Positions 1-64,000 of a DNA stretch of 64,000 bases are shown here, one piece after another. How positions within the stretch are numbered: position 1 is the stretch's first letter; the number at the start of each line of letters is the position of its first letter. The notes below the pieces were generated by a model, which made no database searches, was not told where the DNA came from, and saw only the letters and a list, made by a program, of their open reading frames with translations. The position numbers and the translations under genes are program-made. Origin of the DNA: Rhodobacter sp. (GTDB lineage Bacteria; Pseudomonadota; Alphaproteobacteria; Rhodobacterales; Rhodobacteraceae); contig JAIXXB010000041.1 in NCBI GenBank assembly GCA_027490955.1, positions 1 through 64,000 on the forward strand, given 5' to 3'.

Positions 1-41
1 CGCGCCATTTGTTCGTCCGTAAGCCAGTAAAGATCACTCAT
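1..41 (-). mobile_element. IS5-family transposase, N-terminus only (cut by window edge)
   Basis: Reading leftward from an ATG at 39-41, the translation begins MSDLYWLTDEQMAR and runs off the window edge. That opening resembles the start of IS5-family transposases common in Rhodobacteraceae (family recognition from memory). Only 13 codons are visible, so neither the DDE residues nor the far inverted repeat can be seen. The IS end should lie somewhere between about 42 and 70, but I could not identify a terminal inverted repeat or a target duplication. To the right lies a decayed BRCT-domain fragment that the insertion may have truncated. Confidence 0.7.
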
Positions 42-70
42 TTGACACCCCCAAGGTGACACAAATGAAT

Positions 71-302
71 CAGTGAAAACTGGCCATGACAAGAACTTTA
101 ATGGGTTCTGACCCTAGGTTTTGAAGTTCTGGATGGCGTTAGTAAGAAATGCAACTTATTGGTTACTGGTGAACTCGATGAGGCACAATTAGTAGAGGGC
201 GAAACAAAGTCTAGCAAGTGGAGGAAAGCAGAAGAGATGATTGCGGGTGGAATGGATATTCGCATCATTAGCCCCAGGGATTTTGAGGCGCTTTTCAAAT
301 AA
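71..302 (+). pseudogene. BRCT-domain protein remnant (stop codon and frameshift)
   Basis: The last open stretch, from about 101 to the TAA at 300-302, reads LGFEVLDGVSKKCNLLVTGE and ends in IISPRDFEALFK. That is the pattern of the second half of a BRCT domain (LG.xV...VSKK.xLLV...IIS...F..L). Upstream, in another frame, 77-97 encodes KLAMTRT, matching the GxLxxMTR part of the same domain, but with TGA at 74-76 where Gly is expected. The two halves are out of frame with each other. BRCT domains like this occur in NAD-dependent ligases and exonuclease-like DNA-repair proteins. No intact start remains, and the parent gene cannot be named. An IS start lies immediately to the left. Confidence 0.65.
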
Positions 303-326
303 TAGCGAATTATTCGGGCTTAACGC

Positions 327-2141
327 TTACCCCGCCTTCTCCTCCAGCGCCATCCATTCTTCCTCAAGCGCCTGAAGGGCCGCTTGCAGTTTGGCCACCA
401 TCTCAGAGGTTTTGCCAAACTTTACAGGATCGCGGGTGAACAAGGCGGGGTCTTCCAAAAGGGTGGACAGTTTGGCCAATTCCGCCTCGCCCTTGGTGAT
501 CAGGTCTGGCAGGGTTTCAAGGCGCTTGGCCTCGGTGAAGGTCAGCTTCGATTTGGGCTTAACAGGCGGCGGGGCAGATGTGGGGGCAGCCGGTTTCTTG
601 GCGGCATTGTCAAAGGTTTCTGTATCAAACCCGACAACCCTTTGCCGCGCATAATCGCTCCACCCGCCCGGAAAGGCGGTGGCGCGGCCCTGCCCTTCCA
701 GCGCGATTGTCGTCGTGGCAATGCGGTCAATAAAATCGCGGTCGTGCGACACCAGCAGCACTGTGCCGTCATAGTCAGACAAGATATCTTGCAACAGGTC
801 CAACGTTTCCACGTCCAGATCATTCGTCGGCTCGTCCAGCACCAAAAGGTTCGATGGCAGGGCCATCAATTTCGCCAACAGCAGCCGCGCCTTTTCGCCG
901 CCCGAGAGGGATTTGACAGGCGCGCGGGCTTGGGATTCGTCAAACAGGAAATCTTTAAGGTAAGCGACCACATGTTTGGGCCGCCCGCGCACCATCACCT
1001 GATCGGATGCGCCAGAGACGGCCATCAGCGGATCGCCCACCAGATTGTCCCACAGCGATGCCTCGCCATCCAGCCGCGCGCGGGCTTGGTCGAACACCGC
1101 GATGTCAAGGTTGGTGCCCAGTGTCACAGTGCCAGAATCGGGGGCGATTTGGCCTAGCAGCAATTTCAAAAGGCTGGTCTTGCCCACGCCATTGGGGCCG
1201 ACAAAGGCCACGCGGTCGCCGCGCAGCACGCGCAGATCAAAGTTTTTCACAATTGGCCTTGCGCCAAAGGCCAGCGAGATATTGATGGCCTCGATCACCT
1301 TTTTGCCCGATGTCTGGCCCGATTCAATTTCCAGCATCGCCGTGCCTTGGCGGCGAATCTGCGCCGCGCGTTCGGCGCGCAATTCGGCCAGCGCACGCAC
1401 GCGGCCTTGGTTGCGTTTGCGGCGGGCAGAGATGCCCTCCACGGCCCATTTCGCCTCGGCCTTGATTTTGCGGTCTAGCTTGTGGCGCGCCTCATCCTCT
1501 TCGGCCCAAATGGTTTCGCGCCATTCCTCGAACCCGTCAAAGCCAGATTCGCGGCGGCGCACCATCCCGCGATCCACCCACAGGGTTTGGCGGGTAAGCT
1601 TGCGCAAAAACGCGCGGTCGTGAGAAATCAGCACAAAGGCCGCGCGGGTGGTGGACAGCTCCTCCTCAAGCCATTCAATCGCTTGAATGTCCAGATGGTT
1701 GGTCGGCTCGTCCAGCAGCATCAATTCGGGCGCTTCGGCCATCAGTTTGGCCAGCGCAGCGCGGCGACGCTCGCCGCCCGAAGCGGTGGCGATGGGCGTG
1801 TCGGGGTTAAACTTTAGCCCATCGGCCAGCATCGGGATTTTGTAGTAATCCTCATCGGCAAGACGGCTTTGCGCGAATGCGCCCAGCGTGGCAAAGCCCG
1901 CCAGATCGGGGTCTTGCTCCATATAGCCGACAGTCACACCCGGCGGGATCGAGCGCAGGCCCGCATCCGCCTCGACCAGACCTGCCATCACTTTCATCAG
2001 CGTGGATTTGCCCGCACCATTGCGGCCAACAAGGGCGATACGATCGCCTTGCTGCACGGCCAAATCCAGCCCGTCAAACAAAGGATTGCCGCCAAAGGTC
2101 AGCGAGATTTGCGAAAGCTGTAAAAGGGGTGCGCGTGCCAT
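327..2141 (-). CDS. uup: ABC-F family ATPase, Uup type
   Basis: A 604-residue soluble protein with two ABC ATPase domains in tandem and no membrane segments. Walker A motifs are GRNGAGKS (about residues 39-46) and GPNGVGKT in the second half. Signatures are SGGERRR and LSGGEKARL, and Walker B motifs end in DEPTNHLD and DEPTNDLD. The C-terminus (about 540-604) is charged and helical, as in the coiled-coil DNA/ribosome-binding tail of Uup. ABC-F proteins act on the ribosome or, for Uup, on DNA/ribosome-associated processes; the exact role here is inference. The ATG at 2139-2141 gives the first ABC domain its normal length. It reads away from the PemK-like gene, with a hairpin terminator between them. 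Confidence 0.9.
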   Translation of the reverse strand: MARAPLLQLSQISLTFGGNPLFDGLDLAVQQGDRIALVGRNGAGKSTLMKVMAGLVEADAGLRSIPPGVTVGYMEQDPDLAGFATLGAFAQSRLADEDYYKIPMLADGLKFNPDTPIATASGGERRRAALAKLMAEAPELMLLDEPTNHLDIQAIEWLEEELSTTRAAFVLISHDRAFLRKLTRQTLWVDRGMVRRRESGFDGFEEWRETIWAEEDEARHKLDRKIKAEAKWAVEGISARRKRNQGRVRALAELRAERAAQIRRQGTAMLEIESGQTSGKKVIEAINISLAFGARPIVKNFDLRVLRGDRVAFVGPNGVGKTSLLKLLLGQIAPDSGTVTLGTNLDIAVFDQARARLDGEASLWDNLVGDPLMAVSGASDQVMVRGRPKHVVAYLKDFLFDESQARAPVKSLSGGEKARLLLAKLMALPSNLLVLDEPTNDLDVETLDLLQDILSDYDGTVLLVSHDRDFIDRIATTTIALEGQGRATAFPGGWSDYARQRVVGFDTETFDNAAKKPAAPTSAPPPVKPKSKLTFTEAKRLETLPDLITKGEAELAKLSTLLEDPALFTRDPVKFGKTSEMVAKLQAALQALEEEWMALEEKAG

Positions 2142-2194
2142 GCGGGCGGGTTAGCGGCGCGCGCGGCAAAGGTCAACTGCCATCCATAAACAAA

Positions 2195-2220
2195 CAAGGC
2201 CCCGCTTGCGCGGAGCCTTG
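2195..2220 (-). terminator. Probable rho-independent terminator upstream of uup
   Basis: A 10-bp stem (2196-2205 with 2210-2219, one mismatch) closes a 4-base loop. On the minus strand it is followed by TTTGTTTA. It lies between the toxin-like gene and uup, both on the minus strand, so it would end transcripts entering from the toxin side. Confidence 0.5.
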
Positions 2221-2334
2221 CTGACACCAGAGAGGTTTGCAATCACCCAGTTCTGGCGGCCAATCTAGGATTGGACTTAAAGGCTGGAAATCCAGCGACA
2301 CGACTGCGTATCGCAAAGGCGGGCTTTTGTCAAG
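2221..2334 (-). other. Structured spacer, possible small RNA
   Basis: This spacer holds two further perfect short hairpins: CCAATC/GATTGG at 2260-2274 and GCTGG/CCAGC at 2283-2296. Both lie just ahead of the terminator hairpin on the minus strand. No ORF is apparent. I could not fold it into a tRNA (no T-arm GGTTCGA-like sequence) and recognise no RNA family. It could be the structured 3' end of the toxin mRNA or an independent sRNA. Confidence 0.25.
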
Positions 2335-2736
2335 CTAAACTCCCAGTCCGGCACGGACGCACGCGCGCACTTGTGTCATCGTCTCTTCATCCAAAACCCG
2401 AACATCATAAATCCGTTGACCACCTTCCTTGCCTTGAAACAAAAGACGCAATCGATGAAAAGCAACTGTCAGTACAATATCACCCTTAACCCACATCGAG
2501 GGGCTGGAATAGGGATCGGGCAAAGGCGGATCAAGTGTGATTTGCAAATGATGCGGCAAAATAGGATTTGGGGCAACAGTACTTAATGGAACAATTGAGC
2601 ACAGCAGATTTCGACCCGGAATTTTGGGAGAAAGCACAATTGCAGGGCGGCGCTTGACCATTTCAGGTGCGCGAAAGCCCTCGGAAAGGTCAACACGCAG
2701 GATTGTTCCAGGTTGCGGATGGGTCGTTAAATGCAT
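2335..2736 (-). CDS. PemK/MazF-family toxin-like protein, no antitoxin visible
   Basis: A 133-residue protein starting MHLTTHPQPGTILRVDLSEG. The early G-x-[IL] strand, EMVKRRPAIVLSP block and following VPLST strand are the hallmark of the PemK/MazF endoribonuclease fold. The open frame extends far upstream, but that part is antisense to purB. The ATG at 2734-2736 gives the normal family length. The ribosome-binding site is weak. In other systems MazF/PemK cleaves single-stranded mRNA and is paired with a small antitoxin encoded just upstream. Here the 108 bases upstream, shared with purB's promoter region, contain no antitoxin ORF, so this looks like a solitary family member. Activity is unproven. 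Confidence 0.8.
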   Translation of the reverse strand: MHLTTHPQPGTILRVDLSEGFRAPEMVKRRPAIVLSPKIPGRNLLCSIVPLSTVAPNPILPHHLQITLDPPLPDPYSSPSMWVKGDIVLTVAFHRLRLLFQGKEGGQRIYDVRVLDEETMTQVRACVRAGLGV

Positions 2737-2844
2737 CTTTAGATTGTTTATTGGATTTACGATGTAGTCAAGAACAACCCACCTCTCCCATAGCTTGCAC
2801 AAGCCCCCCCTTCCCGCTAAGGCAAGGCCAACAGGAGGTGGCCC

Positions 2845-4149
2845 ATGATCCCACGCTATTCTCGCCCCGATATGGTGGCCATCTGGTCGCCCGAGACCAA
2901 GTTCAAGATTTGGTACGAGATCGAGGCCCATGCCTGCGATGCGCAGGCCGCATTGGGCGTTATTCCAAAGGAAAACGCTGCCGCCGTTTGGAAGGCGCGC
3001 GATGTGGTGTTTGACGTGGCCCGCATTGACGAGATTGAGGCCGTGACCAAACATGACGTGATCGCCTTTCTGACGCATCTGGCCGAACATATCGGCGCAG
3101 AGGATGCGCGCTTTGTCCATCAGGGCATGACCAGCAGCGATGTTTTGGACACCACGCTGAATCTGCAATTGGTGCGGGCGACAGATTTGCTGCTGATCGG
3201 CATGGATAGGGTTTTGGCCGCGCTGAAGGCCCGCGCCTTTGAACATAAGGACACGATCCGTATTGGCCGCAGCCATGGTATCCATGCCGAACCCACCACG
3301 ATGGGCCTGACCTTTGCCCGCTTTTACGCGGAAATGGCGCGGGGGCGCGTGCGGCTGGAACGGGCGCGGGAAGAAATTGCCACAGGGGCGATTTCAGGCG
3401 CAGTCGGCACCTTTGCCAATATCGACCCCGCGGTCGAAGATCATGTCTGCAAAATGCTGGGGCTTGTCCCCGAACCGATTTCCACCCAAGTCATCCCGCG
3501 CGACCGCCATGCGATGTATTTTGCCACGCTGGGGGTGATTGCCTCTAGCATCGAAAACATCGCCATTGAAATCCGCCACATGCAGCGCACCGAGGTTTTA
3601 GAGGCCGAAGAATTCTTCTCTGTGGGCCAAAAAGGCTCTTCCGCGATGCCGCACAAACGCAACCCCGTATTGTCAGAAAATTTAACGGGTCTGGCCCGCC
3701 TTGTGCGCATGTCGGTGATCCCTGCTTTGGAAAATGTGGCCCTGTGGCACGAGCGCGACATTTCGCATTCCTCGGTCGAGCGGGCGATTGGGCCAGACAC
3801 CACCATCACGCTGGATTTCGCGCTGCACCGCCTTGCTGGACTGCTGGAAAAGCTGGTGATTTACCCAGAAAACATGGCCAAAAACATGAACCAATTCCGC
3901 GGCCTTGTGATGAGCCAGCGCGTGCTTTTGGCCCTGACGCAGGCGGGCGTGTCGCGCGAAGATGCCTACCGCCTTGTGCAGCGCTGCGCGATGAAGGTCT
4001 GGGAACAGGGCGCAGATTTCAAAACCGAGCTTTTGGCCGACCCAGAGGTGACCGCCGCCCTAACGCCCGCAGAAATTGCGGAAAAGTTCGATATTGCCTA
4101 TCACACCAAACATGTCGATACGATTTTTGCCCGCGTTTTTGCGCCCTAG
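2845..4149 (+). CDS. purB: Adenylosuccinate lyase
   Basis: A 434-residue member of the fumarase/aspartase superfamily. The motif QGMTSSDVLDT (about 92-102), the SHGIHAEP histidine region and the signature GSSAMPHKRNP (about 263-273) are all intact. PurB cleaves SAICAR to AICAR and adenylosuccinate to AMP, both with release of fumarate, in the cytoplasm during purine synthesis. A strong AGGAGG lies 7 bases ahead of the ATG. Length is normal. The gene faces away from the PemK-like gene, so 2737-2844 must hold two divergent promoters. fliG follows 65 bases downstream on the same strand. Confidence 0.96.
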   Translation: MIPRYSRPDMVAIWSPETKFKIWYEIEAHACDAQAALGVIPKENAAAVWKARDVVFDVARIDEIEAVTKHDVIAFLTHLAEHIGAEDARFVHQGMTSSDVLDTTLNLQLVRATDLLLIGMDRVLAALKARAFEHKDTIRIGRSHGIHAEPTTMGLTFARFYAEMARGRVRLERAREEIATGAISGAVGTFANIDPAVEDHVCKMLGLVPEPISTQVIPRDRHAMYFATLGVIASSIENIAIEIRHMQRTEVLEAEEFFSVGQKGSSAMPHKRNPVLSENLTGLARLVRMSVIPALENVALWHERDISHSSVERAIGPDTTITLDFALHRLAGLLEKLVIYPENMAKNMNQFRGLVMSQRVLLALTQAGVSREDAYRLVQRCAMKVWEQGADFKTELLADPEVTAALTPAEIAEKFDIAYHTKHVDTIFARVFAP

Positions 4150-4214
4150 CTTGGCCCGCTTAGGGCGGTGTTAACCGCGCTGTGCGACTGTGCTTCCAAA
4201 CACAGGGGAATCGC

Positions 4215-5321
4215 ATGACAGATCAGGGTTTTGGGCAGTTCTTGGGGCAGATTGAACCAGCGCAGCGCTTTGCGCCTGCCCCCCTTGCCTCCGCCGCCCC
4301 TGCCGCCCCCGCCCCGCGCAGCCTGACGCGGGCGCAAAAGGCGGCGGTGATTGTGCGGTTTCTGATTTCGGAAGGCAGCAGTATTCCGCTGCAAAGCCTG
4401 CCAGACAAAATGCAGGCAGATTTGACCCAAGCGATGGGCCAGTTGCGCCTGATTGACCGCACCACATTGGCCGAAGTGGTCGAAGAATTTCTAAACGAAT
4501 TGGAACAGGTGGGCCTTGCCTTTCCCGGCGGGTTGGAAGGCGCGCTTGCCGCGATGGACGGGCATTTGGGGCCAAATGCGGTCACCCGTTTGCGGCGCAT
4601 TGCGGGCAAAGCCTCGCATGCCGACCCATGGGATCGGATGGTTGGCCAAGACACGGGCAAAATCCTGCCCTTGATCTTGAACGAAAGCATCGAAGTGGGG
4701 GCGGTGATTTTATCCAAACTGCCCGTGCCAAAGGCGGCCGAACTTTTGGGCAAAATGCCCGGCCCGCGCGCGCAGCGCACCGCCTATGCCGTCAGCCAAA
4801 CCAACAAAATCGACCCCGAGACAGTGCGGCGCATCGGCGCAGCGTTGGTCGCGCAATTGGATGCCGAACCTGCCCGCGCCTTTGACACTGGCCCCGTGCA
4901 GCGCATTGGCGCGATTTTGAACGTGGCCGCCGCCGCCACGCGCGAAGATGTGATGAAAGGGCTAGAGGCGACGGATGCCAGCTTTGCCGAAGAGGTGCGC
5001 CGCGCAATTTTCACCTTTGTGCATATTCCGCGCCGCGTGAACCCGCGCGATATTCCAAAGGTGATCCGCATTGTCGAACAGCCCGTTCTGGTCACCGCCC
5101 TCACCGCCGCTGCCGCCAAACCCGACCTTGCCGATGGGGTCGAGTTTTTCCTTTCGAATATGTCGCAGCGCATGGCCCAAGGCATCCGCGAAGATATGGC
5201 CGCGCGCGGGCGCGTAAAGGAAAAAGATGCAGAAGAGGCGATGAATGCCGTGGTCAACGCGATCCGCGAGCTTGAATCGGGCGGCGAATTGGCCCTGATC
5301 CAAGAGGAGGAGGAAGACTAG
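4215..5321 (+). CDS. fliG: Flagellar motor switch protein FliG
   Basis: A 368-residue protein matching alphaproteobacterial FliG: an N-terminal helical domain after an Ala/Pro-rich stretch (residues 15-35), a middle armadillo-like domain (LSKLPVPKAAELLGKMP, about 165-181) and a C-terminal domain (about 200-345) ending in an acidic EEEED tail. FliG links FliF and FliM and takes torque from the stator. The EHPQ motif of enterobacterial FliG is not present; LNESIEVGA stands there. The in-frame ATG at 4182 lacks a ribosome site; the one at 4215 follows AGGGGAA and is preferred. No other flagellar gene is in the window, so this copy is separate from a main flagellar cluster. Confidence 0.88.
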   Translation: MTDQGFGQFLGQIEPAQRFAPAPLASAAPAAPAPRSLTRAQKAAVIVRFLISEGSSIPLQSLPDKMQADLTQAMGQLRLIDRTTLAEVVEEFLNELEQVGLAFPGGLEGALAAMDGHLGPNAVTRLRRIAGKASHADPWDRMVGQDTGKILPLILNESIEVGAVILSKLPVPKAAELLGKMPGPRAQRTAYAVSQTNKIDPETVRRIGAALVAQLDAEPARAFDTGPVQRIGAILNVAAAATREDVMKGLEATDASFAEEVRRAIFTFVHIPRRVNPRDIPKVIRIVEQPVLVTALTAAAAKPDLADGVEFFLSNMSQRMAQGIREDMAARGRVKEKDAEEAMNAVVNAIRELESGGELALIQEEEED

Positions 5322-5460
5322 CAAAACACGCCCATCCCCGCGCGGGCATCTTTTGGCACCCCCCGCCAAAACCCCAATGCGCCAGCCTTGCTAAAGGTGG
5401 CAGCCGCAATTAGGGTGCGGGTCTGTCCCAGCATTTGCGCGGGCGCAATTGGGAAGATTG

Positions 5461-6411
5461 ATGACCGCGGCCCTACCTGAACCCACGCCTGAACCTGCGC
5501 CACAGGCCACGCCTGTCTTTGCCGTGCCCGCTGGCAAAGCCTTTGCAGGCAGCGGCATTGCCCTGTTCATCGCGGGGGTGTTTTTATTCTCGGCCATGGA
5601 TGCTTTGGCAAAAGATTTGCTCGCCCAATCGCCTGCCTTACAAGTGGTCTGGCTGCGCTATGTGATCCAAGCCCTTGTCATCACGGCCATTTTGGCCCCG
5701 CGCCTGTCGCAGCGCAGCCCCCATGCCATGCCATTGCGCACCGCGCATCCTTGGGGCCATTTCATTCGTGCGGTGTTTCAAGTGGGGGCGACAGGGTTTT
5801 TCTTTGCCTCGCTCACGCATATCGGCCTTGCCGAAGCGACCGCGCTGGCCGATACCAACCCCGTTTTGATCACCCTTGGCGCGGCGCTGTTTTTGGGCGA
5901 AAGACTGACACGGGCGCGCATCTTGGCTGTTGTGATCTCGATGATCGGCGCGCTGATCATCCTGCGGCCTGGATTTGGGGTGTTCACCCCTGCCGCCCTT
6001 TTGCCCATTGGCTGTGCGATTTGCTTTGCGGGCAATGCGCTGATGACGCGGCTTTTGGGGCAGAACGAGCCTGCTTGGACATCGCTGTTTTATGCCGCAT
6101 GGTTTGGCACGGCGATGCTGGCGCTGTCACTGCCCTTTGTCTGGCAACCTTTGCCGATGGATGATCTGTGGCGCTATATCCTGCTGGGGCTGATTGGCAC
6201 GGCCAGCCAAGCGGCGGTGATCATGGCCTTTTCGCGCAGCGAGGCAGGGCTGCTGGCACCTTTTGGCTATTTGGGAATTGTCTTTGCCAGCGTCTGGTCG
6301 ACGCTGATTTACAGCGCGCCGCCCGATGCGCCCACCCTGATCGGTGCCCTTGTGATTATTGGCGCTGGGCTTTATGTCTGGGCCAATGATCGCGCCCGAA
6401 AAACGGTCTAA
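5461..6411 (+). CDS. EamA/DMT-family transporter
   Basis: A 316-residue integral membrane protein of the drug/metabolite transporter superfamily, with about ten predicted membrane spans arranged as two five-span EamA repeats. Repeat landmarks are AMDALAKDLL (first repeat), the ADTNPVLITLGAALFLGE block, and GYLGIVFASVWS near the end of the second. Members export amino acids, nucleosides or metabolites, and the substrate cannot be told from sequence. A Pro/Ala-rich tail of about 25 residues precedes the first span. The ATG at 5461 follows GGGAAG. The acyltransferase gene starts 6 bases downstream, so the two are probably co-transcribed. Confidence 0.85.
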   Translation: MTAALPEPTPEPAPQATPVFAVPAGKAFAGSGIALFIAGVFLFSAMDALAKDLLAQSPALQVVWLRYVIQALVITAILAPRLSQRSPHAMPLRTAHPWGHFIRAVFQVGATGFFFASLTHIGLAEATALADTNPVLITLGAALFLGERLTRARILAVVISMIGALIILRPGFGVFTPAALLPIGCAICFAGNALMTRLLGQNEPAWTSLFYAAWFGTAMLALSLPFVWQPLPMDDLWRYILLGLIGTASQAAVIMAFSRSEAGLLAPFGYLGIVFASVWSTLIYSAPPDAPTLIGALVIIGAGLYVWANDRARKTV

Positions 6412-6417
6412 ACACCC

Positions 6418-7281
6418 ATGGCCTTTGCCCGAAAAGCCCTTGATTTTGCACAAAATATCGCGCTGCGCAGCGCTATTTTTGCCCTGCTTTTGGTGCCCTA
6501 CCGCCTGCGCGTGCGCGCCATGGGGGCTGTGGTGGAAAAGATCGTCTCGCCCTTGGCAGGTTACGGCAAACGGGTGGAAGATAACCTTGCCCTGATCCTG
6601 CCTGATTTGCCAAAATCCGAAGTGGCGCGGCTGAAATCGCGCGTGGTCAATATGGCAGGGCGCACCTTGATGGAGGTCTATTCAGGGGCCCAGTTTAAGG
6701 CACATGTCGCCCAATCGCCGATTCGCGGCGCAGGGATCGAGGCGATTTTGCAGGCGCGCGCGGCGGGGCAAGGGGTGATCCTTGTTTCGGGGCATTTTGG
6801 CAATTACGATGTGCCGCGCGCGGTGCTGTCGGCGCAGGGCCATAGCGTGGGCGCGCTGTATCTGCCCTTTCGCAACCCCTATTTCGATGCGCATTACCGC
6901 GCCACCATCACCGCCATCGGCGCGCCAATTTTCCCGCGCGGGCGCAAAGGCGTGTCCGATATGGTGCGCCATTTGCGCGCGGGCGGCTTGATGGGGCTGC
7001 TCAATGACCAGCGCATCGCCCATGGTGCAGATCTGACCTTTTTCGGCCACCGCGCCAAAACCGCCCTATCGGCGGCGGAAATGGCCCTGAAATACAATTG
7101 CCTGCTGATCCCCGTCTATGGGATACGCCAAGAAGATGGGCTCAGTTTCGAATTGCTGATCGAGGCGCCCATCCCCCATTCCACCCCCGAACGCATGACC
7201 CAAGCGTTGAATGACAGCCTAGAGGCGCAAGTGCGCGCGCATCTAGACCAGTGGTTTTGGGTGCATCGGCGCTGGATGTAG
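6418..7281 (+). CDS. LpxL/HtrB-like lysophospholipid or lipid A acyltransferase
   Basis: A 287-residue protein with one N-terminal hydrophobic segment and the LpxL/HtrB acyltransferase fold. The catalytic HxxxxD motif is seen as SGHFGNYD (about 126-133), followed by the FPRGRKG substrate-binding stretch and LLNDQR further on. The family transfers a secondary acyl chain to lipid A at the inner face of the cytoplasmic membrane; a role in ornithine or other lysolipid acylation is possible. It sits 6 bases behind the EamA transporter. Its stop codon lies within the first unit of a 13-bp tandem repeat. Confidence 0.85.
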   Translation: MAFARKALDFAQNIALRSAIFALLLVPYRLRVRAMGAVVEKIVSPLAGYGKRVEDNLALILPDLPKSEVARLKSRVVNMAGRTLMEVYSGAQFKAHVAQSPIRGAGIEAILQARAAGQGVILVSGHFGNYDVPRAVLSAQGHSVGALYLPFRNPYFDAHYRATITAIGAPIFPRGRKGVSDMVRHLRAGGLMGLLNDQRIAHGADLTFFGHRAKTALSAAEMALKYNCLLIPVYGIRQEDGLSFELLIEAPIPHSTPERMTQALNDSLEAQVRAHLDQWFWVHRRWM

Positions 7282-7314
7282 GCGCTGGATTTAGGCGCTG
7301 GATTTAGGCGCTGG
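7269..7314. repeat. 13-bp tandem repeat, three copies plus a partial
   Basis: GCGCTGGATKTAG is repeated at 7269-7281, 7282-7294 and 7295-7307, then a partial GCGCTGG to 7314. The first copy contains the TAG stop of the acyltransferase gene. The later copies are identical to each other and lie in the short space before the convergent DUF1223 gene. This looks like replication slippage rather than a regulatory site. Confidence 0.85.
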
Positions 7315-7319
7315 CGGCG

Positions 7320-8021
7320 CTATTTCAAAACGGCGCTGGCAACCACTTCGGCAGGGCCTTTGCGCTGAATGATCACAACAACAGGTGCTTCGCCCGCCGC
7401 GCGCGCGCGCATGTTCAACACGCCCTGCCCCGACCAATGGCCCAGATTTTCCCATTGCGTGACGATGTTATGATACGCAATCTCGCGGCCCTCATTTTCG
7501 CCCCGTTCGATCCGCACCGTCGCTTGCGGCCGATAGCGCACCATATCCACCACAAAATCACCCGAAATGGCGCTGCGCGGCGTGGCCGAGATGACCACAT
7601 CCTCCCCACTGCGCATCAAGGTCAAATCCACCAGCGTGCGGGCGGCGGCAATTTCCGCCGCAGCCTCGGCCCCATCATGGCCCTTGACGCGCGCACTGCC
7701 CGCCACAATCATCTGCGGCGTATAGACCATGTTATCTTTGCGCGCCGCCGCATAGCGGCGCTGACGCTTGGTAAATTTTTCTTGGGCGAATGTATCTTGC
7801 CAGCCAATATAATCCCAGTAATCCACATGCAGGGCCAGCGCGATCACCCCCTCTTGCTTTGACAATTCCTTCAGCAGCGCATCGGCAGGCGGGCAGGACG
7901 AACAGCCTTGCGAGGTGAACAATTCAACCAAAACCCCTTGGGTCGAGCTTTGCTGCGCCGATGCGGGCATGGTCAACAGCGCCAGTCCCATCGCCCATGC
8001 AACCTGTCTAAATTGTTTCAT
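7320..8021 (-). CDS. DUF1223 thioredoxin-like secreted protein
   Basis: A 233-residue protein with a signal peptide (MKQFRQVAWAMGLALLTMPASAQ, cleavage after ASA). The mature part opens VLVELFTSQGCSSCPPAD, the CxxC-bearing start of the DUF1223 thioredoxin-like domain, and continues with HVDYWDYIGWQD and YTPQMIV, both typical of the family. It is probably periplasmic and redox-related; no reaction has been assigned to the family that I know of. An in-frame GTG at 8028-8030 is possible, but AGGTG lies 6-10 bases ahead of the ATG at 8019-8021, which is preferred. It converges on the acyltransferase gene. Confidence 0.88.
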   Translation of the reverse strand: MKQFRQVAWAMGLALLTMPASAQQSSTQGVLVELFTSQGCSSCPPADALLKELSKQEGVIALALHVDYWDYIGWQDTFAQEKFTKRQRRYAAARKDNMVYTPQMIVAGSARVKGHDGAEAAAEIAAARTLVDLTLMRSGEDVVISATPRSAISGDFVVDMVRYRPQATVRIERGENEGREIAYHNIVTQWENLGHWSGQGVLNMRARAAGEAPVVVIIQRKGPAEVVASAVLK

Positions 8022-8211
8022 GTCTATCACCTATATTTATGCCCTATTTAGCCCCAAACCCGCGCTTTGGCCAATCAAGGTTTTGCGAGGCCCGCGTGGC
8101 GGCGCAGCTTTTCGCAGGCTATGCCAGATTTTCTGCAAAACGCTCTGGATTTTCGGCATACAATTGCATACAATGGCAGCAACTGGGATCATCCCCTAAT
8201 CGGAGAAGAAA

Positions 8212-10896
8212 ATGACCGTCACCGTTGGACATGACAGCAGCAAAACCCGCCAAACCCTGACTGCGGGCGGCAAAAGCGTGGCCTATTACTCGATCCCTGC
8301 CGCGCAGGCTGCGGGCCTTGGCGATTTTTCGCGCCTGCCTGCCGCGCTGAAGGTGGTGCTGGAAAACATGCTGCGCTTTGAAGACGGCAAAACTGTCACA
8401 GTGGAAGATATCCGCGCCTTTTCCGATTGGGGCAAAATGGCGGGCAAAAACCCGCGCGAGATTGCCTATCGCCCTGCCCGCGTTTTGATGCAAGATTTCA
8501 CGGGCGTGCCTGCGGTGGTGGATTTGGCCGCGATGCGCGACGGGATCAAGGGGCTTGGCGGCAATGCGCAGGCAATCAACCCGCTTGCGCCCGTCGATCT
8601 GGTCATCGACCATTCGGTGATGATCGACGAATTCGGCACACCGCGCGCCTTTCAGGCCAATGTTGACCGCGAGTATGAACGCAATATGGAACGTTACGTG
8701 TTCCTGAAATGGGGGCAAAACGCGTTCAACAATTTCCGCGTCGTGCCACCTGGCACGGGGATTTGCCACCAAGTCAACCTCGAATATTTGGCGCAAACTG
8801 TGTGGACGGACACAGATCAAAACGGCAGCGAAGTTGCCTATCCCGATACATTGGTCGGCACCGACAGCCACACGACCATGGTCAATGGCATGGCGGTTTT
8901 GGGCTGGGGCGTTGGCGGGATCGAGGCCGAGGCCGCGATGCTGGGCCAGCCTGTTTCCATGCTGATCCCCGAAGTGGTGGGGTTCAAACTGACGGGCCAA
9001 ATGATCGAGGGCACCACCGCCACCGATTTGGTGCTGAAAGTTGTGCAGATGCTGCGCAAACATGGCGTGGTGAACAAATTTGTCGAATTTTATGGCGAGG
9101 GCTTGGATCATCTGCCCCTTGCCGACCGCGCCACCATTGCCAATATGGCCCCCGAATATGGCGCAACCTGCGGTTTCTTTCCGATTGATGAGGAAACCAT
9201 CCGCTACTTGCACGGCACGGGCCGCGACGAGGCGCGCATCGCGCTGGTCGAAGCCTATGCAAAGGCAAACGGCATGTGGCGCGGGGCGGATTACAACCCG
9301 ATTTACACCAGCACTCTGCATCTGGACATGGGCACGATTGTGCCCGCCATTTCTGGCCCCAAACGCCCGCAAGATTACCTTCCCCTGACCGAGGCCAAGG
9401 CCAGTTTCGCGCGCGAAATGAATGACAGCTTTAAACGTGCCATGGGCGCGGAAGTGGCGGTCGAGGGGAAAGAGTATACCATGTCGTCAGGCAAGGTGGT
9501 GATTGCATCGATCACGTCTTGCACCAACACCTCGAACCCCTATGTGATGATTGGCGCAGGTTTGGTGGCGCGCAAGGCCCGCGCTTTGGGGTTGAAAGCA
9601 AAGCCTTGGGTGAAAACCTCATTGGCACCTGGGTCTCAGGTCGTGTCGGAATATCTGAACGCGGCCAATTTGCAGGATGATCTGGATGCCGTCGGCTTTA
9701 ACCTTGTGGGTTATGGCTGCACTACCTGTATCGGCAATTCAGGCCCGCTGGACCCAGCCATTTCGGCGGCGATTGCCTCGGGTGATTTGGTGGCAACCGC
9801 CGTATTGTCGGGCAACCGCAATTTTGAGGGGCGCATTTCGCCTGACGTGCGCGCGAATTATCTGGCCAGCCCGCCCTTGGTCGTGGCCTATGCGCTGGCA
9901 GGCGATATGAATATTGACCTGACAACCGAACCTTTGGGCATGGGCACGAATGGCCCTGTTTATTTGAAAGATATCTGGCCCACGAATAGGGAAATCGCAG
10001 ACCTTGTTCACGCCACTGTCACCCGCGCGGCGTTTATCAAAAAATATGCCGATGTGTTCAAAGGCGATGCGAAATGGCAGGCGGTGCAGGTGACCGATTC
10101 GGAAACCTATGATTGGCCGCCAGAATCCACCTACATTCAAAACCCGCCCTATTTCCAAGGCATGGCAAAAACCGCAGGCACGATCAAAAACATCAAGAAC
10201 GCCCGCGTTTTGGCAGTTTTGGGTGATATGATTACCACCGACCATATTTCACCTGCGGGCAGTTTCAAAATTGGCACGCCCGCGGGCAAGTTCCTGTCGC
10301 AGGCGGGTGTGCCCGTTTCGGAATTCAACAGCTATGGCGCGCGGCGCGGCAACCATCAGGTGATGATGCGCGGCACTTTTGCCAATATCCGCATCAAAAA
10401 CGAAATGCTCGATGGGGTTGAAGGAGGCTATACGCTGGGCCCAGATGGGGTTCAGACCAGCATTTATGATGCCTCGATGGCCTATCAGGCGGCGGGCACG
10501 CCTTTGGTGATTTTTGGCGGCATTGAATATGGCGCGGGATCCTCGCGCGATTGGGCGGCCAAAGGCACGGCGCTGCTGGGGGTCAAAGCGGTGATTGCCG
10601 AAAGTTTTGAGCGTATTCACCGCAGCAACTTGGTGGGTATGGGCGTGGTGCCGTTTGAATTTACAGGCGGCGACACGCGCAAAACCCTTGGCCTTACGGG
10701 GCATGAACAGGTCAGCATCGAAGGTCTGGAAGGCGATCTGAAACCGCTGTCCACCCTGCCCTGCCATATCACCTATAATGATGGCACCACCAAAACCATC
10801 CAGATCAAATGCCGAATCGATACCGAGATCGAGATTGAATATGTCGAACACGGCGGCGTGCTGCATTATGTGCTGCGCGATCTGGCCGCGCGCTAA
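8212..10896 (+). CDS. acnA: Aconitate hydratase A
   Basis: An 894-residue aconitase of the AcnA/IRP1 type. The iron-sulfur cysteines are in SCTNTSNP and GCTTCIGN. The swivel domain near the C-terminus has EYGAGSSRDWAAKG, carrying the active-site serine and arginine, and FERIHRSNL. The enzyme interconverts citrate and isocitrate in the TCA cycle in the cytoplasm. A purine-rich GGAGAAGAAA precedes the ATG. It stands alone, with a strong terminator after the stop and 190 bases upstream to the divergent DUF1223 gene. Length and motifs are complete. Confidence 0.97.
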   Translation: MTVTVGHDSSKTRQTLTAGGKSVAYYSIPAAQAAGLGDFSRLPAALKVVLENMLRFEDGKTVTVEDIRAFSDWGKMAGKNPREIAYRPARVLMQDFTGVPAVVDLAAMRDGIKGLGGNAQAINPLAPVDLVIDHSVMIDEFGTPRAFQANVDREYERNMERYVFLKWGQNAFNNFRVVPPGTGICHQVNLEYLAQTVWTDTDQNGSEVAYPDTLVGTDSHTTMVNGMAVLGWGVGGIEAEAAMLGQPVSMLIPEVVGFKLTGQMIEGTTATDLVLKVVQMLRKHGVVNKFVEFYGEGLDHLPLADRATIANMAPEYGATCGFFPIDEETIRYLHGTGRDEARIALVEAYAKANGMWRGADYNPIYTSTLHLDMGTIVPAISGPKRPQDYLPLTEAKASFAREMNDSFKRAMGAEVAVEGKEYTMSSGKVVIASITSCTNTSNPYVMIGAGLVARKARALGLKAKPWVKTSLAPGSQVVSEYLNAANLQDDLDAVGFNLVGYGCTTCIGNSGPLDPAISAAIASGDLVATAVLSGNRNFEGRISPDVRANYLASPPLVVAYALAGDMNIDLTTEPLGMGTNGPVYLKDIWPTNREIADLVHATVTRAAFIKKYADVFKGDAKWQAVQVTDSETYDWPPESTYIQNPPYFQGMAKTAGTIKNIKNARVLAVLGDMITTDHISPAGSFKIGTPAGKFLSQAGVPVSEFNSYGARRGNHQVMMRGTFANIRIKNEMLDGVEGGYTLGPDGVQTSIYDASMAYQAAGTPLVIFGGIEYGAGSSRDWAAKGTALLGVKAVIAESFERIHRSNLVGMGVVPFEFTGGDTRKTLGLTGHEQVSIEGLEGDLKPLSTLPCHITYNDGTTKTIQIKCRIDTEIEIEYVEHGGVLHYVLRDLAAR

Positions 10897-10913
10897 GGGC
10901 GGCGGCATCGCCT

Positions 10914-10943
10914 AAAAAAGCGGCCTTTCGGGGCCGCTTTTTC
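10914..10943 (+). terminator. Rho-independent terminator of acnA
   Basis: A stem AAGCGGCC/GGCCGCTT with a short TTTCG loop is flanked by A6 on the left and T5 on the right, 18 bases after the acnA stop. The A-tract on the left would also allow function on the minus strand. Confidence 0.9.
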
Positions 10944-11053
10944 TATTTTGCGCCCCGCTTGGCACAAAGCGCTTCGCAATTCACCAAAGATTAAAGTTAC
11001 TGCGCCAGAACACAGCCAAAGTCGAGTGATCCCGCATCTGACGAGGCTGTGTA

Positions 11054-12076
11054 ATGAGTGATGAGATTTCCCTTGCCAGTATTGGCGCACAAACCCGCGA
11101 TGCGGCGCAACTGACCAAATCTACGATCGAGAATATCACCCAGATCAACTGGCAGATGAATATGCTGGGCCTGAATGCGCGCATCGAGGCGGCGCGCGTT
11201 GGCCAACTGGGCGCGGGCTTTGCGCTGGTCGCCGATGAGGTGCGCAAAGTCTCGGGTGAGATTTCCGATATTGCCACGGGGCTGGGCAGCCAATTGACCC
11301 AGCGTTTGACCGAACTTGACAGTATGGTCACCGAATTGTCTGACAGCGCCGAAGGCACAAGGCTGGTCGATTTGGCCTTTACCGCGATTGATCTGATTGA
11401 CCGCAACCTTTACGAAAGATCATGCGATGTGCGCTGGTGGGCGACCGATGCCGATTTGGTGGCGGCCTGCGCGGGGGCAGATGCGGGGCAGATCGCGCGC
11501 GCAGCGCAGCGACTGGGCGTGATATTGGATGCCTATACAGTCTATTGCGATATTTGGCTGTGCGATTTGTCGGGCAAGATTTTGGCCAATGGCCGCCCAA
11601 AGCGCTTTGCCGTGGCGGGGCAAAGCTTGCCCAACCCTGCGCTGATCGCCCAACTGGCGGGCGAGGCAGGGCGCGAAGGCTTTGTTGCAGGCGATGTGCA
11701 GCCAAACGCATTAATGGACAATCGTCCTACAATGGCTTGGGCCGCCTATCTGCGCCAAGGTGGGCATGAACAGGGCGCGCCGATTGGCATTTTGGTCACG
11801 CAGTTTGATTGGCAACCACAGGCAGAGGCGGTGCTGGCCTCGTTACGCTTTGGCACGCAGGGGGTGGATTTGCGCGCCATGCTTTGCGACAACAAGGGCC
11901 AAATCTTGGCCCAAAGGGGCGCGCATATTGCGCAAAGCCCGCCTGACATCAGCCAGTTGCGCAACGCAGGATGGCATAAAACCCCTGATGGGATGATCGG
12001 CGCGCATCAGACCGAAGGGTTTGAAACATGGCGTGGCAAGGGCTGGTTCGGGGTGGTGCAACAACTGGCCAGTTAG
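11054..12076 (+). CDS. Soluble receptor-like protein: MCP signalling tip at N-terminus, sensor-like domain behind
   Basis: A 340-residue protein with no membrane segment. Residues about 25-75 match the chemoreceptor hairpin tip that contacts CheA/CheW (INWQMNMLGLNARIEAAR, then GFALVADEVRK), but only a short piece of the signalling coiled coil is present. Residues about 105-340 begin LIDRNLYERSCDVRWWATD, a stretch I associate with cytoplasmic PAS/Cache-like sensor regions of some chemotaxis proteins. The order is thus reversed compared with ordinary receptors. It could localise to receptor arrays or act as a cytoplasmic chemoreceptor; both are inference. The start at 11054 is the only ATG ahead of the tip. 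It overlaps the convergent gene at 12073 by 4 bases. Confidence 0.75.
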   Translation: MSDEISLASIGAQTRDAAQLTKSTIENITQINWQMNMLGLNARIEAARVGQLGAGFALVADEVRKVSGEISDIATGLGSQLTQRLTELDSMVTELSDSAEGTRLVDLAFTAIDLIDRNLYERSCDVRWWATDADLVAACAGADAGQIARAAQRLGVILDAYTVYCDIWLCDLSGKILANGRPKRFAVAGQSLPNPALIAQLAGEAGREGFVAGDVQPNALMDNRPTMAWAAYLRQGGHEQGAPIGILVTQFDWQPQAEAVLASLRFGTQGVDLRAMLCDNKGQILAQRGAHIAQSPPDISQLRNAGWHKTPDGMIGAHQTEGFETWRGKGWFGVVQQLAS

Positions 12077-12480
12077 CAGCGCAATTCCACCGATGACACG
12101 GGCCATAGGGTAAAGGCCGCACCCGCATCGCTGCGGCAGGTCAGAATCGGGCGGTTATAGCCGTTGTTGTGAAACAGACATTCCACCACATCGCCCGCCT
12201 GATCGCCTGTCATCAAATTGACCACTTCAAAGGCGGGGCCAAAGCCCATCACAACATCGGGCGCGCTGCAGGTTTTGATCACCACCTCGCGCCCCTGCGG
12301 CACAATCAGCGCAAGGCTGTTTTGCAAGGCAGGCGCGGCCCCCGCTGTGCGGCCCACAATCTGATAGCTGCCCGCAAAATAAATCGGCCCGGGCGTGCCC
12401 GTTTTGGCATTCACAAGGGCGGCACTTGCCGCAATCAAGGCGCAACCAAAGGCAAACTGCAGGGCGATGCGCGCGCTCAC
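12073..12480 (-). CDS. Small secreted protein of unknown function at the end of the ccm operon
   Basis: A 135-residue protein with a clear signal peptide (positively charged start, hydrophobic core FAFGCALIAASAALVNA). The mature part has three cysteines (KTCSAP, VECLF, ILTCRS) plus a C-terminal cysteine, and ends VSSVELRC. I recognise no family. Its ATG overlaps the stop of ccmG by 4 bases, so it is translationally coupled to a cytochrome c maturation gene. A periplasmic role near heme or thiol chemistry is possible but unproven. It converges on the receptor-like gene with a 4-base overlap. Confidence 0.75.
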   Translation of the reverse strand: MSARIALQFAFGCALIAASAALVNAKTGTPGPIYFAGSYQIVGRTAGAAPALQNSLALIVPQGREVVIKTCSAPDVVMGFGPAFEVVNLMTGDQAGDVVECLFHNNGYNRPILTCRSDAGAAFTLWPVSSVELRC

Positions 12481-13013
12481 GGCGCTTTGGCCTTTTCAAA
12501 CTCGGGCAGGAAACGCTGGGTGAAATCATCGCCCACCAAAGGGCCGATAAAGCGGTAGGCCACAGTGCCATCCCCGCGGATGATAAAGGTTTCTGGCGGG
12601 GCGGTCACCCCCCAGTCCAGCCGCATCGCGCCCTTTGGATCGGCAATCACCCCTGTAAACGGGTTGCCATCTTGGGCCAAAAAGGCCAGCGCATCGTCGT
12701 CCTTATCCATCATATTCACACCATACACCTTTACCCCGCTTTGCGACAATGCTTTCAGCGTGGGGTGTTCGGCGCGGCAAGGCGGGCACCAACTGGCCCA
12801 GAAATTCACAATCACCACCTCGCCCTGCGCCAAATCGGCGGCGGTAAAGGCGGGAATGCTGGGCAAAGTGCCCGTGCCCAAGGCAGGGGCAGGCCCGCCG
12901 ATAAAGGTGGACGGCAGATCATTGGGATTGTCGCGCTGCAAGCCCAAATACATCGTCGTGCCCAAGACCACGAAAATCAGCAGCGGCAGAACAATCAGCA
13001 AGCGATTCATCAT
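12477..13013 (-). CDS. ccmG: Cytochrome c biogenesis thiol:disulfide oxidoreductase CcmG/DsbE
   Basis: A 178-residue membrane-anchored thioredoxin. An N-terminal hydrophobic anchor (LLIVLPLLIFVVLGTT) is followed by a periplasmic thioredoxin domain with the active site WASWCPPC (about 91-98) and the cis-Pro region APPETFII. CcmG keeps apocytochrome or CcmH thiols reduced for heme ligation. The gene overlaps ccmD upstream and the unknown secreted gene downstream, each by an ATGA, so it sits within a tightly coupled operon. Confidence 0.93.
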   Translation of the reverse strand: MMNRLLIVLPLLIFVVLGTTMYLGLQRDNPNDLPSTFIGGPAPALGTGTLPSIPAFTAADLAQGEVVIVNFWASWCPPCRAEHPTLKALSQSGVKVYGVNMMDKDDDALAFLAQDGNPFTGVIADPKGAMRLDWGVTAPPETFIIRGDGTVAYRFIGPLVGDDFTQRFLPEFEKAKAP

Positions 13014-13168
13014 GGCGTTTTGCCCACCCGCGCCTCAACCTCGCGCAGCGCGCGTTTGACGCGCTTGCCCTGCCAAATCGACAATGCCACCAGCCCCGCA
13101 ATCAGCAGGGCCGAGCTGAGATAAGACCAAATCACCGCATCGGCGTATTTTCCCAAATCAGGCATCAT
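13010..13168 (-). CDS. ccmD: Heme exporter protein CcmD
   Basis: A 52-residue protein (starting MMPDLGKYA) with one membrane span (VIWSYLSSALLIAGLVALSIW) and a basic C-terminal tail (KRVKRALREVEARVGK), exactly the CcmD pattern. It stabilises the CcmC-heme-CcmE complex in the inner membrane. The ATG at 13166-13168 overlaps the ccmC stop as ATGA, which favours it over the adjacent ATG at 13163-13165. A longer frame reaching back over ccmC is a shadow. Confidence 0.9.
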   Translation of the reverse strand: MMPDLGKYADAVIWSYLSSALLIAGLVALSIWQGKRVKRALREVEARVGKTP

Positions 13169-13908
13169 GCCAAACGCTCCCCCCCTGATCTTTCGCGTGA
13201 CAACAGCGCAGCCATGCGGCGCGCGCGAATTTCGGTGCGGGTGCGCAGCAAGACCAGCGTGACAAACAGCAACACAAATCCCGCGATGCAGACCAGCAGC
13301 GGAAACCAATACACATCCGAGACGTTTTCCTGTTTGTCCAGCGACAGGCTGGCCCCCTGATGCAGCCCTTGGTTCCAAAACAGCACCGCATAGCGCGACA
13401 AAAACGCGAAAACACTGCCAACAATGCACAAAACCGAGGTCAAATCGGCCGCAGTGTCAGGGTCTTCGATCGCTTGCCACAGCGCGATATAGCCAAAATA
13501 AAACAGCGTCAAAATCAAAAACGATGTCAGGCGCGGATCCCATGCCCACCATGTGCCCCACATCGGCTGGCCCCAAATCGCCCCCGTGACAAGGCCAATC
13601 AGCGTAAAGGTCAGCCCGACGGGGGCCGCCGCCTTGGCCGCCAGCGCCGAGACATGGTGGCGGCGGATCAGCCAAATCAGGCTGGCCACCAGCATCATCA
13701 TCCATGCCGAAATCGACATCATCGCGGAGGGCACATGCAGATAGATGATCTTGACAGTCGATCCGAACTTGGCTGCATCAGGGGTCAGAAAATACCCCCA
13801 AAACAGCCCCGCCCCCAGCAAGGCCGCAGAGAGGCCCGTCAGCCAAGGCAAGGCCAAGGCCGAGGTTTCCATAAACTTTTTCGGGTTGGCATATTCCCAG
13901 ATCGACAT
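13165..13908 (-). CDS. ccmC: Heme-handling membrane protein CcmC
   Basis: A 247-residue, six-span membrane protein with the tryptophan-rich periplasmic motif WGTWWAWDPRL (about residues 118-128) that binds heme, flanked by conserved histidines (YLHVPSAMM and the later LHQGAS). CcmC loads heme onto CcmE. The start is MSIWEYANPKKF (ATG at 13906-13908); the same frame stays open over ccmB, but that part is antisense-like sequence without heme-protein character. It begins 8 bases after ccmB and overlaps ccmD. Confidence 0.95.
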   Translation of the reverse strand: MSIWEYANPKKFMETSALALPWLTGLSAALLGAGLFWGYFLTPDAAKFGSTVKIIYLHVPSAMMSISAWMMMLVASLIWLIRRHHVSALAAKAAAPVGLTFTLIGLVTGAIWGQPMWGTWWAWDPRLTSFLILTLFYFGYIALWQAIEDPDTAADLTSVLCIVGSVFAFLSRYAVLFWNQGLHQGASLSLDKQENVSDVYWFPLLVCIAGFVLLFVTLVLLRTRTEIRARRMAALLSRERSGGERLA

Positions 13909-13916
13909 TGTGTTCC

Positions 13917-14573
13917 CTATTTCAAATTGGCCCGAATGGCCATGCTTGCCGCCAGTGGCAGCCCCGCCCATGCCCCCGCCGTGATCGCCGCCAGCGCCGC
14001 CAGCGGCGTGCCAATTTCCGCCCCCATGGCCCCCGCCTTTACCACTTCGGCCCCGAAGATTAAGGTAGGGATGTAAAGCGGCAAAACAAGAAGTCCAAGC
14101 AAAAGCCCGCCGCGTTTCAGCCCCACAGTCAGACTTGCGCCAAAGGCCCCGATCATCGACAGCGCAGGCGTGCCAATGGCCAAACTGACCAAAAGCCAAA
14201 CATAGCCCTCGCGCGGCAGGTTCAACAGCAGGCCCAAAACAGGGCTGACCGCCACCAAAGGCAGACCCGTGGTCAGCCAATGGGCCAGCGCCTTTACCGC
14301 CACCACCCCGCCCATGGGCAAGGGCGATGTGGCCAGCAAATCCAGACTGCCATCTTCAAAATCCAGCGCAAACAAACGATCCAGCGACAAAAGCGCCGCC
14401 AAGAGCGCGCCCACCCAAAGCACCCCCGCCGCAATCAGCGCCAAAGTGGCCGGCGCAGGGCCGACGCCCAAGGGCACAATCACCGCCACCATCAAAAAGA
14501 AGGCCAGCGACAGGCCAAATCCCCCGCCCGCACGAAAGGCCAGTCGCAGATCGCGCAGCAAAAGCGCCCTCAT
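13917..14573 (-). CDS. ccmB: Heme exporter permease CcmB
   Basis: A 218-residue, six-span membrane protein with the CcmB landmarks LDRLFALDFEDGSLDLL (about 64-80) and LPLYIPTLIFGAEVV in the second half. It pairs with CcmA as the ABC module that releases holo-CcmE from CcmC. The start codon overlaps the ccmA stop by 4 bases. Length is normal for the family. Confidence 0.95.
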   Translation of the reverse strand: MRALLLRDLRLAFRAGGGFGLSLAFFLMVAVIVPLGVGPAPATLALIAAGVLWVGALLAALLSLDRLFALDFEDGSLDLLATSPLPMGGVVAVKALAHWLTTGLPLVAVSPVLGLLLNLPREGYVWLLVSLAIGTPALSMIGAFGASLTVGLKRGGLLLGLLVLPLYIPTLIFGAEVVKAGAMGAEIGTPLAALAAITAGAWAGLPLAASMAIRANLK

Positions 14574-15190
14574 AAAAACGCCTCATCAAATTGGCCCGAT
14601 AAAACGGGCACCTGCGGGCCTGCGCGATAGGCGGTGATGTCCAGCACATCGGCGGCAAAGCCCAAATCGATATGGGTGGCGATCAGCGCCGCGCCCCCTG
14701 CGGCCAAATGTGCCGCAACAGCGAGGCCAAACAGCGCCACCGACGCCGCATCCAGCGAGACTGTCGGCTCGTCCAGCACCCAAATGCTGCGCCCCGTCAC
14801 CAAAATCCGCGCCAGACCAAGGCGGCGCTTTTGCCCCGCCGAAAGCTGACCCGCGCGGCGCTGGGCCAGCGCCTCTAAGTGCAGAGATTCCATGGCAAAA
14901 CCCGCCAAATCCGTGCCATAGACCTGCGCCCAAAACTGCAGATTCTCGGCCACAGTCAGCGTTGGCTTTACCCCATCACTATGCGCGCCATAGGCGATGT
15001 CCTCCTCGCCCCCTGTCAGACTGCCGCCTGCGATGGGTTGCAAACGCGCCACCGCGCGCAGCAAGGTGGTCTTTCCCGCCCCATTGGGGCCGCGCAAAAT
15101 CAAGGCGCGCCCTGCAGGCAAGGTGAAAGACAGGCCCACCAGCACCATCACCCCCGCCCGCGCAATCGACAAATCCTGCGCGGTCAGCAT
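14570..15190 (-). CDS. ccmA: Heme exporter ATP-binding protein CcmA
   Basis: A 206-residue single ABC ATPase: Walker A GPNGAGKTTLL (about residues 33-43), signature LSAGQKRRLGLAR, Walker B IWVLDEPTVSLD, then the H-loop THIDLG. It powers CcmB in cytochrome c maturation. The LSAGQ form of the signature is usual for CcmA. The frame is open further upstream, but the ATG at 15188-15190 (MLTAQDLSI) starts at the normal family boundary, leaving only one base after the Mth938-like gene stop. Confidence 0.95.
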   Translation of the reverse strand: MLTAQDLSIARAGVMVLVGLSFTLPAGRALILRGPNGAGKTTLLRAVARLQPIAGGSLTGGEEDIAYGAHSDGVKPTLTVAENLQFWAQVYGTDLAGFAMESLHLEALAQRRAGQLSAGQKRRLGLARILVTGRSIWVLDEPTVSLDAASVALFGLAVAAHLAAGGAALIATHIDLGFAADVLDITAYRAGPQVPVLSGQFDEAFL

Positions 15191-15191
15191 G

Positions 15192-15548
15192 TCAGGACAC
15201 GGGCAAGAGGCAAGCGGCCACGTGCCGCCCTTCGCCCAGCAGCACATTATAGGTGCGCGCCGCGGCAGGGGTGTTCATCGGCTCTACCCCAATACCCGCC
15301 GCGTCCAGCGCTGCGACAAAGGCAGGCGGCACAGCGGCAATATCGCGCCCTAGCCCCAGCAGCAGCACATCAATTTTCCCCGCCAGCGACAAGGGCGCGG
15401 ATGTATCAGCCAGCCCCCCCCAAGCGCCCGCATCCCAAGGGGTGATCAGGCTTGCCCCGCGCAGCACATGCGGGCCCACCCGAAAAAACCCCGGCCCATA
15501 GCCTTCAATCGCCAGCGCCGCACCATAGCTGATTTCGGTCAGCCGCAT
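15192..15548 (-). CDS. Mth938-like domain protein (DUF498)
   Basis: A 118-residue protein opening MRLTEISYGAALAIEGYGPGFFRV, with DVLLLGLGRDIAAVP in the centre and NTPAAARTYNVLLGEGRHVA near the end; this is the Mth938/DUF498 pattern (similar to human NDUFAF3). The biochemical role is unknown. It lies between secF (3 bases) and ccmA (1 base), a placement I have seen repeatedly in alphaproteobacteria, so operon membership is conserved rather than accidental. Confidence 0.88.
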   Translation of the reverse strand: MRLTEISYGAALAIEGYGPGFFRVGPHVLRGASLITPWDAGAWGGLADTSAPLSLAGKIDVLLLGLGRDIAAVPPAFVAALDAAGIGVEPMNTPAAARTYNVLLGEGRHVAACLLPVS

Positions 15549-15551
15549 GCG

Positions 15552-16523
15552 TTACGCATCCACGTTGGAAAATTCGTGCGTGCCGCCCTTTTTGGGTTTG
15601 TCGCTGCGATCCAGCCCAATCATCAGCACGATGTTTTTGGCGACATAGAGCGTGGAATAGGTGCCCACAATCACCCCAAACAACATCGCAAACACAAAGC
15701 CACGGATCACATCGCCGCCAAAGATGAACAAAACGATCAAGGAAATCAGCGTGGTCGATGCCGTCATAATCGTACGCGAGAGGGTTTCATTGGCGGTCAG
15801 GTTCATCATCTCGCGCAGTGGCATGGTTTTGTATTTTGCCAAATTCTCGCGCAGTCGGTCAAAGATCACCACTGTATCGTTCACCGAATAGCCCAAAATC
15901 GTCAGCAAAGCTGCCACGATGGTCAGGTCAAACTTCAACCCCAGAACCGAGAAAATGCCCACAGTCACCACAACGTCATGGATCAGCGCCGCAACAGTGC
16001 CCACGGCAAATTGCCATTCAAAGCGTACCCAAACATAGATCAAAATCCCCAAAGACCCTGCCACAACGGCCAGCAGCGCAGACCAGATCAATTCGGACGA
16101 CACTTTAGGCCCAACCGATTCCACCGAAGGAAAGGTGATCGACGGATCAACCTGTTGCAGCGCAGCTTCCACTTTGGCGATCACTTCGGGGGTGACCACC
16201 TCGTCGCCCTCTTGCGCCTCGATTCGGATCATCGCCACGTGCTGATCGTCACGGAAAGAGGGATCGAACACCTCGGTGATGGTGATATCACCCAGACCCA
16301 GACCATCCATCGCCGCGCGATATTCGCCCACATCGACCACTTGGGTGCTTTCGGTGCGAATCGTCGTGCCGCCTTTGAAATCAACCCCAAAGTTCAGCCC
16401 AAAGACCACCAGCGAGACCGCTGTCAGCACCATGGCCAAAACCGATGCGCCAAAGGTCACATATTGGGCTTTGAAAAAGTCGATGTTGGTTTTTTCGGGA
16501 ACCAGCCGCAAACGCCAAGCCAT
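15552..16523 (-). CDS. secF: Protein translocase subunit SecF
   Basis: A 323-residue membrane protein with six spans. A first span lies around residues 25-45, then a periplasmic domain opening GVDFKGGTTIRTE, then five C-terminal spans containing GYSVNDTVVIFDRLREN, the SecF signature. With SecD it uses the proton gradient to complete protein export through SecYEG. It starts 9 bases after secD. The plus strand opposite carries a long open frame that is a shadow. Confidence 0.96.
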   Translation of the reverse strand: MAWRLRLVPEKTNIDFFKAQYVTFGASVLAMVLTAVSLVVFGLNFGVDFKGGTTIRTESTQVVDVGEYRAAMDGLGLGDITITEVFDPSFRDDQHVAMIRIEAQEGDEVVTPEVIAKVEAALQQVDPSITFPSVESVGPKVSSELIWSALLAVVAGSLGILIYVWVRFEWQFAVGTVAALIHDVVVTVGIFSVLGLKFDLTIVAALLTILGYSVNDTVVIFDRLRENLAKYKTMPLREMMNLTANETLSRTIMTASTTLISLIVLFIFGGDVIRGFVFAMLFGVIVGTYSTLYVAKNIVLMIGLDRSDKPKKGGTHEFSNVDA

Positions 16524-16532
16524 GACTGCCTC

Positions 16533-18188
16533 TTATACGATGATGCGGGCTGGACGGCGCGCGTTCAGCCACAGGGTGATAATCAGGCGGGTGACATAAA
16601 CCGCCGTGAACATCGATGTGAAAATACCAATGCCAAGGCTAATGGCAAAGCCGCGCACAGGGCCAGAGCCGATCCAGAACATGATGATGGCGGTGATAAT
16701 GGCTGTCACGTTACTGTCCATAATCGACGAAAAGGCGCGTTCAAAGCCCAGTTCAATGGCGCGCGCGGGGGCTTTGCCTTCGCGCAGTTCTTCGCGGATT
16801 CGCTCGTAAATCAGCACGTTGGCATCCACGGCCATGCCCATGGTCAACACAATACCCGCAATGCCCGGCAAGGTCATGGTCGCCCCGATGGTGGACAGAA
16901 CCGCCAGCAGCAGCGCGATGTTGATGGCCAGCGCGATATTGGCCATAACGCCAAAGGCACCATAGCAAGCGATCATATAGACAACCACCGCGATCATGCC
17001 GATGACGGCGGCCGTGCGGCCTGCGGCAATAGAATCGGCGCCCAGTTCAGGGCCGATGGTGCGCTCTTCCAAAAAGGTCATCTTGGCAGGCAAGGCCCCT
17101 GCCCGCAGCAAAACGGCCAGTTGCGTGCTTTCCTCGATGGTGAAATTGCCCGTGATAATGCCCGAGCCGCCCGTGATATGGGCCTGAATGGTGGGGGCAG
17201 AAATCACCTGATCGTCCAGAACAATGGCAAAAGGCTTGCCAATATTCTCGCCCGTATAATCGCCAAAGGCGCGCCCGCCACTGGGGTCAAAGCGGAAATT
17301 CACCGCAGGCTGGCCATTTTGGTCAAAGGCGGGCTGCGCATCGGTCAAATCTTCGCCGCCGACCACGGGGGTTTCTTCGATGATGTAATAGGTGCCATCG
17401 CCCTTGATGTCGGGCACCAATTTGTTGCGCGGGCCGGGATCGGCGCTGGCATTGCTGGTGATGCTGACCACGGGGTTAAAGGTGAGCTTGGCGGTGGTGC
17501 CAATGATGGCCTTTAATTCCGCCGCGCTGCCCAAACCGGGCACTTGGATCAAAATCCGATCATTGCCTTGGCGCTGGATCGTCGGCTCGCGCGTGCCAAC
17601 CTCGTCCACACGGCGGCGGATGATTTCTAGGCTTTGCTGCAATGTGCGCGCATCGGTGGCGCTTTTTTCGGCATCCGACAATTGGATGACAATGGTATTG
17701 CCTTCGCTGGTGATGTCCAAATCGCTTTGGCCTGCCCCTGTTAGGGTGACCACGCTGTTGGTCAGCCCGCGCACCGCCTCAAGCGCGGCGGGCATGCCTT
17801 CGGGTTTAGACAGACCCACCCGCAGCACATCAGGGTTGGACGGCTCGCGCTTGATCGCGCCCGTTTGCTCGCGCAAATCGCGCAGGGCATCGCGCACTTC
17901 GGGCCACAGGCTGTCCATCCGCTGGGCATAGGCATCGGCCACCTGCACCTCGGCCAGCAAATGCGCGCCGCCGCGCAGATCGAGGCCAAGGTTCATCAGG
18001 TTTGATGGCAAAAAGCTGGGCCATGCCGCCAAGGCCGCAGGATCTGCCGCACCGCCCTCTTCTGCGATGGCCTGCGCGTCGTTATGCGCCTCGACCCGCG
18101 CGTAAAACATATTGGGCATTGCCGCAGCAATACCCCAAAGGGCAATCAGCACGATAGTCGTGCGTTTCCACAGCGGCATGATCAACAT
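16533..18188 (-). CDS. secD: Protein translocase subunit SecD
   Basis: A 551-residue membrane protein. One N-terminal span (IVLIALWGIAAAMPNMF) is followed by a large periplasmic domain beginning GLDLRGGAHLL (the D1 motif) and including RRRVDEVGTREPTIQRQG. Five C-terminal spans follow, with GMAVDANVLIYERIREE. It is the partner of SecF. Two nearby ATG codons are possible (18186-18188 and 18177-18179); the first follows AAGAG at a suitable distance. Encoded 11 bases after yajC. Confidence 0.96.
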   Translation of the reverse strand: MLIMPLWKRTTIVLIALWGIAAAMPNMFYARVEAHNDAQAIAEEGGAADPAALAAWPSFLPSNLMNLGLDLRGGAHLLAEVQVADAYAQRMDSLWPEVRDALRDLREQTGAIKREPSNPDVLRVGLSKPEGMPAALEAVRGLTNSVVTLTGAGQSDLDITSEGNTIVIQLSDAEKSATDARTLQQSLEIIRRRVDEVGTREPTIQRQGNDRILIQVPGLGSAAELKAIIGTTAKLTFNPVVSITSNASADPGPRNKLVPDIKGDGTYYIIEETPVVGGEDLTDAQPAFDQNGQPAVNFRFDPSGGRAFGDYTGENIGKPFAIVLDDQVISAPTIQAHITGGSGIITGNFTIEESTQLAVLLRAGALPAKMTFLEERTIGPELGADSIAAGRTAAVIGMIAVVVYMIACYGAFGVMANIALAINIALLLAVLSTIGATMTLPGIAGIVLTMGMAVDANVLIYERIREELREGKAPARAIELGFERAFSSIMDSNVTAIITAIIMFWIGSGPVRGFAISLGIGIFTSMFTAVYVTRLIITLWLNARRPARIIV

Positions 18189-18199
18189 GATAAACGCTC

Positions 18200-18529
18200 T
18201 TATGCTTTTGCGGGTTCGGTTTTGTTCATCACCGAAACAATAGTGCTTTTCACGATTTTCACCGTCACACCCGTGGCGATTTCCACCTCGATCGTGTTGT
18301 CATCGCCAACTTTGGTGACTTTGCCCACGATCCCGCCACCTGTCAGCACTTGGTCGCCACGGCGCAGCGCATCGATCATCGCCTTCAATTCTTTCATCTT
18401 TTTCTGCTGCGGGCGGATCAGCAAGAAATACATTATCGCGAAAATCAACACCAAAGGCAGGAAAGAGGCGATGGCCGAACCTTGGCCAGCAGCGCCTGCA
18501 GTTTGGGCAAAAGCGGGGGTGATCAACAT
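18200..18529 (-). CDS. yajC: Preprotein translocase subunit YajC
   Basis: A 109-residue protein with one membrane span (FLPLVLIFAIMYFLLIRPQQ), followed by KKMKELKAMIDALRRGD and GGIVGKVTKV, the YajC pattern. It associates with SecDF. The ATG at 18527-18529 follows AAGGGAT. It is the first gene of the minus-strand run yajC-secD-secF-Mth938-ccmABCDG. The operon promoter should lie in 18530-18786, a 257-base spacer shared with the divergent serS, in which I could not pick out a clear -35/-10 pair. Confidence 0.95.
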   Translation of the reverse strand: MLITPAFAQTAGAAGQGSAIASFLPLVLIFAIMYFLLIRPQQKKMKELKAMIDALRRGDQVLTGGGIVGKVTKVGDDNTIEVEIATGVTVKIVKSTIVSVMNKTEPAKA

Positions 18530-18786
18530 AACATATCCCTTGGTTGCAGAGCCGCGCGCAAAGGGCAGCCCAAAGTTTTCAGTTGCGCGCACCCTATAGG
18601 CGCAGGCGGCGATAGGCAAGGCGCTGCGGTGCGCCCTTGGATTGGGGGCGTTCACATATCGGTGCGCAGGCGCTGCGGGCAGATGGGGCGGCCCGATCAC
18701 AGCAGGGCTTGCCAATCGTCGGGCGCAGCAGGCCCTTTCCCGCCGCCCGCAGATGCAGTATCACGGCGCAAAACCACAGGTGGCCC

Positions 18787-20073
18787 ATGCACGATATCAA
18801 GCACATCCGCGATTTTCCCGATGCTTTTGACGCAGCCTTGGCGCGGCGTGGATTGCCCGCCGCATCGGCGGATATTCTGGCGCTGGATAATGCGCGGCGC
18901 GCGGCGATTTTGGCCGCGGAAACGGCGCAAGCAGCGGCCAATTTGGCCGCCAAAGATGTGGGGGCCGCAAAGGCGCGCGGGGATGACGCCGAATTTGACC
19001 GCCTGCGCGCGCAAGTGGCACAGTCCAAGGCCGAGATCGCCGCAAAAACCGAAGAGGCCGCGCAAAAAGACGCGCAGTTGCGCGACATGCTTTTGCGCAT
19101 CCCCAACCTGCCGCTGCAAGACGTGCCCTTTGGCGCAGATGAGGGCGGCAATGTGGAAATCCGCCGCTGGGGCACGCCGCGCAGTTTCAATTTTCAGCCC
19201 CGAGAGCATTTCGATATTCCCGCCGCCAAGGCAGGGGTGGATTTTGAAACAGCGGCAAAACTGTCGGGCACGCGCTTTGTGGTGCTGCGCGGGGCCATCG
19301 CCCGCTTGCACCGCGCTTTGGGCCAATTCATGCTGGATTTACACGTCACGCAGCACGGGCTTTCCGAAACTTGGACGCCCGTACTGGTGAAGGAGGAGGC
19401 GATGTATGGCACCAATCAATTGCCCAAATTCGCCGAAGACAGCTATCAAACCACCAATGGCTGGTGGCTGATCCCCACATCCGAAGTCACGCTGACCAAT
19501 ACTGTCGCAGGCGAGGTCTTGGATGCATCCGCCCTGCCGATGCGCCTCACCGCCCTGTCGCAATGTTTCCGTTCCGAAGCGGGCAGCGCGGGGCGTGACA
19601 CCACGGGCATGCTGCGCCAGCATCAGTTTGAAAAGGTAGAGATGGTCACGATTTGTGCCGCCGATCAGGCGCTGGCCGAACATGATCGTATGACCGCCTG
19701 CGCGCAGGCCGTGCTAGAGGCGCTGGAAATCCCGTATAGGACAGTTGTTCTGTGCACGGGTGATATGGGCTTTGGCGCGCAGAAAACCCATGATCTCGAG
19801 GCGTGGCTGCCGGGGCAAAACAAATACCGCGAGATCAGTTCGGTCTCCACCTGTGGCACATTCCAAGCGCGGCGCATGAATGCGCGGGTGAAAACGGCGG
19901 GCAAACCTGAATTTGTGGCCACGCTGAACGGATCTGGCCTTGCCGTGGGCCGCTGCCTGATTGCGGTGCTGGAAAATGGCCAACAGGCCGATGGGTCGGT
20001 TGACCTGCCCGCCGCGCTGCACCCCTATCTGGGCGGAAAGACGCGGCTGGCGGCGGATGGGGCGCTGATCTAA
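18787..20073 (+). CDS. serS: Serine--tRNA ligase
   Basis: A 428-residue class II aminoacyl-tRNA synthetase. The N-terminal coiled coil that holds tRNA-Ser runs from about residues 25-100. Motif 2 includes [26 protein letters not shown], and motif 3 is [12 protein letters not shown] near the C-terminus. It charges tRNA-Ser and tRNA-Sec with serine. The open frame extends upstream, but [14 protein letters not shown] is the family N-terminus. It is single-gene, closed by a strong bidirectional terminator. Confidence 0.97.
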
Positions 20074-20101
20074 ACAAGGATCACGCCGCCCCCAAACCCA
20101 A

Positions 20102-20141
20102 CAAAAAAGCCCCCGCAGCACATGGCTGCGGGGGCTTTTTC
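20102..20141. terminator. Bidirectional terminator between serS and the secreted calcium-binding gene
   Basis: An AGCCCCCGCAG/CTGCGGGGGCT stem with a 7-base loop, flanked by A6 and T5. It lies between convergent genes and has a U-tract in both directions. Confidence 0.93.
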
Positions 20142-20154
20142 ACATATCAGCGCA

Positions 20155-22314
20155 TCAGATGATGGTCACAAAATCACTGCTGGTCAATGCGATTTGGCCG
20201 CGCAATTCGATCGAGAAATCAGCCAGACCATCGCCATTGGTATCGCCGCGCAGAATCGTGTTGCCTGCCTCGTAATGATAGCGCAACTCGCCCGCGTTAA
20301 ACCTTGCAGCGTCGCCGTCCCCCTCGCGGGTAAATCCGCCATATTGAATGCCCGCATAATCAAACAGCTGATTACCCGTGACCACTGTATTGGCATCGAA
20401 TGTCAGATGAATTTTGTCATCGGTGAGAACAAAATCCATAATCACATCGCGGGTGGCGCGGGTGGTGCCACTGTCCGACGCGGCATTAAACACAAAAACA
20501 TCAGCCCCGCGGTCGGGTGGGTTAAAGCTAGCCCGATGTTCATTGCCATAAAGCACATCTTTGCCGCCGCCGCCTGTAATGCTGTCATTGCCAGCGCCGC
20601 CCGAAATGGTTTCGGCGCGTGCGCTGCCAATGATGGTGTCATTATCCATGCCAGCTATCACCTGTTCAAAGCCCACGATACTGTCGACATTGGTTGACAG
20701 TGTCGGAACCGTTTCGACCAAATTGTTTTGGCGCAAAGTTCCAGCGTTAAGGTCCAGAAGCCAGCCATCCCCATCACTGCCGAGTTTCAGCAAATCATTG
20801 CCTGCCCCGCCATCAATGGTGTCATTGAACAGGTCATCTTGACCTATCAAAAAATAATCAGACCCCGCAGCCAGCGTGTAGCGATCCAGTCCATCGTCCT
20901 CTTGCACAAAGTCGCTTTTGGCACCGCCCGTCAGGGTGTCATTGCCAATGCCCATGGAAACCATGGCGCCAATCTCGCCCGTCGTGGTGGTCAGCAGATC
21001 ATTCCCAGCGCCCATATGCGCGCCAACGCTCGTGCTCATGAAAGATGGGTTTTCATAAGCCTCACGGAACACGCCTGACCGAAGCCGATCAAGCAGAGGC
21101 GATGGCAAAGAAAAATCGGTATTGATGCGGCCAGTATTGGTCAGCCGATCATCCCCATCCCCCATGTAAATGCCAGATTCGGTGTTGCCGCTGTTGGACA
21201 TTGTATCGTTGCCGCCTTGCAGATGCACAACGCCCTCAATAGTGCCCGAGTTGGTCACCGAATCGCGCGCGGCCGATCCGATGACAGCAAATTCCCGATC
21301 TCTGGTCATGTCGCTGAGGCGGAAAACAGTGTCCCCATCGCCCAAGATGATGCCCGAGTTGGTCAGGGTCAGGCCTGTCAAACTGGAAACCAGAACATCC
21401 ACACCCGTGGCCCCCGCCAGCGTATCCGTATAATCGCCATCGCGGTTGCCATCGATGCGGCCCGTCACGGTATCAAAAGGTGTTTTCACCTCGATCAGCC
21501 CAACGATCACCCCCGCATTGGTGACTGTGGCACCATGCCATGCATTGGACACATTGCCCCAAATCACCCCAGTGCCAGTGTTGGTCAGCGCCATTCGGCC
21601 CGCAGAAAACACCGCCCCTGTATAGGTGTTCACATCGGTAAAGCCAGGCTGATACAGAGAGGTGTCATTTCCACCAATCACGCCTGAATTGTTCACAGTC
21701 AGCGTGTTAAAGCCCATCGACAGAATGCCAGACCCCGAATACTGGCCAAAACCCGCATTGGGGCCAGAAATCACGCCTGTGGCATTGTTATTGATGGTCA
21801 CAGCGGCGGTCGACGCCCCGTTTGTCCAAGAATTCAGGTTCGTGCCGCCATTCGCGCCCAATTTGGTTGCAATATCAAAGATCTCGCCCGAGCCGAAGTA
21901 AATGCCAACCGATCCGCCAGAAATCAGACCATTGTTGGTGACTGTGCCGCGGGCCGTTGAAATCAGACCATAATCGCCGCCGTACAGCGTGCCTTCCACC
22001 CCGACTGTCACTGTGTTGGACGTGGTGCCAAAGCCGTTGAATAGGCCCGCGCCAGCAGCAGCATCTGCGCTGCTGACGGCCTGATCGCGCAAATCTACGC
22101 TGCCGTTGATGTTCAGCGTCCATACGGCGTTGTTGACAGAGTTACCTTGGGCAAAAATACCCGCCGACAGCGACATCAGCGATGTATCGGTCACATGCAA
22201 CAATCCGCCCGCCGCAACATTGACTGTATGCGCGCCTGTCAGCAAGGCTTCAGCCCCGACCGAGCCGAAAAAAGTGGTGCGATATTCATTCGCAAGGATG
22301 TTAAAGGTGGTCAT
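20155..22314 (-). CDS. Large secreted protein: beta-helix-like repeats followed by RTX calcium-binding repeats
   Basis: A 719-residue protein without a signal peptide. Residues about 1-350 carry repeated short strands with TNSG/NNSG turns (VTNNGLISGG, VNNSGVIGGN, LTNSGIILGD) that look like a right-handed beta-helix. About 350-600 contain nonapeptide RTX motifs (GGNDTMSNS, GGAGNDLLK, GGAGNDSITGG). The last ~100 residues (DVFVFNAASDSGTT onward) resemble the serralysin-type C-terminal secretion region. Export by a type I system is inferred; no secretion genes are nearby. Codon use is visibly more AT-rich than in the neighbours, suggesting transfer or a different expression regime. A 262-base AT-rich upstream spacer holds its promoter. 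Confidence 0.8.
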   Translation of the reverse strand: MTTFNILANEYRTTFFGSVGAEALLTGAHTVNVAAGGLLHVTDTSLMSLSAGIFAQGNSVNNAVWTLNINGSVDLRDQAVSSADAAAGAGLFNGFGTTSNTVTVGVEGTLYGGDYGLISTARGTVTNNGLISGGSVGIYFGSGEIFDIATKLGANGGTNLNSWTNGASTAAVTINNNATGVISGPNAGFGQYSGSGILSMGFNTLTVNNSGVIGGNDTSLYQPGFTDVNTYTGAVFSAGRMALTNTGTGVIWGNVSNAWHGATVTNAGVIVGLIEVKTPFDTVTGRIDGNRDGDYTDTLAGATGVDVLVSSLTGLTLTNSGIILGDGDTVFRLSDMTRDREFAVIGSAARDSVTNSGTIEGVVHLQGGNDTMSNSGNTESGIYMGDGDDRLTNTGRINTDFSLPSPLLDRLRSGVFREAYENPSFMSTSVGAHMGAGNDLLTTTTGEIGAMVSMGIGNDTLTGGAKSDFVQEDDGLDRYTLAAGSDYFLIGQDDLFNDTIDGGAGNDLLKLGSDGDGWLLDLNAGTLRQNNLVETVPTLSTNVDSIVGFEQVIAGMDNDTIIGSARAETISGGAGNDSITGGGGKDVLYGNEHRASFNPPDRGADVFVFNAASDSGTTRATRDVIMDFVLTDDKIHLTFDANTVVTGNQLFDYAGIQYGGFTREGDGDAARFNAGELRYHYEAGNTILRGDTNGDGLADFSIELRGQIALTSSDFVTII

Positions 22315-22374
22315 GGTATTCCTAACTTTTACGATGACCTCAATTTCGATGCAAAATGTATGCGAACGTATAAA

Positions 22375-22387
22375 ATTTGCGGCAAAT
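22375..22387. promoter_or_regulatory. Short perfect palindrome upstream of the secreted calcium-binding gene
   Basis: ATTTGC-G-GCAAAT, centred about 67 bases ahead of the start at 22314, lies inside the AT-rich spacer 22315-22576 between two divergent genes. It may be an operator. The rest of the spacer shows no feature I can name. Confidence 0.3.
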
Positions 22388-22576
22388 GAAATTTAACCTT
22401 TCCCAATGCCGCTTTACCATGTTCTTTGTGGATAAGTGGGCCTGTCTGGCCGAGATGCGGGATCGGCAGCGCAGCGCCCATCACCTTGGGCGCGGCCGCG
22501 CGCTTGTCCTGCGCTGGGGTCGGGGGGCGCTGCAAACAGGTCTTGATCCACGGCGGGCTTTGGGGCGTAGTAGGGT

Positions 22577-23293
22577 ATGAACAAAAAATACATCCCCCCC
22601 GCCGTCACCTTGGCTATGGGTCTGGCCTTTGCCGCCGCCCCTGCCTTTGCCCCCGAGTTTCGCGGCTATGCAGCGGGGCAATTGCCCGTGGCCATCGCGC
22701 GCCATGCGGTGCAACCTGCCGCCTATGCCTTTTCGATTTGGGGGGTGATTTTTCTGTGGCTGCTGGCCAGCGCCGCCTTTGGCTTGCGCGCGCGCGCAGA
22801 TCACCCCGCATGGGCGCGCACCCGCCCTGCCCTGATCGGCGCAATGCTGCTGGGCACGGCATGGCTGTTTTTGGCGGCATCGAACCCGCTTTTGGCCACT
22901 GTGGTGATTTTGGCCATGGCGGGCTGTGCGATCACGGCATTTTTGCGGGCAGATGCGGCGGTTGACCGCTGGCTGCTTTGCGCCCCCTTGGGCATTTTTG
23001 CAGGGTGGGTAAGCGCGGCTGCGCTGGTCTCGGTGGGCATTATGCTGGGCGGATATGGCATTATGCCCCACCCGATGGCGGCCTTGGTGATGGTGGCGCT
23101 GCTTGTGGCGGCGGCAATGTTCATCCAATCGCGCCAGCCGCAGATGCCCGTTTACGGGGCCACTGTGGTTTGGGCGATTGTTGCAGTGGCGGCAGTGAAC
23201 CGCAGCGAATACCCGATGATCGCGCTGGCCGCCCTTGCCGCCGCGCTGATCATGGCTGCAGGCACGGCATGGCTAGGGTTGCGGCGCGCCTAA
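22577..23293 (+). CDS. TspO/MBR-like tryptophan-rich membrane protein
   Basis: A 238-residue membrane protein with about seven hydrophobic spans. The segment [22 protein letters not shown] resembles the conserved FxIWxxIY core of TspO/MBR-related proteins; the rest is divergent and longer than classic TspO (about 160 residues). TspO-type proteins bind porphyrins or sterols, but function here is not established. The start has only a weak ribosome site (TAGGGT). The stop overlaps the end of the convergent der gene by 4 bases. Confidence 0.65.
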
Positions 23294-24762
23294 TCCTTTG
23301 ACCAGCCGCCATCGATATGTTTGCGCAGGCGCGAAGGCGTGTGGAATTTGGGGTTTTTGAACGGGTTCTTTTCGCCTTGGCCGCGGAAGGTCAGGCGAAT
23401 GGGCGTGCCGGGCAAATCGAAATGCTGGCGAAGCCCGTTGACCAAATAGCGTTTATAGCTGTCGGCCATCTCGTCCGGATGGCTGCACATCACGATAAAC
23501 CCCGGCGGGCGCTGTTTGACCTGCGTCATATAGCGCAGTTTGATGCGGCGGCCTTGCGGGGCGGGTGGCGGGTGGCTTTCCACCATCGCGCCCAGCCACG
23601 TGTTCAGCCGCGCGGTGGGCACACGGCGGTTCCACACCTCATGCGCCTTAAGGATGGCGTCATGCAAACGATCCAGCCCGCGCCCCGTTTTGCCCGACAC
23701 AGTAATCAGCGGCGCGCCGCGCAGTTGCGGCAGCAGGCGTTCGAACATTTCCTTCAATTCGGCCAGTTTTTCCTGCTTTTCGCCCTCTAGATCCCATTTG
23801 TTCACCGCAACCACCACAGCGCGGCCTTCGGTTTCGGCGAAATCAGCGATGCGCAGGTCTTGCACCTCGAACGGGATTTCGGCGTCCAGCAGCACCACGA
23901 CCACCTCGGCAAAGCGCACGGCGCGAATGCCATCAGACACGGACAGCTTTTCCAGCTTTTCGTTGATCCGCGCCTTTTTGCGCATGCCTGCGGTATCGAA
24001 AATCTTGATCGGCGTGCCCATCCAATCGGCGCGCACGGAAATGGCATCGCGGGTGATCCCCGCCTCTGGCCCCGTCAGCAACCGGTCAAAGCCCAAGATT
24101 TTGTTGATCAGCGTCGATTTGCCTGCATTGGGGCGGCCAATCACGGCGATTTGCAGCGGCTTTTGCAGCGTGGGGCGAAAGGATTCGACATCGGCCTCGG
24201 TCTCGGCATCCTCATCGGAAATATCCACCTCGACCTCGGGCGCGTTTTCCGCCTCGCGCTCGGCAAATTCGCCTTCAAGCGGGCGCAGAACGGTATAAAG
24301 GTCATCCATCCCTTCGCCATGTTCGGCAGACAGGCGGATCGGCTCGCCCAGACCAAGGCTCCACGCCTCGATCGCGCCCGCATCCCCTGCCCTGCCCTCG
24401 GCCTTGTTCACGCCCAAAACCACCCGCGCACCCTTTTTGCGCAGGATATCGGCGAAGACCTCGTCCGTGGCGGTGATGCCCGTGCGCCCATCTACCAGAA
24501 ACAGGCAAATATCGGCCATATCCACCGCGCGTTCGGTCAGGCGGCGCATACGGCCCTGAAGGCTGTCATCGGTGACATCTTCTAGCCCTGCCGTATCAAT
24601 CACGGTAAAGCGCAGATCGAACAGCTTGGCATCCCCCTCGCGCAAGTCGCGCGTCACGCCGGGCTGGTCATCGACCAGCGCCAGCTTGCGCCCAACAAGG
24701 CGGTTGAACAGGGTAGATTTGCCCACATTCGGGCGGCCAACGATGGCAAGGGTAAAGCTCAT
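23290..24762 (-). CDS. der: Ribosome biogenesis GTPase Der (EngA)
   Basis: A 490-residue protein with two GTPase domains in tandem, unique to Der. G1 motifs are GRPNVGKS (residues 8-15) and GRPNAGKS (about 210-217); G3 DTAGL and DTAGM; G4 NKAE and NKWD. A C-terminal KH-like domain (about 385-490) follows. An acidic linker rich in Glu/Asp separates the domains. It acts in 50S subunit assembly. It is the last gene of a yfgM-bamB-der run, the same order as in E. coli. Confidence 0.96.
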
Positions 24763-24807
24763 GTGCGGTATCCTGACTGCAAGCGTGTCCCTTACACGTC
24801 AATCAGC

Positions 24808-26157
24808 CTAACGGAAAGCGTGAAGTTGCCCGTTTTGCCCCATGACCAGCAGCATACCGCCCACCAGCGCCGGCGCAGATGCCGCGCCCGATGGGATTTC
24901 CGCCTGCCCCACAATCGCGCCAGAGGCAGGATCGAACAGGCGCAGCGTGCCATCGCCAGAGGCAACCACGATATGCCCGCCCGCCAGAACAGGGCCGTAA
25001 TGGGCCGTGATGGCCTTCATCCGCTTGGGCCTTTCGTTTTTGAAATAGGGCATGGTTTGCGCCCAGATCACCGCGCCGTCACCCGCCGACAGGCGCACAA
25101 GCCGCGCCTGATCATTCACCACAAAGACCGATCCGCCCACCACCAAAGGCGCATTCAGCGCGCCTTCGCCTGCTGTCCAAATCCGCTGGCCCGTGGCCGC
25201 CGAAAGCGCCGCCGTTTTACCCGCCGCAGAGCCGACATAGATCGTGCCGCCCGCCACAACAGGATCGCCCGTCACATCGCCAAAGCCCGCATAGGCGCGG
25301 CCCAAACGCTCGCCCGCGATGCCCGCTGTCCACAATGGCTCGCCCGTAGGGGAAACTGCCGTCAATTGCCCTGCCGAATAAGGCAGATAGGCCGTGCCGC
25401 CAGACACGGCAATGGCCCCCGCGCCCAACATGCCGCCCGCCCGAGGCGCGCCATCGATCTGCCAGAGAATGCGGCCCGTGCCTGTGTCCAGTGCCGCCGC
25501 CGATCCGTTACGCCCCAGCGCATAAACAATGCCGCCTGCCACTGTGGGCGGGCCAGAAAGCGCGCCATCCAGCCGCTGACGCCATTGCACCGCGCCCGAA
25601 TTTGCCGCCAACGCCAGCACTTCGCCTGCCCCCGTGGTCACAAACACCGTGCCCCCGCCCACAGCCAATCCGCCGCCCGACACCTCGGCATTATTGTCAA
25701 AATCAGGCAAGACATTGGCCTGCCAGATCACCGCGCCCTCCATGGTCAGCGCTGTCACGCCGCCGCCCGCATCCATCGCAAAAATCCGCCCGCCCGAGGC
25801 CACGGGGCTGGCAGCAATGCGCGCGCCGCGACTGTTGCCTTGGCCGATCTTCACACTCCACACCCGCTGCGGGGCCGCCGACAGCGTGCCATGCGGCAGA
25901 TTATGGCTGGCCGATGCCGCGCGATGCGTCCATTCGCCAATGCTGCTGGCGCGCGGCAAGCTGATTTTCGCAGCGCTATTGCCCGCCTCGGCGGCAGGCG
26001 TGGCAGGGCTGCCATCTTCGTTCAAGGTTTGCTCTAGCGGGGTGCGCACCGAAAAGCGCGGGCCATCCAGCACAACTTCACGCTCGCATGCGGCCAAGAC
26101 AAACAGCAGCGCAAGGCCCAGCCCCGCCCCCCGTTTGCCAGCGAATTGATAGCCCAT
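24808..26157 (-). CDS. bamB: Outer membrane assembly lipoprotein BamB-like (PQQ-type propeller)
   Basis: A 449-residue lipoprotein: the signal ends in the lipobox LFVLAAC (Cys at about residue 22). The rest is a repeat beta-propeller with strands such as GGGVTALTMEGAVIW, GEVLALAANSGAVQW and GTIYVGSAAGKTAALSAATGQ, about eight blades as in BamB. BamB is a periplasm-facing part of the BAM complex. The longer open frame upstream is unlikely: the ATG at 26155-26157 is the first giving a lipoprotein signal. Neighbours der and the YfgM-like gene support the call. Confidence 0.88.
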   Translation of the reverse strand: MGYQFAGKRGAGLGLALLFVLAACEREVVLDGPRFSVRTPLEQTLNEDGSPATPAAEAGNSAAKISLPRASSIGEWTHRAASASHNLPHGTLSAAPQRVWSVKIGQGNSRGARIAASPVASGGRIFAMDAGGGVTALTMEGAVIWQANVLPDFDNNAEVSGGGLAVGGGTVFVTTGAGEVLALAANSGAVQWRQRLDGALSGPPTVAGGIVYALGRNGSAAALDTGTGRILWQIDGAPRAGGMLGAGAIAVSGGTAYLPYSAGQLTAVSPTGEPLWTAGIAGERLGRAYAGFGDVTGDPVVAGGTIYVGSAAGKTAALSAATGQRIWTAGEGALNAPLVVGGSVFVVNDQARLVRLSAGDGAVIWAQTMPYFKNERPKRMKAITAHYGPVLAGGHIVVASGDGTLRLFDPASGAIVGQAEIPSGAASAPALVGGMLLVMGQNGQLHAFR

Positions 26158-26207
26158 CGTAGAATCCCCCTTTGCGCTGTCATCTTTGGCACATGCCAAA
26201 GGCAGCT

Positions 26208-26873
26208 TTACCCCGCGCTAGACTCAGCGCCCGCGATTTGCGGCACTGACCCCCCCAGCGCCACAATGGCCTGCGAGGCGCGCGCAATCAAGCCATTTGG
26301 TGCAGCCTGATCTTGGATCAGCGCCGTCAAAGCAGCGATGGCATCCTCGGTTTTACCCTCTTCGATGAGCAGATAGGCCAATTGCTCGCGTGCAAGCAGA
26401 TCAAAGGCGCGGCCCTTAATCGCTTCGAGCGCGCTGCGCCGTTCGGCCAAGGGCTGATCGGCCCCTGCCAGCATCACGCGGCGCAGGCTGGCCAGATCGC
26501 GGTACAATTGCGGCTCTTGGCTATCGGCGATGACATCGGCCAGTGCCGCCAGCGCGCCTGCCTTATCCGCCGCAGGATCAGAGGCCAAAATCAGCGCTTT
26601 TAGCGCCTTTTGGCTGCCTGTGGCAGGCACGTCGGCAAGGGCGGCCGCGCGGGCCGCCTCCTCGCCCAAATCCAGCGCATCAAGCAGCGCATCGCCAAAG
26701 GCCTGCGCCGATGCCGCATTGCGCGCATTGGTATATTCGCGCCACGCCGTGCCGCCCACGACCAGCACCACCAGCAGCCCTGCAATCCAGCCATATTTGC
26801 GAAAGACGGCAAAGAGGCGGTCGCGGCGCACCTCTTCGGTGACCTCGTCGATAAAGCTGTCGGGATTGCTCAT
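26208..26873 (-). CDS. YfgM-like TPR protein of the Sec translocon
   Basis: A 221-residue protein with a cytoplasmic N-terminus (EEVRRDRLFAVFRKYGW), one membrane span (IAGLLVVLVVGGTAW) and a periplasmic helical region with TPR-like repeats (LAYLLIEEGKTEDAIAALTAL). This matches YfgM/DUF2133, an ancillary SecYEG-associated chaperone partner. It heads the yfgM-bamB-der run; 50 bases separate it from bamB. The upstream spacer 26874-27162 (289 bases) is shared with the divergent RTX gene. Confidence 0.82.
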   Translation of the reverse strand: MSNPDSFIDEVTEEVRRDRLFAVFRKYGWIAGLLVVLVVGGTAWREYTNARNAASAQAFGDALLDALDLGEEAARAAALADVPATGSQKALKALILASDPAADKAGALAALADVIADSQEPQLYRDLASLRRVMLAGADQPLAERRSALEAIKGRAFDLLAREQLAYLLIEEGKTEDAIAALTALIQDQAAPNGLIARASQAIVALGGSVPQIAGAESSAG

Positions 26874-27056
26874 AGCGGGCCTTTATTTCTTGGGCTTTGC
26901 GTTGCGCCCTTCATATACGCAAGCGCGCCGCCTTGCCAAGCCCCCGCCCCCAGATGCGCCAGCCTTTGCCGCGCCCCTTACCGCACCCTTTGCCGCCCCG
27001 ATTTGCGCATCACAGCGCAGGGCGCGCGCAACATTCTGCCGCAATCACGGCCTAAT

Positions 27057-27071
27057 TTAACCACAGCTTAA
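27057..27071. promoter_or_regulatory. CtrA-type box (TTAA-N7-TTAA)
   Basis: TTAA at 27057-27060 and 27068-27071 are separated by CCACAGC. This is an exact match to the alphaproteobacterial CtrA consensus half-sites and spacing (known from Caulobacter and relatives). It lies about 92 bases ahead of the RTX gene start. Binding is inferred. Confidence 0.45.
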
Positions 27072-27162
27072 GCTTAGCCAGACACAGAATATCTGCGCGG
27101 CGGCCCAAATCCTGACCAAAGCCCGCAGGCAACCGCCGCTGCCAACCGATAACGAGTGATCT

Positions 27163-28815
27163 ATGGAACTTGCCCTTCTTGCCAATGTCTTGCTGTTTGT
27201 CGGCTCTTTCGCGCTGAATCTGATCAATGATCTGGGCAATGATACGCCTGATGACAATAACGACGACGATGCCAGCTATGACTTTTCGCAAAAGGGCACC
27301 GATGGCAATGACACGGTGTCGGCGCAGAATGAAAACACCAAATTCACCCTTGGCGCGGGTGATGATCTGCTGTTTGGCTCGGCGGGCGATGATCTGGGCC
27401 TGATGGGCGAGGGCGACGATACGGCCGCGATGGGCGGCGGCGATGATCTGGCCTATGGCGGGGCGGGGGATGATTCGGTCTGGGGCGCGCTGGGCGATGA
27501 CACGCTTTATGGCGACGAGGGCGATGATACGCTGTCGGGCCTTTCGCCGCTGTATGGCGGGCTGGACACGGCCACCACCGCCGATGGCCATGACAAATTA
27601 TTTGGCGGCGCGGGCAACGATCATCTCATCCTTGGGCGCGGGGATGAGGGGGCGGGCGGCGCAGGCAATGACGTGTTCGATCTGGACATGCGCTGGAGCG
27701 ATGGCGACGAGCGTATCTTTGTGCATGATTTCCAGCGCGGCGCAGATCGGCTGAACATCATCTATCCACGCACATTTGACAGCGCAGGTGCGCCTGTGGT
27801 CCCCAATTTGACCATCGAGCTGTCGGCCAATGGGCAAAACAGCCTGATCCGCCTTGATGGGCGCGTGGTGGCCACCTTGGCGGGGGTGGTGAACCTGACT
27901 TCGGCCGATATCACGCTGGTGCCCTCTTCGGTAACTGACAGCAATTACCAACCCGCCAATTATGCCGAAGAACGCTTTGGCACGGCGGGGGCAGATACGT
28001 TCAGCGCCGGCAAAGGCACGGGATATTTTGCCGAAAGCGGCAATGACAGTTTCACAGGCTCTAGCGCATCTGATTATGCCGATATGGGCGCAGGCAATGA
28101 CAGCGCCGATATGGGCGCGGGCAATGACAGCGGTTTGGGCGGGGCGGGGGCCGATACGCTGCTGGGCGGGGCGGGCAGCGATACGCTGCTGGGCGGGGCG
28201 GGCGTTGACCGATTGGATGGCGGTTTGGACAATGACCGCCTCTATGGCGGCGATGGCGGCGACTCCCTTTTGGGGGATGGCGGCAGTGATACGTTGGACG
28301 GCGGGCAAGGCGATGACGGGGTCTTTGGCGGCCTTGGCAATGACCAGTCCTTTGGCGGCGATGGCAATGATCTGATCGAAAGCGGCGCAGGCAGTGACCA
28401 GCTTTATGGCGGGGCGGGCGATGACAGTTTGCGCGGTTATGGCGTGGGCGGGGACAACAGCTCGAGCGCGGCGCAAAATGACGGGTCAGACACGCTCAGC
28501 GGCGGCGATGGCAATGATGTCATTTGGGCTGGCGCAGGGGATGTGGCCTATGGCGGCGCGGGGATTGACCGCTTTTTGGTGACCGAGCCGCAATTTGGGG
28601 CAACTGGGCTGACGCGCATCGAAGATTTCGCCGCAGGCGAGACGATTGTTGTCAATTACCTTGCCGCCGATGGCGCGCCTGTCATCACGCTGTCGCCCTC
28701 GCCCGTGGCGGGCGAGGTGAATATTCTGGCCGATGGCAATGTGATTGCCCGTGTGGTGGATAAGGCCGGCGCATTGACGCTGGGATCCATTTCGCTGGCC
28801 CCAATCACGCCATAA
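27163..28815 (+). CDS. RTX calcium-binding protein
   Basis: A 550-residue acidic protein. A short hydrophobic N-terminus (LALLANVLLFVGSFALNLI) is followed by RTX nonapeptides in two blocks: about residues 45-170 (GAGDDLLFGSAGDD) and 270-470 (GGAGSDTLLGGAG, GGDGGDSLLGDG). Each block ends in a similar ~60-residue module starting DF (27727-27942 and 28624-28812). RTX repeats form calcium-filled beta-rolls in type I secreted proteins. No ABC/HlyD/TolC genes are in the window. A CtrA-type box lies upstream. The N-terminal hydrophobic segment is unusual for a type I substrate and might act as an anchor. Confidence 0.85.
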   Translation: MELALLANVLLFVGSFALNLINDLGNDTPDDNNDDDASYDFSQKGTDGNDTVSAQNENTKFTLGAGDDLLFGSAGDDLGLMGEGDDTAAMGGGDDLAYGGAGDDSVWGALGDDTLYGDEGDDTLSGLSPLYGGLDTATTADGHDKLFGGAGNDHLILGRGDEGAGGAGNDVFDLDMRWSDGDERIFVHDFQRGADRLNIIYPRTFDSAGAPVVPNLTIELSANGQNSLIRLDGRVVATLAGVVNLTSADITLVPSSVTDSNYQPANYAEERFGTAGADTFSAGKGTGYFAESGNDSFTGSSASDYADMGAGNDSADMGAGNDSGLGGAGADTLLGGAGSDTLLGGAGVDRLDGGLDNDRLYGGDGGDSLLGDGGSDTLDGGQGDDGVFGGLGNDQSFGGDGNDLIESGAGSDQLYGGAGDDSLRGYGVGGDNSSSAAQNDGSDTLSGGDGNDVIWAGAGDVAYGGAGIDRFLVTEPQFGATGLTRIEDFAAGETIVVNYLAADGAPVITLSPSPVAGEVNILADGNVIARVVDKAGALTLGSISLAPITP

Positions 28816-28907
28816 GCTTTCACAAACTGGCCGCATTTGGGTCACGCTTTCACCGCAGCCCATCGTTAAATTTGGGTAAAGCTGCATTTAACCCTTGCGA
28901 GTGAACC

Positions 28908-29330
28908 ATGGATCTTTCCTCTATCCGCACGGCGCTGAACGGATTTTCCGATGCCACCCCCGTATCGCCGCCGCATCAGCGCGATCTGGCCGCCGCGCCA
29001 TTTCTGCTGGGGGCAGAGGCGCGGGTATTGCCTGCCCAATCGCCCACTGCGCTGGATCATCTGCTGGATTTGAACGCGCCAGAGGCGTGGCACCCCGAGA
29101 TGATGGCCGATTTCACCCAAGACGATATTGTGGAAATCGACTATCCCTGCGGGCAAGATGAACCTGAGCTTGCGCTGAATTACAACGTGGCCTTGGCTGC
29201 CACTGAAATCTGGCTGGACGGGGTGGTTGTCGCCTTGGTGCAAATGCGCCAAGGCGAAGGCCCGCTGAAGGCCAGCGCGATCCGCCTGATCCCCGATCTG
29301 GGACTGGCGGCCGAATGGGGCGCGCGGTAA
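28908..29330 (+). CDS. Small protein sharing the terminal module of the upstream RTX protein
   Basis: A 140-residue protein without RTX repeats or signal peptide. Its second half (from ADFTQDDIVEIDYP, through TEIWLDGVVVALV, to IRLIP) lines up by eye with both DF modules of the RTX protein encoded just upstream (DF..G....V.Y, then I..DG.V.A.V, then I.L.P). The N-terminal 65 residues are Pro/Ala-rich and unlike anything I know. A TTAA-N7-TAAA sequence lies at 28866-28880. It may be a stand-alone secreted module or a chaperone-like partner; neither is proven. The ATG at 28908 is the first in frame; an SD-like GCGAG lies about 10 bases upstream. Confidence 0.7.
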   Translation: MDLSSIRTALNGFSDATPVSPPHQRDLAAAPFLLGAEARVLPAQSPTALDHLLDLNAPEAWHPEMMADFTQDDIVEIDYPCGQDEPELALNYNVALAATEIWLDGVVVALVQMRQGEGPLKASAIRLIPDLGLAAEWGAR

Positions 29331-29391
29331 CTTTTCTTCCGCGCTTTGGCCCCGTTGCAGGGGGAGTATCGGGCGCAATGTGGGGCGGCCT

Positions 29392-31233
29392 TTATTGGGC
29401 CGCCACCTCTGCAAGCCCGTCTTCCTCGCCCGCCGATTGGCGCGCCCACATGGCGGCATATTTGCCCCCACGCGCCAGCAGTGCCTCATGCGTGCCAGAT
29501 TCGGTAATAACCCCGCCCTCCAGCACAAAAATCGCATCTGCATCGGCAATGGTGGACAAGCGATGGGCAATCATCAGCACCGACCGCCCCTGCCCCATTT
29601 CGCGCAAAGACACCTGAATATCCTGCTCGGTTTGGGTATCTAGGGCGGACGTCGCCTCGTCCAGCACCAAAATGGGCGGATTTTTCAGCAAAGTGCGGGC
29701 AATGCCCACGCGCTGCTTTTCCCCGCCAGACAGTTTCAGCCCGCGCTCGCCGACAGTGGTGGCGTATCCTTGGGGCAAAGAGGTGATAAAATCGTGGATT
29801 CGGGCGGCTTTTGCCGCTGCCTCGACCGCGCTGCGCGGGGCATCTGGGTTGCCATAGGCGATGTTGTAATAAATCGTATCATTGAACAAAACCGTGTCCT
29901 GCGGAACGATCCCAATCACCTGATGCAGCGAGGTTTGCGTGACATCGCGCAGGTCTTGCCCATCGATGCGCACCGCGCCGCCCGTCACATCGTAAAAGCG
30001 GAACAACAGCCGCGCGATGGTGGATTTGCCCGCCCCCGATGGGCCAACAAAGGCCACCCGCTGACCAGGTTTCAGGGTAAAGGACAGACCTTTGAAAATG
30101 GCGCGGTCCGCATCATAACCGAAATGCACGTCATCAAAGGTCACCTCGCCGCCTGTCACGACAATAGGCTTGGCATTTGGCGCGTCATTCACCTCGGCAG
30201 GTTGGCCCAGAAGGCCGAACATCTCGCCCATATCGACCAAGGCCTGACGGATTTCGCGGTAAACTGTGCCCAAAAAGCCCAAGGGCATGGTGATTTGGAT
30301 CATATAGGCATTGACCATCACAAAATCGCCCACAGTCAAACTGCCCGACTGCACGCCAAACCCCGCCATCACCATCACGGCCACAAGCCCCGATGTGATA
30401 ATCAGCGATTGGCCCGCATTCAGCAATGACAGCGAATAGCCTGTCTTGACCGCCAGCCCCTCATAGGCGGCCATAGCACCATCATAGCGCTGGGCCTCGC
30501 GCGCCTCGGCGTTGAAATATTTGACAGTTTCAAAGTTCAGCAGGCTATCGATGGCCTTTTGATTGGCATCTGAATCCTGATCGTTCATCTGGCGGCGAAT
30601 TTTCACCCGCCATTCGGTGATTTTAAAGGTGAAGGTCACGTAAAGATAAATCGTGCCCACGACCACAACCATATAGGCCCAGCCGAAATACAGCGCAAAG
30701 AACAGCGAGACGAGGATCAACTCCAGCGTCAAAGGGCCGATGGAAAACAGCAAAAAGCGCAACAGAAAATCCACGCCCTTCACCCCGCGCTCGATAATGC
30801 GCGACAGACCGCCCGTTTTGCGCGTGATGTGATAGCGCAAAGACAGGCGGTGAATATGGGTAAAGGTTTCCAAGGCCAGCGCCCGCAAGGCCCGCTGGCC
30901 CACGCGCACAAAGACCGCATCGCGCAATTCATTGCCCAACACCGAACCCAGCCGTGCAAGTCCATAGGCCACTGTCAGGCCAATCGCGCCCAGCATCATC
31001 ACCTCGGCAGGGGCGGCCCCTGCCCCCAGCGCATCCACCGCCAGCTTATACAGGTAAGGCGTTGTAAAGCCGACCAATTTCGCCGCCATCAGCAGCAAAA
31101 GGGCCGCCACCACGCGGCGTTTCACCCAGCCCTGCCCTTCGGGCCACAGATAGGGGATCACGCGGCGAATGGTCACCCATCCGCTGGCGGGCTTTTCGGG
31201 AATATCGGCAGAGGTCGCGGTGTTTTTGCGCAT
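29392..31233 (-). CDS. Atm1-type ABC exporter (fused permease-ATPase)
   Basis: A 613-residue half-transporter: six membrane spans in residues about 45-330, then an ABC domain with Walker A GPSGAGKS, Q-loop GIVPQDTVLFND, signature LSGGEKQRVGIAR, Walker B ILVLDEATSALD and H-loop AHRLST. Length, the YHITRKTGGLSRIIERG stretch and the ILELILVSL-type spans match the Atm1/ABCB7 group, which exports glutathione-linked sulfur or metal conjugates. It would work as a homodimer in the inner membrane. It follows the LysM gene on the same strand, 111 bases away, past a hairpin. Confidence 0.88.
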   Translation of the reverse strand: MRKNTATSADIPEKPASGWVTIRRVIPYLWPEGQGWVKRRVVAALLLLMAAKLVGFTTPYLYKLAVDALGAGAAPAEVMMLGAIGLTVAYGLARLGSVLGNELRDAVFVRVGQRALRALALETFTHIHRLSLRYHITRKTGGLSRIIERGVKGVDFLLRFLLFSIGPLTLELILVSLFFALYFGWAYMVVVVGTIYLYVTFTFKITEWRVKIRRQMNDQDSDANQKAIDSLLNFETVKYFNAEAREAQRYDGAMAAYEGLAVKTGYSLSLLNAGQSLIITSGLVAVMVMAGFGVQSGSLTVGDFVMVNAYMIQITMPLGFLGTVYREIRQALVDMGEMFGLLGQPAEVNDAPNAKPIVVTGGEVTFDDVHFGYDADRAIFKGLSFTLKPGQRVAFVGPSGAGKSTIARLLFRFYDVTGGAVRIDGQDLRDVTQTSLHQVIGIVPQDTVLFNDTIYYNIAYGNPDAPRSAVEAAAKAARIHDFITSLPQGYATTVGERGLKLSGGEKQRVGIARTLLKNPPILVLDEATSALDTQTEQDIQVSLREMGQGRSVLMIAHRLSTIADADAIFVLEGGVITESGTHEALLARGGKYAAMWARQSAGEEDGLAEVAAQ

Positions 31234-31293
31234 AGGGTCCTACTGGGGGGCACTTTTGATTGCCCCTACCTATGCCCGATTGCGCCAAAACGC

Positions 31294-31320
31294 CAGTGCC
31301 CCCGCCATGCGAGGGCACTG
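31294..31320 (-). terminator. Hairpin between the LysM gene and the ABC exporter gene
   Basis: An 8-bp perfect stem CAGTGCCC/GGGCACTG with an 11-base loop sits 24 bases after the LysM gene stop (minus strand). There is no clear U-tract, so it may be a weak terminator or an mRNA-stability hairpin. Confidence 0.4.
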
Positions 31321-31344
31321 CATTTGCGCACAGGTCTGCGGGCG

Positions 31345-32346
31345 CTATTGCAGGGTTGGGATGGTAAAGACTTGGCCCGGATAGATCAAATTGGGGTCTT
31401 TGATCTTGTCCTTATTGGCCTCATACACTTGGATATACATCAGCCCATCGCCAAAGGTCGCCTCGGCAATGGCCCACAGCGTCGCCCCCGTGGCGATTTC
31501 CACCACTTTGGGTTCGGGGGCGGCTGCGGCCAAGGCTTCGGGCGCGGCTTTGGTGATTTGCATTTCATAGCGCGAGGTGACCTTGCCGCTGGCGTCCAAT
31601 TGGTCGGCGCGCAGCGTGTGATCGCCCGCCGCGACCCCTGCCAAAACAGCGTTAAAGCTGCCATTACCCGTGATCGGGGCCGAGGCCGTGTCGACATTAT
31701 CAACATAAAGGCGCACCACCGCCCCTGCTGCGCCACGCCCGCCCACGCGGATCAAATCGCCGTCATAGGTGACAGTATCGATGGTGATATTGGCCAAATC
31801 TGCCCCGTCCACCACGGCCACGCCCTGATCTGTGACTGTCAGCGCGGCGCTGGCGGTGGTTGGATCCAGCACGACCCGATCTTTGCCTTCCACTTCCACC
31901 CCGTCGGTGGCCTTGGACAGCACTGTCAACACGCGCGGCTTATCGGATGCGGCCAGCGAGAACAGGCTGGTATAGGCCCCCGCGCTGTCGGCCATGGCAA
32001 AAGCGGCCTCTGCCCCGTCAATGCGCAGCGAGACGCGCGCACCCGCTTCGGCCGCGCCCGCGATGGTGGCATTGCCGTCAGGCTCTATGCGCACAACGTC
32101 CAAAGTGGGGGCCATACGTTCGGCCGCAGGGGCAGGTTCGGCCGCAGGGGCAGGTTCGGCGGCGGGGGCAGGGGTGGGTTCGGCGGCAGGTGCAGGGGCA
32201 GGCGCAGGTTCGGCGGCAGCCACAGGTTCGCCCGCAGGGGCAACAGGCGGCGCGCTTTGCGTGGCAAACCACAGCGCAACTGCGGCGGCAATCACCACAC
32301 CCGCCCCAGCCACGATTTTTACAGCGTTGCTTGAAATAACCGCCAT
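31345..32346 (-). CDS. Membrane-anchored LysM protein with Ig-like domains
   Basis: A 333-residue protein. One N-terminal hydrophobic anchor (VKIVAGAGVVIAAAVALWF) is followed by an Ala-Pro-Glu linker (about 35-78, built from an 18-bp DNA repeat), two beta-rich stretches that look like bacterial Ig-like domains (about 80-170 and 180-265), and a C-terminal LysM (GATLWAIAEATFGDG to NLIYPGQVFTIP). LysM binds peptidoglycan, so it is probably tethered in the membrane and contacts the wall. No catalytic domain is visible. The ATG at 32344-32346 follows GAGAGGGTAG. Confidence 0.85.
   Translation of the reverse strand: MAVISSNAVKIVAGAGVVIAAAVALWFATQSAPPVAPAGEPVAAAEPAPAPAPAAEPTPAPAAEPAPAAEPAPAAERMAPTLDVVRIEPDGNATIAGAAEAGARVSLRIDGAEAAFAMADSAGAYTSLFSLAASDKPRVLTVLSKATDGVEVEGKDRVVLDPTTASAALTVTDQGVAVVDGADLANITIDTVTYDGDLIRVGGRGAAGAVVRLYVDNVDTASAPITGNGSFNAVLAGVAAGDHTLRADQLDASGKVTSRYEMQITKAAPEALAAAAPEPKVVEIATGATLWAIAEATFGDGLMYIQVYEANKDKIKDPNLIYPGQVFTIPTLQ
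32119..32172. repeat. 18-bp tandem repeat coding the Ala-Pro linker of the LysM protein
   Basis: Three head-to-tail units of TTCGGCCGCAGGGGCAGG (third copy with two changes) at 32119, 32137 and 32155. On the minus strand they encode PAPAAE repeats, so copy number changes would alter linker length in frame. Confidence 0.85.
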
Positions 32347-32446
32347 GCTACCCTCTCCTGTCTATCGCAAATGTCGTCTGTGTAGTATTCCAGATTTTAG
32401 CGCCTGCAATATCATGTTTTATCGCAAAACCACGAAGGAAATAGCA

Positions 32447-33007
32447 ATGGCACAAACAAGCCTGTCGATCTGTGTCTTTTGCGGCGCAAAAACGGGGCAT
32501 AACCCCGCCCATGCGCAGGCGGCGCGCGATTTGGGCGCGGCATTGGCCGATATGCGGGCAAGGCTGGTTTATGGCGCGGGTGATGTCGGGCTGATGGGCA
32601 TTTTGGCACGCAGTGCCATGGCGGCAGGGGCGAAATGTTTGGGCGTGATCCCGCAGCATCTTTTGAATCTTGAGGTGGGCAAGCGCGATTTGACCCAATT
32701 CATCGTCACCGAAAACATGCATGAGCGGAAGATGACCATGTTTTTGCAAAGCGATGTCATCGCCCTGTTGCCGGGCGGGGCGGGCAGCCTTGATGAGTTT
32801 TTCGAAGTGCTGACTTGGGCGCAAATCGGCCTGCACCAAAAGCCGATTATTTTGATAAATATCGATGGCTATTGGGGCCCGCTACTTGCACTTGTTGACC
32901 ATATCATCGCCCATGGCTTTGCCGCGCCCACTGTGCGGGGGCTGTTTCATGTGGTGGATGATGTGGCAGGCTTTCGCGCGGCGGTGCAAAGCCTGCCCCC
33001 AGCATGA
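32447..33007 (+). CDS. LOG-family protein (TIGR00730)
   Basis: A 186-residue Rossmann-like protein: SICVFCGAKTGHNPAH at the start, LVYGAGDVGLMG (about 44-55), MHERKMTMF, and PGGAGSLDEFFE (about 106-117). This corresponds to the PGGxGTxxE motif of the LOG/lysine-decarboxylase-like family, with Ser in place of Thr. LOG enzymes hydrolyse nucleoside 5'-monophosphates to base and ribose phosphate. The upstream part of the open frame is antisense to the LysM gene; GAAGGA ahead of the ATG at 32447 settles the start. Its stop overlaps the methyltransferase start (ATGA). Confidence 0.9.
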   Translation: MAQTSLSICVFCGAKTGHNPAHAQAARDLGAALADMRARLVYGAGDVGLMGILARSAMAAGAKCLGVIPQHLLNLEVGKRDLTQFIVTENMHERKMTMFLQSDVIALLPGGAGSLDEFFEVLTWAQIGLHQKPIILINIDGYWGPLLALVDHIIAHGFAAPTVRGLFHVVDDVAGFRAAVQSLPPA

Positions 33008-33645
33008 AGGGGCATTCCCCCTATTGCCCTGCACAGATGGTGCCTGCCTATGATGATCTGCCCCGTATGGCGCAGGTTTTGCTGGCCCAGCAGATGGGCG
33101 CAGGCAGCGTATTGGTTCTGGGCGCGGGTGGCGGCAATGAGATGGCCGCACTGGCGGCCGCCCGCGCAGATTGGCGCTTTGTTGGGGTGGATCCTTCGGC
33201 ACAGATGCTGGATTTGGCACGTTCCAAATGCGCTGCTTTGTCAGATCGTATCACCTATATTCACGGCACAATCGAGGCAGCCCCACAGGGGCCTTTTGAC
33301 GGCGCAACCTGCATTTTGACGCTGCATTTCTTGCCCAAAGAGGAAAGGCTTGCCACATTGCGCGCCCTGCGCGCGCGGCTCAGGGCGGGGGCGGCGCTGG
33401 TGGTGGCGCATCACTCTATCCCTGCGGGCGAGGCAGGGGTTTGGTTGCCCCGCTTTGCCGATTTTGCCGCAAACAATGGCGCTGTGGGGCCGACGCTGGC
33501 CAATGGCGCGCAGGCACTGGGCAAGGCTTTGCCCATCTTGACCCCTGAGGAGGATATGGATGTGATGCGCGCGGCAGGTTTCGGCGATGTGGCACAATTC
33601 TACCACGCCTTTACCTTTCGCGGCTTTGCGGGCTTTGCGCAATAA
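33004..33645 (+). CDS. Class I SAM-dependent methyltransferase
   Basis: A 213-residue protein with motif I VLVLGAGGGNEMAAL (about 35-49), motif II FVGVDPSAQMLDLAR (about 59-73) and the motif IV-like FDGATCILTLHFLP. The substrate is not evident. It begins inside the LOG gene stop (ATGA), so the two are translationally coupled. It ends at a hairpin shared with the convergent sodB. Confidence 0.85.
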   Translation: MKGHSPYCPAQMVPAYDDLPRMAQVLLAQQMGAGSVLVLGAGGGNEMAALAAARADWRFVGVDPSAQMLDLARSKCAALSDRITYIHGTIEAAPQGPFDGATCILTLHFLPKEERLATLRALRARLRAGAALVVAHHSIPAGEAGVWLPRFADFAANNGAVGPTLANGAQALGKALPILTPEEDMDVMRAAGFGDVAQFYHAFTFRGFAGFAQ

Positions 33646-33670
33646 AAAGGCCCGCGCGCGGCGGGCCTTT
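33644..33670. terminator. Terminator between the methyltransferase gene and sodB
   Basis: An AAAGGCCCGC/GCGGGCCTTT stem with A-rich sequence on the left and TTT on the right. The T-run is longer on the minus strand (TTTTTA), so it fits sodB best but can serve both convergent genes. Confidence 0.85.
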
Positions 33671-33688
33671 CGGTGCAGACTGCTCTGC

Positions 33689-34291
33689 TTACATCTTGGC
33701 AGCAACCGCTTCCCAATTGACCAATTTATCCAAGAAATTGGTCAGATAGGCAGGGCGCTTGTTGCGGAAATCAATATAATAGGAATGTTCCCACACATCA
33801 CAGCCCAGCAAAGCGGTTTGGCCAAAGCACAAGGGGTTCACGCCGTTTTCGGTTTTGGTGATTTTCAGCGCGCCGCCCGCATCTTTGACCAGCCACGCCC
33901 AGCCCGAGCCGAACTGGCCCGCCCCTGCGGCGGCAAAATCATCCTTGAACTTTTGGATCGATCCAAACGCCTCTACCAGCGCCTTTTCCAAGGCACCTGG
34001 CATCTTTTTGCCCTCTCCTGGCCCCATCACTTCCCAAAACAGGTTGTGGTTCCAGTGCTGGCTGGCATTGTTGAAAATGCCCGATTGGGCCACCGCACCC
34101 GCCGCATAGGTGCCGCGCACGATATCCTCCAGCGATTTGCCTTCCCATTCGGTGCCAGCAATCAGTTTGTTGCCGTTATCAACATAGGCCTTGTGGTGGA
34201 TGTCGTGGTGAAATTCCAGCGTCTCGCGCGACATGCCCAAAGGGGCCAGCGCATCATGCGAATAGGGCAGATCGGGAAGGGTAAAGGACAT
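33689..34291 (-). CDS. sodB: Superoxide dismutase, Fe/Mn family
   Basis: A 200-residue cytoplasmic-type enzyme: first metal ligand in LEFHHDIHHKAYV, second in NASQHWNHNLFW, and DVWEHSYYIDFRNKRPAYL carrying the last Asp and His. The GAGQFGSGWAW motif and Gln-containing FGQTALLGCDVWEH suit the iron-type or cambialistic group. It converts superoxide to peroxide and oxygen. GGAGCTTGA precedes the ATG. Single gene, convergent with the methyltransferase. Confidence 0.95.
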   Translation of the reverse strand: MSFTLPDLPYSHDALAPLGMSRETLEFHHDIHHKAYVDNGNKLIAGTEWEGKSLEDIVRGTYAAGAVAQSGIFNNASQHWNHNLFWEVMGPGEGKKMPGALEKALVEAFGSIQKFKDDFAAAGAGQFGSGWAWLVKDAGGALKITKTENGVNPLCFGQTALLGCDVWEHSYYIDFRNKRPAYLTNFLDKLVNWEAVAAKM

Positions 34292-34392
34292 ATCAAGCTC
34301 CTAGGTTATGGCTGCTGTACATAGAAGCGCGCGCAGCCAATTGGTCAAGGGGCCAAGGGCGAAATTTCATCTATGCCCAGCTTCGCGCTGGC

Positions 34393-34800
34393 CTAAACCT
34401 TTTTGCAGGTGCCGCGCGCCTCAAATTCGTTGGAATAGCCCGTGGGCTTGGCCTGCACGCGGATTTTCATACTGTCTTGGGACAGGGTGGCGCGGTATTC
34501 GATGCGCGCCCTTTGATTGCCTGCGCGGGTGTCAACCGACCAGCGAAACAAAATGCCAGAGGCTGTGGTATCGCCCACTTTGGCATTGACGCTTTGCGTG
34601 CCGAAATGCTGCATCACGGCGTCTTCGACGACAATTTCGCGCGCATCGGCGGCGATATGCACATACATATCCTGCGAAATCCACCCCGTGCGCCTGCCCG
34701 TTTCCTTTAACGTGCAGTAATAGTTTTGCGCAAAGGCAGGGGCGGCAATGCCAAACCCCACTGCGCAAAGCACGGCCACCAGATATCGATTTGACGCCAT
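34393..34800 (-). CDS. Small secreted protein of unknown function
   Basis: A 135-residue protein with a signal peptide (LVAVLCAVGFGIAAPAFAQ) and a beta-rich mature part with two cysteines (NYYCTLKE and GTCKKV) that could form one disulfide. I recognise no family. A good AGGGAG lies ahead of the ATG at 34798-34800; an in-frame codon 7 residues earlier is not preferred. It stands alone between sodB and the sarcosine oxidase operon. A similar size and cysteine layout occurs in the unknown protein at 12073, but the sequences do not align by eye. Confidence 0.7.
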   Translation of the reverse strand: MASNRYLVAVLCAVGFGIAAPAFAQNYYCTLKETGRRTGWISQDMYVHIAADAREIVVEDAVMQHFGTQSVNAKVGDTTASGILFRWSVDTRAGNQRARIEYRATLSQDSMKIRVQAKPTGYSNEFEARGTCKKV

Positions 34801-34863
34801 TTTATACGCTCCCTGCGGCATTTTTCAACCTCAGGTTACGAATGTCGCCCCAGCATAGCAAGC

Positions 34864-35418
34864 CTAAATCTCTGTGCCCGGCCTTGCGGCATGCGACAGC
34901 AGATCGAACACATATTGCGCGACCGAGCGGAAACAGATCACCGTGGCATTGCCCCCTTCCAGCCAAAAGGCTGCGGGCACTTGCGCAAGGCGGGTGCGGC
35001 GCAGCTCGTTCGGGGCAAGGGCGGCGAAATCTGTGGGGGTAAGTTTGGCCAACACCGATTGCGCCATACCCTCTACGGCAAAAACCGCGCGCGCGTGTGA
35101 CACATCCAGCGCCAGATGGTGCTGGCCTGCCAGCGCCTGCGCAATCGCCTGCAGCGCAGCAGGCACATCAGCCTGCGGCATCAGCAGCAAATATTCATCG
35201 GGCGACATCCATGCGCAGCGTTTGCCGTCGGCGGCTGTTTCAATGCCGCGCTGGGGCGGGATGGCGCAGCCCGTGGCGGCCTTGATCGCCGCCGCCAGCC
35301 CCGCCAAATCCTGCGCCGCGCGCAACGTGATCATGCCCAGCGGGCCAATATCGCGGATACGGGCATAGCCCGCAAAGACAGCCCCGTTCAGGGCAGATGC
35401 GGCTGCGCGATCAGACAT
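34864..35418 (-). CDS. soxG: Sarcosine oxidase subunit gamma
   Basis: A 184-residue protein with the SoxG pattern: MITLRAAQDLAGLAAAI near the start, WMSPDEYLLLMP in the middle, DVSHARAVFAVEG, and the late FRSVAQYVFDLL. The subunit stabilises the heterotetrameric enzyme and has no cofactor of its own. The ATG at 35416-35418 overlaps the soxA stop by 8 bases; the longer open frame would reach further into soxA and is less likely. It is the last gene of the operon. Confidence 0.9.
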   Translation of the reverse strand: MSDRAAASALNGAVFAGYARIRDIGPLGMITLRAAQDLAGLAAAIKAATGCAIPPQRGIETAADGKRCAWMSPDEYLLLMPQADVPAALQAIAQALAGQHHLALDVSHARAVFAVEGMAQSVLAKLTPTDFAALAPNELRRTRLAQVPAAFWLEGGNATVICFRSVAQYVFDLLSHAARPGTEI

Positions 35419-38400
35419 CTTGTTTCGCCCCCTCTTTATCATAAAACACGGGGTCAACGACCCGCGCCTTTACAGTGCCGCCCGTGACTGTATTGAAGGC
35501 AACCTCATCGCCCAAACGGCCCAGACCGCCGCGGATCAGGCCCATGGCAATCCCGCGTTCTAAAGTGGGGCTGTAATAGGTCGAGGTCACGCGCCCTTGG
35601 GTATTGCGCTGGCCATTCGCATTCACGCCATCAGCGATGATATAGGCACCATCGGGGATCACGCTGCCATCAAGGGTTTCAAAGCCAGCCAGTTTCCAGC
35701 GCGTCTCGCTGGCCAGATAGGTGCGCATTTGCCCGCGTTTGCCCAGATAATCTGGCTTTTTCTTGGAAATGGCCCAGCCAAGGTTCAAATCTTGGGGAAT
35801 AACTGTGCCATCGGTTTCATCGCCAATCATGATAAAGCCCTTTTCGGCGCGCAGCACATGCAGCGCCTCGGTGCCATAGGGCATCATACCAAAATCCGCG
35901 CCCGCCTGCGCCAGCGCCTGCCACAATCCCGCGCCATGGCCCGCAGGCACGCTGATTTCATAGGACAATTCGCCAGAAAAGCTGATGCGATAGATGCGCA
36001 CGGGATAGCCGCCCAGCGTGCCTTCTGACCAGCCCATAAAGGGCAGCGCCTCGCGCGAGACATCCATCCCGCCCAAGGCTTGCAGCACATCGCGCGCCTT
36101 GGGGCCAACCACGGCAATTTGGGCGTATTGTTCGGTCAGGTTCGCCGTATAGACCTGCCAATCCCACCATTCGCATTGCAGCCAATCTTCCATCCACGCA
36201 TGGATGCGATCTGCCCCGCCCGAAGTGGTATGGCACAAGAAGGTATCTTCGGACAGGCGTGCAACAACGCCGTCATCGGATAAAAAGCCTTGCTCGTTGC
36301 ACATCAGCCCATAGCGGCAGCGGCCCACGGGCAGGTTTGACATGACCCCTGTGTAAAGCATGTCCAAAAACTTGCCCGCATCAGGCCCTTTGACCACAAT
36401 CTTACCAAGAGTCGAGGCGTCAAGCAGGCCAACATTGGTGCGGGTGTTCTTCACCTCGCGGATCACAGCTTGGGCGTGGTTTTCGCCCAAACGCGGGAAA
36501 CAATAAGGCCGCCGCCACAGGCCGACAGGTTCGAAATAGGCGGCCTGCGCCTCGTGCAGGTGATGCATCGGGGTGCGGCGCAGCGGCTGAAAGATATCGC
36601 CCCGCGCCTCGCCCGCAAGCGTGCCAAGGGTGACGGGCGTATAGGGCGGGCGGAAGGTGGTGGTGCCCACAGAGGGGATATCTTTGTGCAAAGCCTGCGC
36701 CAAAACAGCAAGACCATTGATATTGCTTAGCTTTCCTTGGTCTGTGGCCATGCCCAGCGTGGTGTAGCGTTTGGTATGTTCGACCGATTCATAGCCCTCG
36801 CGCGCCGAAAGTTGCACGTCGGACACTTTCACATCGTTCTGGTAATCCAGCCACATTTTGGCCCGCGCCGTGATGCTGGCCGCCTGCGGCATGATCCAAA
36901 TCGGCAAGATCGCGCCATCGCTGCGCGCCTGCGCTGTGGCGGCTTTGGCAGGCTTGCCCTTGTGGCCCATATCGCGGGCGGCTGTGGCCCCTGCGCGGGC
37001 GGCATCAGTCAGGGCGGCGGCGGCATCAAGATGGCCATTGGCCGCCCCCGCCGCGATGACCATCGGCGCGCCATCGGCCCCTGTGGGCGGACGGGCGCTG
37101 TCTGGGCGGAACATGACCATGCTCTCGTCCCAAACCACTTTGCCGCCGCAATGCGAATACAGATGCACCACGGGCGAATGACCCCCCGACATGGCCACGC
37201 AATCACAGCCGATGGTTTCCAGCACAGCGCCTTCGCCAGCGGCAAGGCAGACCTCTACCCCTGTGACGCGGCGCGCGCCCTTGACCTTGGCCACGCCGCG
37301 CCCTGTTAGAATACGCAGCCCCAAGGCTGCCGCGCGCTGGGGCAATTCCCCCGTGACTTCAACCCGCGCATCAATAATGGCAGGCACAGAAAGGCCCGCC
37401 TGATGCAGGGCAATGGCCGTCAGATAAGCGTCATCATTATTGGTCACAATCACGCTGCGATCGCCCGCCGATACCCCGTAATTGACCACGTAATCGCGCA
37501 AGGCAGATGCCAGCATCACGCCCGGTATATCGTTGCCCGCAAAGGATAATCCGCGCTCTATAGCGCCTGTGGCGGTGATGGTGCGCCCTGCGCGAATGCG
37601 CCAAAGACGCTGGCGCGGCAGGGCGGCTTTGGGCGCATGGTCGGTCAGCCTTTCGGCGGCCAGAATATAGCCGTGGTCATACAGGCCCACAGCCGTGGCG
37701 CGGCGGCGCAAGGTGACATTGGGCATGGCCAGCAGGGCTGTAACCGTATCGTCAATCCAATCGCTTGCCGCTTGGCCATCGATCACATCGCCATCGACAG
37801 GCGCGCGCCCACCCCAATAGGGTGATTGTTCCAAAAGGATAACTTTGGCCCCTGCCGTGGCCGCGCTGAGCGCGGCTTGCAAGCCTGCAATTCCGCCGCC
37901 CACGACCAGAACATCGCAAAATGCATAGGCCTGTTCGTAGTCATCCGCATCCTTGGCGCTGGGCGCAGGCCCAAGCCCTGCCGATTGGCGGATGATCGGC
38001 TCGAACAGGTGTTTCCACGCCGCGCGCGGGTGGATGAAGGTTTTGTAATAAAACCCCGCAGGCAAAAACCGCGCGGCGTAATTGTTCAAAACGCCAATAT
38101 CAAACTCTAGGCTGGGCCAGTGGTTTTGGCTGCGCGAGGTCAGCCCGTCGAACAATTCGGTCTGCGTGGCGCGCTGGTTCGGCTCTAGGCGCGCGCCTGT
38201 GCCAAGGGTCAGCAGGGCATTGGGTTCCTCGGCACCAGATCCCACCACGCCGCGCGGGCGGTGATATTTGAAACTGCGGCCCAGCAACATTTGGTCATTG
38301 GCCAGCAAGGCGGATGCAAGGGTATCGCCCGCATAGCCCAGCATCTGGCGGCCATTAAAGCTGAAACGCTGGGGCGCGTTGCGGTCGATCAGGCGGCCAC

Positions 38401-38434
38401 CGCCGAAAATCTGGGGGGGCAAACGGGCGCTCAT
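35411..38434 (-). CDS. soxA: Sarcosine oxidase subunit alpha
   Basis: A 1007-residue subunit. The N-terminal part (SFNGRQMLGYAGDTLASALLAN) is the 2Fe-2S-ferredoxin-like fold seen in this family. A Rossmann FAD/NAD region follows with VVGGGIAGLQAALSAA (about 163-178). The C-terminal half is the glycine-cleavage T-like domain (GLLDASTLGKIVVKGPDAG) that binds folate and passes formaldehyde to tetrahydrofolate. The enzyme oxidises sarcosine to glycine with methylene-THF and peroxide. The start overlaps soxD as ATGA. Length is normal. Confidence 0.95.
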   Translation of the reverse strand: MSARLPPQIFGGGRLIDRNAPQRFSFNGRQMLGYAGDTLASALLANDQMLLGRSFKYHRPRGVVGSGAEEPNALLTLGTGARLEPNQRATQTELFDGLTSRSQNHWPSLEFDIGVLNNYAARFLPAGFYYKTFIHPRAAWKHLFEPIIRQSAGLGPAPSAKDADDYEQAYAFCDVLVVGGGIAGLQAALSAATAGAKVILLEQSPYWGGRAPVDGDVIDGQAASDWIDDTVTALLAMPNVTLRRRATAVGLYDHGYILAAERLTDHAPKAALPRQRLWRIRAGRTITATGAIERGLSFAGNDIPGVMLASALRDYVVNYGVSAGDRSVIVTNNDDAYLTAIALHQAGLSVPAIIDARVEVTGELPQRAAALGLRILTGRGVAKVKGARRVTGVEVCLAAGEGAVLETIGCDCVAMSGGHSPVVHLYSHCGGKVVWDESMVMFRPDSARPPTGADGAPMVIAAGAANGHLDAAAALTDAARAGATAARDMGHKGKPAKAATAQARSDGAILPIWIMPQAASITARAKMWLDYQNDVKVSDVQLSAREGYESVEHTKRYTTLGMATDQGKLSNINGLAVLAQALHKDIPSVGTTTFRPPYTPVTLGTLAGEARGDIFQPLRRTPMHHLHEAQAAYFEPVGLWRRPYCFPRLGENHAQAVIREVKNTRTNVGLLDASTLGKIVVKGPDAGKFLDMLYTGVMSNLPVGRCRYGLMCNEQGFLSDDGVVARLSEDTFLCHTTSGGADRIHAWMEDWLQCEWWDWQVYTANLTEQYAQIAVVGPKARDVLQALGGMDVSREALPFMGWSEGTLGGYPVRIYRISFSGELSYEISVPAGHGAGLWQALAQAGADFGMMPYGTEALHVLRAEKGFIMIGDETDGTVIPQDLNLGWAISKKKPDYLGKRGQMRTYLASETRWKLAGFETLDGSVIPDGAYIIADGVNANGQRNTQGRVTSTYYSPTLERGIAMGLIRGGLGRLGDEVAFNTVTGGTVKARVVDPVFYDKEGAKQDV

Positions 38435-38754
38435 GCGTAACCCTTCCATTCTGGACGTTTCTTTTTGATGGCGGCGATCAGGTCAGCGGGGGGCTGGGAT
38501 ACCTGCGCGGGGTAGGTTCCAAACACCTCTAGCGTGGCGGTGCAGCGGGCGGCCAAAAACCATTTGCCGCAGCCATATGTGTGCCGCCAACGCTCAAAAT
38601 GCACGCCTTTGGGGTTTTTGCGCGCAAACATATAGGCCTCGAATTCTTCGTCCGAGGAGTCGGGGCCAAAGCGTTTCAGATGCGCCTCGTATCCGGGGGA
38701 CAATTCGGTTTCCTCGGCGCGGATGCCGCAATAGGGGCAGGTTAGGGTCAGCAT
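38431..38754 (-). CDS. soxD: Sarcosine oxidase subunit delta
   Basis: A 107-residue protein with the SoxD zinc ligands: Cys6 and Cys9 in LTCPYCG, and His58 and Cys62 in WRHTYGCGKW. It also has the typical RKNPKGVHFERW stretch. It bridges subunits of the heterotetramer. The ATG at 38752-38754 lies 6 bases inside the preceding membrane-protein gene; the stop overlaps soxA. Confidence 0.95.
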   Translation of the reverse strand: MLTLTCPYCGIRAEETELSPGYEAHLKRFGPDSSDEEFEAYMFARKNPKGVHFERWRHTYGCGKWFLAARCTATLEVFGTYPAQVSQPPADLIAAIKKKRPEWKGYA

Positions 38755-39212
38755 GAGTCGCTCCCACAAAAGAAAAGATAATTGGCCGCAAGGTCGCCAA
38801 AGGCCCATTGCAGCGTGGCCGTCAGCGTGATGCCCACATCAAAGGCGCGCACAAGGGCTGATCGGCGGTCAGATCGGGCGATCAAACGCTCGACCAATTC
38901 CAGATGATGGTCGCGCTCGGGCAAAGACAGGGGCGGTGTGCCGATATGTTCGGCGCGCAGCACAAGGATCAGCGCCTTAAGCAGGTCAAGCTGGTAGGTC
39001 TGCCGAATGGCCGCCGCCGTGGCAAAGGCGACCAAGATCAGCCCCGTGCCAAGCCCGCCCGCGCGGCTGAAAAAGCCAGCCGATCCCAAAAGCAAGGCGG
39101 CAATGGACACAGACAGCCAAATCGCCGCAGCCCCCAGCACAAAGAGCCGCGCCTTGCGAAAGCGTTTTTCATGGCTGCGCAAAATGGCTTCGATTTGAGA
39201 GAAGGTTTTCAT
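38748..39212 (-). CDS. Two-span membrane protein inside the sarcosine oxidase operon
   Basis: A 154-residue protein with two adjacent hydrophobic spans (LFVLGAAAIWLSVSIAALLLG and GLGTGLILVAFATAAAI, about residues 22-65) and a mostly helical, charged remainder. No family is recognised. It lies between soxB (103 bases) and soxD (overlap 7 bases), where other operons I know have no gene. AGGG precedes the ATG at 39210-39212; a longer form from 39311 (MLSYWPHYRGG) is also open and cannot be excluded. It is coupled to soxD translation, so a link to sarcosine metabolism is plausible but unproven. Confidence 0.6.
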   Translation of the reverse strand: MKTFSQIEAILRSHEKRFRKARLFVLGAAAIWLSVSIAALLLGSAGFFSRAGGLGTGLILVAFATAAAIRQTYQLDLLKALILVLRAEHIGTPPLSLPERDHHLELVERLIARSDRRSALVRAFDVGITLTATLQWAFGDLAANYLFFCGSDSC

Positions 39213-39315
39213 CGGCCCTGCCCCCGCCCAAAACAGGTGGGCCAGCCCCCCTGCGTCTTTGGGGCGCCAAAGCTGCCGCCCCCCGCGATAGTGGGGCCAA
39301 TATGAAAGCATCGGG

Positions 39316-40563
39316 TCAATGCGCCACCCCTGCCGCAACGCTCTCGTCGATAAACTGGCCTTCTTTAAAGCGCCACATATTGAACGCCTCTGCCAAGGGG
39401 CCAGGCTCGCCCTTGGCCATCAGTTCGGCCATGGCCCAGCCAGAACCTGGGATTGCCTTAAACCCGCCCGTGCCCCAGCCGCAGTTGATAAAGCAATTGG
39501 TCAGCGGCGTTTTGGAAATGATCGGGCTGCGATCGCCCGTCATATCCACAATCCCGCCCCATTGGCGCAGCATTTTCAGGCGGCTTAGCATAGGGAAGGT
39601 TTCAATCAGCGCGCGCAGGGTTTCTTCGATATGGTGGAACGATCCGCGCTGGGTAAAGTTGTTAAACCCATCCGTGCCGCCGCCGATGACCATCTCGCCC
39701 TTGTCAGACTGGCTCATATAGCCATGCACAGTGTTGGCCATGACCACCACATCCATGCAAGGCTTAATCGGTTCAGAAACAAGGGCTTGCAGCGCCACCG
39801 CCTCGACGGGCAGGCGGAAGCCCGCCATATCGGCGACTTGGCCCGAATGGCCCGCCACCACGATGCCCAGTTTTTTGCAGCCGATAAAGCCGCGCGTTGT
39901 CTCTACCCCCGTGACCGCGCCGCCCGCGCTGCGCACCCCTGTCACTTCGGTTTGCTGGATGATGTCCATGCCCATATCGCTGCAGGCGCGGGCATAGCCC
40001 CAAGCCACCGCATCATGCCGCCCAGTGCCGCCGCGCGGCTGCCACAGCGCGCCCAAAACAGGATAGCGCGGCCCATCGATGTTCAGGATCGGGCAAAGCT
40101 CTTTCACGCGCTGGGGGGTGATGAACTGCGTCTCTACCCCTTGCAGGGCATTGGCATGGGCCGTGCGCAGATAGCCGCGCACCTCGTGATGGGTTTGCGC
40201 CAGCATCATCACCCCGCGCGGGGAAAACATGACGTTGTAGTTCAAGTCTTGGCTCATCGTCTCATACAGGCTGCGCGCCTTTTCATAGATCGCGGCAGAC
40301 GGGTCTTGCAGATAATTCGACCGAATGATCGTGGTGTTGCGCCCCGTGTTGCCGCCCCCAAGCCAGCCTTTTTCGATGATGGCGACATTGGTGATGCCAA
40401 AATTCTTGCCAAGGTAGTAGGCCGAGGCCAGCCCATGGCCACCTGCGCCAATGATAATGGCATCATAGCTGGGTTTCGGTTCGGGCGAGCGCCACGCCCT
40501 TTCCCATCCCATGTGATGCTGCAGGGCCTGTTTGGCGATGGCAAAAACCGAATAGCGCGACAT
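39316..40563 (-). CDS. soxB: Sarcosine oxidase subunit beta
   Basis: A 415-residue flavoprotein of the DAO family: a dinucleotide-binding IIIGAGGHGLASAYYLG (about 37-53) and GGTGRHDAVAWGYA, whose His is the residue that carries covalent FMN in characterised heterotetrameric enzymes. GWGTGGFKAIPGSG lies near the C-terminus. It is the catalytic amine-oxidising subunit. Start: ATG at 40561-40563, directly after a TTG that could extend it by one codon. First gene of the operon. The 201-base spacer to the divergent ccmI contains an 11-bp GGCTGGCGAAA doublet at about 40574-40594. Confidence 0.95.
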   Translation of the reverse strand: MSRYSVFAIAKQALQHHMGWERAWRSPEPKPSYDAIIIGAGGHGLASAYYLGKNFGITNVAIIEKGWLGGGNTGRNTTIIRSNYLQDPSAAIYEKARSLYETMSQDLNYNVMFSPRGVMMLAQTHHEVRGYLRTAHANALQGVETQFITPQRVKELCPILNIDGPRYPVLGALWQPRGGTGRHDAVAWGYARACSDMGMDIIQQTEVTGVRSAGGAVTGVETTRGFIGCKKLGIVVAGHSGQVADMAGFRLPVEAVALQALVSEPIKPCMDVVVMANTVHGYMSQSDKGEMVIGGGTDGFNNFTQRGSFHHIEETLRALIETFPMLSRLKMLRQWGGIVDMTGDRSPIISKTPLTNCFINCGWGTGGFKAIPGSGWAMAELMAKGEPGPLAEAFNMWRFKEGQFIDESVAAGVAH

Positions 40564-40764
40564 CAAGGCCCCCTAGGCTGGCGAAAGGCTGGCGAAACTT
40601 CGCGCCCTTATCCTACAGATGCGCGCAAAGGTTCAAGACACATGCGGCAGATTGGCGATAAATGCGACATCAGCGGCGGCTTGCGACAATTCGCGCAAGC
40701 TCACGCCTCGCCCCTTTTCGCCAGCCGCGTTTGGGCTTATCTGAAAGGCAGCATAGGGGGCGCG

Positions 40765-41991
40765 ATGGCAGGGATTTGGTTTTGGGGTGTGGCGGGGGCA
40801 ATGGGCTTTGCCGTGGCGGCCCATTTGCTGCGCGCGCTGGCGCGGGGCGGCGCTGTGGCCGAAGCAGGGCCGATGGCGCTGGAACTGTATAAAAGCCAAC
40901 TGGCCGAGGTCGAGCGCGATCTGGCCAAGGGCACGCTAGAGGCGGGCGAGGCAGAGCGGTTGCGCATCGAAGTGCAGCGGCGCATGTTGGACGCCGCCAA
41001 AGCCGCCGAAACAGGCGCGCCGCAAGCGGCAGGTTTGGGCCAAAGGCTGGGTTTTGGGGCCATAATCGCCGCGCTGGCGGGCGCGATCGGGCTGTATTTC
41101 ACCCTTGGCGCGCCAGATTACCCAGATTTGCCCCTGTCCAAACGCCTTGCCCTTGCGCAGGCCGCCTATGGGGCGCGCCCCAGCCAAGCCGAGGCCGAGG
41201 CCGAGGCCGCCGCTCCGCCCGCACCCGCCAGCGAAGCTGACCCCGAATTCATGGCCCTGATTGAGCAATTGCGCAGCGCCGTGGCCCAGCGGCCAAGGGA
41301 TATCGAGGGCCTTACCCTCTTGGCGCGCAATGAGGCGCAGCTTGGCAATTTTGTCGCCTCTCGCCGCGCCTACGAGGCATTGCTGGCCGCCAAAGGCCAA
41401 GCGGCCAGCGCCGATGATTACCTTGGGGCGGCGCAGGCGATGATTGCGGCGGCGGGCGGCATTGTCACCGCCCAAGCCGAGGCGGCGCTGATGCAAACCC
41501 TGAAATTAGAGCCTGAAAACGAACTGGCCCGCTATTTTGCAGGGCTGATGTTTGCCCAAACGGGCCGCCCCGACCGCGCCTTTGAGTTGTGGGAGCCGCT
41601 GTCGCTCAAGGGCACGCAAGGCGCGCCGTGGAGCGCGCCGCTGGCCACGCTTTTGCCCGAAGTGGCCGCAGCGGCAGGGATCAACTACACCCCCCCTGCC
41701 GATCTGGCGCAAATCGGCCCCGATGCCGCCGCCATGGCCGCCGCGGCGGAAATGACCAGCGAAGAGCAGCGCAGCATGATCTCGATGATGGTCACAGGAT
41801 TAGAGGCGCGCCTGCTAGAGGCAGGTGGTACGGGCGCAGAATGGGCGCGGCTGATCACATCTTTGGGGGTTTTGGGCGAGATGCCGCGCGCCGAAGTCGC
41901 GCTGCGTGCGGCCCGCGCGGCCATGGCCGATGACCCTGCCGCGCTGACGCTGGTCGAGGCTGCCGCCGCCCAAGCGGGGCTGGCCCCTTGA
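40765..41991 (+). CDS. ccmI: Cytochrome c biogenesis protein CcmI
   Basis: A 408-residue protein: two N-terminal membrane spans (about 5-25 and 95-115) around a cytoplasmic coiled coil (YKSQLAEVERDLAKGTLEAGEAERLRIEVQ region), then a periplasmic TPR domain (ALMQTLKLEPENELARYFAGLMFAQTGRPDRAFELWEPL). CcmI holds apocytochrome c for CcmFH. It is apart from ccmABCDG, as in related genomes. The upstream open frame is antisense to soxB. Its stop overlaps the ruvX start. Confidence 0.9.
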   Translation: MAGIWFWGVAGAMGFAVAAHLLRALARGGAVAEAGPMALELYKSQLAEVERDLAKGTLEAGEAERLRIEVQRRMLDAAKAAETGAPQAAGLGQRLGFGAIIAALAGAIGLYFTLGAPDYPDLPLSKRLALAQAAYGARPSQAEAEAEAAAPPAPASEADPEFMALIEQLRSAVAQRPRDIEGLTLLARNEAQLGNFVASRRAYEALLAAKGQAASADDYLGAAQAMIAAAGGIVTAQAEAALMQTLKLEPENELARYFAGLMFAQTGRPDRAFELWEPLSLKGTQGAPWSAPLATLLPEVAAAAGINYTPPADLAQIGPDAAAMAAAAEMTSEEQRSMISMMVTGLEARLLEAGGTGAEWARLITSLGVLGEMPRAEVALRAARAAMADDPAALTLVEAAAAQAGLAP

Positions 41992-42464
41992 TCTGCGACG
42001 ACATCCATGCCTTTGCGGCGGTGATTCCCGCACAGCGCGCCATCGCGGGGCTGGATTTGGGCGAGAAAACCATTGGCGTGGCCCTGTCCGATCTGCGCCA
42101 AATGGTCGCAACCCCGATCGAAACCCTCAAGCGCGAGAAATTCACCGCCGATGCCGCCAAGCTGCTGGCCCTGCTTAGCGCGCGCCACGCGGGGGGCATC
42201 ATCCTTGGCTTGCCGTTGAATATGGATGGGTCAGAAGGGCCGCGCGTGCAATCGACCCGCGCCTTTGCCCGCAATTTAGAACGGCTGACCCCCCTGCCGA
42301 TTGGATTTTGGGATGAGCGCCTGTCCACCGTGGCCGCGACCCGCGCCATGCTAGAGGCCGATCTGTCGCGCAAACAGCGCGCGCAAAGGGTGGACAATGT
42401 GGCGGCCTCCTTTATCTTACAAGGCGTGCTGGATCGGCTTCAGCATTTATCGCGCGAGGGGTGA
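41988..42464 (+). CDS. ruvX: Putative pre-16S rRNA nuclease / Holliday junction resolvase-like RuvX (YqgF)
   Basis: A 158-residue RNase H-fold protein: GLDLGEKTIGVALSD (about 21-35) with the first catalytic Asp, GIILGLPLNMDGSEGPRVQ, and FWDERLST with the later acidic residue. It acts in pre-16S rRNA 5'-end processing in E. coli. The start appears to be TTG at 41988-41990, overlapping the ccmI stop as TTGA; no ATG or GTG fits the N-terminal motif, so translational coupling is likely. Operon ccmI-ruvX-DUF1289. Confidence 0.92.
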   Translation: MICDDIHAFAAVIPAQRAIAGLDLGEKTIGVALSDLRQMVATPIETLKREKFTADAAKLLALLSARHAGGIILGLPLNMDGSEGPRVQSTRAFARNLERLTPLPIGFWDERLSTVAATRAMLEADLSRKQRAQRVDNVAASFILQGVLDRLQHLSREG

Positions 42465-42701
42465 ATGGGCGAAGACATCTGGCAGCGCAGCGAAATAGAC
42501 AGCCCCTGCGTGAAGATTTGCGTGATTCATCCGCAAGCGCGGATTTGCGTGGGTTGCCTGCGCACGGGCGATGAAATTGCCATTTGGTCGCGGATGACAC
42601 CCGATGCCCGCAGCAAAATCATGGCAGAATTGCCCGCCCGCAGACCGCTTCTTGGGCAGCGGCGCGGTGGACGCGCGGCCCGTTTGGGCGGAGCCGAGTA
42701 A
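42465..42701 (+). CDS. DUF1289 protein
   Basis: A 78-residue protein with the DUF1289 cysteine pattern SPCVKIC...ICVGCLRTGDEI, which probably binds a metal or iron-sulfur cluster; the tail is basic. The function is unknown. Its ATG is the base after the ruvX stop, so it is the third member of this operon. The next gene on this strand is 121 bases away. Confidence 0.88.
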   Translation: MGEDIWQRSEIDSPCVKICVIHPQARICVGCLRTGDEIAIWSRMTPDARSKIMAELPARRPLLGQRRGGRAARLGGAE

Positions 42702-42822
42702 GGGGCATCTGCCGCACAGGCCCTGCAGCCCGCTGCCCAAATTAACGCCCGCCCTGCAGGGTTTTACCTTGAATTAAGGTTCTGGGGTTAGGGGATAAGG
42801 CGCAGCCATAAAGGATCGCCTT

Positions 42823-44973
42823 ATGCCCAAAACAGTTTCGATCAAGACGGCCCTCATTTTAATTGTGGCCTGCGCGGCTTTGACCATGGGCGCCTTAATC
42901 GGCACAAAGTTTATGACGCAATGGGCGCGCGATGCCAATGATGCCGCGCGGGCCAATTTGGCAGATTTGCACGTTATTATGACCGAAATCGATGTGACCT
43001 TGGTGCAGGCGCAGGCGGCCGAAAAAGGCTTTTTGCTGCGCGCCGACGAGGCGACATTTCAGCGGCACAATGATTTCATGGGCTATGTCACGAAATTGAT
43101 TGGGCAATCTTATCCCTTATTGGCCGCAGCGCCCGACCATGAAGATAATGTTCAACTGATGAACAGGCTGGCCGATCTTGTTCAATCGTACAAGTCAACC
43201 TTTGATCTTTATGCACAGGGCAAACGCCGCTTGGGCCTTGCCCCCGATACAGGGCTGCAAGGCGCGCTGCGCAGCGCAGGCACGGCTCTGGAAAAAGCGC
43301 TGGATCAGGTGACCTTGGCGCCAGATATGCGGCTGAAACTGATGACCATGCGGCAAATTGAAACCGAATTCATGCTGACGGAAAATGCGGCGAATTTGGA
43401 AAAAATGCAGGCCGTCATCGCGCAAATGCGCGCCATTCCCACACTCTTTTATACCAATGCCGCCCAGAAAGACCAAGTTATTGCAAAGTTAAGCCAATAT
43501 GAGGCTGCTTTTGCAGATTATGTCACCGAACGCTTGGCAGCGGCTGATTTGCGCGCGCGCCTGTCATCGGAATTTGAAAAAATCGATCCAGCGCTGATTG
43601 CATTTTTCGACAATTTTGCCGCCGCCGAAACGCAATTGCAAACCAATCTAAAGGCCGAAGAGGCATGGGTCAGCAGCTTGGCGATGGCCCTTGCCGCAGG
43701 GGGAATCTTAACATTTGCCGCCCTGTCTTTTTGGCTGTCGATGCTGATTGCGCGGCCCTTAATGACCATTGGCACAGCGCTGGATCGCATGCGCGAAAAT
43801 GATTTCAGCTTGCCTTTGCGCCCAAGCCGCATCACCGAAACAGCCGCCATTGCGCTGGCCTTTGCCGCCTTTCGCAGCGAAATGTCAAAGCGCAAAGAGA
43901 TAGAGGCCGAAATATCCGAGGTGATCGCCGCCTGCGCGGCGGGCGATTTCTCGCGGCGCATCCATCTGGACGACGGGATGCAAGACCCCAGCGGCCTGAT
44001 CCATGGCGTCAATGCCATTGGCTCTGCGGCGCAAAAGGGCATTGGCGATGTCTTGGCCATGATCGAAGCCCTATCGCAGGGGGATTTGTCCCATCGCATG
44101 TCTTCAGATCATCAGGGCATCTTTTTGCGCATTTCGGCGGCGGCGGATGCGCTGACCAACACCTTGTCGCAGATCGTCACCAATATGACCGCCACCAGCC
44201 AAAGGTTGAACCAAACCTCGGAACATATTGTGGGGGCCAGCCATATCGCCTCGCAGCGCGGGCAAACCTCTGCGGCCTCGCTCGAACAAACTGCGGCCGC
44301 GCTGCAGCAATTGTCCAACACAGTGAATGACACCGCCGCCAGCGCGCAAAAGGCCGAAGAATTTGTGGGCGGCGCACAAAGCCGCACCGATGATGCTTAC
44401 CGCCTTGCAGGCGAGGCGCGCGCCGCCATCGAACGCATCCGCGATTCGTCAAAGGCCATCGCCACGATTGTGGATTTGATCGAGGATGTCGCCTTTCAAA
44501 CCAATCTTTTGGCGCTGAATGCGGGGGTAGAGGCCTCGCGCGCGGGCAATGCGGGGCTGGGTTTTGCCGTGGTCGCATCCGAAGTGCGCAATTTGGCGCA
44601 GCGCGTGTCCGATTCGGCGGGCGAGATCAACAAATTGGTGCGCGCCAGCCAAAAACATGTGGGCGATGGGGTGGATTTGGTTGTGCAATCGGCGGCCTCT
44701 TTGGCCTCGATCCGCGATATTGTCGGCAATGTGGTGTTGCGCGTGGGCGAGATTGCACAAAACACCCATGGCCAGTCGCATGGGATTGCGGAAATCAATA
44801 TTGCCGTGGCGGCGCTGGACCGCGATGTGCAAAGCAATGTCGCAGGCCTTGATGAAACCGTGGCCGCGGGCGAGGCCCTGCGCGCCGAATCCCTGCGGCT
44901 TAGCCAATTGGTGGGGCATTTCAAACTGCCCGCCCCTGCCGATGGGCAAAACTGGCCCCTTGCCGCAGAATAG
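42823..44973 (+). CDS. Transmembrane methyl-accepting chemotaxis protein
   Basis: A 716-residue receptor: membrane span 1 (about 8-28), a helical periplasmic sensor (about 30-280) whose [22 protein letters not shown] resembles helical-bimodular/CHASE3-like sensors, span 2 (about 292-315), two HAMP-like stretches (to about 435), and a signalling domain with the tip [18 protein letters not shown] followed by [15 protein letters not shown]. It would signal to CheA/CheW; the ligand is unknown. There is no CheR-binding pentapeptide at the C-terminus. It is preceded by a 121-base spacer with ACCTT/AAGGT at 42768-42782, a possible operator. Confidence 0.92.
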
Positions 44974-45008
44974 CGCGCAGGGGATCGCAGCGCGCAGCGC
45001 AAGCTGCG

Positions 45009-45827
45009 CTAAAGGCCTAAGGCTTTGCGCAGCATGTTCAGCGCGACCAGCACCAAAAACACCGCAAAGGCGCGTTTGAGAGGCGCAGGATTCATCCGAT
45101 GCGCCAGCGCCGCGCCCCAAGGCGTGGTGATATAGGTGGTCACAATCACCGCCGCAAAGGCGGGCAGATTAACGGCGCCAAGGGTGAAGGGCGGCGCATC
45201 CGCCACAGGCAGGGCCAAAAAGCCCAGCATGGCAGGCACGGCAATAATCACCCCAAGGCCCGATGCCGTGGCCACCGCGCGGTGAATCGGATAGCCATAG
45301 AGCGTCATCAAAGGCACGCCAAAGGTGCCCCCGCCAATGCCCATCATCGCCGAGGCCAGCCCAAGCGCCCCTGCGATTCCCGCGCGCGCAGGCTGGGCGG
45401 GCAGATCATCGCCCAGCCGCCAATTTTCTCGCCCAAAGGCCATATACAGCCCCGCCAGCCCCGCCAAAATGCCAAAAACCCCCTGCAGCGCGCGCGAAGA
45501 CACCTGCGTGGCAATCGCCGTGCCCACCAGCGCGCCCAGCACCACCATCGGCGCGAAAGAGCGCAGCATCGCCACATCAACCGCCCCTTTGGCATGATGC
45601 GCCTGCACCGATCTGACCGAGGTAAAGACAATCGTGGCCAGCGATGTGGCCACGCAGACCTGCATCAACTGCCCGCCCGTATAGCCCAAATGCCCCAGCG
45701 CATAAAAGAAAGCAGGCACCAGCACGATGCCGCCGCCCACCCCCAAAAGCCCCGCAACAACCCCCGCGCATGCGCCCACCACCAACAACAGCGCCAACAT
45801 TTGGATCAGATCTGCAATTTCAGGCAT
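45009..45827 (-). CDS. TauE/SafE-family membrane permease
   Basis: A 272-residue protein with about eight spans in two repeats: VVAGLLGVGGGIVLVPAFFY (about 20-39) and MMGIGGGTFGVPLMTLYGYPIHRAVATAS in the second half, the TauE/SafE signature. Members move sulfite, sulfoacetate or other anions; the substrate cannot be assigned. AGGAG precedes the ATG at 45825-45827. Divergent from the Bcr/CflA gene across 109 bases. Confidence 0.9.
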   Translation of the reverse strand: MPEIADLIQMLALLLVVGACAGVVAGLLGVGGGIVLVPAFFYALGHLGYTGGQLMQVCVATSLATIVFTSVRSVQAHHAKGAVDVAMLRSFAPMVVLGALVGTAIATQVSSRALQGVFGILAGLAGLYMAFGRENWRLGDDLPAQPARAGIAGALGLASAMMGIGGGTFGVPLMTLYGYPIHRAVATASGLGVIIAVPAMLGFLALPVADAPPFTLGAVNLPAFAAVIVTTYITTPWGAALAHRMNPAPLKRAFAVFLVLVALNMLRKALGL

Positions 45828-45936
45828 GGAAGGCTCCTTTTGCGGCAGGCTAACAGGCGCGGGCCGGCTTGGCCATATCTGGTTGACGGGGCCGCCAATT
45901 GGTTGCAAAAGCGCGGTTTTGCACGGGGATGCTGCC

Positions 45937-47142
45937 ATGACAGACCGCAAAGATTTGGGCCCTGCCCGCGCGCTTTTGCGCCCTGCGCTGGTTCTGGGGC
46001 TGATGTCGCTGATCGGGCCTTTTGCGATGGATATGTTCCTGCCCGCCATGCCGCAAATTGCCGCCGATTTGGCCAGCTCGCCGCAGATGGTGCAGGGCAC
46101 GATCACCTTTTATCTGGCCGCCTTTGGCGCGGCGCAACTGATCTGGGGGCCGATGGCCGACCAAATGGGCCGCAAACCGCCCCTCTATGCGGCACTGGCC
46201 ATCTTTGCGCTGGGATCGGTTTTGGCGATATTCGCCCCCACCGCGCCCATGCTGATTGCCGCGCGCATGGTGCAGGGGCTGGGGGCTGCCGCGCTGATGG
46301 TGATTCCGCGCGCGATTGTGCGCGACATCTCGCGCGGGGCTGATGCGACACGGCTGATGGCGCTGATGATGCTGGTGTTTTCGGTATCGCCTATGCTGGC
46401 CCCGCTGACGGGCGCGGGCCTGTCGGCGTTGTTTGGCTGGCGCGCGGTATTTGCCGCGCTGCTGATCGCCACGCTGCTGGCGCTGGTCCTGCTGCATTTC
46501 GCACAAGAGGAAACGCACCCCCCTGCTGCGCGCATCCGCGCCACACCTGCGGGCATGTGGGCGGGGGCACAGCTTGTGCTGCGCGACCGCGCCTTTGTGG
46601 TGCTGACAGGTCTGGGCGCGGCGGGCATGACCAGCTTTTTCCTGTTTCTGGCCGCAGCCCCCTTTGTTTACACAGGGTTTTATGGCCTAAGCGAGACGCA
46701 ATTCGCGCTGGCCTTTGCCGCCAATGCGGTGGCCTTCATCGGCGCGGGCCAGCTTGCAGGCCGCCTTGGCGCGCGCTTTGGCGCAATTTCGGTGATGCGC
46801 GGGGCGGCGGCGCTGTTTGCGCTGGCCACGGCGGCACTGTTTGGCCTGACGATTCTGGGCGCTGCGCCCTTGGCCGCCTTTATTGGGCTGCTGGCACTGG
46901 GCAATGCGGGGTTGGGGCTGATTATTCCAACCTCGATGGTCATGGCGCTGGAAGATCAGGGCGAACATGCAGGTCTGGCAAGTTCGATCGGGGGCACCTT
47001 CCAAATGCTGCTGGGCGGGGGGATGACGGCGCTGGCGGGCGGGATATTGTCCGATCAGCCTGCGCCTTTGGCAGGGCTGATAGCCGCTGCCGCAGCCGTG
47101 ACGCTGGCGCTGTCATGGGTGGCAAAACGGGGCGCGCGATAG
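45937..47142 (+). CDS. Bcr/CflA-family MFS efflux transporter
   Basis: A 401-residue, 12-span major facilitator: GPFAMDMFLPAMPQIAADL (about 26-44), motif A WGPMADQMGRKPP, RMVQGLGAAALMVIPRAIVRD and the loop motif DQPAPLAG. This matches Bcr/CflA drug exporters. The upstream open frame is antisense to the TauE-like gene; the ATG at 45937 gives the standard N-terminus. It converges on dusA, with 3 bases between the stops. Confidence 0.9.
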   Translation: MTDRKDLGPARALLRPALVLGLMSLIGPFAMDMFLPAMPQIAADLASSPQMVQGTITFYLAAFGAAQLIWGPMADQMGRKPPLYAALAIFALGSVLAIFAPTAPMLIAARMVQGLGAAALMVIPRAIVRDISRGADATRLMALMMLVFSVSPMLAPLTGAGLSALFGWRAVFAALLIATLLALVLLHFAQEETHPPAARIRATPAGMWAGAQLVLRDRAFVVLTGLGAAGMTSFFLFLAAAPFVYTGFYGLSETQFALAFAANAVAFIGAGQLAGRLGARFGAISVMRGAAALFALATAALFGLTILGAAPLAAFIGLLALGNAGLGLIIPTSMVMALEDQGEHAGLASSIGGTFQMLLGGGMTALAGGILSDQPAPLAGLIAAAAAVTLALSWVAKRGAR

Positions 47143-47145
47143 CGC

Positions 47146-48141
47146 CTAAGCTGCCGCTTGCGCGCGGCTGACTTCGGCCAAGGCGGCATCCAAAACCTCT
47201 AGCCCTGCGCCCGCGCGCATCGCTTGGGTCGACAGAACACGCCGCCACCCGCGCGCGCCCGCAGCCCCTGCAAATGCCCCCAGCATATGCCGCGTGATCT
47301 GGTGCAAACGGCCACCCTGCGCCAAATGCGCCGCGATATAGGGGCGCATCGCATCAATGGCGGCAAAGCTATCGGGGGCAAAGCCATCGCCCCACAGCGC
47401 ATCGGCCCCTTGCAAGACGCAAGCCGTGTCGTGATAGGCTGCGCGGCCCACCATCACCCCATCAAGCCCCTGATCCAAAAAGGCTTTTACCTGCGCAAGC
47501 GAAGTGATGCCGCCATTGATCGACAGGCGCAGCGATGGGAACGCGTGCCGCATGGCCAAAACCAAATCATAGTCCAAGGGCGGGATTTCGCGGTTTTCTT
47601 TGGGCGATAGGCCCTGCAGCCATGCCTTGCGCGCATGAATAATCACATGGCCCACGCCAACGCTGGCCATGGCGCGCAAAAACGCGGGCAGGGCATCGGC
47701 AGGGTTTTGGTCATCCACCCCGATACGGCATTTCACAGTCACGGGCACGGCGCTGGCCTCTTGCATGGCGGCCACGCAGGCGGCGACCAAGTCAGGCTGC
47801 AACATCAGCACGGCCCCAAAGCAGCCCGATTGCACCCGATCTGATGGGCAGCCGACATTCAGGTTCACCTCGTTATAGCCATAGGGGGCGGCAAGGCGCA
47901 CGGCATGGGCCAGTTCGGCAGGGTCAGAGCCGCCCAGTTGCAGCACCACAGGATGCTCGGCCCCGTCAAAGGCCAAAAGCCGTTCGCGCGGCCCGTGGAT
48001 CACGGCCGCCGCTGTCACCATTTCGGTATACAGCCACGCCCGCCGTGAAAATTGGCGGTGAAACATGCGGCAATGCCGATCTGTCCAATCCATCATCGGG
48101 GCGACAGAAAGGCGCGCGTCAAAGGGGGCGGGCTGCGTCAT
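47146..48141 (-). CDS. dusA: tRNA-dihydrouridine synthase A
   Basis: A 331-residue TIM barrel: SVAPMMDWTDRHCRMFHR at the start, the catalytic cysteine in NVGCPSDRVQ, CRIGVDDQN, IHARKAWLQGLSPKENR and ISINGGITSLAQ-type flavin/phosphate loops. DusA reduces U20/U20a of tRNA using FMN and NADPH. The position after DRVQSG is Cys rather than Arg of the E. coli enzyme. The transglycosylase gene lies 9 bases upstream on the same strand. Confidence 0.94.
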   Translation of the reverse strand: MTQPAPFDARLSVAPMMDWTDRHCRMFHRQFSRRAWLYTEMVTAAAVIHGPRERLLAFDGAEHPVVLQLGGSDPAELAHAVRLAAPYGYNEVNLNVGCPSDRVQSGCFGAVLMLQPDLVAACVAAMQEASAVPVTVKCRIGVDDQNPADALPAFLRAMASVGVGHVIIHARKAWLQGLSPKENREIPPLDYDLVLAMRHAFPSLRLSINGGITSLAQVKAFLDQGLDGVMVGRAAYHDTACVLQGADALWGDGFAPDSFAAIDAMRPYIAAHLAQGGRLHQITRHMLGAFAGAAGARGWRRVLSTQAMRAGAGLEVLDAALAEVSRAQAAA

Positions 48142-48150
48142 AACCGCGCT

Positions 48151-49383
48151 TTACCGCAGGCGCGCCAAAAGGTCTAGGCTGGGCTGGCCCGTAACGGGCA
48201 GGCCCGCAGCAGCCTGATAGGCCGAAATCGCGGCATTGGTTTTTGCGCCAATCACCCCATCGGGCGTGCCGATATCATAGCCCAAAGCCGCCAGACGTTG
48301 CTGCAGCGCGCGGCGCTGCTCGATGGTCATGCCTGCGCTGTCAGGGCCAAAGCCCGCGCGCAGCGGCCCTGCCCCTGCAAGGCGGTCGGACAAATGTCCT
48401 ACGCCAATCGCATAGGATTGCGCGTTGTTATAGCGCAAAATCACATGGTAATTGCCATAGAGCAAAAAGGCAGGCCCACCCGTATGCAACAGCGTGGCCG
48501 CGCCCGATCCGCGCAGCGGGCCGCCATCGGCCCCCGTCACGCCAAGGGCGGCCCATTCGGCGGCAGATTTGCGCGCACCAGATAAGGCGGCAGGCGCCTG
48601 CACCTCTTGGCCCCAAGGTTGGCCGCGCTGCCAACCCGATTTGGCCAGATAGGCGGCGGTCGAGGCCAAAGCATCGCTGGGATCGCTGCCCCAAATATCG
48701 CGCCGCCCATCGCCTGTAAAATCAACGGCATAGGCCAGATAGCTGGTCGGCATAAACTGGGTATGGCCCATCGCCCCCGCCCAAGAGCCCAGCATATTGC
48801 CCGCCGCCACATCCCCCGCTGCAACAATGCGCAGCGCCGCAATCAGTTGGCTTTCAAAAAAGGCCCCGCGCCGCCCGTCAAAGGCCAGCGTGGACAGGGC
48901 CGAAAACACAGGCACATCGCCCATGCGCGTGCCATAAAAGCTTTCCAGCCCCCAAACGGCGGCCACCACATGTGCAGGCACGCCATAGCGCGCCTCAATC
49001 GCGCGCAAAGTGCCGCCCATGCGCGTCAGGGCCGCGCGCCCTTGGGCAATGCGCGCGTCCGAGGCGGCAATGGCAAGGTAATCTTCCAAAGATCGCTTCA
49101 CCTCGGTCTGATTGCGGTCTTTTTCCACCACTTCGGGGATAAAGCGCGCCGTGCCCATGGCGCGGGCCACCACATCGGGCGATATGCCGCGCGCGTTGGC
49201 ACGGGCGGCAAACCCCTGCACCCATGCGTCAAAGGCAGGGTTGGCGGCCGCATGCCAGCGAAACCCAGCGGGCGCGCGCGCCGCCCCGCCGCCAACGCCG
49301 CCCGCACAGGCCGCCAGAAAAGCCCCCATACCCAGCAAGGCCAGACGGCGCGACATGGCCGCAGTTTGCGCTTGGTTTTTCAT
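48151..49383 (-). CDS. MltB-type lytic transglycosylase lipoprotein with peptidoglycan-binding domain
   Basis: A 410-residue lipoprotein (lipobox MGAFLAAC, Cys at about 26). The catalytic domain (about 45-335) has AAVWGLESFYGTRMG with the acid Glu, then GAMGHTQFMPTSYLAYAVDFTGDGRRDIW, typical of the MltB/SLT_2 family. A C-terminal PG-binding repeat (LQQRLAALGYDIGTPDGVIGAKT, about 350-405) follows. It cleaves glycan strands to anhydromuropeptides from the outer membrane side. AGGAG lies ahead of the ATG. Cotranscription with dusA is likely. Confidence 0.92.
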   Translation of the reverse strand: MKNQAQTAAMSRRLALLGMGAFLAACAGGVGGGAARAPAGFRWHAAANPAFDAWVQGFAARANARGISPDVVARAMGTARFIPEVVEKDRNQTEVKRSLEDYLAIAASDARIAQGRAALTRMGGTLRAIEARYGVPAHVVAAVWGLESFYGTRMGDVPVFSALSTLAFDGRRGAFFESQLIAALRIVAAGDVAAGNMLGSWAGAMGHTQFMPTSYLAYAVDFTGDGRRDIWGSDPSDALASTAAYLAKSGWQRGQPWGQEVQAPAALSGARKSAAEWAALGVTGADGGPLRGSGAATLLHTGGPAFLLYGNYHVILRYNNAQSYAIGVGHLSDRLAGAGPLRAGFGPDSAGMTIEQRRALQQRLAALGYDIGTPDGVIGAKTNAAISAYQAAAGLPVTGQPSLDLLARLR

Positions 49384-49507
49384 AACACGCGGTCTCCTGT
49401 AAACTTACCTCAGCATATAGCATAGATCATGGGCAAAACCACCACTGCTCGCTTGCTCCGAACAGATGTCTGGCATAGAAGAGGGCAGCATAGCAAAAGG
49501 CGGTTTC

Positions 49508-50293
49508 ATGCGGATTTTGATCACAAATGACGATGGTATCATGGCCGAAGGGCTAGAGGTGCTGAGCCGCATCGCAACCGAGATTGCTGGCCCAAAGGGC
49601 GAGGTTGTCACCGTCGCCCCTGCATTTGAACAATCGGGGGTCGGCCATTGCATCAGCTATACCCATCCGATGATGATCTCGAAACTGGGGCCGCGGCGCT
49701 ATGCGGTCGAGGGCAGCCCAGCCGATTGCGTTTTGGTTGGTGTTTATGAGGTGATGGGCGGCAAAAAGCCCGATCTGGTGCTGTCGGGCGTCAATAGGGG
49801 CAATAATTCGGGCGAAAATGTGCTGTATTCAGGCACAGTGGGCGGCGCGATGGAGGCCGCGCTGCATGGCATTCCCGCCATTGCCCTGTCGCAATATATG
49901 GGCCCCAAATCAGACAAGCTGGCCGATCCTTTTGATGCTGCCAGCCTGCATGGCGCAGCGGTGGTCCGCAAAATGCTGGATCATGCGATCTGGGATGATG
50001 CCGATTACCGATTGTTCTATAACGTCAACTTTCCGCCCGTGGCAGCGAGCTATGTGCGCGGCAGCAAGGTCTGCGCCATGGGGTTTCGGCGCGATGTGGC
50101 CTTTGGGGTGCAGGCGCAAATCTCGCCTTCGGGGCGGAAATTTCTGTGGATCAAAGGCGGCGGGCAGCAGACCCCTACCCTGCCAGGCACCGATGTTGCA
50201 GCCAATCTCGAGGGCTATATTTCAATCACACCCCTGCGGGCAGATTTGACCGCCCATGCCAGTTTAGACGCGCTGGCCGCGGCGCTGGGCTGA
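49508..50293 (+). CDS. surE: 5'/3'-nucleotidase SurE
   Basis: A 261-residue protein starting [11 protein letters not shown] with the metal-binding NDD; further ligands are in [11 protein letters not shown] and [24 protein letters not shown]. SurE dephosphorylates nucleoside monophosphates. The start is the ATG at 49508, since the motif begins at residue 1; an upstream ATG at 49466 is open but off-family. It is the first gene of surE-pcm-nlpD, the order also known from E. coli. Confidence 0.95.
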
Positions 50294-50296
50294 CCG

Positions 50297-51055
50297 ATGG
50301 CGCGCATTCCCCCCATTCCGCAGCAACTGGATATGGCGCAGGTATGGGCCAAGGATGGGCGGACGGCGGGCGCGCAGCCCAGCAGGCCAGATGGGCCAGA
50401 GGGGCCAGAGCCGCCCGATGATGTGACCACGGCCAAAATGCAGTTCTTTTTGGCGCTCCGCTCGCGCGGGGTGAATGATCCGCGCGTGCTTTCGGCGATG
50501 GAACGGGTAGATCGCGCCTTGTTCGTGCGCGGCTTGTTCACCGCCCGCGCCTATGAAGATGTGCCCTTGCCCATTGCCTGCGGGCAGACGATCAGCCAAC
50601 CCTCGGTGGTGGGGCTGATGACCCAAGCTGCCGAGATTACCCCCCGCGATGTGGTGTTAGAGGTGGGGACAGGGTCGGGCTATCAGGCGGCAGTGCTGTC
50701 GCATTTGGCGCGCAGGGTCTATACAGTGGATCGCCACCGCCGCCTTGTCGCCGAGGCGCAGGGCCTGTTCGATCATCTGGGCCTTGGCAATATCACTGCG
50801 ATGACAGCCGATGGCTGCTATGGCCTGCCAAGTGCCGCGCCCTTTGACCGCATCATCGTGACTGCCGCCGCCGAAGACCCGCCAACCCCGCTGCTGGCCC
50901 AATTGAAGGAAGGCGGGATCATGATCGTGCCTGTGGGCCAATCCGATGCCGTGCAGGGCCTGATCAAGGTAACGCGCCGCGCGCAAGGCTTTGAGTATGA
51001 AGAGTTGCGCCAAGTGCGCTTTGTTCCGCTGGTCGAGGGGCTTGGATCAGAATAG
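50297..51055 (+). CDS. pcm: Protein-L-isoaspartate O-methyltransferase
   Basis: A 252-residue methyltransferase: RALFVRG and [17 protein letters not shown], then SAM motif [20 protein letters not shown] (about 119-137), all specific to PCMT. It repairs isoaspartyl residues. The first ~45 residues are a Pro-rich extension not usual in the family, so a GTG at about 50420 (ahead of [13 protein letters not shown]) is a possible alternative start. It begins 3 bases after surE. Confidence 0.94.
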
Positions 51056-51098
51056 AGTGTTGCTATATACAGAACAATCACGACGATAAGAGGCCGAT

Positions 51099-52259
51099 AT
51101 GACCGACCAGACGCAGATCGCACAAAGATTTCATCATAAGCGCGCGCTTGGGCTGATGGCAGTTCTGCTGCTGACCGCCTGCGGCAATGGGCTGGATTGG
51201 GATTTGCGCAGTGGCGGGATCAACACGCGCGAGGCGGCGCTGGGGGCCACAAGCGCGCCGCCGCGCGGGGATGCCAATGGTCTGATCACCTATTCAGGCT
51301 ATCAGGCCGTGCAGGCTTCGGGCGGGGAATCGGTGGGCGATATCGCCGCGCGGCTGGGGTTGAACGGCGAAGAATTGGCGCGGTTTAACGCGCTGAAGGT
51401 CACAGACCGCCCCCGTATGGGCGAGGTTTTGGTGCTGCCCACGCCGGTGGCCACGGCCCCGATGGCGGGCGGCGGGCTGGATGTTTCGGCCATTGCCAGC
51501 TCGGCGCTGGACCGCGTGCAAACCAGCACTTTGGCCCCTGCGGGAACACAAGGCGCGCCGCTGGCCCCTGCCCCCTTGGCGCCAGAGCCTGCCCGCCACA
51601 AGGTGCAACGCGGCGAGACGGCCTTTGGCATTGCGCGCCAGTATAATGTTTCGACCAAATCCTTGGCACAGTGGAACGGGCTTGGCCCCGATCTGTCGGT
51701 GCGCGAAGGGCAATATTTGATTATTCCCGTGGCAGGCGCTGCAGCCCCCGCGCAAGATACGGCCGAGCCGGGCGCAGGCTCGCTGACGCCTGTGCCGCCT
51801 TCGGCCAGCGCGCCGCTGCCAGACGAGCCGACCATCCCCGCAGCCGAGGCCAAGGCCAAGGCCGACGCGCCCGCTGCAGACCTGTCGGGCAATGTCAGCG
51901 CGGCATCGGCGGCCATGTTTGCCATGCCCGTATCGGGAAAAATCATTCGCGGCTATGCCAAGGGCAAAAATGACGGCATCGACATTGCCGCCGCAGCAGG
52001 CACGCCTGTAAAAGCGGCAGGTGATGGCACGATTGCCGCCATTACCAAAAGCACGGCAGGCACGCCCATTGTGTTGATCCGCCATTCTGGTGGGATGTTG
52101 ACAGTTTATGGCGGGGTCGATGGTCTGAGCGTGGCCAAGGGCGATGCGGTCAAGCGCGGGCAGACCATTGCCAAGGTCGGCGCAGGTGATCCGTCCTTTT
52201 TGCATTTCGAAGTGCGCAAAGGCGTGGAATCGGTCGACCCGATGGGCTATTTGCAATAG
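51099..52259 (+). CDS. nlpD: NlpD-like LysM lipoprotein with degenerate M23 domain
   Basis: A 386-residue lipoprotein (lipobox LLLTAC, Cys at about 28). One LysM-like stretch (GESVGDIAARLGLNGEELARFN) and a clear second one (GETAFGIARQYNVSTKSLAQWNGL) are followed by an Ala/Pro linker and an M23-type domain (about 270-386). The M23 domain keeps GIDIAAAAGTPV and LHFEVR but lacks the first zinc histidine (KNDG) and the YxHxxx motif. That is the pattern of NlpD/EnvC activators of amidases rather than an active protease. The surE-pcm-nlpD order supports the name. Confidence 0.87.
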   Translation: MTDQTQIAQRFHHKRALGLMAVLLLTACGNGLDWDLRSGGINTREAALGATSAPPRGDANGLITYSGYQAVQASGGESVGDIAARLGLNGEELARFNALKVTDRPRMGEVLVLPTPVATAPMAGGGLDVSAIASSALDRVQTSTLAPAGTQGAPLAPAPLAPEPARHKVQRGETAFGIARQYNVSTKSLAQWNGLGPDLSVREGQYLIIPVAGAAAPAQDTAEPGAGSLTPVPPSASAPLPDEPTIPAAEAKAKADAPAADLSGNVSAASAAMFAMPVSGKIIRGYAKGKNDGIDIAAAAGTPVKAAGDGTIAAITKSTAGTPIVLIRHSGGMLTVYGGVDGLSVAKGDAVKRGQTIAKVGAGDPSFLHFEVRKGVESVDPMGYLQ

Positions 52260-52367
52260 CGCCATCTGTGCAGGGGTTGGCGGGGCCAGCGCGGTTGGAC
52301 TGGCGCGGTTGGGCAGGCGCGCTGGGCAGTTAGGGCGGGGCAGTTTGGGCTGGGCTGATCGCGCTGC

Positions 52368-53645
52368 CTATGGCTGGATTTCGCTGCGGATCAGCAGCTT
52401 ATCAATGCGCCGCCCGTCCAAATCGATCACCTCAAAGATATAGCCTTGCAGGGTGATCGCCTCGCCCAACTCGGGCAGACGGCCAAATTGGTGCAACACC
52501 AGCCCTGCGGCGGTATCATATTCACCCGCCGCCTCGCGCGGGATGGCCAGACGATCGCATAACTCGTCGGCGGGCATCCATCCTGCCACCAAAAGGCTGC
52601 CATCGGCGCGGGTGACAATGGCAGGCTCGCCCGCGCTTTGCGCAGCCTCTGCGCCCGTGATCGCCTCTAGCACATCGGCGGTGGTGATAATGCCTTCGAA
52701 ATGGCCATATTCATCATAGACCAGCGCCATATGATCGGCAGATTTGTGCAGAATTTCCAGCACATCCAGCGCATCGGCAAGGTCGGATACCACGGGCACT
52801 TCGCGCACAAGCGCATTGATATCAAGGGTTTCGCGGCGCGAGACGATATTGAACGCATCTGACAGGCGCACAATGCCCACCACATCACCGCTGGCATCCA
52901 TTACGGGCATGCGTGGGCGGGCAATGCGGCGCACGGCGGCAACCGCCTCGGCCCCTTTTGCGCCCGCCTCAAGCATTTCGACATCTTGGCGCGGCGTCAT
53001 CAACACCCGCGCGGTGCGATCGCCAAGGCGCATCACCCCCGCCATCATCGCATGTTCTTCTTCCTCGATCACGCCGCCTTCGCTGGCCTCGGTCAGCAGA
53101 ACATGCACCTCTTCTTCGGTGACGCGGTTTTCCGTCCCGCCGCGCACGCCCAAGATCCACAGCACAGCGCGCCCCGAAATATCCAGCATCACCACCAAAG
53201 GCGTGGTGACAAAGGACAGCGCCATCATGGCAGGGGCCATGCGAATTGCCACGGCTTCGGGGTTGCGCAGGGCCAATTGCTTGGGCACCAATTCGCCAAT
53301 AATCAGGCTGACATAGGTGATGGCCAGCACAACGCCGCCCACGCCCATGGTTGCGGCCCAATCGCCGCCCACCCCGTGCGAGATCAGCCAGCCTTGCAGA
53401 CGCAGGCCCAGCGTGGCCCCCGAGAGCGCGCCCGAAAGCACCCCCACCATCGTGATGCCAATTTGCACAGTCGATAAAAACCGCCCCGGACGCTGCGCCA
53501 AAGTCAGCGCCATCGCCGCCCCGCGCGAACGTGCTGCCATAGGTTTCAGCCGCCCCGTGCGCGCCGAAACAATCGCCAATTCCGACATGGCCAAAACGCC
53601 GTTCAGCACGATCAGCGCCAGAATCAAGCCAATTTCAAAAAACAT
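52368..53645 (-). CDS. CNNM/CorC-type membrane protein (DUF21-CBS-CorC)
   Basis: A 425-residue protein: a DUF21 region with about four spans (residues 1-190, with LAMSELAIVSARTGRLKP and IGELVPKQLALRNPE), a CBS pair (about 215-340, VLMTPRQDVEML and MALVYDEYGHFEGIITTADVLE) and a CorC/HlyC domain at the end. Such proteins are linked to magnesium or cobalt efflux; the old name hemolysin is misleading. The ATG at 53643-53645 is chosen because the DUF21 span starts there. It follows the DUF815 gene by 50 bases. Confidence 0.9.
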   Translation of the reverse strand: MFFEIGLILALIVLNGVLAMSELAIVSARTGRLKPMAARSRGAAMALTLAQRPGRFLSTVQIGITMVGVLSGALSGATLGLRLQGWLISHGVGGDWAATMGVGGVVLAITYVSLIIGELVPKQLALRNPEAVAIRMAPAMMALSFVTTPLVVMLDISGRAVLWILGVRGGTENRVTEEEVHVLLTEASEGGVIEEEEHAMMAGVMRLGDRTARVLMTPRQDVEMLEAGAKGAEAVAAVRRIARPRMPVMDASGDVVGIVRLSDAFNIVSRRETLDINALVREVPVVSDLADALDVLEILHKSADHMALVYDEYGHFEGIITTADVLEAITGAEAAQSAGEPAIVTRADGSLLVAGWMPADELCDRLAIPREAAGEYDTAAGLVLHQFGRLPELGEAITLQGYIFEVIDLDGRRIDKLLIRSEIQP

Positions 53646-53695
53646 CCGCGGATCAAAACCCTGTATTGCAGGGGGCAAACATAGGCGGTTGGCCT

Positions 53696-54550
53696 TTATT
53701 GCGCAAGGGTCTGGCCCTTTTGGGCGGCAAGGGCGCAGAAAAACTGCCATGCCACGCGGCCCGACCGCGCCCCGCGCGTCACCTGCCATTCCAGCGCCGC
53801 GCCGCGCCACTCGTCTTGCGGCAAATCCATGCCATAGGCGCGCAGATAACCCGCAATCATCGCCAAATACTCATCCTGATCGCAGGGGTGAAAACCCAGC
53901 CACAGACCAAAACGATCTGACAGCGATACTTTTTCCTCTACCGCCTCGGCGCTGTGAATGGCGGCCTGCGCCTCGTTTTCAATCATATCGCGCGGCATCA
54001 GATGGCGGCGGTTCGATGTGGCATAAAGCACCACATTTTCAGGCCGCCCCGCAATGCCGCCATCCAGCACCGCCTTGAGCGATTTGTAATGCTGATCGCC
54101 CACATCAAAGGAAAGATCATCGCAAAACAGCACAAAACGATAGGGCGCTGCGCGCAATTGGGCCAGAAGGCGCGGGATAGAGGGCAGATCGTCACGGGCA
54201 AGTTCGACCAGTTTCAGATCAAACCCTTCGGCGCGCAGCGCGCTGTGTATCGCCTTGACCAGCGAGGATTTTCCCATGCCCCGCGCCCCCCATAGCAGGG
54301 CGTTATTGGCAGGCAGGCCGCGGGCAAAGGCGCGGGTATTGTCCAGCAGCGTATCGCGCGCGCGGTTGATCCCCACCAAAAGCGGCAGATCAATGCCCGC
54401 AACATGTGCCACAGGTTCCAGATAATCTGCCCCGCGCGCGCCTTGCCCGTGCCACAAAAAGGCAGGGGCAGCAAAATCAGGCGCGGGGGCTGGCGGGGGC
54501 GCAAGACGCTCTAGCGCCTGCGCGATGCGTTCCAGCAGGGCCTCAGTCAT
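53696..54550 (-). CDS. DUF815 AAA-type ATPase
   Basis: A 284-residue protein with Walker [15 protein letters not shown] (about 83-96) and a Walker B-like [12 protein letters not shown], then [12 protein letters not shown] (sensor region). This is the DUF815 pattern. Its role is unknown; it may act as a chaperone-like ATPase. The ATG at 54548-54550 overlaps the tatC stop by 8 bases, suggesting a functional tie to Tat export, though that remains inference. Confidence 0.88.
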
Positions 54551-55403
54551 CGGCGGTGACGTCCTCATCCACCCAAGTGCCATTGGCGCGCTCTTCCGCC
54601 TCGCGCTGGCGTTCAAACCGCGTGATCAGGAAAATGGAAATCTCATACAGCGGATAGACGGCGGCAAATAGGATCAACTGGCTCATCACATCGGGCGGGG
54701 TGACCACGGCGGCCACGAACAATATGGCGACAATGGCGTATTTGCGCGTGGCTTTCAGCCCTGCCGCCGTCAATATCCCTGCCTTGCCCAGCAGCGTCAG
54801 TAACACGGGCAATTGAAAACACAGCCCGAACGCCATCACAAAGGTCATGGTCAACGACAGATAGGCCTCGACGCTGCCCTGATAGACCACGCCCGCAGGG
54901 GCTGTCGCCAAACTAGACCCTTCCATCGCGGCCTTGAACACATCTTCAAAGCCCAAGAAAAACGAAAAGGCAAAGGGCAGAATGATGAAATAGGCAAAGG
55001 TCGCGCCGACAATAAACATGATCGGCGATGCCAATAGAAATGGCAAAAACGCCGCCTTTTCATTGCGATACAGGCCCGGCGCGACAAAGCGCCAAAGCTG
55101 AAACGCAATGATCGGAAAGGCCATGGCAAAACCGCCCCACATGGCGATTTTGATCGCCACAAAGAATCCTTCTTGCAATTTGACCAGAATGAATTGGCAC
55201 TCTTGGCCGCGCGCCTCTAGCGCGGTGCACATCGGGATCGACAAGATGTTGAAAATCTTGTCCCAAATAAGATAGCCCAGCAAAAACGTGCCTGCAAACG
55301 TGGCGATCGAGACCAAGATGCGATAGCGCAACTCTTTGAGATGTTCGATCAGGGGGGCGGCGCTGTCTTCGACAGTGTCATCGACGGTGTCGGATTGGCT
55401 CAT
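54543..55403 (-). CDS. tatC: Sec-independent protein translocase TatC
   Basis: A 286-residue, six-span membrane protein starting with an acidic tail, then [15 protein letters not shown], the TatC N-terminal motif, and [18 protein letters not shown]. It recognises twin-arginine signals. Length is slightly longer than E. coli TatC through a charged C-terminal tail. Overlaps tatB (ATGA) and the DUF815 gene. A Tat substrate, the RRGFL protein at the right edge, is in the window. Confidence 0.96.
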
Positions 55404-55945
55404 GTCGGGTCAGCCTTTTTGCGCGGGGTTTTGGTGGGGGTTTTGGTGGGGGTTTTGGTGGGGGAAGGCGCCTGTGCCTGTGCCGCTGTGGCAGGGGTGG
55501 GCGGTGCGGATGCGGGCGGTGCGGATGCGGGCGCTGCGGATGCGGGCGCTGGTGCAGCCGTATCTGGCGCGGGGGCCGTTTCGGCCGCTGCGGCAGGCGC
55601 GGGGGTTGCAACTGGCGGCATTGGCGGCGGTGTCAGCGGTTTGGTTGCTGGTTTGTTTGGTTTCAGCGGATCCCATTTTTCAAACTTGTCGGCGGCCGCG
55701 CGCACCTTATCCAGCCCCATCGCCGCAGGGGATGTGGCCGCGCGCATATCTTTTGCCACGTCAGATACGCCCGATTCCTTGGCCGCTTGCTCCATCGCGC
55801 GGGAAAAATCGCGCGCCATCGCCCGAATTTTCCCCGTAATGCGCCCCAACTGGCGAAACATTTCTGGCAAGTCCTTTGGCCCGATGACGATCAGCGCCAC
55901 CACGCCAATAATCATCAATTCGGCCCAGCCGATATCCCCAAACAT
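55400..55945 (-). CDS. tatB: Sec-independent protein translocase TatB
   Basis: A 181-residue protein: [31 protein letters not shown], the TatB membrane helix and hinge, then an amphipathic helix to about residue 75, and an unusually long Ala/Pro/Thr tail. The tail ends in [16 protein letters not shown]. Two DNA tandem repeats (55427-55462 and 55506-55550) build it. TatB binds the precursor together with TatC. Overlaps the tatC start. Confidence 0.94.
55427..55462. repeat. 12-bp tandem repeat in tatB
   Basis: Three exact copies of GGTTTTGGTGGG at 55427, 55439 and 55451, encoding TKTP repeats on the minus strand. Unit length is a multiple of three, so copy number changes stay in frame. Confidence 0.92.
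55506..55550. repeat. 15-bp tandem repeat in tatB
   Basis: Three copies of GCGGATGCGGGCGST at 55506, 55521 and 55536, coding the Ala-Pro-Ser part of the tail on the minus strand. Confidence 0.9.
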
Positions 55946-55972
55946 GGCCTATCCTTTGGCTATTAGCGGCTG

Positions 55973-56194
55973 TTATGCTTTGTCTTTTGCGGCGAGGTCT
56001 TTTTCGGCGGGCGTCACGTCTTTGGCCGCTTCAGCCGCTTCTTTTTCAAGTTCGGCCGTGCCGTCAGAAACACCCTTTTTGAAGGCGGTAATACCCTTGC
56101 CCACTTCGCCCATCAAATTGGCGATTTTGCCGCGCCCGAACAGCACCAGCACGACAATGGCAATCAGCAGAATTTGCAATGGACCCATTTGCAT
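55973..56194 (-). CDS. tatA: Twin-arginine translocase TatA
   Basis: A 73-residue protein: short membrane helix ([19 protein letters not shown]), FGRGK hinge, amphipathic helix [17 protein letters not shown] and a charged tail. TatA forms the export pore. AGGAG stands 7 bases before the ATG at 56192-56194 (MQMGPLQ), which is preferred over the inner ATG two codons on. First gene of tatA-tatB-tatC-DUF815-CNNM. Confidence 0.95.
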
Positions 56195-56290
56195 CGTTTG
56201 TCTCCTTAGCTGCCCCGTGCAGCGATAGCGTGTAACTTGCGCCCGATGGGCGGGGTTGCGCAAGATAAACCCACGCTTGATTGCCGTTTA

Positions 56291-56310
56291 ACTGACATAT
56301 ATATGTCAGT
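56291..56310. promoter_or_regulatory. Perfect 20-bp palindrome, probable operator of the WYL regulator
   Basis: ACTGACATATATATGTCAGT is its own reverse complement and ends 19 bases before the regulator start at 56330. Its position suggests autoregulation. It also lies about 97 bases ahead of the divergent tatA start, so it could influence both. Confidence 0.7.
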
Positions 56311-56329
56311 AGCTTGACAGGAGATCGCC

Positions 56330-57010
56330 ATGCAAAAGGCGCAGAACCGAACCGACCGCCTGTTTGATCTGATCCAAACCCTGCGCGATGGGCGGTTGCA
56401 CCGCGCGGCGGATTTGGCGCAAAAACACGCCGTCACCGCGCGCACGATTTGGCGCGATATGGATGCGCTGCGCCAAACGGGGCTGGCGATAGAGGGCGAG
56501 CGCGGCGTGGGTTATATCCTGCGCATGCCGCTTGCGCTGCCGCAAATGATGTTGACCCCGTCAGAGATGGAGGCCCTGCGCGAGGGGCTGCGCGCCATTG
56601 CCGCAGGGGCAGATGCAACCCTTGCCAAGGGCGCGCGCAGTTTGGCCGCCAAAATCGCCGCCATCACCCCTGCCAGCGCCGATAAGGCCGATTTATTTGC
56701 CGCCAAACCGCCCCGCGCCGCGCGCACCCCTGCCTTTGTGCCTGCCCTGCGCCGCGCCATCCGCGCGCGCGCCCTTGTCAGCATCAGCCATATCGAGCCG
56801 ACCAATATCCTGTCGCACAGCGATATGCGCCCGCTGTTTTTAGATTTGAAATCCAGCATTTGGACATTGACCGCCTATTGCGAAACCGCGCAAGCCTTTC
56901 GGGTTTTGCGCCTAGACCGCATTCAATGGGTCACCCCCCTGCGCGAGGTATTCGCGCGCCAAGCAGGTCGCGAATTGGCCGATTTTCGCGCGCTGCAACA
57001 GGCGCCTTAG
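56330..57010 (+). CDS. YafY/WYL-family transcriptional regulator
   Basis: A 226-residue regulator. An N-terminal HTH (RLFDLIQTLRDGRLHRAADLAQKHAVTARTIWRDMDALRQ, about 10-50) is followed by a helical linker and a C-terminal WYL-type domain (ALVSISHIEPTNI to SSIWTLTAYCETAQAFRVLRLDRI). The WYL tripeptide itself is replaced by WTL. WYL domains bind small ligands or nucleic acids. AGGAG lies ahead of the ATG, and a perfect palindrome lies just upstream. It is monocistronic; its target beyond itself is not apparent. Confidence 0.85.
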   Translation: MQKAQNRTDRLFDLIQTLRDGRLHRAADLAQKHAVTARTIWRDMDALRQTGLAIEGERGVGYILRMPLALPQMMLTPSEMEALREGLRAIAAGADATLAKGARSLAAKIAAITPASADKADLFAAKPPRAARTPAFVPALRRAIRARALVSISHIEPTNILSHSDMRPLFLDLKSSIWTLTAYCETAQAFRVLRLDRIQWVTPLREVFARQAGRELADFRALQQAP

Positions 57011-57024
57011 GGCTTTTGGGCAAG

Positions 57025-58017
57025 TCAAAGGCGAATAGGACATTTGCTTTGCACCGACAGCATCGCCGCCTCGGCAATCTCGGATGCGCGCAGCCCATCG
57101 GTGGCATCAGGTGTCACAGGCCGCCCCGTGGCCACCGCCTCGGCAAAATCCATGATCTCGGCGCGGTAGGCTTCGGCATAGCGCTGGAAATAGCTGAAAT
57201 AGGGTTTTTCGCCCGTCACACCCTGATGAGTTGACAGCACAAGTTGCGATTGCGCCAGATTGCCCACGGCCGCCTGCCCCAAAGTGCCCAACACCTCTAG
57301 CCGCTGGTCATAGCCAAAGGCCGCGCGCAGCGAGTTCAGCACAGTCACATGGGTTCCGCGCGCCATGCGGATTGTGGTGGTGGTGGTGTCCACTTGGCCC
57401 ACAGTCAGATAATCGGGATTGATCAGCGCATCAGCCATCACATAAACCTCGGCCACCTCATCGTCTAAAAGCCAGCGGATCAGGTCATAATCATGCACCG
57501 CTGTTTCCTTGATCAGGCCAGAGGAATGGATAAACCCTTCCACAGGCGGCGCTTCGGCATCGCGCGAGATGATCAGCACCTGTTCGGGCGTGCCAATTTT
57601 GCCCGCGGCGATGGCCTGTTTCAGCGCGATGAAATGCGGATCAAAGCGGCGGTTGAACCCCATTTGCACAAAGCTTTCGCGCCCTTGCAGCGCGGCAAGG
57701 CAGGCGCGGGCGCGGCCGATGTCGTGATCGATGGGCTTTTCGCAAAAGATATGCGCCTGCGTTTGCGCCGCGCGTTGCAGGTAATCGGCATGGGTGCGCG
57801 GCGGGGTGGCGATGATATAGGCGGCAATGGAGGCATCCTCAAAGGCGCTGTCCATATCCACCACCCGCGCCCCCGTGGCCGCCGCCAGCGCGCCCGCGCG
57901 CTCGGCCGAAGGATCGACGATAAAGGCCAGTTCCATGCGCGCATCAGTTGCAAGGTTCATGGCATGGGTGCTGGCCATCTCGCCTGCTCCGAACAGGCAA
58001 ATGCGAAACTTTTTCAT
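57025..58017 (-). CDS. Gfo/Idh/MocA dehydrogenase, inositol 2-dehydrogenase-like
   Basis: A 330-residue NAD(P)-dependent enzyme: Rossmann start RICLFGAGEMASTHAMNL, catalytic lysine in CEKPID (about 96-101), MGFNRRFDP and VHDYDLIRWLL (about 173-183) with the His/Asp used by IolG-type enzymes. It probably oxidises a sugar or cyclitol hydroxyl to a ketone; myo-inositol is one option. It is the last gene of a three-gene minus-strand run; its ATG overlaps the stop of the NagB-fold gene by 4 bases. Confidence 0.88.
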   Translation of the reverse strand: MKKFRICLFGAGEMASTHAMNLATDARMELAFIVDPSAERAGALAAATGARVVDMDSAFEDASIAAYIIATPPRTHADYLQRAAQTQAHIFCEKPIDHDIGRARACLAALQGRESFVQMGFNRRFDPHFIALKQAIAAGKIGTPEQVLIISRDAEAPPVEGFIHSSGLIKETAVHDYDLIRWLLDDEVAEVYVMADALINPDYLTVGQVDTTTTTIRMARGTHVTVLNSLRAAFGYDQRLEVLGTLGQAAVGNLAQSQLVLSTHQGVTGEKPYFSYFQRYAEAYRAEIMDFAEAVATGRPVTPDATDGLRASEIAEAAMLSVQSKCPIRL

Positions 58018-58790
58018 GGCGTATCTCCTGCTGCGGCGCTGCGATCGGCGTAAAGGGTGGCATCGGCGCAGCAGGCCCAGACGCTGGCAGGCCAGTGCGG
58101 ATCATAGCCCGTGGCCTGCGCCAAACGGGTAAAAGCGCGGCGCTTGTCCGCCCCCCACAGCAGCATGGCCGAAGCCCGCGCTTGCGCGATGGTGGCAATG
58201 CCCACAGTCACGCCATGGCTGGGCACCTGATCTAGGCTGGTAAAATCGGGAAATGTCACCAGATTGTCGCGGCGCGTCTGGTCTGCCAGCGGCACGATGC
58301 GGGTGCGGCTGGCCATATCCGCGCCTTGCGGGTTAAAGGCGACATGGCCATCCCCTGCCCCACTGGCCAGCAAAAACAAATCAATCCCCCCTGCTGCGGC
58401 GATGCGCGCATCATAGGCGGCGGGGTTGGCAGGATCGGGCAGCCAGATATGGCCCTGATCAATGCAGTGAGGGGGGGCAAGCTCGGCGTTCAAGACGGCC
58501 AAAATTTCCTCGCGGGCAAAGCGGCGGCAGGAATAATGCGCGTTTTCAGGGACATGATCCATCGCGGGGGTCAGATAGTCATCCATCATCACGATAATCA
58601 GCTGCGACAAATCCAGCCTTTGCGCGCGGGCAAGGCGCGACAGCGCAGCATAGACAGGGCGCGGGCTGCGCCCACCGGGGCAGCCCAGCAAAAACGGGCC
58701 TGCGCGCGCCCTCAGACGCGCGGCAATATCCTGCGCCACCGCCAGACCAAGAGCATCGGCTGTCTCAAGGATCACCACGCGGCGGCTCAT
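58014..58790 (-). CDS. NagB/6-phosphogluconolactonase-fold protein with altered active site
   Basis: A 258-residue protein with LLGCPGGRSPRPVYAAL near residues 30-46, IIVMMDDYLTP (about 66-76, the DEY-like region) and SGAGDGHVAFNPQG (about 155-168). In glucosamine-6-phosphate deaminase the last motif reads DGHIAFNEP and its Glu is catalytic. Here Asp and His are kept but Pro stands at the Glu position. An isomerase, lactonase or deaminase acting on an unusual sugar is possible; the reaction cannot be named. It overlaps both neighbours by 4 bases. ATG at 58788-58790. Confidence 0.8.
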   Translation of the reverse strand: MSRRVVILETADALGLAVAQDIAARLRARAGPFLLGCPGGRSPRPVYAALSRLARAQRLDLSQLIIVMMDDYLTPAMDHVPENAHYSCRRFAREEILAVLNAELAPPHCIDQGHIWLPDPANPAAYDARIAAAGGIDLFLLASGAGDGHVAFNPQGADMASRTRIVPLADQTRRDNLVTFPDFTSLDQVPSHGVTVGIATIAQARASAMLLWGADKRRAFTRLAQATGYDPHWPASVWACCADATLYADRSAAAGDTP

Positions 58791-59671
58791 TGCAAGGCAT
58801 CCCTCAGAGCGTCTTGCAGAAAGTCCAAATTGCGGCGGGCCAAAGCCTCGGGTGTTTCGCTGGCCCCGATTGCGGGGTCTTGCTCGACGATCACCACGCC
58901 CGCGTAACCACGGCGGGTCAACAGCGCCAGAACCGCCTTGATATCCACCGCACCATCTGGCAGCGCGCACATCACCCCCTGATCAAAAGAGGCATTGATC
59001 CCCAGCGCCCCTGCCAGCACCCGCGCGCGCACCGCAGGATCGACATTTTTCAAATGCACAAAGCCGATCCTGTCCCAGACTTTGGCCATATAGCCCAGCA
59101 CATCCTGATCCCAAAATCCGTGGTGACCCGTATCAAAGCACAGGCTGACATCGGTTTCATCCAGCATCCTGTCAATCTGGGCCTCGCGCTCGATACAGGT
59201 GCCGACATGGGGGTGGATATGCAAGGTGATGCCATAATTCTCGCGCATCAACTGACCTGCCATTTGGATCATGCGGATGACGCCGCGCCATCCTGCCGCA
59301 TCCACCACACCTTGCGCATGGGGCGGATAATACTCGCTTTCATCCATCAAAATCAGATCGCGCGCGCCAAGGGCGGGCAGCAAACGGCCAAAGCGGTGTA
59401 GCGCCTCGATCAGCACAGGCGCGCTAGCAGGATCGGCCAGCGTGTGCACATGCGCAGCCCCTGCAAGGGTCAGATCGCGCTGGCGCAGCGCCGCGCCAAG
59501 GGCAATGGGATCTTGCCCCAAAAAGCCAAGCGGGCCAAGTTCCGTCACCCGATAACCCGCACGCGCCACAGCGTCCAAATAGGCCGCAGGGGTGATTGAA
59601 TTGCCTTCGGGGTAGAAAACCCCCCAAGAGCAGGGCGCGTTTCCAATTTTCAAGGCGCGCATTCCTTTCAT
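58787..59671 (-). CDS. IolE-like sugar isomerase/dehydratase (xylose isomerase-like TIM barrel)
   Basis: A 294-residue protein: KIGNAPCSWGVFYPEG at the start (NAPCSWGV is frequent in IolE-related proteins), TELGPLGFLG, LMDESEYYPP, LHIHPHVGTCIE, LCFDTGHHGFW and FVHLKNVDP with metal-binding Glu/His/Asp of the AP-endonuclease-2 fold. IolE dehydrates 2-keto-inositol; this relative may instead epimerise or isomerise a keto sugar. Start ATG at 59669-59671; another three codons in is possible. First gene of the minus-strand run, divergent from the LuxR-type regulator. Confidence 0.82.
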   Translation of the reverse strand: MKGMRALKIGNAPCSWGVFYPEGNSITPAAYLDAVARAGYRVTELGPLGFLGQDPIALGAALRQRDLTLAGAAHVHTLADPASAPVLIEALHRFGRLLPALGARDLILMDESEYYPPHAQGVVDAAGWRGVIRMIQMAGQLMRENYGITLHIHPHVGTCIEREAQIDRMLDETDVSLCFDTGHHGFWDQDVLGYMAKVWDRIGFVHLKNVDPAVRARVLAGALGINASFDQGVMCALPDGAVDIKAVLALLTRRGYAGVVIVEQDPAIGASETPEALARRNLDFLQDALRDALQ

Positions 59672-59706
59672 TGCATGGCATATATCTATGCAAAATAACG
59701 CTAGCA

Positions 59707-59736
59707 TGTGCCCAAAAGGGTGCAATTGTGCCCAAA
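59707..59736. promoter_or_regulatory. Paired TGTGCCCAAA motifs, candidate regulator sites
   Basis: TGTGCCCAAA occurs at 59707-59716 and 59727-59736, exactly 20 bases (two helical turns) apart, in the 116-base divergent spacer between the IolE-like gene and the LuxR-type regulator. The reverse complement TTTGGGCA resembles the repeats downstream of the regulator at 60834-60855. Confidence 0.45.
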
Positions 59737-59787
59737 GTCACGTTGCTTTTGCGGCCAAGCTGGGGCCAGTATGGCATAGGGGGGAAG

Positions 59788-60810
59788 ATGGGACAGCGCG
59801 ACACGCAATCGGAGATAGAGGTCGCGGCGCGGGCAGTCGACCATCTGGGAACACGCCGCTTTTATGATTCCCTCTTGGATCTTTTGGGCACAGCCGCACC
59901 GCATGATTTGGCCGCACTTGTGCGCTATTCCCGCGCAGCCCCGCCAGACCTGATTATCCCGCGCATCGAGCCGACCGAGGCGATTATGGCCTATTACAGC
60001 CATTACTACGCCTTTGACCCGTTTTATGCGCTGTGGAAAAACGGCGGCGAGACGGGGGTTTACCGCCTGCGCGCCATCGAGGCGGGGATTGGCCGTTCGG
60101 CCTATGCGCGCGAATTTCTGACGCAAATGCATATCCATGACGAAATCGCCGTGTTTTTGCCGCCCATTGGCGATGCTTCGCCCACGCTGATCCTTGATCG
60201 GGCCAAGGGCAATTTTCTGGCCAGCGAAGTGGCGCGCATTCGGCGTTTGTTTCCGCTGCTGGCCTCTTTGCACAGCCGCCATCTTGCCACCATCGCCACC
60301 ACGGGGATGGACAGTGAAAACTCTCCCATCGGGCCAGAACGGCCGCTGCGCTTTGTCGATCAGCACGGGCGGCAGATTTTTGCCACCGCCGCTTGGGCCG
60401 AGCAGGCCGCCGACCCCGACATCGCCCAAGCCTTGCAGATTGTCGTCGCGCGCGGGCCTTGCACAGTGCATCTCAAAGGGCAGATGGCGCTGCGCCGCAC
60501 CCAATTACCACCCGATTTTGGCCCCGCGCCCAGCGGCTATTGCGACGAAATCTCGCCCGACAGGCAGGCAGGGGCCGCCGCGCCCACCACAGATGATTTG
60601 CCCGCCCGCCTTGCAGACCAGCTGAGCGAGCGCGAACGCACAGTGGTCTTGCTGACATTGCAAGGCCATCCCGTCATCGAAATCGCCCGCCGCATGGGCC
60701 TGTCGCGCGGCACAGTCAAGAACTATCGCCTGACAATCTATCGCAAATTAGACATCACCACCGAACGCGAATTGTTTTTGGAATTCATGGCCGCCCAGCG
60801 CGGCGCCTGA
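59788..60810 (+). CDS. LuxR-type transcriptional regulator
   Basis: A 340-residue regulator. The C-terminal LuxR/GerE HTH is clear: QLSERERTVVLLTLQGHPVIEIARRMGLSRGTVKNYRLTIYRKLDI (about 278-325). The N-terminal ~190 residues (FYDSLLDLLGTAAPHDLAALVRYSRAAPPDL, then AYYSHYYAFDPFYALW) look like a GAF-type ligand domain rather than an acyl-homoserine-lactone or receiver domain. A small sugar-derived ligand is an inference from context. A GGGGGGAAG ribosome site selects the ATG at 59788; the earlier frame is antisense to the IolE-like gene. Confidence 0.82.
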   Translation: MGQRDTQSEIEVAARAVDHLGTRRFYDSLLDLLGTAAPHDLAALVRYSRAAPPDLIIPRIEPTEAIMAYYSHYYAFDPFYALWKNGGETGVYRLRAIEAGIGRSAYAREFLTQMHIHDEIAVFLPPIGDASPTLILDRAKGNFLASEVARIRRLFPLLASLHSRHLATIATTGMDSENSPIGPERPLRFVDQHGRQIFATAAWAEQAADPDIAQALQIVVARGPCTVHLKGQMALRRTQLPPDFGPAPSGYCDEISPDRQAGAAAPTTDDLPARLADQLSERERTVVLLTLQGHPVIEIARRMGLSRGTVKNYRLTIYRKLDITTERELFLEFMAAQRGA

Positions 60811-60833
60811 ACTTTGCCCGCGTAGCGGAGCCT

Positions 60834-60855
60834 CTTTGGGGCATCTTTGGGGCAT
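60834..60855. repeat. Two abutting 11-bp repeats CTTTGGGGCAT
   Basis: Identical copies at 60834-60844 and 60845-60855, in the 163-base spacer between the regulator and the second dehydrogenase gene. Related GGGGCAT sequences recur at about 60870 and 60921. They resemble the reversed motif at 59707-59736. Confidence 0.8.
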
Positions 60856-60931
60856 GTGCGGGCCCTATGCGGGGCATGACCAAAAGCACTATTTGCCAAA
60901 CAAGAAAGCCGCCGCATGATGGGGCATATCG

Positions 60932-60950
60932 TGGCCCAAGCTTGGGGCCA
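60932..60950. promoter_or_regulatory. Near-perfect dyad upstream of the second dehydrogenase gene
   Basis: TGGCCCAAGCTTGGGGCCA, a dyad centred on AAGCTT, ends 23 bases before the ATG at 60974. Its arms contain the CTTGGGGC element seen in the tandem repeats. It could be an operator. As RNA it could also form a hairpin, but no U-tract follows. Confidence 0.45.
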
Positions 60951-60973
60951 TAGGGTGCAAATAGGGGGCTGTG

Positions 60974-62068
60974 ATGGGCAAATCAGTGCGGGTCGGCGTG
61001 ATCGGCCTTGGGTCAGTCTCGGAAAAATATGTCCCCCATGTGCGCAGATTGGCACTCGAGGGTATGGCCTGCGAAATTGTCATCGCCTGTGATCTGCGCG
61101 CGGGCAAGGCCGAGCAGGCCCGCGCATGGGGCATTCCTGCCTTTACCACCGATTATACCGAAGTTTTGGCGCGCCCTGACGTAGATGTGGTGCTGATCTT
61201 GACCTCGATGCAAAGCCACGGGCAATTGACGCGCGATGCGCTGAATGCGGGCAAACATGTGCTGGTGGAAAAGCCGATGTCGATGGATTTGGCCGAGGCG
61301 GCCGAATTGGTCGCCCTATCCAAACAGTCAAAAGGCCATTTGGTCTGCGCGCCCCATGTGACCTTGTCGCAGACATATCAGGACATGTGGCGGCATATCC
61401 ATCAGGGCGATATCGGCAGGCCGCTGACGGCGCGCGGATTTTACGGCTGGGCGGGGCCAGATTGGGACCCGTTCTTTTACGAACCCGGCGGCGGGCCAAT
61501 GTATGACCTTGGGGTCTATAATGTAACCACGCTGACGGGCCTGCTTGGCCCGTGCAAGCGGGTGATGGCAATGACGGGCATCGCCATTCCCGAACGCATT
61601 GTGAACAATAAGAAAATGGCCGTGCAGACCGATGACAATTTTCAATTACTGATGGATTTTGGCAATCAGTGCTTTGCCGTGGTGACGACGGGCTTTACCA
61701 TTCAGCAATATGATGTGCCGGGGATCGAGATTTACGGCACCGAAGGGTCGATCACCATGAAGGCCGAGGATTGGGATCCGCGCGGCTATCGGCTGTGGCG
61801 CAACCAAGATGGGTTCTGGCAAGATCATGACCAGCGCAACCGCTGGCCTTGGACAGATGGGGTGCGCGATTTGATTGGTGCTGTGCAAGAGGGGCGCAAA
61901 CCTGTGAACGCGCCAGAACATGCCTATCACGTGCTGGAAGTCATGGTGAAATCTATGGAAAGCGGGCGCACAGGGCAGGCTTTGCCCATTGTCAGCAGCT
62001 TTACCCCGCCGCGGTTTGATCGCACGCGCGACCGGATCGCCCCCCATCTTGACCACGCGCCGGAGTGA
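60974..62068 (+). CDS. Gfo/Idh/MocA-family dehydrogenase
   Basis: A 364-residue enzyme: Rossmann VRVGVIGLGSVSEKYVPHV, catalytic lysine in VEKPMSMDLAEAAEL (about 99-113), and the C-terminal half with FYEPGGGPMYDLGVYNVTTLTGLLGP. It is longer than, and not closely similar to, the one at 57025. The substrate is probably a sugar, sugar acid or keto sugar. GGGGG lies 6 bases ahead of the ATG; a GTG directly before it is in frame. First gene of a plus-strand run with the bicupin (3 bases downstream) and the ROK kinase. Confidence 0.87.
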   Translation: MGKSVRVGVIGLGSVSEKYVPHVRRLALEGMACEIVIACDLRAGKAEQARAWGIPAFTTDYTEVLARPDVDVVLILTSMQSHGQLTRDALNAGKHVLVEKPMSMDLAEAAELVALSKQSKGHLVCAPHVTLSQTYQDMWRHIHQGDIGRPLTARGFYGWAGPDWDPFFYEPGGGPMYDLGVYNVTTLTGLLGPCKRVMAMTGIAIPERIVNNKKMAVQTDDNFQLLMDFGNQCFAVVTTGFTIQQYDVPGIEIYGTEGSITMKAEDWDPRGYRLWRNQDGFWQDHDQRNRWPWTDGVRDLIGAVQEGRKPVNAPEHAYHVLEVMVKSMESGRTGQALPIVSSFTPPRFDRTRDRIAPHLDHAPE

Positions 62069-62071
62069 GCC

Positions 62072-62935
62072 ATGGCCTATAAATCCTCGCCCCGCCCTGT
62101 GTTTGATGGCCCCACCCCCATTCCCTATGCCAAGGTGACGCGGCATCTTTGGGGCGATGACGCCGCAGGGCGGATTGATGATTGGATTTATGTCTCGACC
62201 GACAAAATCCACCAATTGGTGTTTGGAATGCCTCCGGGGCAAGGGTTTCGCCATTCGGAAAGTTTTCGCACTGTCTTTGGCGCGGATGAGGTGCTGACAG
62301 TGCTGATGGGCACGATGATTATCGCCAATCCTGAAACGGGCGAAGTTCATCTGGTTCATACGGGGGAATCGGCCTTTTTCCAAAAGGATACATGGCATCA
62401 CGCCTTTGCATGGGGCGATGCGGAATGTCGGGTGCTGGAATTTTTCGCGCCGCCCCCTTCGACGGGATCTTCGGGCAAATATGCCGCCACCCGCCCCTAT
62501 GTGGCGGATTTCAAATATGAACGCAGCGCCCTGATCGGCCAATGGCCTGCCGCGCGCAAAACCGCCGTGGCGCAGGCAAAAATCACTGTGATCCGGCAAG
62601 CAGATTGGCTGTGGTCGATGGATGCGGGCGATCCACGGGTGCTGACGGGTATTTCCGCCTCGACCGATCAATTGACGGCGGGAACCTGCCGCATTGCCGC
62701 AGGCGGGCGCAGCGATGTGCGGGTGCATGGCGGGGCGATGGGCCTGTATGTGACCAAAGGGCGGGTCAATATCTTGCTGGAAGATGCCGAAACCGCGCCT
62801 GTATGGTTTGAATTGCAGCCGCAAGATGGCTTTTATATGCCGCCCAACGCGCGATACCGCGTGTTCAACATGGGCGGCGAGATGGCCGAATATCTGTTCG
62901 GCGTGGCCCCGCATTATCACGCGGAGGGGGCATGA
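62072..62935 (+). CDS. Bicupin protein of a sugar cluster
   Basis: A 287-residue protein with two cupin-like barrels: residues about 40-130 (PPGQGFRHSESFRTVFGADEVLTVLMGTM then FFQKDTWHHAFAWGD) and about 165-280 (TCRIAAGGRSDVRVHGGAMGLYVTKGRVNI then DGFYMPPNARYRVFN). The first barrel keeps His/Glu metal ligands; the second has fewer. It is not IolB by sequence. It may isomerise a sugar or sense one. The start follows the dehydrogenase by 3 bases, and its stop overlaps the kinase start (ATGA). Confidence 0.78.
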   Translation: MAYKSSPRPVFDGPTPIPYAKVTRHLWGDDAAGRIDDWIYVSTDKIHQLVFGMPPGQGFRHSESFRTVFGADEVLTVLMGTMIIANPETGEVHLVHTGESAFFQKDTWHHAFAWGDAECRVLEFFAPPPSTGSSGKYAATRPYVADFKYERSALIGQWPAARKTAVAQAKITVIRQADWLWSMDAGDPRVLTGISASTDQLTAGTCRIAAGGRSDVRVHGGAMGLYVTKGRVNILLEDAETAPVWFELQPQDGFYMPPNARYRVFNMGGEMAEYLFGVAPHYHAEGA

Positions 62936-63915
62936 GCGCCACGCCCTCCCCCCTTATGGCCCAAAGCTCTCACGCAGGCGCGGGGCGGGGCGATGGCGGC
63001 TTTGCCATCGGGATTGATGTGGGCGGCACAAAGGTTGCAGGCGGGATTGTCGATCTGCACACAGGCCGCATCCATGCCAGACGCCAAGTGCCAACCGATT
63101 TTGAACGCGGCGGCGCGGCCATTTTGGCCGATACTGTGGCCCTTGCGCGCGAGATAAAGGCCGAGGCGCAGCGTTTGGGCATTGCGGTGCCAAGCATGGG
63201 CGTGGGCGTGGCCGAATTGGTCGATGGCGCGGGGCGCGTCTTTTCCGACCACCGCATCCGCTGGACAGGGCTTGACGCCGCGCGCAGCCTGTCATCGGTT
63301 TTGCCCACTGTGATATCGTCCGATGTGCGCGCCGCAGCCTTGGCCGAGGCGCGACTGGGCGCAGGGCGTGGGGCGCGGGATTTTTATTTTGTCACCATCG
63401 GCACGGGGGTGGCGGGGGTTTTGGTGCTTGGCGGGGTGCCCTATGCAGGGTCGCGCGGCGCAGCATTGGTGATTGCCAATTCGATGGAACGCCACCGCTG
63501 CAGCGCCTGTGGGCATGAACACCGCCAGATGATCGAAGATGTGGCATCAGGCCCTGCGCTGGCGGCGGCCTATGGGGCAAAATCGGCCGAAGACGTGCTG
63601 GCGGCGGCGCGCGCAGGCGATGGGCGCGCCTTGGCGGTGATCGAGCATGCGACGGCCCAATTGGGGCGCGTTCTGGCGCTGTTGGCCGATAGTTTGGATC
63701 CCAGCACCATGGTGATTGGCGGCGGCTTGGGCTGCGCCGCAGGGCCATATTTCGATGCGCTATGCGCGCATGTGCGCGCAGGGCTGTGGGATGGGGTGCC
63801 CAACCCAATGACGATGACGCAGGCAGTCATGGGGCCAGATGCTGGGCTGATTGGCGCAGCATTGGCCGCAGAATTTACACCACAAGCGGCCAAAGAGCCG
63901 CATCTTTGCAACTGA
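62932..63915 (+). CDS. ROK-family sugar kinase with atypical zinc motif
   Basis: A 327-residue protein: phosphate-binding GIDVGGTKVAGGIVD (about 24-38), catalytic Asp in VISSDVRAAALAEARLGAGRG, TIGTGVAGVLVLGG, and HRCSACGHEHRQMIED. ROK kinases usually carry CxCGxxGCxE for structural zinc; here the spacing is CxxCG and the third cysteine is missing. It probably phosphorylates the imported sugar or an intermediate. The first ~20 residues are extra; a start further in is possible. It is coupled to the bicupin gene by ATGA. Confidence 0.85.
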   Translation: MSATPSPLMAQSSHAGAGRGDGGFAIGIDVGGTKVAGGIVDLHTGRIHARRQVPTDFERGGAAILADTVALAREIKAEAQRLGIAVPSMGVGVAELVDGAGRVFSDHRIRWTGLDAARSLSSVLPTVISSDVRAAALAEARLGAGRGARDFYFVTIGTGVAGVLVLGGVPYAGSRGAALVIANSMERHRCSACGHEHRQMIEDVASGPALAAAYGAKSAEDVLAAARAGDGRALAVIEHATAQLGRVLALLADSLDPSTMVIGGGLGCAAGPYFDALCAHVRAGLWDGVPNPMTMTQAVMGPDAGLIGAALAAEFTPQAAKEPHLCN

Positions 63916-63932
63916 ACATAGGGAGAGAAAAC

Positions 63933-64000
63933 ATGTCAAACACCAGTTTTGCTGTACCTCGTCACATCAGTCGGCGCGGTTTCTTGGCCAGCAGCGCCGC
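63933..64000 (+). CDS. Tat-exported protein, probably sugar ABC substrate-binding protein (partial)
   Basis: The first 22 complete codons read MSNTSFAVPRHISRRGFLASSA, a twin-arginine signal (SRRGFL). GGGAGAG lies 6 bases ahead. The gene runs off the window. In sugar clusters such as this one, the gene after a ROK kinase is often a solute-binding protein of an ABC importer, but the visible part proves only Tat export. Confidence 0.6.
   Translation, partial: MSNTSFAVPRHISRRGFLASSA

Follow-up and report, generated by a model that had tools for sequence, protein, structure and literature searches.

A divergent carbohydrate gene cluster of Rhodobacter sp. that differs from standard inositol catabolism and may act by oxidative cleavage

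A set of divergently oriented genes was found at the right end of a 64,000-nucleotide stretch of Rhodobacter sp. DNA (the window, meaning the whole stretch analysed). The source contig is 117188 bases long, and the cluster runs on beyond the window edge. The genes are grouped here into module A (IolEL, NagBL, and IdhA) and module B (the LuxR, IdhB, bicupin, ROK, and importer genes). The features are as follows, with the start codons of the genes refined after the initial ORF calls.

57025..58017, minus strand: IdhA, an IolG-like Gfo/Idh oxidoreductase, module A (Pfam PF01408 and PF22725)
58014..58790, minus strand: NagBL, a NagB-fold protein, module A (Pfam PF01182)
58787..59662, minus strand: IolEL, an IolE-like TIM barrel, module A (Pfam PF01261)
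59704..59718, plus strand: GCATGN1-3CCAAAAG site in the gap from which IolEL and LuxR diverge, a possible operator (pattern match)
59788..60810, plus strand: LuxR-type (GerE) regulator (Pfam PF00196; refined start; dN/dS 0.086 relative to L021)
60874..60896, plus strand: 23-base block upstream of IdhB, a possible operator (identity across the window, L021, and L022)
60974..62068, plus strand: IdhB, the second Gfo/Idh oxidoreductase, module B (Pfam PF01408 and PF22725)
62072..62935, plus strand: bicupin, module B (two Cupin_2 stretches, Pfam)
62932..63915, plus strand: ROK-family kinase, module B (Pfam PF00480)
63933..64000, plus strand: start of the solute-binding protein gene, which reads past the window edge to contig position 65309
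Contig 65309-66256 and 66253-67104: importer permeases, downstream of the binding protein
Contig 67117-68184: MalK-type ATPase of the importer, downstream of the permeases

An earlier note on this DNA had named eight of these genes, from the IolE-like gene to that of a Tat-exported probable binding protein, and all eight are confirmed at their places. It had also proposed that an ABC importer would be met further to the right. A complete one lies there (binding protein, two permeases, and MalK-type ATPase), which brings the whole cluster to 11 genes. The binding protein is of the family-1 type, has a twin-arginine stretch at its N-terminus (RRGFL, read by eye), and scores 78.5 bits against 4r9f. 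Together with the two permeases and the MalK-type ATPase it makes up a CUT1 importer, an assignment based on gene order, the relatives of the binding protein, and the annotation of relatives as carbohydrate ABC permeases. Two further genomes, L021 and L022, show the same layout, the latter ending inside the IolG-like gene; the binding protein and permeases are 93-95% identical there. Since all 11 reading frames are free of internal stops, dN/dS relative to L021 is 0.03-0.21 across all 11 genes, and the layout is repeated in L021 and L022, the existence and layout of the cluster are more than chance. All 11 genes are under purifying selection.

Does the cluster belong to inositol catabolism? 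The earlier note had seen a resemblance to part of that pathway and the lack of IolB, IolC, and IolD. None of these three was found among the cluster genes scanned. The resemblance holds in that an IolG-like and an IolE-like gene stand side by side, with a bicupin and a kinase also present, but both proteins fall under the equivalog cut-offs of the myo-inositol set (iolG, iolE, iolD, iolB, iolC). IdhA scored 323.2 bits with the IolG model TIGR04380, near its cut-off of 355, while IdhB scored 90.6 bits; IolEL scored 122.5 bits with the IolE model TIGR04379 (cut-off 290). In the D/E-xxx-HD motif, E is found in all three IdhA orthologs and D in two IolG-type relatives. The true iolC-D-E-B genes of this genome lie on another contig, and C21 and C1 are the only contigs where IolD exceeds its cut-off. 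Thus, a standard inositol operon was rejected, and the view of a divergent carbohydrate cluster apart from standard inositol catabolism was borne out.

A related possibility is that the cluster handles a cyclitol or amino-cyclitol, such as a rhizopine, by a route resembling that for inositol. IdhA would yield an inosose, IolEL would dehydrate it, the bicupin and the ROK protein would serve as an IolB-like isomerase and an IolC-like kinase, and NagBL would open or deaminate the product, or else the product would drain into the iol genes of the genome. IdhA lies close to the IolG cut-off, and the predicted structure of IolEL (pLDDT 87.8) has IolE as its best PDB match (TM 0.85). IolB is likewise a bicupin, and rhizopine (moc) catabolism resembles the cluster in gene content, with Gfo/Idh, IolE-like, and binding-protein genes. 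Of the 11 other carrier genomes searched, 10 have IolD over its cut-off, compared with 72 of 149 genomes of the family; this co-occurrence is only suggestive, because some of the carriers are closely related to each other and the comparison set is a single family. However, the cluster has no IolD-like ring-opening gene, and the genome's own two IolEs share only 22-27% identity with IolEL. This route appears doubtful.

The NagB-fold protein differs from ordinary NagBs. NagBL scored 113.5 bits with the NagB model TIGR00502 (cut-off 236.9), and is under every NagB cut-off listed. In the phylogenetic analysis, the NagBLs form a clade separate from ordinary NagBs (support 100/100). The fold is shared, and H143 (27 of 27) and D72 (26 of 26 readable; the L069 NagBL is in two pieces and short in the record annotation, so that its D72 is unreadable) are kept. 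In contrast, E148, an active-site residue of NagB, is replaced by P, G, Q, or A in all 27 NagBLs, while E was found in 10 of 10 ordinary NagBs aligned. Deamination is therefore not to be assumed, and a plain glucosamine-6-phosphate deaminase became less probable. As to sampling, 13 places gave two NagBLs (the window and G178) and nine proteins aligned as ordinary NagBs, L016 (internal stop) and L017 being left out of the alignment; four of the 11 plasmid records with NagBL were used (L068, L069, L070, and L072), and L080, the same genome as L027, was counted once.

The ROK protein clearly belongs to PF00480 (124.6 bits, gathering cut-off 22.9), and the ROKs of such clusters form their own clade (support 100/99). 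The GExGH stretch of ROK hexokinases (GEWGH in Mak, GEFGH in NagK, and GHIGH in NanK) is replaced in all 11 cluster ROKs inspected, all of them from outside the Actinomycetota loci. In a public record the NagBL type is labelled 6-phosphogluconolactonase and its ROK a ROK family protein; the present results set these NagB-like proteins apart as a clade of their own, with which a ROK clade is associated. These features bear on amino-sugar catabolism, in which ROK would phosphorylate an amino hexose and NagBL would deaminate and isomerise it to fructose 6-phosphate, with Gfo/Idh, IolEL, and the bicupin preparing or releasing the amino sugar. The NagB fold with its conserved H143 and D72, the presence of ROK at 16 of the 27 NagBL loci, and a BadF-type kinase beside NagBL in L024 that matches the N-acetylglucosamine kinase model far under its cut-off (59 of 370 bits) are in its favour. 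With E148 lost, the NagB cut-offs missed, the GExGH stretch replaced, and no NagA-like deacetylase among the cluster genes scanned, it is unlikely. As for the bicupin, no NCBIfam family matched it, no solved relative was found, and its structure model failed (pLDDT 42).

Related gene sets were found in distant bacteria of two phyla, in some Alphaproteobacteria and in Actinomycetota. Genes of modules A and B are mixed in one operon in the Rhizobiaceae (Shinella, 'Roseateles' XES5, and Ensifer) and share one locus in two Actinomycetota cases (L091 and L094). For this reason, the two modules are probably one unit. The gene order differs among these mixed loci. Carriers of the merged operon include Shinella sp. 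HZN7 and Ensifer adhaerens. IolEL and the bicupin occur together in 8 of the 27 NagBL loci (Fisher p 0.003, with no correction for relatedness). The alternative is that two independent operons for different compounds happen to be neighbours. In G178, module A has an importer and a ROK kinase to itself and no bicupin nearby, and module B was found in G242 and G034 with no IolEL (sought within 20 kb) or NagBL nearby. Against these cases stand the merged operons and joint loci with their differing orders, the shared NagBL loci, and a similar sequence element upstream of both divergent units, so that two unrelated neighbours seem very unlikely.

That element, GCATGN1-3CCAAAAG, was found twice in the window against 0.19 expected, for a pattern picked after inspection. 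The 23-base block is identical in the window, L021, and L022, and its first 13 bases fit the pattern. The shared element and the block lend weak support to co-regulation of the two units. A search for palindromes in the upstream regions revealed none recognisable in all relatives, and promoter and terminator scans came out close to and under the shuffle level, respectively.

Around the 27 NagBL loci, a GH4 glycosidase gene is present in seven, never with Gfo/Idh (13 loci), IolEL (11), the bicupin (10), or ROK (16); absences carry less weight where contigs end close to NagBL (L022, L028, L090, and L093) and in the window's own row, whose left side was cut at 2 kb. A BadF-type kinase (five loci) is confined to loci with GH4 and is never found beside ROK. 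All GH4 loci seen are from Actinomycetota, and when kinship was counted, one independent pair remained on well-supported branches and the exclusivity was not significant. These loci have the same NagBL clade, and CUT1-like permeases lie near four of the seven, whereas Gfo/Idh, IolEL, the bicupin, and ROK are absent within the stretches searched. The replacement of these genes by GH4 also speaks against the cyclitol route. According to passages of PMC10628242, GH4 acts on 6-phospho-glycosides and combines oxidation, elimination, hydration, and reduction in a single protein, and passages of PMC10628242 and PMC10066097 describe operons with a separate dehydrogenase and TIM barrel that carry out those same steps. 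The alternation of GH4 with the Gfo/Idh, IolE-like, and ROK set thus offers a concrete idea of the chemistry.

The described operons are LgdA-LgdB1-LgdB2-LgdC for levoglucosan and GlycDH/AtOGE/AtHYD/Gfo of A. tumefaciens, which in these passages (PMC10628242, PMC10066097) have Gfo/Idh and PF01261 TIM-barrel genes beside an ABC importer. The cluster has the same combination but a single TIM barrel instead of two, and it adds the bicupin, ROK kinase, and NagB-fold enzyme; the likeness to LgdB and AtOGE is one at the level of families and gene set. With the LgdA model NF052479 (650 bits), IdhA scored 71.2 and IdhB 66.5 bits, and a strict levoglucosan pathway was rejected. The best solved relative of IdhB is a scyllo-inositol dehydrogenase with L-glucose dehydrogenase activity (90 bits). 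The literature searched yielded no orthologous cluster whose substrate is assigned; such a cluster would have spoken against the earlier note.

Since GH4 alternates with the set and joins the four steps in one protein, the best explanation, held tentatively and at somewhat less than even confidence, is a single catabolic unit that cleaves a glycoside-like substrate oxidatively and also involves phosphorylation and NagB-like isomerisation. The compound, which might be a disaccharide, an anhydrosugar, or a conjugate of a sugar with a cyclitol or polyol, would be taken up by the ABC importer, whose CUT1-like type fits this reading. One Gfo/Idh enzyme would oxidise a hydroxyl, probably at C3 of the sugar, and the IolE-like TIM barrel, aided by the bicupin where present, would bring about elimination and hydration or isomerisation, so that the bond is broken. 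The other Gfo/Idh, where two exist, may reduce the keto sugar back. Phosphorylation by the altered ROK kinase would either precede or follow cleavage, the NagB-like enzyme would convert the sugar phosphate to a ketose phosphate, and the LuxR protein may control both divergent units.

A GMC oxidoreductase gene beside IolE-like, NagBL, ROK, and IolG-like genes in L099 also favours oxidative cleavage. Several observations count against it: IolEL is structurally nearest to IolE and to no known eliminase or hydratase, the sets of the Rhizobiaceae contain a single Gfo/Idh gene instead of two, and the modules stand apart or incomplete in G242, G034, and G178. In addition, L023, L029, and L101 have NagBL and ROK with no Gfo/Idh, IolEL, or GH4 in view; in L025, ROK too is missing from view. 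The interpretation in the earlier note is partly supported overall; of the keto-sugar or amino-cyclitol route that it had suggested, the keto sugar is also the preferred, still tentative, reading here, while an amino-cyclitol or other nitrogen-containing substrate was not borne out. The results point to a carbohydrate-breakdown route common to some Alphaproteobacteria and Actinomycetota, for which no family or paper searched gives an assignment. It is also conceivable, although quite unlikely, that the ROK and NagB-like pair acts directly on a 3-keto sugar. Oxidation and elimination would free this sugar, the altered ROK kinase would phosphorylate it, and the E148-less NagB-like enzyme would isomerise it, with no prior reduction to a normal hexose. 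If true, 3-keto sugars would enter central metabolism by a new route in at least two phyla.

All eight genes that the earlier note had named are present at the locus, and the ABC importer that it expected to the right of the window was found there as a complete CUT1-like system on the same contig of 117188 bases. The genes are as follows.

58787-59662, minus strand, IolEL (IolE-like), module A
58014-58790, minus strand, NagBL (NagB-like), module A
57025-58017, minus strand, IdhA (IolG-like Gfo/Idh), module A
59788-60810, plus strand, LuxR, module B
60974-62068, plus strand, IdhB (second Gfo/Idh), module B
62072-62935, plus strand, bicupin, module B
62932-63915, plus strand, ROK, module B
63933-65309, plus strand, binding protein, crossing the window edge
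65309-66256, permease 1, beyond the window edge
66253-67104, permease 2, beyond the window edge
67117-68184, MalK-type ATPase, beyond the window edge

Consecutive module A genes (IolEL/NagBL and NagBL/IdhA) overlap by four bases. The same layout was found in L021 and L022, loci in MAGs of Pseudorhodobacter and Rhodobacter, with protein identities of 79-95%; the LuxR gene is also present in L021, and the L022 contig ends within IdhA. None of the 11 frames has an internal stop, and dN/dS against L021 is 0.03-0.21. The cluster is a set of known folds in a combination for which no assigned substrate was found in the literature searched, with subscription journals mostly outside its coverage.

Is the cluster the myo-inositol operon of this genome? 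This was ruled out, because IdhA and IolEL score under the cut-offs and the true iolC, iolD, iolE, and iolB genes are grouped on another contig, C21. IdhA lies just below the cut-off of the inositol 2-dehydrogenase model (323 bits, cut-off 355), IolEL scores 122.5 bits with the IolE model (cut-off 290), and NagBL scores 113.5 bits with the NagB model (cut-off 236.9), while the bicupin matched no NCBIfam family and no solved chain. The two IolEs of the genome score 359 and 383 bits and share 27% and 22% identity with IolEL; IolD was found above the cut-off twice. In three of three IdhA orthologs, E replaces D of the D-xxx-HD motif of the IolG-type relatives in L045 and L048. The predicted structure of IolEL (pLDDT 87.8) is closest to IolE (TM 0.85), with sugar 3-epimerases next, and this ranking would favor an inositol-like route rather than my main reading, the oxidative cleavage of a glycoside-like substrate. 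The genome has another IolE-like gene elsewhere (L042, contig C15, 8317-11650; 39% identity to IolEL; 173 bits against the IolE cut-off of 290), flanked by two Gfo/Idh genes with a PfkB kinase gene near. Triads built like this also occur in L045-L048.

A separate NagB-like clade is at the center of the cluster. A branch with 100/100 support splits the NagBLs from ten ordinary NagBs, both with 27 versus 10 rows and in a tree of 14 versus 10. The column of E. coli E148 has P in 21, G in three, Q in two, and A in one of the 27 NagBLs, and E in all ten ordinary NagBs. H143 is conserved in 27/27 NagBLs and D72 in all 26 readable rows. The ROKs located with NagBL or bicupin form one clade (100/99, in a sample of 11 rows). 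All 11 cluster ROKs inspected have other residues in place of the GExGH stretch found in E. coli Mak and NagK (GHIGH in NanK). Where these three E. coli kinases have an ND pair, ten of the cluster ROKs have SD and that of L044 has AD.

NagB-fold matches at 1e-20 were found in 9/295 family genomes, and NagBL clade members among these only in the window genome and G178; nine other places grouped with ordinary NagBs, and two further places were outside the tree. The bicupin occurs in 3/295 family genomes and in 2/376 class genomes, namely the window genome and one in which a 31% relative neighbors a family-5 binding protein. In G178, module A is accompanied by an importer of its own, a ROK kinase, a ROK-repressor-like protein, and IdhA, and a bicupin was not found there at 1e-20. 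Module B is present in G242 and G034; the NagBL search at 1e-20 gave no match in these genomes, and the 20 kb read contained no IolEL. In Shinella, 'Roseateles' XES5, and Ensifer canadensis, a single plasmid operon encodes the binding protein, IolEL, NagBL, ROK, ATPase, two permeases, bicupin, and a Gfo/Idh that closely resembles neither IdhA nor IdhB; the two annotated records also include a TetR gene. NagBL was found at 1e-40 in 13/296 Actinomycetota genomes, and two loci of this phylum (L091 and L094) have genes for Gfo/Idh, IolEL, NagBL, binding protein, permease, MalK, IdhB (48%), bicupin, ROK, and a GntR regulator. Thus, from the gene orders of the window, the Rhizobiaceae plasmids, and L091/L094, parts of modules A and B are found together in three different arrangements.

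Other gene sets were also found. L099 and L100, in Actinomycetota genomes of 1.4-1.5 Mb (G817 and G847), have a distant IolE-like gene (26%), NagBL, ROK, and an IolG-like gene, adjoined in L099 by a GMC oxidoreductase gene. On a Sinorhizobium mexicanum plasmid (L071, 9019-13472), IolEL (55%) is accompanied by Gfo/Idh, a CehA/McbA-family metallohydrolase, and importer genes, and NagBL is absent; this set is possibly for a related route starting from an ester. In Labrenzia sp. DG1229 (L029, 8289-11691), NagBL and ROK lie beside another oxidative partner set, an SDR dehydrogenase and an SMP-30 lactonase. The 'Roseateles' XES5 plasmid (L069, NZ_CP084754.1, UNVERIFIED_ORG), whose cluster is almost identical to that of Shinella, may carry a wrong species label; the NagBL there is annotated short and matched as two pieces.

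Genes around 27 NagBL loci were tallied by tblastn at 1e-8, up to 10 kb per side and shorter at contig ends. GH4 was found in seven loci, Gfo/Idh in 13, IolEL in 11, bicupin in ten, and ROK in 16, and GH4 never co-occurred with the other four (Fisher p, ignoring relatedness: 0.006, 0.022, 0.026, and 0.0004, respectively). A BadF-type kinase gene occurs in five loci, all with GH4 and none with ROK (p 0.006, likewise ignoring relatedness). The GH4 and BadF queries were Pfam-typed proteins of L024, L026, and L027, which match by construction. Four loci (L025, L028, L072, and L096) have neither GH4 nor ROK. In a tree-based relatedness test on the 27 loci, the exclusivity of GH4 was not significant: the label changes four times on the NagBL tree, but only one independent pair is on well-supported branches.

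According to two papers (PMC10628242; PMC10066097), GH4 enzymes act on 6-phospho-hexopyranosyl substrates through oxidation, beta-elimination, water addition, and reduction, steps that other bacteria divide between separate dehydrogenases and TIM barrels. For the oxidative cleavage of a glycoside-like substrate here, the ABC system would import the compound, a Gfo/Idh enzyme would oxidize it, probably at C3, IolEL with or without the bicupin would perform the elimination and hydration, and the other Gfo/Idh enzyme, where present, would perform the reduction. ROK would phosphorylate and NagBL would isomerize. The GH4 loci would suggest phosphorylation before cleavage. Since NagBL and ROK also occur without these oxidative genes (ROK without Gfo/Idh and IolEL in L023, L029, L097, and L101), the pair may not be limited to a single route. 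The rival readings are an inositol-like route, amino-sugar catabolism, and two separate operons.

Upstream of IdhB, the window, L021, and L022 share an identical block of 23 bases, GCATGACCAAAAGCACTATTTGC. The pattern GCATGN1-3CCAAAAG, chosen after inspection, occurs twice in the window, once within this block and once in the gap that separates the divergent IolEL and LuxR genes (expected number 0.19; at least two sites in 2 of 100 shuffles). Co-regulation of the divergent units is weakly supported by these sites, because the pattern is post hoc and was absent by eye from the upstream stretches inspected in L043 and L044, two loci with LuxR proteins of 68% and 63% identity. A distance of 14 bases separates the 3′ end of IdhA from the end of a regulator gene (56330-57010; HTH_11 and WYL domains), which is possibly linked to the cluster. 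A 33% identical relative of this regulator is encoded beside the Ensifer bicupin gene.
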